Shown here: in pieces, positions 1 through 24,542 of the stretch
Layout of the letters: each line of letters starts with the position of its first letter
How positions within the stretch are numbered: the first letter of the stretch is position 1
Source: a virus
Strand: one strand, 5' to 3'
Virus record (IMG/VR): IMGVR_UViG_3300020474_000105
Coordinates: 1-24,542 of that record
Length of the DNA: 24,542 nt
Notes under the pieces: generated by a model
What the model saw: the letters and a program-made list of their open reading frames with translations, nothing else
What the model was told of the DNA's origin: nothing
The model's database searches: none
Position numbers and translations under genes: made by a program

Positions 1-1
1 A

Positions 2-454
2 GTCCGTGAGGTGAAGGAACAAGAGCCAATAGTCTTTACTCCTGAACCGCATGTAGATCCACCAGACTCGCCTAGAGACCTTACTCCTCCACCAACACCA
101 ACACCAACAGAACCCAAAAAGGTTAAATTTGACCCACCACCAACACCTGAAATTGATTGGGCAGCGTTGCTTAAAGCAAGTCAAAATACAAATGATCTTT
201 TGACTAAACAGCTTTCTCAACCACAGCAATCTACACCTGCACCAACTATCAACGTAAATATGCCTGAAACGCCTGATCCTGAAGAGGCACTAGGTAGAGC
301 AAAGTCTACTAGTTCTTATCTTTCAGGTGGATCTGCTGGTGGTATTAGGCGTCGTCGTTCTAATCGATCCAAGCTTGGTCTTAGTGGTTTAGGTACAAAT
401 CAACTTAATCGTAATGTAAGTAATCTCCTTTCAATTAGAGGTATTAGTATCTAA
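2..454 (+). CDS. gp7.3-like small virion/tail assembly protein, 5' end probably outside window
   Basis: The reading frame is open to the first bases of the window. The first in-window start is a GTG at 11 with no separated ribosome binding site, so the true start is probably upstream. The N-terminal half is rich in proline, threonine and acidic residues and looks disordered. The C-terminal part is glycine/serine rich, has a basic cluster (GGIRRRRSNRSK) and ends in GISI. T7 gp7.3, a small virion protein needed for tail assembly and adsorption, also sits just before the portal gene and has a basic, serine-rich C-terminus ending GINI. The assignment therefore rests on synteny and the C-terminal end, not on overall similarity. 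The stop overlaps the portal ATG by one base, suggesting translational coupling. It could instead be an unrelated small virion protein. Confidence 0.6.
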   Translation, partial: VREVKEQEPIVFTPEPHVDPPDSPRDLTPPPTPTPTEPKKVKFDPPPTPEIDWAALLKASQNTNDLLTKQLSQPQQSTPAPTINVNMPETPDPEEALGRAKSTSSYLSGGSAGGIRRRRSNRSKLGLSGLGTNQLNRNVSNLLSIRGISI

Positions 455-2001
455 TGACCGCCAAGAAAAGATATGATGAGCTGTCAGGTGAACGCTCACA
501 ATTTTTAAACGTAGCAGAGCAAGCCGCAGATTTAACTCTTCCTTATCTTATTCGGGGCGAGGAACAAAGCACAGTAGGTATGCGTCATTTGCCTACCCCC
601 TGGCAATCCGTAGGAGCTAAGGGTGTTGTTACTCTTAGTGCCAAGCTTATGCTTGCACTGCTACCACCACAAACAAGTTTCTTCAAGCTGCAAGTAGACG
701 AAAGTATGCTTGGTCAGTTTGCTCCAGAAGTAAAGTCAGAACTAGATCTTTCTTTTTCTAAGATTGAACGTGTCATCCTTGATGCCGTAGCTGCATCTGA
801 TGACCGTGTTGTTGTACACCAAGCCATTAAACACTTGGTTGTAGCAGGCAACGCTTTGTTGTTCATGTCAAAGAATGGTCTTAAGCTCTATCCTCTCAAC
901 AGATATGTTTGTGAACGGGATGGTAGTGGTAACGTTGTAGAGATTGTCACTAAGGAACTGATCAATAAAGACATCCTTGATGAAGTCTTTCCTGGTTACA
1001 AACCCACTATACCTGAAAGTGTTAGTGACTCTACAGTAGGTGTTGGTGAAGATGTTGAGGTGTATACACACATTAAGCGTGTAGACAACAAATTCAACTG
1101 GCACCAAGAGATTGATGGAAAGATCATCCCACGTACAAAAGGTACGTCTCCTATGGATACAAACCCTTGGATTGCTCTGAGGTTTAACACAGTTGATGGA
1201 GAAGCCTATGGCCGCGGCCGTGTTGAAGAATTCTTAGGTGACCTGAAGAGTCTTGAGGCTTTGTCTCAGGCTATTTGCGAAGGCTCAGCCGCTGCTGCAA
1301 AGGTTGTCTTTACTGTGTCTCCTTCTAGTACAACAAAGCCTTCTACATTGGCTGCTGCTGGTAACGGTGCAATCGTACAAGGAAGACCTGATGACATTGG
1401 TGTGGTACAGGTTGGCAAGACAGCTGACTTTGCTACTGCCTTTCAGATGATCCAGACATTAGAACGTCGATTGTCTGAAGCTTTCCTTGTTCTGTCAGTA
1501 CGACAGTCGGAACGTACTACTGCTGAAGAAGTGCGTATGACACAGTTTGAGCTTGAACAGCAACTCGGTGGCTTGTTCTCACTTCTGACTGTTGACTTCC
1601 TAGTTCCATACCTCAACAGAAAACTCAAGACCTTCCAAAGCACAGGCAAGATACCGAAGATTCCAAAGGATGTTGTGAACATCACTATTGTTGCTGGTAT
1701 TAACGCACTTGGTAGAGGTCAAGATCGTGACAGCCTTACTCAGTTCTTACAAACTGTCGCTGGCACGATGGGTCCAGAAGCTATTAGTCAATACATTAAT
1801 CCACTTGAAGTAGTTAAGCGTTTAGCAGCTGCTCAAGGAATTGATGTTCTGAATCTTGTCAAGACACAAGACCAGATGCAACAAGAGATGCAATCACAGA
1901 TGCAGCAGCAACAAGACATGGAGATGACTAAGCAAGCTGGTAAGTTTGCACAAGTCGAACAGTCAGCAGCTGAAGCAGAAATGACTGCACAACAACCATA
2001 A
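454..2001 (+). CDS. gp8: portal (head-tail connector) protein, T7 gp8-like
   Basis: This is the 515-residue portal subunit, which forms the dodecameric ring at one head vertex, the channel for DNA packaging and exit and the docking site for TerL and tail tubular A. T7 gp8 is about the same size (536). Visible family signatures are GEAYGRGRVEEFLGDLKSLE from about residue 249 and, from about residue 350, RQSERTTAEEVRM followed by an LGGLFSLL stretch. The last 50 residues are very rich in glutamine and methionine (QMQQEMQSQMQQQQ) and probably form a coil or flexible tail. The start overlaps the previous stop (TAATG), and the scaffold gene follows after 16 bases, as expected for the head operon. 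Length, motifs and order agree. Confidence 0.96.
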   Translation: MTAKKRYDELSGERSQFLNVAEQAADLTLPYLIRGEEQSTVGMRHLPTPWQSVGAKGVVTLSAKLMLALLPPQTSFFKLQVDESMLGQFAPEVKSELDLSFSKIERVILDAVAASDDRVVVHQAIKHLVVAGNALLFMSKNGLKLYPLNRYVCERDGSGNVVEIVTKELINKDILDEVFPGYKPTIPESVSDSTVGVGEDVEVYTHIKRVDNKFNWHQEIDGKIIPRTKGTSPMDTNPWIALRFNTVDGEAYGRGRVEEFLGDLKSLEALSQAICEGSAAAAKVVFTVSPSSTTKPSTLAAAGNGAIVQGRPDDIGVVQVGKTADFATAFQMIQTLERRLSEAFLVLSVRQSERTTAEEVRMTQFELEQQLGGLFSLLTVDFLVPYLNRKLKTFQSTGKIPKIPKDVVNITIVAGINALGRGQDRDSLTQFLQTVAGTMGPEAISQYINPLEVVKRLAAAQGIDVLNLVKTQDQMQQEMQSQMQQQQDMEMTKQAGKFAQVEQSAAEAEMTAQQP

Positions 2002-2017
2002 TTATTCCACCTAATTT

Positions 2018-2770
2018 ATGTCTGAAACACTTACATATACTGAAGAGTCTAGCCCAGAACTTAATGCAGAAGAACAAGAGGCACTTGCTGTTGGCGAACA
2101 GATGCAGCAAGAGCAGGAGGGTTTGTTGGCTGGTAAATATAATTCACCAGAAGCCCTTGAGAAAGCCTATCTCGAACTGCAGCAGAAGCTAGGATCTAAT
2201 GAAGAAACACCTACTGAACCAGTAGAAGAATCTACTGAAGAATCTGCTGAAGAATCTGAAAATAATATTTTTGATTCTCTTTGGAATGAGTACGAAAGTG
2301 ATGATGGCGTATCAGAAGATCTTATCAATTCATTGAAAGAAATGGATACGACTCAGTTGGCTGAGATGTATTTACAGCAGCGTAGTCAAACCACGGAATC
2401 TGATTTTACTGATGAGCAAGTCGATAATCTTCAAAAGGTTGTTGGTGGTGCACAGCAGTACGACAGCATGATTGACTGGGCAAAAGATAATGCTGATCCT
2501 AATGAGATTGAGATGTTTGATAGGGTCATGGATAGTGGAGATGCTGCAAGTGCATATTTTGCTATTCGTGCAATGGGTCAACGATGGGCTGAATCCGTTG
2601 GATATGAAGGCCAGTTGATTCAAGGTAAAGCTCCACGTCCAGATTCTGGAAATCAATTCCGCAGTCAAGCTGAGCTTGTCTCCGCTATGAATGATCCTAG
2701 GTACGAGAGTGACGAAGCATATCGAAATGATGTGCTTGCAAAACTAGATAGATCTAATCTTAATTTCTAA
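2018..2770 (+). CDS. gp9: capsid assembly scaffolding protein, T7 gp9-like
   Basis: This is a 250-residue, very acidic protein (long Glu/Ser/Thr stretches around residues 60-85). The family acts as internal scaffold for procapsid assembly and leaves before DNA fills the head. Support comes from its place between portal and capsid, the acidic helical composition, and a C-terminal segment (residues about 213-250) with FRSQAELVSAMNDPRYESDE then YRNDVLAKL. This matches the conserved 'AMNDPRY..D..YR..V..KL' end of podoviral scaffolds, the part that binds capsid protein. It is somewhat shorter than T7 gp9 (307). The leader (TTATTCCACCTAATTT) has no Shine-Dalgarno sequence. The stop codon overlaps the ATG of the following small ORF by one base. 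Confidence 0.93.
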   Translation: MSETLTYTEESSPELNAEEQEALAVGEQMQQEQEGLLAGKYNSPEALEKAYLELQQKLGSNEETPTEPVEESTEESAEESENNIFDSLWNEYESDDGVSEDLINSLKEMDTTQLAEMYLQQRSQTTESDFTDEQVDNLQKVVGGAQQYDSMIDWAKDNADPNEIEMFDRVMDSGDAASAYFAIRAMGQRWAESVGYEGQLIQGKAPRPDSGNQFRSQAELVSAMNDPRYESDEAYRNDVLAKLDRSNLNF

Positions 2771-2895
2771 TGTCACAACAATCTGATGTAGTCAAGGCTT
2801 ATGTTACCAGCTATGGTCCTGAGCCTGAGAAAAAAGAAGACAAGGTTGAAACAACAGAGCCTTGTTCTGTAGAAGAAACTTCTGAAGAGGAGTAA
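2770..2895 (+). CDS. small acidic hypothetical protein between scaffold and capsid
   Basis: This is a 41-codon ORF starting at the ATG that overlaps the scaffold stop (TAATG) and ending at TAA 2893-2895. The product starts MSQQSDVVKAYVTSYGPEPE and continues as a lysine/glutamate-rich tail ending EETSEEE. It has no recognisable domain; the acidic tail resembles that of the scaffold, so a role in head assembly is possible but unproven. The coupled start and in-register position support real translation. The last codons (GAA GAG GAG) also form a strong purine-rich Shine-Dalgarno-like sequence at 2884-2892, correctly spaced for the TTG start at 2900, so translation here may feed the next small ORF. 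Confidence 0.6.
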   Translation: MSQQSDVVKAYVTSYGPEPEKKEDKVETTEPCSVEETSEEE

Positions 2896-2899
2896 CAGC

Positions 2900-3010
2900 T
2901 TGGGAGGCACCTCAGAGTCGGACCTCCCTGGTATTGGCTTTGGCCCTTACGAGGATACCCTTAGCCGTCTAGACGGTGGGATAGACCACAAAAATTTTCT
3001 AAGATCTTAG
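2900..3010 (+). CDS. candidate 36-codon TTG-start ORF in the capsid leader
   Basis: In the +1 frame relative to the 41-codon ORF, the sequence is open from 2873 to TAG 3008-3010. Read from TTG 2900 it gives a product starting MGGTSESDLPGIGFGPYEDT and ending DHKNFLRS. The composition (acidic, glycine/proline-containing, few rare residues) looks like protein; the other two frames give Trp/Arg- or Leu-rich nonsense. The sequence GAAGAGGAG (2884-2892) ends 7 bases before the TTG, ideal ribosome-binding-site spacing. Alternatives are a C-terminal extension of the 41-codon ORF made by +1 frameshifting (or an indel error), or a structured RNA that happens to stay open, since the same bases contain several palindromes. 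No family is recognised. Confidence 0.4.
   Translation: MGGTSESDLPGIGFGPYEDTLSRLDGGIDHKNFLRS
2902..3010 (+). promoter_or_regulatory. palindrome-rich capsid gene leader
   Basis: Five inverted repeats lie in 109 bases: GGGAGG (2902-2907) with CCTCCC (2923-2928); GGTAT (2930-2934) with ATACC (2955-2959); the perfect 12-base palindrome CCGTCTAGACGG (2965-2976), which can be extended by CCC 2958-2960 pairing with GGG 2978-2980; AAAATTTT (2991-2998); and the perfect 12-base palindrome CTAAGATCTTAG (2999-3010). In RNA these could form a row of hairpins 28 bases before the capsid ATG. T7 also has a promoter and structured leader at this place before gene 10. I infer a leader acting on mRNA processing, stability or translation. 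The AT-rich stretch TTTATATTTAATTAT just before the ATG could hold a -10 element, but I cannot identify a promoter with confidence. Confidence 0.45.
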
Positions 3011-3038
3011 TCCTGTTTATATTTAATTATCCATAGTA

Positions 3039-4163
3039 ATGGCACAACAAAATTCTACGCTGACCACGAGCCTTACACGGCCGGGTCAGGCTAACAGCAC
3101 GGGTGACGCCCGCGCTCTTTATCTCAAGCTTTTTAGCGGTGAGATGTTCAAAGGATTCCAGAACAACACGATTGCTCGGGATCTGATCATGAAGCGTACC
3201 CTGAAGAACGGCAAGTCTTTGCAGTTCATCTACACGGGACGCACAAAGTCTGAGTTCCACACGCCTGGTAACAGCATCCTGGGTAACAGCGATGGTGCAC
3301 CTCCGGTGGCCGAGAAGACCATCACCGTTGATGATCTGCTCATTAGTTCAGCCTTCGTCTACAACCTTGACGAAGTTCTCAGCCACTACGACCTGCGTAG
3401 CGAGATCTCCCGCAAGATCGGCTATGCCCTGGCTGAAAAGTATGACCGTCTTGCATTCCGTGCTGTTGCACGTGGTGCACGTCAGGCATCTCCTATCACC
3501 AAGACTGGCTTCGTTGAGCCTGGTGGTACTCAGATCCGCGTGGGTGCTACCACAAATGATTCTGATGCTTATTCCTCCACTGCACTGGTGGCAGCCTTCT
3601 ACGACGCCGCAGCTGCACTCGATGAAAAGGGTGTGTCTAGTGATGGTCGTGTTGCTGTACTGAACCCGCGTCAGTACTACGAACTGATCCAAGCTGTTGG
3701 TTCCAACGGCCTGATCAACCGTGATGCACAAGGCGCTGCTCTGCAGTCTGGTCAAGGCATCATCGAGATCGCTGGTATCAAGATCTACAAGTCCATGAAC
3801 ATCCCGTTCCTGGGCAACTACGGCACCGCTTATGGCGGCACTACTGGCGTAACCTCTCCAACTAATGTTGGTTCCTTCGTTGGCGAAACCCTGGAAGACG
3901 CTTCTGGCGCTTCTACTGGTATCAACAACGATTACGGTACTGCTTCTGAAGTTGGTGCTAAGTCCTGCGGTCTGATCTTCCAAAAGGAAGCAGCCGGTAT
4001 GGTCGAAGCCATCGGTCCTCAGGTGCAAGTCACCAGTGGCGACGTGTCCGTGGTCTACCAAGGCGACGTGATGCTCGGCCGCTTGGCCTGTGGCGCAGAC
4101 TATCTGAACCCTGCAGCTTCTGTTGAGCTGTATGTGGGTGCTTCTGCTCCTTCTGCATTCTGA
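3039..4163 (+). CDS. gp10: major capsid protein, T7 gp10-like
   Basis: This is the 374-residue shell protein (T7 gp10A has 345), expected to have the HK97 fold. The family-typical segment ITVDDLLISSAFVYNLDEVL followed by SHYDLRSEI lies at about residues 95-124. The N-terminus (MAQQNSTLTTSLTRPGQ) is polar and extended. Codon choice differs visibly from the neighbours: many C-ending codons (AAC, ATC, TAC, GGC) and CTG, fitting very high expression. The ATG at 3039 has no Shine-Dalgarno sequence; the leader is AT-rich behind a set of palindromes. An intrinsic terminator begins 15 bases after the stop. I saw no sign of a T7-style 10A/10B frameshift: the -1 extension would read straight through the terminator. 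Confidence 0.96.
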   Translation: MAQQNSTLTTSLTRPGQANSTGDARALYLKLFSGEMFKGFQNNTIARDLIMKRTLKNGKSLQFIYTGRTKSEFHTPGNSILGNSDGAPPVAEKTITVDDLLISSAFVYNLDEVLSHYDLRSEISRKIGYALAEKYDRLAFRAVARGARQASPITKTGFVEPGGTQIRVGATTNDSDAYSSTALVAAFYDAAAALDEKGVSSDGRVAVLNPRQYYELIQAVGSNGLINRDAQGAALQSGQGIIEIAGIKIYKSMNIPFLGNYGTAYGGTTGVTSPTNVGSFVGETLEDASGASTGINNDYGTASEVGAKSCGLIFQKEAAGMVEAIGPQVQVTSGDVSVVYQGDVMLGRLACGADYLNPAASVELYVGASAPSAF

Positions 4164-4177
4164 TTTTATTCATACAC

Positions 4178-4205
4178 AAGGGATCCTTCTGGGTCCCTTT
4201 TTTTT
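4178..4205 (+). terminator. intrinsic terminator after capsid gene
   Basis: A 9-base-pair stem AAGGGATCC / GGGTCCCTT (one G-U pair) with a TTCT loop is followed at once by a run of eight T (4198-4205). It lies 15 bases after the capsid stop and 13 bases before tail tubular A. T7 has its late terminator at the same place, between genes 10 and 11, where partial readthrough makes capsid mRNA more abundant than tail mRNA. The same job is likely here. Confidence 0.92.
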
Positions 4206-4217
4206 AATTTTTGAGAT

Positions 4218-4829
4218 ATGTCACTTCCTTCAAGTACTAAAGAGTTAGACGCTGTTAACGATATTCTTAATTCAGTTGGACAGGCGTCTGTTACTTCTAT
4301 AGATCAAACAAACCCGGACGTTTCGCTTGCCTACAGAACTCTCCTTAGTGTTTCGAGAGAAGTGCAATCAGAGGGATGGTCCTTTAATCAAGAATATGAC
4401 GTTCAGTTTTCAGTTGATTCAGCAACTAAAAAGATTGCTGTACCACCTGATGTCATCAACATCGACGCTACAAAAGAATACTACCAATATGACACCGTTG
4501 TACGAAATGACTTTCTGTACGATAGGTGTGAACAGACAGATGTTTTTGATGTTGACTTTATTAAGTGTAACGTCACACGTCTGTATGCATTCGACAACCT
4601 TCCTCAATACATAAAAGACTACATTGTTGCACGTGCTGCAGCTGTTACTTCTACTCGTATTGTAGGTGATCCTAATCAGTACCAACTACTGAAAGAACGT
4701 GAAATAGAAGCCCGTTCTCGTTTACTAGAGAATGACTGCAATACTGGTGATTACAGTTTCTTTGGATACGAAAACGGCAAACAAAACTACTACACCCCTT
4801 ATCAACCATTTAGAGCATTGCAACGATAA
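4218..4829 (+). CDS. gp11: tail tubular protein A (adaptor/gatekeeper), T7 gp11-like
   Basis: This 203-residue protein (T7 gp11: 196) forms the dodecameric ring joining the portal to the nozzle. The N-terminal pattern is characteristic: KELDAVNDILNSVGQASV at about residues 8-25, then a 'REVQSEGWSFN' segment near residue 50, matching gp11's AIN..L..IGE.PV... and SREVQ..GW.FN. The remainder shows the usual beta-rich core and a helical segment (about 130-175: YIKDYIVARAAAVTSTRI...). It starts 13 bases after the capsid terminator with only a weak GAG-type ribosome site, and its stop overlaps the tail tubular B ATG (TAATG). Position, length and motif agree. Confidence 0.93.
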   Translation: MSLPSSTKELDAVNDILNSVGQASVTSIDQTNPDVSLAYRTLLSVSREVQSEGWSFNQEYDVQFSVDSATKKIAVPPDVINIDATKEYYQYDTVVRNDFLYDRCEQTDVFDVDFIKCNVTRLYAFDNLPQYIKDYIVARAAAVTSTRIVGDPNQYQLLKEREIEARSRLLENDCNTGDYSFFGYENGKQNYYTPYQPFRALQR

Positions 4830-7348
4830 TGGCAGCAGTTACACAAAGCATTCCATCTTTCTTGGGTGGTGTTTCTACCCAGCAAGATACAAAGAAAAAA
4901 CCAGGCCAACTAGCTGAATCCATCAATGCTTATCCTGATCCTACATTTGGTTTGACCAAACGGCCTGGTCTTAAGTTTATACGTGAACTGGTTGGATCAG
5001 CAGACGTATCTAAATACGACGATGCTAAGTGGTTCTTTGTCAATAGAAGTTCTACTGAGCAGTACCTCTGTGCAATTCATAAGGAGCCATTAGCAGCTAA
5101 TGATGGTGTCTCTGTATGGAATATCAAAAAAACAGGTAGTAGCTATACAGCAGTTACTATCACTAGTGAAACAACTTCTGGTCAAAACCACCATCCATAT
5201 CTAAACCTTACATCAGCTACCACACTAAAACCTGCTGATAGTTATGAAGTAGTTACAGTACAAGATACCACCTTTATTGTTAATAAAAACACTACAGTTA
5301 CTGAGCAAGCTGCACCTAGCTATACAGCGAAGCAGTATGCGACTGTACGTCTTAAGGCTGTCAACTATAGTGCTAAATATAAAATCACTATTGATGGTAC
5401 TCCTTATACAATACAAACAAGGAATGGTGATGATACTACCAACAATACGGTACACACTGATGCTTTAGATGCGGAAGAGATTCTTACTGATCTAAATACA
5501 GCTATTACTGGTTCGTTTACTAAGTACCAAACAGCTTCTTCTCTTATTATTTATAAAGCCGCTGGTGATATTGATATCAAGGTAGAAGGTGGTATTGATG
5601 GTCAAGCTTTAGAAGCTTTTGTAACCGAGGTCGATAGCATCTCTGATTTACCAAACGAGTCGTTGCAAGGTCGTAAGGTCAAAGTTGTACCTGTTAATGC
5701 ACAGAACTTTGCCTATTGGGCTGAGTTCGAGACTGTAAAGGGTACTGCTAATTCTGTTGGCCCAGGTTCCTGGGTTGAATGCCGAGACCCTTCTGTGTCT
5801 CCTGGGTTGAATGCATCAACGATGCCTATTGAGCTAAAGAACACAGCAGCTAATGCGTTTACTATTCAAACTATTAAGGATATAGCTGACCCCACACAGT
5901 CTGGTTATGTTGGTCGTCTTGTTGGTGACCTACAGACAAACTCTCCCCCTAGCTTTGTTGGTTCAAAAATTAGCAATATCTTCTTTCACAACAACCGTCT
6001 TGGCATGTTGTCAGAAGACAATGTGATTATGAGCCAAGCTGGTGAATTCTTTAACTTCTATCACATCACTGCATCTGCAGTATCTGATGCTGACCCTGTT
6101 GACATCAATGTATCTAGTACAAGACCCGTCAAGCTGACAAGTGTTCTTGCTAGTCCAATGGGTGTGCTTCTGTTTTCTAAGGATCAACAGTATCTGCTGT
6201 ATTCAGAAAACGGTAACCTGACTCCTAAGGATTCGTTGACAACTGGTATTTCTAGTTACGAAACAGATCCAGTAATTGCACCGCAAGATGCCGGTGACTT
6301 CAAAGTGTTTGTTAGTAAGAGTGCTGCATACACACGTGTGTTCACCTATCAACCAGCAGACAGAGGTCAACCTCGTGTCTTAGAAATTGGAAAGGTTGTA
6401 CATACGTACATACCTTCACAAGTACGTCGCATGGTGACTAGTTCACAGAATGCGATGGTGGGTTTCTATGACACGTCTGACTCCACAGAGTTCAATGGGA
6501 AAGAGATCTTCTTTTTTAAGAACTTTAATGATGGTCAAGCTAACGTCATGCAGTCTTGGTTTAAATGGAGAATGCCTGGACGTGTGTTGTTTGCTGAGAT
6601 TATTGACGATGAAATTATTTGTGTACTTAAGTCAGACTCACAGATTTATGCATTGTCTGCAAACCTGACCAACTCACCTAGTGACAAGTTGATTACTACT
6701 AAAACTGGTAAGTTTATTCACCCTTATATCGACTACTACACGACACCATCTGCTATCACATATAGCAATGGTATTAATAAATGTACCTCTCCTTTTAATT
6801 TTACAACTGAAGGTTTGACGCCTGTAGTCATGATCGGTGGTGAAATCCAAGCAGGTAGTACTGAGACAAAGGAAGGCTTTTTCTTTACTCCAACAGTAAC
6901 TACTGAGAGTGGAACTAATTACTTTAGTTTTGAAAGTATTGATTTTTCGTCAACACCTGCAAAAGTAATTATTGGTTATAGGTTTGATTTAGATATTACG
7001 CTACCTACATTCTATTTCCAGCGCACTCCTGACGGTACAAATCCAGACTACACAGCATCGTTGACTATTTCACGGATGAAGTTTTCGTTAGGTGAATCAA
7101 ACGCATTTAACTTTCAAATCACTTCTGCTGGTCTTAGTGACTACACAGAAGTAGCAACCAACATTAGAGCAGATTATTATCTGGCAAACGACGTGACGAT
7201 TGAAGACAGTCTTGTAGCAGAGATTCCTATTTATCAACGCACAGAGAACTTTACGCTTAAGTTGACAAGCGACAAACCGCTTCCATTATCTCTTCAATCA
7301 ATGAGGTGGGAAGGTATTTACTCACCACGATTCTATAGGAGGACATAA
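4829..7348 (+). CDS. gp12: tail tubular protein B (nozzle), T7 gp12-like
   Basis: This 839-residue protein (T7 gp12: 794) makes the hexameric nozzle of the short tail, to which the fibres attach. Evidence is the conserved start (IPSFLGGVSTQQDTKKKPGQ at about residues 8-27, the family's 'GGVSQQP...R..GQ' opening, followed by GLTKRPGLKFI) and the segment FFHNNRLGMLSEDNVIMSQA at about residues 385-404, a hallmark of gp12. The C-terminal third is rich in beta strands and ends LQSMRWEGIYSPRFYRRT, also typical. It overlaps both neighbours by one base (TAATG each side), so translation of 11, 12 and 14 is probably coupled. Confidence 0.95.
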   Translation: MAAVTQSIPSFLGGVSTQQDTKKKPGQLAESINAYPDPTFGLTKRPGLKFIRELVGSADVSKYDDAKWFFVNRSSTEQYLCAIHKEPLAANDGVSVWNIKKTGSSYTAVTITSETTSGQNHHPYLNLTSATTLKPADSYEVVTVQDTTFIVNKNTTVTEQAAPSYTAKQYATVRLKAVNYSAKYKITIDGTPYTIQTRNGDDTTNNTVHTDALDAEEILTDLNTAITGSFTKYQTASSLIIYKAAGDIDIKVEGGIDGQALEAFVTEVDSISDLPNESLQGRKVKVVPVNAQNFAYWAEFETVKGTANSVGPGSWVECRDPSVSPGLNASTMPIELKNTAANAFTIQTIKDIADPTQSGYVGRLVGDLQTNSPPSFVGSKISNIFFHNNRLGMLSEDNVIMSQAGEFFNFYHITASAVSDADPVDINVSSTRPVKLTSVLASPMGVLLFSKDQQYLLYSENGNLTPKDSLTTGISSYETDPVIAPQDAGDFKVFVSKSAAYTRVFTYQPADRGQPRVLEIGKVVHTYIPSQVRRMVTSSQNAMVGFYDTSDSTEFNGKEIFFFKNFNDGQANVMQSWFKWRMPGRVLFAEIIDDEIICVLKSDSQIYALSANLTNSPSDKLITTKTGKFIHPYIDYYTTPSAITYSNGINKCTSPFNFTTEGLTPVVMIGGEIQAGSTETKEGFFFTPTVTTESGTNYFSFESIDFSSTPAKVIIGYRFDLDITLPTFYFQRTPDGTNPDYTASLTISRMKFSLGESNAFNFQITSAGLSDYTEVATNIRADYYLANDVTIEDSLVAEIPIYQRTENFTLKLTSDKPLPLSLQSMRWEGIYSPRFYRRT

Positions 7349-8727
7349 TGGTAATAACCCCAGCGCACATCGGTGCTGGCGCAGCTGTATTCAGTGCTAT
7401 ATTCGGAGCTGTTAGTAGTAGCTCTGCAGCGTCAGCAAATAGACAACAACTTAACGACCAACGAAAGTACAACAAACAAGTAGCTGACCTTAAGCTTGCA
7501 GAGCAGATTAGTGGTTATCGCTATCAACTAGATGCTATTGAAATAGCTAAGGCTAATTATCAAAACGAACAAGATTTTCAAAAGCAAATACGAATAGATA
7601 ATTGGAAGCAGGAAAATCAGCAACGTGTTGATGGCTATAACGATGCAGTCAAGCTATTTAATGCTACTGAACGTGCCTACGAAGAGCAAGTAGACTTCAA
7701 TGAAATTTCTGCTGGTGTTGCTAAACGAGATGCAGCTCGTGTTTTAAATGAGCAGTATCAAGATCTTGCTTTCCAGGCAGAAGAACTACGCAATAATCTT
7801 GCTGATTTCCGTGAGAGTTCTGATCTACAAAAGGCACGTCTGGACTTACAAGAGCAGCGTGCTGAAGACACAGCTGATATCGATCGTTCTCGTGTAGCAG
7901 CAGAACTAGATGTTGCTACAGACCAATTCGATACAGCTTCGCGTGAATTAGCAGCTCTTACTGATGCCGGCCGTATGAAGGTTGCGGAGCAACTAAGACA
8001 GGAACGTACACGATCTCTACTTGAAGAAGGAACAGCTCGTGCTTCAGGTGCTGCTGGTCGTAGCGCCATGAAGGTACAGAACTCGATTATGGCTCAAAGT
8101 GCTCTTGCTCAGCAGTCAGTTGTTGACGCATTGATGAGTAACGAATACATGAGTTCGATTGAAAAGACTAAGCTTGTCAATAATCTGCAAAGCTCTGTCA
8201 CTTCTGCTGGCTTAAATATTCGTGCAATTAATAACACTTTAGCTGGTGAAGCTGAGCAGCGTAATGCTGACCGCCTTGGTATCAGCCTTAAGGATGCACA
8301 GATGGTACGAAGCATGGGACTTGATACCCGTAAGCTTTCTGCATCTATGACGAGTGCTAATGATCAATATGACTCTGATATCTCACAGATTGACCTTGAT
8401 CAATTTGCAGCAGATGTTGCAGCAGATAATGCAAGGCTTACTGAACCTGTTGTACCACGTGAGATTCCTAAACCTATTAAGCCACCTCAGACTATCTTCC
8501 AAGATCCATTGAAGCCTGACTTTGATGCTATTAGGAAGTTGAACAAAAAAGCAGGTAAGGCTCTCGTCTCTAATCCTGGAGCACAACTCGCTACTTCTGC
8601 TTCACAAGTGTTGGCTGGTATTAGCCAAGCTACTTCAATTCTTGCAGCTAATAGACCAGAACAGGTGACACCACCTCAACAGAATACCCAACCGACAAAT
8701 ACAGCGACAACGACTACGTCCCCGTAA
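7348..8727 (+). CDS. gp14: internal virion protein, T7 gp14-like
   Basis: This 459-residue protein sits where T7 has genes 13 and 14. It begins with a hydrophobic, small-residue segment (about residues 5-27, AHIGAGAAVFSAIFGAVSSS), then long alanine/glutamine/arginine-rich helical or coiled-coil sequence (about 28-330). It ends in a low-complexity Pro/Gln/Thr tail. This architecture (short hydrophobic N-terminus, ASANRQQ, long helices) is that of gp14, the core protein that leaves the head first and forms the pore in the outer membrane. It is more than twice as long as T7 gp14 (196). The start overlaps the gp12 stop, and the gp15-like gene follows after 6 bases. No separate gene 13 homologue lies between. 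Confidence 0.8.
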   Translation: MVITPAHIGAGAAVFSAIFGAVSSSSAASANRQQLNDQRKYNKQVADLKLAEQISGYRYQLDAIEIAKANYQNEQDFQKQIRIDNWKQENQQRVDGYNDAVKLFNATERAYEEQVDFNEISAGVAKRDAARVLNEQYQDLAFQAEELRNNLADFRESSDLQKARLDLQEQRAEDTADIDRSRVAAELDVATDQFDTASRELAALTDAGRMKVAEQLRQERTRSLLEEGTARASGAAGRSAMKVQNSIMAQSALAQQSVVDALMSNEYMSSIEKTKLVNNLQSSVTSAGLNIRAINNTLAGEAEQRNADRLGISLKDAQMVRSMGLDTRKLSASMTSANDQYDSDISQIDLDQFAADVAADNARLTEPVVPREIPKPIKPPQTIFQDPLKPDFDAIRKLNKKAGKALVSNPGAQLATSASQVLAGISQATSILAANRPEQVTPPQQNTQPTNTATTTTSP

Positions 8728-8733
8728 TAGCTT

Positions 8734-11529
8734 ATGGCACAATTTAAAGGGTACGCCCGGAGCAGAGGATTCCAACGAATCCCTGTTCGTGACAAAACAA
8801 ATAGACTAAAACAGCAGGCTGATGCAAACCTACGGGATGCAGAGCGTGCTCGTCAAAGTACGCTTCAGAATGCTAACCAGCATTTAGAAGATGTACGTCG
8901 TAAAAATGAAATTGAAAGACAGACACGTGAAACTAACGAACGTATTCGTCGGGAGCACGCACAGTCATACATTGATGCCTACCAGCTAAATGCTAATGCT
9001 GAACTACAAGCCCAAGAGTACGCTAACAAACAGCAGCAACAGCTGCTACAAGGACTTTCTAGTTTTTCTAGTACTTTAAGTGGTGTATTTGAACAGCAAG
9101 CTGAAAAGCAACGTACTGATCAACTTAATTCAGCAAACAGCTTTGCACTAAAGTTTGGCTTTACTGCTACTCAATTCCAACAGCTAACCACACTTGAAGG
9201 TGTCTTAAACGAAACTGAGCGCCAGCAGGCTCCTGTCTATCAGGAGATGATCGAGCGTGGTGCATCTGCTGAAGATCTCAACACGATCATCAATTCGTCT
9301 GGTTATACACGCTATGCCTACGGGGTAGCGTCTATGCAGTCAGCTGGTAAGCAGTTTGCCCAGTATGTTAGTCAAAATGCTGACGTTAAGCTAAAAGGAT
9401 TTACTCAAACGCTGAATGGTGCTGAATTACAAGGCAGCACTCAACATGCAGATATCCTTGAGCAGTTACGTCAGAACTACGTAAACGAAAACCTTGCTGG
9501 TTTTGATCCTGCCTTTATTGCTAAATATGCAAAGAAGGGTATTGATTTAGAAACTAATCGTAGGCTTGATGCGGCTATAAAGCGGCGCGACAAACTACAG
9601 ATAGAACTCCTCAATAAGACACAGCAACAGACATTTGTCAACCTTGCAGAAGAAGGTGGTGCAGCTGCTGTGCTGCAACGTATTCAGGAATTAACAGGTG
9701 ATGATAAGAGACGATTCAAAAATGTATTGTTTAACGTTGAAGGAAATATTGCTGAGCTTTTAAAGACTGGCTCACTGCCAGACGATTTTGTAGCGGATCT
9801 TGCTAAACAAAAGTTAGAGATTGGCAATCAACTTCAAGAGTTTGGTTCGTTGCATGAAGCTTTTTTTGATCGTCTGAGTATTGCTGAGGCAGAAGGTAAG
9901 AGAGCTGAGATTCGTGGTATAGAGGCTGAGCATGATTTACAACGTACATATACTAAAGAGACTTTACGTAATATAAAACTAGAGCTAGATGAAAAGGTTA
10001 GGCTTGGTCAAGCTGGGTATGGCGATATAATGGCAACTGTAAATGCAATGTCTAAGTTACCTGAATTTACAAAAGAGGATATCAGTGAAATTAAAGCATA
10101 TATACCTAAAACACCTGATGGAATAGCTGCGCAAAACACTATTAATCAGTGGAAGCTCGCAGAGGCACGTGACAACCAGCTGCCATCTGAGCGTGAAATT
10201 AGCGCTTCTGCATTGCTGCCTTCTCAAAAACTTGAGTGGTATACCAAAAGACAAAATGAAATTGATTCTGGATTTGACGATCAATATAAAAAACGACGTA
10301 ATGATTATCTTAAAGGTATTCTTTTACGTGCTTTAAATTTAGCTGATGCAACAGAGGATGATTGGCTAACGATTGATCCGTCTGTTAAAACGCTGTTCCA
10401 TCGATTGCAGGCTGACTATGACGACTTGCATGCTAGTGACCTAACACAAAACCTTAATACAAGACATGAACAAACGCAGGCAGTTATCGGTGCCAGAATT
10501 CCATCGCCTGGCAACCCTAACGCTACCTATAGTTTTACTGCTGCTGATGCCGAAAATCCTTTTAGTGGGAAAGTAAATGGGTTGTCTCTTCCAGATTCAC
10601 CAACTGGTTTTTCAACCTCTTCTGTTGATACTATCCTTAGTAACGGTAAAGAGAATTTAATTTATACACAACAGGTTGTTCCTGTGTCGATCATTGATAA
10701 CTACCTCGATGATCTTAGCTCTGGTAAACAAACAGATATGCCAGAAGCTTTTAAATATATTGGTAGAAAGATGGGTGTATCGCCTCAACTTATTCTAGAG
10801 GCACAGATTGATGTTGCTAATCAAAAAGATAATGGCAACAGAGAAGTAAAACTGCCTGAAAGTGCTGAGGAGTTTTACGACTTTGTAAAAGGTGAGCCTG
10901 CTAATGCATTGTCTGTGTACACCAACAGCCGCTATAAGAGCCGTGCTGCTGCCTCTAGGGCAATCATCAATGCTGGTGGTAGTGACATCTATTCAAAGAC
11001 CACACAGACGCTTCTGCTAGGCGCACAGCTATTGGCTGAAAACGGCATTACTGATAAAGAGCAGATGATCACTTTCCTTGCAATAAAACTTGCTGAAAGT
11101 GCAGGTGATCCTAATGCACCTGGAGATTATCAACTTGCAGATGGAACGATTGTTCCAGCAGGTACTCCCGGTGCAACACCTAGGTCTTTTGGTTGGTATC
11201 AGATTCACATGAGCGATGCTAATAAGTGGGGTAACATTGGTGCTGCCCGCCGTAAGGAGTTTACTGAGCTTTTCCAGCTTGGTCGTGCGTTCAAAAATGA
11301 GGATTTATACAATCCATACCTCAATACAAAGGCTGCTATTCATATCTACAAGAATGCAAAAAACTCCTTTACACCGTGGAGTGCTTTTAAGAATGGGTCA
11401 TATGAAAAGCACTTAGACACAGCAAGACAAGTTGTAGAGCAGTGGGAATCTGAACAAAATCAAACCCCCTGGAATCGACCATCCAATATGACTAAAGAAG
11501 CACTGGAGGCTATCAATGGAAAGAATTGA
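8734..11529 (+). CDS. gp15: internal core/ejection protein, gp15-like, with C-terminal lytic transglycosylase domain
   Basis: This 931-residue protein is longer than T7 gp15 (747). Residues 1 to about 700 are helical, Gln/Arg/Glu-rich, as in the ejected periplasmic tunnel protein. Residues about 755-918 form a lysozyme-like (SLT-type) domain: MITFLAIKLAESAGDPNAPG, then SFGWYQIHM, then DLYNPYLNTKAAIHIYK, then a PWSAFKNGSYEKHL end. The likely catalytic glutamate is E788 in KLAESAGDP; the 'S/GxxQI' strand and the 'NPyxNtkAA..iy....W..' region are classical. It would cut peptidoglycan during DNA ejection. In T7 this activity is at the N-terminus of gp16. The gene starts 6 bases after the gp14-like stop and overlaps the gp16-like gene by 14 bases. 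Confidence 0.88.
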   Translation: MAQFKGYARSRGFQRIPVRDKTNRLKQQADANLRDAERARQSTLQNANQHLEDVRRKNEIERQTRETNERIRREHAQSYIDAYQLNANAELQAQEYANKQQQQLLQGLSSFSSTLSGVFEQQAEKQRTDQLNSANSFALKFGFTATQFQQLTTLEGVLNETERQQAPVYQEMIERGASAEDLNTIINSSGYTRYAYGVASMQSAGKQFAQYVSQNADVKLKGFTQTLNGAELQGSTQHADILEQLRQNYVNENLAGFDPAFIAKYAKKGIDLETNRRLDAAIKRRDKLQIELLNKTQQQTFVNLAEEGGAAAVLQRIQELTGDDKRRFKNVLFNVEGNIAELLKTGSLPDDFVADLAKQKLEIGNQLQEFGSLHEAFFDRLSIAEAEGKRAEIRGIEAEHDLQRTYTKETLRNIKLELDEKVRLGQAGYGDIMATVNAMSKLPEFTKEDISEIKAYIPKTPDGIAAQNTINQWKLAEARDNQLPSEREISASALLPSQKLEWYTKRQNEIDSGFDDQYKKRRNDYLKGILLRALNLADATEDDWLTIDPSVKTLFHRLQADYDDLHASDLTQNLNTRHEQTQAVIGARIPSPGNPNATYSFTAADAENPFSGKVNGLSLPDSPTGFSTSSVDTILSNGKENLIYTQQVVPVSIIDNYLDDLSSGKQTDMPEAFKYIGRKMGVSPQLILEAQIDVANQKDNGNREVKLPESAEEFYDFVKGEPANALSVYTNSRYKSRAAASRAIINAGGSDIYSKTTQTLLLGAQLLAENGITDKEQMITFLAIKLAESAGDPNAPGDYQLADGTIVPAGTPGATPRSFGWYQIHMSDANKWGNIGAARRKEFTELFQLGRAFKNEDLYNPYLNTKAAIHIYKNAKNSFTPWSAFKNGSYEKHLDTARQVVEQWESEQNQTPWNRPSNMTKEALEAINGKN

Positions 11530-14500
11530 CTTAACTGGTAGCTACACTCCAGATGTCTCACAATCATCACAAAATGCTGAGGCTTTGCGAGAAGAGCTTA
11601 CAGCTGCAAATATGGAGGAAAGGATCGAAGCTGATGAAGCACTAGGTCCTGCACAATCAGAACTTGAACTTGAACCTACTGAAACTAAAGTAGAAGATGG
11701 TCTAGAACTTATCTCACCACACGGCAGTCAATATGCCGTACCTACTGAAACAGCTCCTGCTAATCCAGAGGCTGCTCAGCGGATGATTGCACCATTTGCT
11801 GGTGTTACTGATCTTGTTACTAAGGCTGCTAATCTAGTCCCTGGCCTTGAATTGGAAACTGCTCCTGACTTCGACGACCCTGTTGCACAGGGTATACGTG
11901 AAGTTAGTGAGGTTTTGATCCCTACATTGATAGGAACTGGTGCTGTTGTTGGCCTTGGTCGCGCTGCTACATCCGGCGTGATGCTTGGTGCTAAGACCAA
12001 GATGATTGGTGAGATTGGTGCATCTCTTGGTGTTGATATGGCAGTGTCTGGTCTTGCGCTAGACGATGACGACAAAACTGTAACTGAACTGATGGGTGAG
12101 CACTGGGGTATAGAAACTCCTCTTTTTGACCTTGCACGTAGTTCACCTGACGGTAATCGCCTAGTGCAGATGCTTGAAAACCTTGGGTTCTCTACTTTTG
12201 GTGAACTTCTTGGCGCAGCTTGGGCATCTCGTCAATCTATCAAGTTGTTGTCTACAGGTGATGAAGCATCAGAAGCTGCTATTAAAAAACTTCCAGTAAT
12301 TAGTGATGAAGATCCTGTTACTGATGTTATTACCACCAAGCGTGCTCAGACTGCTAAAGCTGTAGACGCTGAGATTGAAGAAGTTCTTGATAAAAAAGGC
12401 TTTAATTTGCCTGGGTTTCAATCCGATAAAACTATTGCAGAAGGTGGTACATTACCTGGCTATCAAGAAAACACCTTCCGTTCTTTTGATGAATACAACC
12501 CCTTTATCCACAAAGGTGCCGAGCCACACGAAAAGATCGTCATCAATGCTGATGCTAACCCGACACAAGCAAAGGTAGATCGTGCTGCGATCATGACTAA
12601 CCAGGGTACTAACTACGGTAAGCCTGCTCCTGCTGCTACTGAATCCTTCTCCCGCAAGTTCATGCAGGCACCAGAAGGTTCTGAAAAAGCACAGGTGTTA
12701 GAAGAGTTCTTTGATGGTTGGTCGCCCAGCGTCCAAGCATTGATCAACGACAAGCCAATGCCTTCTGAAGTCATTGAGCAGATGTCTGATCGTGTTGTAC
12801 AAGCAACTATGGGTACTGACGTAGGTATCGACGAATATCGCCAACTTATGAGCGATATGAAGACGATGGTCTATGAAAGCCATAAGTTCCTTGGTGAGAA
12901 AGAATGGGTTGCTTCATCTAAAGCATTCCGTGAAGTCTTCCGTAAAATCTATAACCCCGAGCACATGGTGTCTCGTGGAATGATGGCTGCTCAAGCTGGT
13001 GACAACGCATCTAGCTTGGCTGGTGCTGCTGGTGTTCTGAGTAGAACTGGTAAAGACTCAACCCGCCAGCAAATGCTGATGTGGGATAAGATGGGTCTAC
13101 TTGCTCAGGAAGTCAGAGCTAACCAATATATTGCTGGTAAGAGCTTAGAACTTAAAAAGCTGGTCAAGAATGGAGACCATCCAAAAGTCCAGCAATGGTT
13201 CAACGAACAAGGTGCTGCACTGGAGACAGGGTTAGAAGCTGCCAGACAAAAAGGTCTACAGAGCGTAGCTTCTTACAAAGAGATTGCTGAAAAGAACCCA
13301 GAATATCTACAACCATTTCTTAAGGTTATTGAGGAGATTGATGGTAATGTTGATACTCTTGAAAAGCTATTCCGTTATGCTGAGAATAACATAGGTATTC
13401 TTAAAAAGGGTGCATTAGGTTTAGACTTTATGAATCCTGAAATACCTAGTTGGTTTATGAATGGGGTAAGAGGTTTAGTTTATAACTCACTACTTTCTGG
13501 TAAAGCGGCCTTCAACGCTGCAAAAGGTAATATCTCTGGTTTGCTACTTGAGCCTACAACTGTAATGTTAGGTGCAGCACGCGACTGGGATACAGAGGGT
13601 ATGAGGCGTGCATTCCATCAGTATGCTGGCTTTGCTGATGCGTTTGGTACAGCATCTAAAGTTTTTGCTGACAACTGGAAACAAGCACAGAATAGTCCAA
13701 TTCAGAATCTTGTTAGACCTGATTTCCAAGTCAAGCAGCTAGATAACTTTGAAGCCATGGAAATGATGGCTGATGTTTGGAAAAAGAGTGATCCTCTTAC
13801 TGCTGAGCATGGTAAATACCTCATTTGGAATGTCAGCAAAAGCTTGTATGGATTTAACAATTCTAAGTATCAAAAGTATGGCCTTAATGCCATGCATGCC
13901 TTAGATGGTTTCTTAGGTTCGATGCTCGGCACTGCTCATGCACGTGGTAAAGCGTACGACACGTTGATGGAAAATGGTTTCCGTAATAGTGCTGATTTTT
14001 CTGATAAGTTTGATGATCTAGCAAAAGCTGAATATGACAAGCTATTCCATACTACTGGACCAAAGAAGGGACAGCTTCGTGACGAAGCAGTTATCTATCA
14101 AACGAAAGAGCTTGCTCTAAGTTTAGATAATGAAATGGCAGAAAATCTTGCCAAATTTACTGCACGAGCACCATTTCTTCAGGCATTTATGAGGTTTGCT
14201 CGTACGGGTTTTAATGCTATCAAACTTGATCTTACCTACATCCCTAAGCCTAAGATGGCTTTATTTAATGATTCTAGTAAGGTTTCACGTTTGTTTGCTG
14301 CTTCTACTAAAGAGCAAAAGATTAACTCTTTAAAAGAATTTGGTTATAGTGAGTACAGCGAAAACATGTATAAGGCTCTCAAGTCTAAATACATTGGGCG
14401 TCAAATGGCAGGTGGTGGAATTATTACACTTGCTGGTCTTGCTGCATTCAATGGCAAACTTACAGGTGCTGGTGATCAAGATAAAAACGTACGACGATAT

Positions 14501-15496
14501 CGTACCGAGATGGGTACTGTCGACAATTATCAATTGTTTGGTATTGATCACCGAGGGTGGGGTCCTGTTTCTCAGTTACTTACTATTGTTGGAACATTGG
14601 CTCAAAACCATGACAAGATTGAGCCTGCTGATATGGAGGAGTTCTTTAAAATTACTGCGTACGCAATCTCCATGGGTCCTGCTAGCCAAAGCTTTTTGAC
14701 TCAATTAGAACCTCTTGTTAAATTACTAAATGGTGATGGCGCAGCAGCCCGACGTTTTGTTGCTAACGAAATTAACGCTCATATTCCTAGTGCTGGTCTT
14801 CGCACTATGATTAGTGATGCAGTTGATCCAAGCCTTAAAGTTATCGAAGAATCCCTTATGGATTATCTAAAGAATAAAAATAAGTTCTTGTTCTCCCAAG
14901 AATTACCCTCTGTTCGAGACATTTATTCTGGTGAACGTGTACGTATGGAGACACCTTCTATTGCTTTGAACAACCGTGCCAATCCATTCTTTAAACTCAA
15001 CCCTTCTATCGAAGATTGGAGAATCAGACTTAGGGATACTGGATGGAGTGGTTTGCAGAATTTCTACAAATGGCCTGGTACAGTAGAAAACGTCATTCCT
15101 GAAGAACGCGCATTTATTCAAAACTATATTGCTGACAATGAACCTCTAGCTGCTCAAATCGTTGAGCTTTTAAATGACGAGAGGTATATGGGTCCATTTA
15201 ACAAAACTGTAGCTGCAATGCGCGAGGCTGGTGCAGATTTTGATTCTGTCCGCCTTAACAATACAAAGCTCTACCAACGTCTTGAAGAAATCCATAAGGA
15301 AGCAAGAGATCGTGCATTCTTTGAACTTGAAAAACAATACGAGGAGTACGGCATTATCAAGCGTTTGACTAAGACTCGTGATCGTGCAATGCAACAAAGC
15401 GATTCAGAGCGGGCGGCGACTTTAGAACAACAGCGGCAAACTGTCCGTGAACAACTAACCAAAAAACTACGCCAAGAGCGTCCTGATAAACAATGA
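11516..15496 (+). CDS. gp16: internal core/ejection protein, T7 gp16-like, lacking the transglycosylase domain
   Basis: This 1326-residue protein nearly equals T7 gp16 (1318), the large core protein that helps form the DNA conduit across the envelope and pulls in the first part of the genome. The N-terminus (about 1-110) is acidic and probably disordered, with no lysozyme motif. Hydrophobic glycine/alanine-rich segments follow at about residues 135-190 (VLIPTLIGTGAVVGLGRAA and beyond) and about 963-980 (AGGGIITLAGLAAF), candidate membrane-inserting parts. The C-terminal 60 residues are charged coiled coil. The ATG at 11516 has a good ribosome site (GGAGG, 6-base spacing) and lies inside the last codons of the gp15-like gene; the stop overlaps the fibre gene by 4 bases (ATGA). 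Confidence 0.9.
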   Translation: MERIDLTGSYTPDVSQSSQNAEALREELTAANMEERIEADEALGPAQSELELEPTETKVEDGLELISPHGSQYAVPTETAPANPEAAQRMIAPFAGVTDLVTKAANLVPGLELETAPDFDDPVAQGIREVSEVLIPTLIGTGAVVGLGRAATSGVMLGAKTKMIGEIGASLGVDMAVSGLALDDDDKTVTELMGEHWGIETPLFDLARSSPDGNRLVQMLENLGFSTFGELLGAAWASRQSIKLLSTGDEASEAAIKKLPVISDEDPVTDVITTKRAQTAKAVDAEIEEVLDKKGFNLPGFQSDKTIAEGGTLPGYQENTFRSFDEYNPFIHKGAEPHEKIVINADANPTQAKVDRAAIMTNQGTNYGKPAPAATESFSRKFMQAPEGSEKAQVLEEFFDGWSPSVQALINDKPMPSEVIEQMSDRVVQATMGTDVGIDEYRQLMSDMKTMVYESHKFLGEKEWVASSKAFREVFRKIYNPEHMVSRGMMAAQAGDNASSLAGAAGVLSRTGKDSTRQQMLMWDKMGLLAQEVRANQYIAGKSLELKKLVKNGDHPKVQQWFNEQGAALETGLEAARQKGLQSVASYKEIAEKNPEYLQPFLKVIEEIDGNVDTLEKLFRYAENNIGILKKGALGLDFMNPEIPSWFMNGVRGLVYNSLLSGKAAFNAAKGNISGLLLEPTTVMLGAARDWDTEGMRRAFHQYAGFADAFGTASKVFADNWKQAQNSPIQNLVRPDFQVKQLDNFEAMEMMADVWKKSDPLTAEHGKYLIWNVSKSLYGFNNSKYQKYGLNAMHALDGFLGSMLGTAHARGKAYDTLMENGFRNSADFSDKFDDLAKAEYDKLFHTTGPKKGQLRDEAVIYQTKELALSLDNEMAENLAKFTARAPFLQAFMRFARTGFNAIKLDLTYIPKPKMALFNDSSKVSRLFAASTKEQKINSLKEFGYSEYSENMYKALKSKYIGRQMAGGGIITLAGLAAFNGKLTGAGDQDKNVRRYRTEMGTVDNYQLFGIDHRGWGPVSQLLTIVGTLAQNHDKIEPADMEEFFKITAYAISMGPASQSFLTQLEPLVKLLNGDGAAARRFVANEINAHIPSAGLRTMISDAVDPSLKVIEESLMDYLKNKNKFLFSQELPSVRDIYSGERVRMETPSIALNNRANPFFKLNPSIEDWRIRLRDTGWSGLQNFYKWPGTVENVIPEERAFIQNYIADNEPLAAQIVELLNDERYMGPFNKTVAAMREAGADFDSVRLNNTKLYQRLEEIHKEARDRAFFELEKQYEEYGIIKRLTKTRDRAMQQSDSERAATLEQQRQTVREQLTKKLRQERPDKQ

Positions 15497-17013
15497 CATA
15501 CGCAGAAAGTAATTTTGCAGGATCAGCTATTGCGGCTAACAACCAGGCAGCTTTTACATTCTCTTATTTGGATGTAAGTGAAATCAGGGTTGACATTACT
15601 GTAGGTAGTACCACCACTACATATTCAACCAGTTCCAGCCCTGCTGGCTTTACTGTTGTCTCACCTAATCAGTTTGTCACTCTTAGCAGTCACCCTGCTG
15701 ATACGGATGCTATTCGTATCTACCGGCTTACTAACCTTGATACTACGCAAGCTACGTTTGTATCTGGTTCAGCAATTAGTGCTAATGATCTAAATAACAA
15801 CTACAAACAAACGCTTCAGGCTGCACAAGAGACACGCCTTGAAGCCTCACAAGCTACATCAACCGCTGACACAGCGAAGACAACGGCTGATGCTGCGGCC
15901 GTTACTGCTGGCAATGCCGTTACTACAGCAAATAATGCCGTTACAACGGCCAACGGTGCTGTTAATACAGCTAATGCTGCAAGTGCAACGGCTACAAATG
16001 CAGACAACACGGCTACTAATACGGCTAATACTGTGGCGTTGTACGTCCATGACGGTACAAATCCTACGGGATCTGGTGTTGGAGGTGACCCACAAGGTCT
16101 TGCTTATGCAATCAACACTGCTAACAGTGCCTCTACAGCATCAACGAATGCAGTTAATACAGCTAACACAGCCGACGCAAATGCAACAGCAGCACTAAAC
16201 AACTCACGTGAATCTGATGGTTCAGGTGGTTTTGTTTCTGCTGTCACCAAAGCTAACACCGCAATTACAACAGCCAACGCGGCTGATGCAACGGCAAATA
16301 CAGCTTTAAACACGGCAAATACAGCATCTACCACAGCTACAGGTGCTGTCACAACAGCAAACTCAGCTTCTGCTACGGCGACAGCTGCGGCCAACGCTGT
16401 TGCTAATGCGGCTTTCTACAGCCCAGTAGCTACTGTAGGCACCATTCCAAGTAGTCCTGCAAACCTCGATCGTATCGAAATTGCAAACTCTACAGGTGTT
16501 GAGTCATTTACACCCCTTACTGGACTTCCATCTGGTTTTGTAGGTAGTTCTGACCTTGTCGTACGTCTTGAGTACGACAGTGCAAATACAACTTGGACTT
16601 GGAAACAGTATTTTGCTGCAGACCCTGAAGGACGATATTTAACTAATTATTTACCTGTTGTCAAAGGTGATGGTACTAGCAGTGGTCAAGTTGGTAAAAT
16701 TCAACTTAATTGTTCAAACAATAACCACGGTGTTGCTATTCAATCACCTCCTCATAGCGCAGGAGCAACATACACACTAACTCTGCCTACAGCTCTGCCT
16801 AGTGTTAATGGTCAGTCTCTTATTTCTGATACGTCAGGAAACATGAGCTTCACTACGGTAGATGCTGCATTTGTCGAAACCCCGCAAACACTTACTACAA
16901 GTAAGGTTATCTCAGCTAATGTAAACTCTGCAATTATGGGTCCGACTGTTTCTATTGCTAGTGGTACAACCATTACCATTGGCGCTAATTCATTACTCAC
17001 TGTACTTAAATAA
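15493..17013 (+). CDS. gp17: tail fibre protein with T7 gp17-type N-terminal anchor
   Basis: This is a 506-residue fibre. Residues about 1-118 match the phage T7 tail-fibre N-terminal domain that docks on the tail (MTYAESNFAGSAI, FTFSYLDVSEIRV, a 'VTLSSHPADTDAIRIYR' strand, then the FVSGSAISANDLNNNYKQ linker). Residues about 118-308 are Ala/Thr/Asn heptad repeats, a probable trimeric coiled-coil shaft, broken by two Gly-rich insertions. The C-terminal part (about 309-506) is predicted mostly beta and ends ISIASG-like strands then NSLLTVLK. It starts at an ATGA overlap with the gp16-like gene. No obvious large receptor-binding head is present, so the downstream fibre genes probably supply the tip. 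Confidence 0.88.
   Translation: MTYAESNFAGSAIAANNQAAFTFSYLDVSEIRVDITVGSTTTTYSTSSSPAGFTVVSPNQFVTLSSHPADTDAIRIYRLTNLDTTQATFVSGSAISANDLNNNYKQTLQAAQETRLEASQATSTADTAKTTADAAAVTAGNAVTTANNAVTTANGAVNTANAASATATNADNTATNTANTVALYVHDGTNPTGSGVGGDPQGLAYAINTANSASTASTNAVNTANTADANATAALNNSRESDGSGGFVSAVTKANTAITTANAADATANTALNTANTASTTATGAVTTANSASATATAAANAVANAAFYSPVATVGTIPSSPANLDRIEIANSTGVESFTPLTGLPSGFVGSSDLVVRLEYDSANTTWTWKQYFAADPEGRYLTNYLPVVKGDGTSSGQVGKIQLNCSNNNHGVAIQSPPHSAGATYTLTLPTALPSVNGQSLISDTSGNMSFTTVDAAFVETPQTLTTSKVISANVNSAIMGPTVSIASGTTITIGANSLLTVLK
15844..16416 (+). repeat. Ala/Thr/Asn heptad repeats in fibre shaft
   Basis: Degenerate 7-residue (21-base) tandem units such as NAVTTAN, NAVTTAN, GAVNTAN, AASATAT run through residues about 118-308 of the fibre. 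Two Gly/Asp-rich breaks (around residues 184-203, and 238-249, RESDGSGGF) split the array into three coiled-coil blocks. The nucleotide units have diverged, so this is protein-level repetition rather than a fresh DNA duplication. Confidence 0.8.
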
Positions 17014-17015
17014 CA

Positions 17016-17789
17016 ATGGCATACGGAAAAATTAAAGCTGACAAAATTGTATACGACAACGGTACAAGTGATGTTGAAGTAAACGTCAGCGCTCTGGCAG
17101 GTGCCGGTTCTACGGCTCCTACAAATGATCCAGCATTCACTGGTACACCTACTGCACCTACTGCTGCTCAGGGCACAAACACAACTCAAATCGCAACAAC
17201 TGAGTTTGTTAATGCTGAGATTGCGGCTGACACTGCTACAAAGGCACCAATTGCAAGCCCTACATTTACCGGTGTTCCTGCTGGTCCGACGGCTGCCCAA
17301 GGCACCAATACAACACAACTTGCTACTACTGGATTTGTAAACGCTGAGATTGCTGCCGAGATTGCTGGTAAGGCCAATATTGCTTCACCTACATTTACTG
17401 GCACACCTACAGCTCCGACTGTTACCTACAACGCTGCAAGTCCTAGTACAACTCTTCAACTGGCTACTCATGAATATCTTGAGCAGGCCATTCCTCAAAG
17501 AATTTACTATACCAGCGCTGCTGCTACTGGTAACACTCTAGCAACACATAATAACTACACTACTGACACCTCGTCTGCAGCATATTCCGTCACTCTTCCG
17601 GCTAGCCCTAGTGTTGGAGCACACATTCGTGTTATGGATGCAGCTGGTGCTTGGAATACCAACAACCTTACTATCCAACGTAACGGTGAAAAGATTTCAG
17701 GGTCATCTAATGATCTTGTCTGCAACGTTGCGAATGCAACTGTAAACCTCCACTACAGCGGATCTACTGTCGGCTGGCTGGTTAAATAA
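17016..17789 (+). CDS. repeat-containing tail fibre/structural protein
   Basis: This 257-residue protein starts two bases after the fibre stop. The N-terminus (MAYGKIKADKIVYDNGTSDV) looks like a virion-attachment segment shared by cyanophage structural proteins (from recollection). Residues 34-158 are three 43-residue repeats of the tail fibre type, with core pattern PTFTGTPTAPTAAQGTNTTQ then IATTEFVNAEIA, found in many phage fibres. The C-terminal domain (about 160-257) is beta-rich and ends STVGWLVK, a common end for fibre domains. It is probably a fibre segment or accessory tip joined to the gp17-like anchor protein. No Shine-Dalgarno sequence precedes the ATG. Confidence 0.75.
   Translation: MAYGKIKADKIVYDNGTSDVEVNVSALAGAGSTAPTNDPAFTGTPTAPTAAQGTNTTQIATTEFVNAEIAADTATKAPIASPTFTGVPAGPTAAQGTNTTQLATTGFVNAEIAAEIAGKANIASPTFTGTPTAPTVTYNAASPSTTLQLATHEYLEQAIPQRIYYTSAAATGNTLATHNNYTTDTSSAAYSVTLPASPSVGAHIRVMDAAGAWNTNNLTIQRNGEKISGSSNDLVCNVANATVNLHYSGSTVGWLVK
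17115..17489 (+). repeat. three tandem 129-base (43-residue) fibre repeats
   Basis: Units at 17115-17243, 17244-17372 and 17373-17489 encode APTNDPAFTGTPTAPTAAQG..., APIASPTFTGVPAGPTAAQG... and ANIASPTFTGTPTAPTVTYN.... The first two are nearly identical in sequence; the third diverges after its first half. Copy number could vary by unequal recombination between strains. Confidence 0.88.
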
Positions 17790-17806
17790 TCAAATTTTTT
17801 AAATAA

Positions 17807-19099
17807 ATGACTAATCTTTCTAATATTGCTGGTTTCCAGGCTCCTTCAGCTAGCGCCGGGGTTTTACTAAGTGGTACTGCTAACACCTACAACCAAGATG
17901 TGGCGCCGGGTTATAGTAACCCAAGTGGTAGTACATCATATTCCGGATTTATGCCGGCGGCAGCACCGACCTCCAGCAACTTACGCACTAGAAACACTTT
18001 TGCTCATTGGGCTATGTGGAGAAGTTCTAATAGTAACGCATCTGGTTTTATTATGAGTAGTTTTGACATTGACAGATCAACTGGTCAAATTACAACAAAC
18101 ACAGCCAATCAAAGTGTTTGGACCAACACTAGTGGAGCCAGCAATAGCACTACTTATCTCATTTATGATCCTACCCATGGTTGTTTCTTCTCTGGTGGAC
18201 ATAATTCTTATCCTGGGTATAATAGCCACGTGTTTGGCTATACTTATGGTCGTTTGGCTGCGAATGGCGTAGTAAGCGGTGGTGCTTCTTACTCCAACGC
18301 AGATCACGGGTACAACGGTACATATTGTGGTTGCTTACCTTCTGCGAGCGGTGGAACTAACTACTTTCTTACTGGTGGCTACAACGGCAGCGGCGGTAGT
18401 TATGCCGGAAACCGTATAGTTTCTTGCAGTTCTGGTGGAGCTAGTCCTGGTGGCTTTTCCAATTCTGGTAGCTGGACTTCAAGTAGTCAGGGATGTCACC
18501 ACGTATATCAACCCGACCATCAGGGATACGGCAATAATGAAGTGATCTCCCTGCATGCCACTTCCTTTAATAATCCAAATTACGGATATTCCTACATTCC
18601 GTCAGGTTCAAGCGGTCGTTCTTACGCGACCGGATATAGCAGTACTTACATTTCTGACCTGATAGGTGCAAATAGTGGCAATACCGCAATCCATAATTCA
18701 AACAACAACTTCTTTTATATTAACCATAATGCGGGTGGTACTTCTAATGATCTAGTAAATGGCTATCCTGATTTTAGCAGTCAGACGCAAAAGGGTAATA
18801 CGATAGGTATTGGTGATGACTGCTTCCTGTATTTGGGTGAATTAAACTCAGGTCACGCTATTTTCTTCAAAATGGATAATAGCACTAGGCAACCTATCAA
18901 AGTTGCAAGAGTGCCTCTCGTAGAAGGTGCCGAAAAGCCTTTCTTGCCTGCCATTAATGCCACGCAATTCTTTGTTGTTTATGAAAATGATACTGATACT
19001 CATCCTAAGTGGTTGATTACGTGCAAGAAAAAAACTGGACTGAGTTTTTCAGTCACGTCGCAGGCGATATCTGCAGATTTTGATGCCCTCAAAGCCTGA
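17807..19099 (+). CDS. Gly/Ser/Asn/Tyr-rich putative adhesin (fibre tip candidate)
   Basis: This is a 430-residue protein of no family I can name. It is very rich in Gly, Ser, Asn, Tyr and Thr, with repeated short aromatic-glycine motifs (for example GGYNGSGGSYAGN, YGYSYIPSGSSG) spread over residues about 60-300. This is typical of receptor-binding fibre tips or beta-propeller/solenoid adhesins. The N-terminus (MTNLSNIAGFQAPSASAGVL) may attach it to the fibre. The C-terminal 90 residues are different: more charged, with ordinary beta-strand composition (IKVARVPLVEGAEKPFLPAI...). It lies between fibre genes and a fibre-assembly-like gene. The start follows an SD-less AT-rich leader (AAATTTTTTAAATAA). 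The adhesin role is inferred from context and composition. Confidence 0.6.
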   Translation: MTNLSNIAGFQAPSASAGVLLSGTANTYNQDVAPGYSNPSGSTSYSGFMPAAAPTSSNLRTRNTFAHWAMWRSSNSNASGFIMSSFDIDRSTGQITTNTANQSVWTNTSGASNSTTYLIYDPTHGCFFSGGHNSYPGYNSHVFGYTYGRLAANGVVSGGASYSNADHGYNGTYCGCLPSASGGTNYFLTGGYNGSGGSYAGNRIVSCSSGGASPGGFSNSGSWTSSSQGCHHVYQPDHQGYGNNEVISLHATSFNNPNYGYSYIPSGSSGRSYATGYSSTYISDLIGANSGNTAIHNSNNNFFYINHNAGGTSNDLVNGYPDFSSQTQKGNTIGIGDDCFLYLGELNSGHAIFFKMDNSTRQPIKVARVPLVEGAEKPFLPAINATQFFVVYENDTDTHPKWLITCKKKTGLSFSVTSQAISADFDALKA

Positions 19100-19108
19100 T
19101 AATAAACT

Positions 19109-19321
19109 ATGAAATTTGCTTCTCTTGACGAACTGCGTACTTATCGAAATACGCTACTTACTGAATCTGACCTGTGGTTGCTTCCTGACTTTCCTTTTGC
19201 AGTCGATCAGGAATTACTTATGCCCTCAATTCTTGCATACAGACTTCAGCTGCGAAATTGGCCTGCTGTAGAAGACAACCTGGATGAAGCTACTGTACCC
19301 GCTAAACCAGCAGGTATTTGA
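19109..19321 (+). CDS. small tail fibre assembly chaperone-like protein
   Basis: This 70-residue protein has the pattern LRTYRNTLLTESDLWLLPDF near residues 9-28, then ILAYRLQLRNWPA near residues 46-58. It resembles the short phage tail assembly chaperone family (R..R...L..TDW..LPD......W..YRQ.LRDIP), whose members lie just behind fibre genes and help fold or join the fibre tip. The similarity is judged by eye. It sits 9 bases after the putative adhesin. The leader has no Shine-Dalgarno sequence but the A-rich AATAAACT before the ATG, repeated before the next gene. Confidence 0.65.
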   Translation: MKFASLDELRTYRNTLLTESDLWLLPDFPFAVDQELLMPSILAYRLQLRNWPAVEDNLDEATVPAKPAGI

Positions 19322-19343
19322 CCTTAAATTAACTAAATAAACT

Positions 19344-19640
19344 ATGTCTTTTACATCTAGAGTTGAATTTCTAGGTCATCCGGGCGTTGGTCGTCAGCTT
19401 GCTGCTGGCGACACTTCGACTAACACTGCGCTGACCGCTGGCATCTACCGCATCTCTATGCGAGCAGTAGGTGCCGACATTCGCTTTGCTATTGGGCAAG
19501 GCGCACAAACTGCTACTGCTACCTCACCTTTTATTGCAGATGGTGAGCGGCTTGATTTTGCTGTTACTAACGGCTCAAACATTGCTGTCCTTCGAGACGC
19601 ATCTACTGATGGAGTGTTAGAACTTACTGAGCTAGGCTAA
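19344..19640 (+). CDS. small beta-rich putative virion protein
   Basis: This is a 98-residue protein. Its sequence alternates as in a beta sandwich: AGIYRISMRAVGADIRFAIG at about residues 33-52, then SPFIADGERLDFAV and SNIAVLRDASTDGVLELTEL to the end. Small phage structural proteins of about 100 residues with a 'yRis..a..di.fa.G...tAt..sp.l.aG...f.v..gs.iav..d...G.l.vtel' pattern are common, often as decoration or tail-tip components. I recognise the pattern but no function. The AAATAAACT leader repeats that of the preceding gene. The stop overlaps the next ATG (TAATG). Confidence 0.55.
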   Translation: MSFTSRVEFLGHPGVGRQLAAGDTSTNTALTAGIYRISMRAVGADIRFAIGQGAQTATATSPFIADGERLDFAVTNGSNIAVLRDASTDGVLELTELG

Positions 19641-20383
19641 TGCGATTAGGAACTACTTCTCTATCAGTCACTAAGTCTGGTAGAAAAAGAAAAAAAGCTG
19701 TATCTGGCGGCGGAGGTGGCGGCGGCGTACCACCTGGAACACCAGTCAATGTAAGCTATAAATATCACGCTTATGGGGCAGGTGTAAACTACACCAGGGT
19801 ATATTGGGTCACATCAAGCGGGTATAACTTACTCAGAACAATAACTGGTCAACAACAAACATTTCAGAACGCAGCTTGGAATACATATGTTGACGATTTA
19901 ACACCATATAGAGGTACTACTGGCAAAGTTGCTTGGGTTTATATAACTAATTCTCAAACTCAGTCGACAAATGCCAATAACTACACGCAAGATGTGGGAT
20001 TTGACGATATGAAGATTAACAATGCTGACCAAGCTTCAGGTGTCATAGATTATTCACCAACTTATGCAAGCACTCATCTTGGATGGATTAATCAACAATT
20101 TAGTCTTCCAGCTGCATCTGATGTCATCACCCAAGTAAATGCCACCACAACAGCAACTGAAAATGCTGGGAACGCTTTACAAAGAAACGCCACAGTTAGT
20201 TCTAACAGACGTTATTACAATACACATACAGGCGCTACTCCTAGCCAAAACACTGGGCCACATGCTGCAGCTGATGGCAGCCTTGGAACTTATTACGTTA
20301 TGTATGAATCTACGAGTGGCACTAACCAGACTCACAACAGATATGAAGTTCTAACTACGTCCTCTACAGTTACGCTTTTATAA
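19640..20383 (+). CDS. putative carbohydrate-binding-like (beta jelly-roll) virion protein
   Basis: This is a 247-residue protein of unknown family. It has a basic N-terminus (SGRKRKKAV, residues 13-21), a run of seven glycines (23-29) as a flexible linker, then a domain of about 215 residues rich in Tyr, Trp, Asn and Thr. That domain contains NVSYKYHAYGAGVNYTRVYW near the start, a DDLTPYRGTTGKVAWVYI stretch (about 91-108) and a QDVGFDDMKI motif (about 123-132). The pattern 'surface-strand... G..g.l.f.y......t.D.gfDdi.' resembles jelly-roll lectin-like domains that end in a calcium or sugar site; this is inference from pattern. It may bind host surface glycans as part of the fibre set. It overlaps both neighbouring genes by one base. 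Confidence 0.5.
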   Translation: MRLGTTSLSVTKSGRKRKKAVSGGGGGGGVPPGTPVNVSYKYHAYGAGVNYTRVYWVTSSGYNLLRTITGQQQTFQNAAWNTYVDDLTPYRGTTGKVAWVYITNSQTQSTNANNYTQDVGFDDMKINNADQASGVIDYSPTYASTHLGWINQQFSLPAASDVITQVNATTTATENAGNALQRNATVSSNRRYYNTHTGATPSQNTGPHAAADGSLGTYYVMYESTSGTNQTHNRYEVLTTSSTVTLL

Positions 20384-20547
20384 TGAGTAACCTTAAAATT
20401 TTACAACACCAATTATTGGATTTAAATGGTGATACTATAGTTGATGAAATGACTGTTGTAGAGATTGAAGCATATATGAATCTGGAGTCAACAATTACAG
20501 ATGAAAGCACACAAAATCTTTTATTACTTGCAAAATCAGAATCATGA
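20383..20547 (+). CDS. small acidic hypothetical protein
   Basis: This 54-codon ORF starts at the ATG overlapping the previous stop (TAATG) and ends at TGA 20545-20547, overlapping the next ATG (ATGA). The product begins MSNLKILQHQLLDLNGDTIV and is acidic and probably helical (DEMTVVEIEAYMNLE...), without membrane segment or known motif. The first gene of the overlapping small-gene block, it is supported mainly by the coupled starts on both sides. No function can be given. Confidence 0.6.
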   Translation: MSNLKILQHQLLDLNGDTIVDEMTVVEIEAYMNLESTITDESTQNLLLLAKSES

Positions 20548-20714
20548 TCACCCTTATCCGTCCAATCCTTTTTTCTTTTATTCAATCTGAAAAAGTAAAA
20601 CTACTTATTGTAGATCTTCTTACCAAGCTGGCTGAATCAACTGATAATGAAGTTGATGACAAAGCAGTTGAATTTATCCGCAACGGTTTGTTCCCAGCCA
20701 AACCACTTGACTGA
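20544..20714 (+). CDS. small hypothetical protein with hydrophobic N-terminus
   Basis: This 56-codon ORF overlaps the previous gene by ATGA and the next by one base (TGATG). It begins MITLIRPILFSFIQSEKVKL and continues with LLIVDLLTKLAESTDNEVDD and a KAVEFIRNGLF segment, so it has two hydrophobic/amphipathic helices. Small phage proteins with an 'R.lLfsFL.s..vk.LivdlL..la..TdN..Dd.aV..i...L' pattern occur beside lysis genes; I recall the type but not an assigned function. A membrane-peripheral role is plausible. Confidence 0.6.
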   Translation: MITLIRPILFSFIQSEKVKLLIVDLLTKLAESTDNEVDDKAVEFIRNGLFPAKPLD

Positions 20715-21187
20715 TGGAATGGGCAGATCCGCCCGTATTGCCCGTCTGGAGCCTCCCTGAAGCGCCGTTACTACCTACTCCGATACTGGAGCTACCTAGC
20801 GCCGAAATACCCTCGTATAAGCCGCTTGTAGTACCTCCTAATACTCTTAGACCACCACCTGGTGTCCAAGGGATCGAGCCAAAGGACGAGCCACCACAGG
20901 CACAAAAAACAAAAACAACACCTAAGAAAGCTACACCTGCTCAACCAGATGTAAAGCTTCCTAATAACATACCACCTGAAGCACAGATTGTTGCCATTCC
21001 ATTTACGGACATCGAAGTACCGATGCCAACAACAACAATCATGACCACGGCTGCAACTACATCGGTCATTTCGGTGGGAGCCACCCTTGCTGCTACGTCA
21101 CTTTTTAAATACTTGGTGATGGTAATGAAACCCATCCTTAAACAAGCATGGAACAAATTGACAAAGAAAAAACAAAATCCTTCTTAG
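20714..21187 (+). CDS. proline-rich single-span membrane protein (cyanophage-type, unknown function)
   Basis: This is a 157-residue protein. Residues 1 to about 105 are proline-rich and extended (MEWADPPVLPVWSLPEAPLL ... VVPPNTLRPPPGVQG), with a basic Lys/Thr/Pro stretch near 64-80. One membrane-spanning helix follows (about 110-135, TTSVISVGATLAATSLFKYL) and then a basic tail (KPILKQAWNKLTKKK). By the positive-inside rule the tail is probably cytoplasmic and the Pro-rich part outside, which suits a protein reaching through the periplasm. I recall similar proteins in cyanophages with no known role. Its last 40 bases overlap the holin candidate. A spanin-like or envelope-bridging role is speculation. 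Confidence 0.65.
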   Translation: MEWADPPVLPVWSLPEAPLLPTPILELPSAEIPSYKPLVVPPNTLRPPPGVQGIEPKDEPPQAQKTKTTPKKATPAQPDVKLPNNIPPEAQIVAIPFTDIEVPMPTTTIMTTAATTSVISVGATLAATSLFKYLVMVMKPILKQAWNKLTKKKQNPS

Positions 21188-21441
21188 CGAAAGTCAAAGA
21201 GAATACAGAGGACGAAATACAAATCCTTGGTACTTTCGTACGACTTGGTGTCGTCATATGGAGTGGCTTTATTATTACACTTAACTATGTTGACCTACCT
21301 ATGATCAAAAAGGGTCAAAGTGGTGGGGACATTACTTTCGTCGCCAGCGTCTTTACGGGCGCTCTTGCGACGTTCGGTTTGACGACATCAAATACAAAAT
21401 CTGCTAACCAAAAACCTGACCCTAAAAAGAAAGACGAATGA
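21148..21441 (+). CDS. holin candidate, two transmembrane helices
   Basis: This is a 97-residue protein. A charged N-terminus (MEQIDKEKTKSFLAKVKENT) is followed by a first hydrophobic helix at about 30-47 (FVRLGVVIWSGFIITLNY), a short loop with lysines, a second helix at about 62-79 (ITFVASVFTGALATFGLT) and a strongly basic tail (KPDPKKKDE). Size, two helices and charged tail fit a small phage holin, which would form lethal holes in the inner membrane, but no endolysin is adjacent. It could also be a small membrane protein of another role. It overlaps the previous gene by 40 bases and the next by 4 (ATGA). Confidence 0.5.
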   Translation: MEQIDKEKTKSFLAKVKENTEDEIQILGTFVRLGVVIWSGFIITLNYVDLPMIKKGQSGGDITFVASVFTGALATFGLTTSNTKSANQKPDPKKKDE

Positions 21442-21794
21442 AACGCCTTATTTTGCTTCTAATTTTGGCTAGCGCTACACCAGCTGCAGCCAACCAAATC
21501 ACCCCTAACTTTACACAGGGGTCAATGAATTCCACTACTACAACCACTGTAGAAATTGATCGTACGATCGAGACTGAGATCTATGGTGGTGCCTATTCAT
21601 CATGGTCCGGTCACAACGTAACCCCAAGTTCGCATATCAACGATTCTGCGACTACTTATTCCGTAACCACCGCAGGAGAGAACTTCCAGTTAGAACTTAC
21701 GACAAGAGCAGCAGGGGTGATCGAAGATACTACCATCACAGAAACTATCGACCAAACCTCTACTATTACATCCTTGTCAGTCTTCTCGCAGTAA
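21438..21794 (+). CDS. secreted beta-rich protein ending SLSVFSQ (cyanophage-type)
   Basis: This 118-residue protein has a clear signal peptide: MKR, then the hydrophobic LILLLILASATPAAA with likely cleavage after ATPAAA (about residue 18). The mature part is rich in Thr/Ser and beta strand (TTTTTVEIDRTIETEIYGG, SWSGHNVTPSSHI, ENFQLELTTRAAGVIED) and ends TSLSVFSQ. I recall small secreted proteins in cyanophages with the same ending, of unknown function; this supports the stop at 21792-21794. There is no lipobox cysteine. It starts at an ATGA overlap with the holin candidate and shares its last 193 bases with the next ORF in another frame. Confidence 0.7.
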   Translation: MKRLILLLILASATPAAANQITPNFTQGSMNSTTTTTVEIDRTIETEIYGGAYSSWSGHNVTPSSHINDSATTYSVTTAGENFQLELTTRAAGVIEDTTITETIDQTSTITSLSVFSQ

Positions 21795-22246
21795 CACCTG
21801 CATTTGCAAAAGAGGATCCAACAGTAAATAATACGTCTAACCCTGTTGCTGCTGCAACGGGCAATGTTACTAATCAGGCGGTGCAATTTCAAAACAATGG
21901 TGCACCGTCTCGTCAATACTTTGGACCTAACAGTTCCTGCAACGGAACGACTATGCAGGTATCCCCTTTTTATATGGGCAGTGACACTATTCCACAAGAT
22001 AGTACGTACACTCGTACAGGTAACTGGGGTATGCAACTCAATTTTGCAGTACCTTTAGATGGTGGGATGATTGAGTTATGTAAGAGTATTGCTAGAAAAC
22101 ATGAACAAAAACTACGTCTAGATTATGAGATTGTCCGTGCTCTTAAATGTGCTGAACTACAGCAAAAAGGTTTTACTTTTAGACCTGGAACACGTGTCGA
22201 AAGTCTCTGTAGTGATATAGTCCCTATTGTCTCCTTAAATGACTGA
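21602..22246 (+). CDS. secreted/membrane-anchored cyanophage-type protein, start uncertain
   Basis: The C-terminal 155 residues look like a genuine exported protein: a hydrophobic stretch YYYILVSLLAVTPAFA (about 54-69) with a cleavage site after AFA, a Thr/Asn-rich region, NWGMQLNFAVPLDGGMIELC and a final helical domain with spaced cysteines (ELCKSIA..., RALKCAELQQKGFTF, ESLCSDIVPIV). I recall this Cys-spaced family from cyanophages, function unknown. Upstream there is no ATG, GTG or TTG in frame until ATG 21602, which adds about 53 Arg/Tyr/His-rich residues coded by the same bases as the previous gene. Either that long overlap is real, a rare ATC start at 21770 is used, or an indel hides the start. 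No slippery heptamer is seen. Confidence 0.6.
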   Translation: MVRSQRNPKFAYQRFCDYLFRNHRRRELPVRTYDKSSRGDRRYYHHRNYRPNLYYYILVSLLAVTPAFAKEDPTVNNTSNPVAAATGNVTNQAVQFQNNGAPSRQYFGPNSSCNGTTMQVSPFYMGSDTIPQDSTYTRTGNWGMQLNFAVPLDGGMIELCKSIARKHEQKLRLDYEIVRALKCAELQQKGFTFRPGTRVESLCSDIVPIVSLND

Positions 22247-22493
22247 AGCGCTCGTCACTGTTGTCATAGCTTCTATTACAGCAGGAGCTGCTCTAAACAA
22301 CAGACTACACAAAAGAATAAATAACGTACATGATCGTATTAGTGGTCTAGACCGCCGTATTGATTCCATCGAACTGGGTGTAGCTACAGACTATGTGTCT
22401 AAAGCTGACCTAGGAACCATGGTTAAACGTATGGAGGATCATATGGTACGCATTGAAAACAAACTAGACCAAATAGTACTTAGAAACAACTAA
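22239..22493 (+). CDS. small membrane-anchored coiled-coil protein (i-spanin-like candidate)
   Basis: This is an 84-residue protein. An N-terminal hydrophobic helix (about 4-20, ALVTVVIASITAGAALN) is followed by a long heptad-patterned coiled coil to the end (RINNVHDRISGLDRRIDSIE ... MVKRMEDHMVRIENKLDQIV). One N-terminal anchor plus a periplasmic coiled coil is the plan of an inner-membrane spanin, but the same plan occurs in other phage membrane proteins. No lipoprotein partner with a lipobox is visible nearby. It overlaps the previous gene by 8 bases; the next ATG is two bases after its stop. Confidence 0.6.
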   Translation: MTEALVTVVIASITAGAALNNRLHKRINNVHDRISGLDRRIDSIELGVATDYVSKADLGTMVKRMEDHMVRIENKLDQIVLRNN

Positions 22494-22495
22494 TT

Positions 22496-22672
22496 ATGTC
22501 CCACCAACTTGTAGATCTCTTTATTGATAAAGTGATCGGCGACTACGAAACGCTTGAAAGTGCTGAAAAAGCTTTGAGCCGTCTGTATTCAGAATCTGGT
22601 CGCTACGAGATTAAATCACCCAAGGTACGTAAACCACGGGCAAAGAAAGCTAATGTCGAAAAAAGCAACTGA
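22496..22672 (+). CDS. small hypothetical protein upstream of TerS
   Basis: This 58-codon ORF runs from ATG 22496, two bases after the previous stop, to TGA 22670-22672, and overlaps the TerS start by 20 bases. The product starts MSHQLVDLFIDKVIGDYETL, is helical with a LESAEKALSRLYSESGRY segment, and ends in a basic tail (KVRKPRAKKANVEKSN) that could touch nucleic acid. No family is recognised. The continuous overlap chain and position beside the packaging genes favour real expression. Confidence 0.6.
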   Translation: MSHQLVDLFIDKVIGDYETLESAEKALSRLYSESGRYEIKSPKVRKPRAKKANVEKSN

Positions 22673-22895
22673 AGATCAGTTTAACGACCTACACAACCTC
22701 GTTACAACTGAATTTCTCAAACGTATTAAAAGTGGAGAAGCTACTACACAAGACCTAAAGGCTGCTTGTGATTGGCTCCACAAAAACGATATTTCCGGTG
22801 TTGCCTATGACGGTAACCCGTTGGACAAACTATCTACCATTCTACCCAAAGTAGATCCTGAAATGGTACAAACTCGTCTGTATGGCAAAAGGTAG
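22653..22895 (+). CDS. terS: small terminase subunit, T7 gp18-like
   Basis: This 80-residue protein is close in size to T7 gp18 (89), the small terminase that recognises concatemeric phage DNA and stimulates TerL. It begins MSKKATEDQFNDLHNLVTTE, continues LKRIKSGEATTQDLKAACDW and ends LDKLSTILPKVDPEMVQTRL then YGKR. This helical pattern, with 'SGeat..dLKAA.dWL..NdIsGv...gnPL..L...lP..dpe', is one I recognise from cyanophage and related podoviral TerS proteins. It overlaps the preceding ORF by 20 bases and the basic protein by 14. Placement two genes ahead of TerL, with nucleases between, agrees. Confidence 0.85.
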   Translation: MSKKATEDQFNDLHNLVTTEFLKRIKSGEATTQDLKAACDWLHKNDISGVAYDGNPLDKLSTILPKVDPEMVQTRLYGKR

Positions 22896-23127
22896 AACAC
22901 AACGTTATTACGACGCTAACCCTGCAGCAAAGCGCAGGCGTTTAAAGCAACAATCCAAGTATCAAAAGACTGCTAATGGCAGGCGTCTCAAAATAAATGC
23001 CAACAAAGCAAATCGAAAATTAGGCACTTACGGCAATGGTGACAATAAAGACGCAGCGCACACCTCTAAAGGTATACGTCTCGCATCTAAAAAAGCCAAT
23101 CGCAGTAAGAAAGGAATCCACGCCTAA
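22882..23127 (+). CDS. small highly basic protein, putative nucleic-acid binding
   Basis: This is an 81-residue protein of very high Lys/Arg content: MAKGRTQRYYDANPAAKRRR, then KYQKTANGRRLKINANKANR, then KLGTYGNGDNKDAAHTSKGI, ending KKANRSKKGIHA. I recall conserved phage proteins with 'YYdaNP.Ak..R....KY..T' and 'NKANRKlGtYGNGDg.D..Ht..G' that lie beside terminase or HNH genes; their function is unknown, though DNA binding is likely from the charge. It overlaps TerS by 14 bases and the HNH gene by one (TAATG), so it belongs to the packaging operon. Confidence 0.7.
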   Translation: MAKGRTQRYYDANPAAKRRRLKQQSKYQKTANGRRLKINANKANRKLGTYGNGDNKDAAHTSKGIRLASKKANRSKKGIHA

Positions 23128-23453
23128 TGACCCCATTGCTTCCAACTCCTGATCATTATCTATACAACCTAATAGCCATGTCGTCCTCTGAAGCCAAGCG
23201 CCTTTGGAGGCGCAGTATCAAAGAACATTTTGATTGTACATGTGTCTATTGCGGAGGAACTTATGAACTTAACGAACTATCTCTTGATCATGTGCATCCT
23301 CGTTGCCACGGAGGTGGCGATTACAGGAATGTCATGCCAGCTTGTGTCAAATGTAATCAGGAAAAAGGAAGTAAACACTACTTAGATTTTATGCGAGCAA
23401 CGTTTGGCGTTAATCGTCTACGTGAATATGTGTTAGCAAAACACACTCAATAA
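23127..23453 (+). CDS. HNH endonuclease
   Basis: This 108-residue protein contains a complete HNH motif: zinc ligands CVYC (C39, C42), LSLDHVHPRCHGGGD with the catalytic D54-H55, NVMPACVKCNQEKGS with N68 and ligands C73, C76, then the last 'CNxxKG' element. The preamble SEAKRLWRRSIKEHF is typical of free-standing phage HNH proteins. A shorter start at Met18 (ATG 23178) would fit the family better than the ATG at 23127, since residues 1-17 carry no motif. It could act in DNA packaging, as HNH proteins beside terminases do in some tailed phages, or as a homing nuclease. It ends the overlap chain; a terminator follows 24 bases later. Confidence 0.92.
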   Translation: MTPLLPTPDHYLYNLIAMSSSEAKRLWRRSIKEHFDCTCVYCGGTYELNELSLDHVHPRCHGGGDYRNVMPACVKCNQEKGSKHYLDFMRATFGVNRLREYVLAKHTQ

Positions 23454-23476
23454 TTGCACTAAGTCAACTTTATATC

Positions 23477-23500
23477 GCCGTCCGCAAGGGCGGCTTTTTT
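23477..23500 (+). terminator. intrinsic terminator after HNH gene
   Basis: A 7-base-pair stem GCCGTCC / GGGCGGC (one G-U) with the stable GCAA tetraloop is followed by six T (23495-23500). It closes the small-gene/TerS/HNH operon, yet the next ORF opens 4 bases after the T run, so the genes behind it, including TerL, need readthrough or another promoter. Confidence 0.92.
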
Positions 23501-23504
23501 ATGT

Positions 23505-24299
23505 GTGGAATTTACTAAGAAAAGTCGAACAGAAGCCTTACGAATGGCTAATGCCATTAAAGCTAAAAATCCAAAACTTAAACCTTACGAAGTTCTTCGT
23601 ATTGTAGAAAGTAAAATCGGTAAATTGTACTACAGTAGCAAGAACGGTGATACATTTGGATCAGTTGTTCCAGAAGGTCAAGGCGAATACTTTTACTTAA
23701 AGTCTACTGGTAGAGGTACACTAAATGCCAGACCTCGTTCTGAAAAGAAAAACCGACGTGGTAGAACTGAGTCTACTCGTAGACTGAACATCAATGTTTC
23801 TACTCCAGAAAACGTAGACACACCAGCTGCTAAAAAAAAAGCTGATTCAATACGTGCACAAGGTCTTGAGGTTGATCACTTCAACGAGGTTTCACGTACT
23901 GGTCCTGCCCTTGCTGCTATGACACCAGAAGAACGTGAGCGTTATCAATCTCGAATTCCTTCTGGTAACCAAGCTAATAATTACCAAGGTTTGTCAGCAG
24001 AAGATAATGGCCGTAAAAACAGAGATCTACGTAGACTTGACCGTTATCTAGCTAAAAAAGAAGCTACTAACCCTTCACCAACTCTTACAAGGCTACTTGT
24101 CGCTTTTAAGGCAGAGAATGACAACCAAGCAGCCCGCGAAACAGCGCAAAGAAACGGACAGTCTCCACCACCACGTGTGTTCTTTCCTGGTGGTGGTTTT
24201 GATTCTGAAAGTGGCTCACCGATTGTTGATCGTGTAAACGGAAGTATGAAAGAAAATGGATATGCAGCCACTCTAGGAATCCCTTTAGAGCTGTTTTAA
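23505..24299 (+). CDS. HNH-like putative nuclease between terminator and TerL
   Basis: This 264-residue protein starts at GTG 23505, only 4 bases after the terminator T run and without a ribosome site; ATG at 23544 (Met14, MANAIKAKNPKL) is an alternative start. The N-terminal 70 residues hold a helix and a short beta part. The middle is basic (EKKNRRGRTESTRR). Residues about 117-175 have an HNH-like arrangement: GLEVDHFNEVS with D124-H125, then SGNQANNYQGLSAEDNGRKN with several Asn. This resembles 'GleVDHi.P.s..G......N..NLQ.L....N..KN' endonucleases but lacks cysteine pairs. The C-terminus is Pro/Gly-rich (SPPPRVFFPGGGF). Nuclease activity is inferred from the motif only. Confidence 0.65.
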   Translation: MEFTKKSRTEALRMANAIKAKNPKLKPYEVLRIVESKIGKLYYSSKNGDTFGSVVPEGQGEYFYLKSTGRGTLNARPRSEKKNRRGRTESTRRLNINVSTPENVDTPAAKKKADSIRAQGLEVDHFNEVSRTGPALAAMTPEERERYQSRIPSGNQANNYQGLSAEDNGRKNRDLRRLDRYLAKKEATNPSPTLTRLLVAFKAENDNQAARETAQRNGQSPPPRVFFPGGGFDSESGSPIVDRVNGSMKENGYAATLGIPLELF

Positions 24300-24321
24300 T
24301 TACATTTAGGTATCAAACCAT

Positions 24322-24542
24322 ATGTCCACCGTTTTAGAGGCCATACAGGCCGATTTCAAGCTGTTTCTGCAAGCCTTATGGGATCAACTAGACCTACCTC
24401 CACCAACCCGTGCTCAATATGCAATTGCAGATTACATTCAACACGGTCCAAAGCGTCTACAGATCCAAGCATTTCGGGGAGTTGGTAAGAGCTGGATTAC
24501 TGGTGCTTTTGTTCTGTGGACTCTCTTTAATAACCCCGAAAA
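24322..24542 (+). CDS. terL: large terminase subunit, T7 gp19-like, 3' end outside window
   Basis: The first 73 codons of TerL are present. The ATG at 24322 follows a TTAGG-containing leader. The fragment begins MSTVLEAIQADFKLFLQALW and includes PPTRAQYAIADYIQHGPKRL, then the Walker A region QIQAFRGVGKSWITGAFVLW, where GVGKS binds ATP for DNA translocation (T7 gp19 has the closely similar AFRGIGKS). The remaining ATPase and nuclease domains lie beyond 24542. The position after TerS is as in T7, where 18 and 19 are separated by the lysis genes 18.5/18.7; here a terminator and nuclease genes lie between. Confidence 0.95.
   Translation, partial: MSTVLEAIQADFKLFLQALWDQLDLPPPTRAQYAIADYIQHGPKRLQIQAFRGVGKSWITGAFVLWTLFNNPE

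Follow-up and report, generated by a model that had tools for sequence, protein, structure and literature searches.

Internal start of an overlapping gene for a predicted exported protein in marine cyanophages

Two neighbouring genes in a virus record of 24,542 bases (the whole of which is referred to here as the window) raise the question of where the second of them begins. Gene 1 (21438..21794, with its ATG at 21438 and its stop at 21792-21794; coordinates written with two dots refer to the plus strand) encodes a predicted exported protein of 118 residues. The gene 2 reading frame opens at 21578, and an ORF reading confirms the claim of an earlier sequence-only reading that it contains a lone ATG, GTG or TTG before the hydrophobic segment LYYYILVSLLAVTPAFA, namely ATG 21602. 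A start at this position gives a precursor of 214 residues (21602..22246, delimited by the ORF and by profile matches) and makes the last 193 bases of gene 1 (21602..21794) code in two frames, with the third base of each gene 1 codon serving as the first base of a gene 2 codon. The sequence-only reading noted this overlap and left three options, namely true dual coding that gives gene 2 a long basic N-terminus, a rare ATC start at 21770, or a base error. We conclude, with a probability of about 0.93, that gene 2 is initiated internally at ATG 21602, that the 193 bases are dual-coding, and that gene 2 encodes a precursor made up of an n-region of 52 residues, a Sec core and a predicted cleavage site after AFA.

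The locus and its relatives

The window consists of late genes of a T7-like marine cyanophage. Its close named relatives include S-TIP37, S-RIP1, S-RIP2, S-SBP1 and the uncultured phage S45-C4, all of them Autographiviridae. The gene pair sits between a small DUF6450 protein with hydrophobic stretches (21148..21441; PF20048, E 2e-30), which is holin-like by appearance only, and an 84-residue protein (22239..22493; phrog_12220, E 2e-24), whose gene adjoins that of the terminase small subunit (22653..22895; PF11123, E 7e-17). The 84-residue protein has a hydrophobic N-terminus followed by a heptad-like helix, and judged by eye it is i-spanin-like. Relatives of this protein are encoded directly 3' of the endolysin gene in S-CBP1 and S-SRP01 (the loci concerned are window 22239-22493, L475:1606-2734 and L476:1945-2734), and genes 1 and 2 were not found in the stretches of S-CBP1 and S-SRP01 that were read. 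Because these relatives follow the endolysin where genes 1 and 2 are not found, the slot resembles a lysis module whose contents have been exchanged. Elsewhere in the window, a predicted protein of 247 residues (19640-20383), located after the tail genes, has no PHROG or Pfam match.

Gene 1 belongs to phrog_650 (profile search, E 5e-33) and to the Pfam family DUF6322 (PF19847; 31.6 bits against a curated cut-off of 30.6, E 2.5e-7). Gene 2 belongs to the families phrog_1755 (E 1e-45) and phrog_848 (E 6e-45), and a search with 58 relatives gave no Pfam match for it. Protein searches identified 382 phage records with a gene 2 homologue, almost all of them from cyanophages, and 30 with a gene 1 homologue at the sensitivity used. 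A literature search found no published description of these families, or of overlaps in cyanophages.

In total 474 loci were compared, including the window. They were obtained from scans of viral contigs and from 24 annotated regions, and include both isolates and metagenomes. In 422 of the 474, the end of gene 1 overlaps the gene 2 signal peptide in the relative frame seen in the window; 381 of these 422 were scorable, and form 121 clusters at 85% identity. Both genes are also present in the P-SCSP2 type (L022 and about 44 more, up to 45 loci), where they overlap in the other relative frame and where the ATG that most often serves as start precedes the gene 1 end by 56 bases and adjoins an ordinary signal peptide. 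The few remaining loci are either truncated or differ slightly in how gene 1 ends. Since the pair recurs in 422 loci and again in the P-SCSP2 type, the two genes go together.

It is worth adding two details from individual loci. In the P-SCSP2 type, the bases for the same C-terminus of gene 1 (SLSVFSQ) also specify a normal signal peptide, in a different frame. In GU071093 (L010), a partial record of P-SSP7, the match to gene 2 is in two pieces and gene 2 is unannotated, and the complete P-SSP7 record differs; an indel in one or other of these two records is likely.

Where gene 2 starts

Start positions were counted from the first codon of the signal core, which is at 21758 in the window. The sequence-only reading had suggested a comparison of starts in homologues. 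A canonical start that lies inside gene 1, 3' of the last in-frame stop and 5' of the signal core, is present in all 381 scored loci (121 clusters), compared to an expectation of 13.3 of the 121 clusters when gene 1 is randomly recoded using the same amino acids and the codon usage of the clade; the clusters are related to one another, which makes the probabilities uncalibrated, while the direction is not in doubt. In the clade to which the window belongs, an ATG is found at -156 in 34 of 35 clusters, with 6.8 expected. This codon (21602..21604) spans the TCA-TGG (Ser-Trp) of gene 1, and in those 34 of the 35 clusters the serine before the tryptophan is encoded by TCA, which accounts for approximately a fifth of serine codons.

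The position of the start is characteristic of each clade. In the 9515-10a clade it lies at -171; of two T4-like cyanophage clades, one has it at -129 and the other at -27; and in the P-SSP7 clade it is mostly at -75 or -30. All of these starts, like that at -156, straddle a gene 1 tryptophan codon, as ATG arises wherever TGG comes after a codon whose last base is A. In the -27 clade, the threonine preceding the tryptophan is ACA in 23 cases out of 23.

The frame downstream of the start is also kept open. When the synonymous codons of gene 1 were resampled, a frame open from the ATG was expected in 0.07 of the 35 clusters of the window clade, and it is observed in 34. A stop in the gene 2 frame can arise wherever a gene 1 codon with T as its third base is followed by AA, AG or GA. 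In the window clade, 150 of 227 such sites upstream of the ATG are stops, as against 3 of 432 downstream. All three downstream stops belong to one locus (L007), in which AGC replaces TCA and this ATG is lost; L007 has a single start, an ATG at -75, and all of its stops are upstream of that position. Similar switches are seen in the -27 clade (157/379 upstream, 0/69 downstream) and in the -129 clade (40/171 and 0/128). The switch is weaker in the 9515-10a clade (12/191 and 1/308), the frame of this clade being mostly open 5' of the start as well. Every clade retains a signal core that overlies the 3' end of gene 1. In the window clade both frames are thus kept open by selection beyond what gene 1 alone explains, which is the mark of dual coding. 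At the level of sequence, this comparison establishes the start, the open frame and the conservation of the overlap, and it supports the first of the three options, true dual coding from ATG 21602, on the basis of both the ATG in 34 of 35 clusters and the stop switch.

A possible Shine-Dalgarno-like site, GGTGGTG (21585..21591), is located 10 bases 5' of the ATG. Its pairing to the anti-Shine-Dalgarno sequence is moderate, with an energy of -6.2 kcal/mol; the mean for the clade is also -6.2, and the energy is weaker at most shifted positions. As a ribosome site supporting ATG 21602 this is weak evidence, because gene 1 requires those Gly-Gly codons.

Other explanations of the locus fit these observations poorly. 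If gene 2 were initiated at a non-canonical codon near the signal peptide, with the upstream frame untranslated, the signal peptide would be of normal length, and the ATC at 21770 is indeed in frame. However, the column containing this ATC reads ATC in only 10 of the 35 clade clusters, CTC in 18 and TTC in 7, and within the window clade there is no conserved near-cognate column near the core. Initiation at ATC 21770 or at any other near-cognate codon would moreover leave unexplained both the fixed upstream ATG and the fact that stops disappear precisely at that ATG, and is considered highly improbable. The third option, that a base error or an assembly indel created the overlap, draws on the odd gene layout and nothing more, and the same overlap is found in 422 of the 474 loci, in hundreds of contigs and isolate genomes. 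The overlap of 21602-21794 is accordingly real, with an exact count of 193 bases, differing frames and conservation in relatives, and the chance that it is an artefact is negligible.

The direction of the overlap would also allow gene 1 to be joined to gene 2 by a -1 or +2 shift, so that a programmed frameshift would give a fused protein. Against this, only 3 of 121 clusters have a slippery-like heptamer within the final 120 bases of gene 1, and the other 118 have none. Moreover, the open region begins at the start codon specific to each clade, which may be a mere 27 bases from the core, and in the P-SCSP2 type the relative frame is the other one. A frameshift is therefore scarcely credible here.

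Internal initiation implies changes to existing annotations. Among the 24 records read, the start proposed here is already annotated in S-RIM8 (gp165), P-GSP1, P-SSP3 and P-SSP10. In many records, for example P-SSP7, S-TIP37, S-RIP1 and S-SBP1, gene 2 is annotated from inside or after the signal peptide, and in two (NATL1A-7 and 9515-10a) from far upstream. A similar annotation bias against overlapped genes has been described for spanins (PMC6139136). The present analysis would correct the start of a family found in 382 phage records, many of them annotated without an export signal.

The leader and the signal peptide of gene 2

The leader that precedes LYYYILVSLLAVTPAFA (21602..21757) consists of 52 codons including the Met. 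The sequence-only reading had described it as a long leader rich in Arg, Tyr and His inside gene 1; this description is correct, and the leader is also rich in Asn. The Tyr, His and Asn residues are largely a consequence of the many threonine codons in gene 1, each ACN becoming NAC when the reading begins one base earlier. In the window clade, the net charge of the leader has a mean of +10.1 compared with +7.8 expected given an open frame, and pair identity is 0.41 compared with 0.31 expected on the same basis, indicating modest conservation. Synonymous variation of gene 1 in this part is slightly reduced in the window clade (0.535 vs 0.568, p 0.18); in the S-RIM8 clade the values are 0.353 vs 0.535 (p 0.001). 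As the reduction in the window clade is so small, the leader sequence appears to be weakly constrained. Strong conservation of the leader sequence was considered and rejected, both pair identity and synonymous variation pointing to a modest level.

The length of the leader varies by clade from about 9 to 57 residues, with no fixed motif, and in the P-SCSP2 type the leader is a normal short n-region. Because one clade has only about 9 residues and the P-SCSP2 type a short n-region, neither the length nor the sequence of the leader is essential to the gene 2 family.

The signal-peptide core and the AFA cleavage motif (21758..21808) lie over the last codons of gene 1, and were assigned from hydropathy and from the motif itself. 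Hydropathy peaks at 2.73, at ILVSLLAVT, and a cleavage motif of the A-x-A type is present in 119 of 121 gene 2 relatives. Gene 2 thus has the basic n-region, hydrophobic core and A-x-A motif of a Sec signal peptide, with an n-region far longer than usual.

The simplest reading is that the leader is a long, length-flexible cytoplasmic n-region of a Sec signal peptide. On this basis we propose that ATG 21602, lying within gene 1, would be used for ordinary internal initiation to yield a precursor in which a positively charged, sequence-tolerant n-region of 52 residues is followed by a normal Sec core, the 193-base overlap coding for parts of both proteins. The leader would serve only as n-region, its length being free to drift. 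Cleavage after AFA would release a mature gene 2 protein beginning near the Lys coded at 21809, and this protein, once exported, may act together with the gene 1 protein in the periplasm. Between clades the start has shifted from one tryptophan codon of gene 1 to another, with the predicted exported body still recognisable, which constitutes a natural experiment on the evolution of overlaps and of n-regions.

Possible function and comparison with known systems

The gene 1 protein has an N-terminal signal peptide with a cleavage-like end, and AlphaFold models it as a long two-stranded β-hairpin (pLDDT 87). A fold search produced weak matches to the stems of β-barrel pores and to phage collar proteins, the best having a Z of 4.3 over 46 residues. 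The predicted likeness consists of the long hairpin and is one of structure only. It is at the level of a common arrangement, with no sequence match in the PDB, and this modelled resemblance does not show function. In a viral structure library the clear matches are mostly to unnamed or uncharacterised phage proteins, several of them evidently from the same family. The model for gene 2 is too poor for use (pLDDT 66, best fold-search E 0.5); its alignment contains four invariant cysteines. Searches of PDB sequences gave nothing of note.

The sequence-only reading had likened the overlap to the embedded spanins of the Rz1 type, while noting that no lipobox is present. The pair does consist of overlapping genes for proteins predicted to be exported, located after the gene for a DUF6450 membrane protein and before that for the small terminase, and in S-CBP1 and S-SRP01 the endolysin adjoins the relative of the 84-residue neighbour. 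As in overlapped Rz/Rz1 spanins (PMC6139136), the signal of the second gene is coded in the end of the first, the starts are often misannotated, and the slot is of a lysis type. However, the lipobox expected of an o-spanin is missing from the window, as had been noted, and the pattern is matched in relatives by 1 of 121 for gene 2 and 0 of 121 for gene 1. Nor does gene 1 resemble an i-spanin, having a cleavable-looking signal and a predicted β structure in place of a membrane-anchored coiled coil. Both proteins in fact have cleavable-looking signals, and the probability that they constitute a two-component Rz/Rz1 spanin is very low.

P-SSP7, like many cyanomyoviruses, is among the phages listed as spanin-less in PMC6139136, which also points out that the place of an o-spanin might in principle be taken by an outer-membrane protein. 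On the basis of these two points and of the lysis-type slot, a putative envelope-breaking role for the gene 1 and gene 2 proteins is plausible, and we regard it as a fair hypothesis. More specifically, the pair might form an outer-envelope disruption system of those marine cyanophages listed as spanin-less, in which gene 1 supplies a β-structured ring or channel that works at lysis with the gene 2 protein, a periplasmic partner containing cysteines. In this detailed form the proposal is speculative and on balance doubtful. It would nevertheless provide a candidate envelope-acting pair for phages with no recognised outer-membrane lysis protein.

Overlapping phage genes are already known; the cyanophage overlap is new, and is unusually well resolved. 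Its nearest counterparts are S-RIM8 gp166/gp165 and the hypothetical proteins of P-SSP7, S-TIP37 and others, which belong to the same families and have the same order and overlap as the pair in the window, and differ from it in a start position and leader length that are specific to the clade. An n-region of 52 residues is unusual for a signal peptide, and autotransporters offer an example of signal peptides in which this region is long. Gene 2 is similar to these in having an extended charged stretch before a normal core, but differs in that its stretch is imposed by the overlapping gene, varies in length between clades and has no fixed motif.
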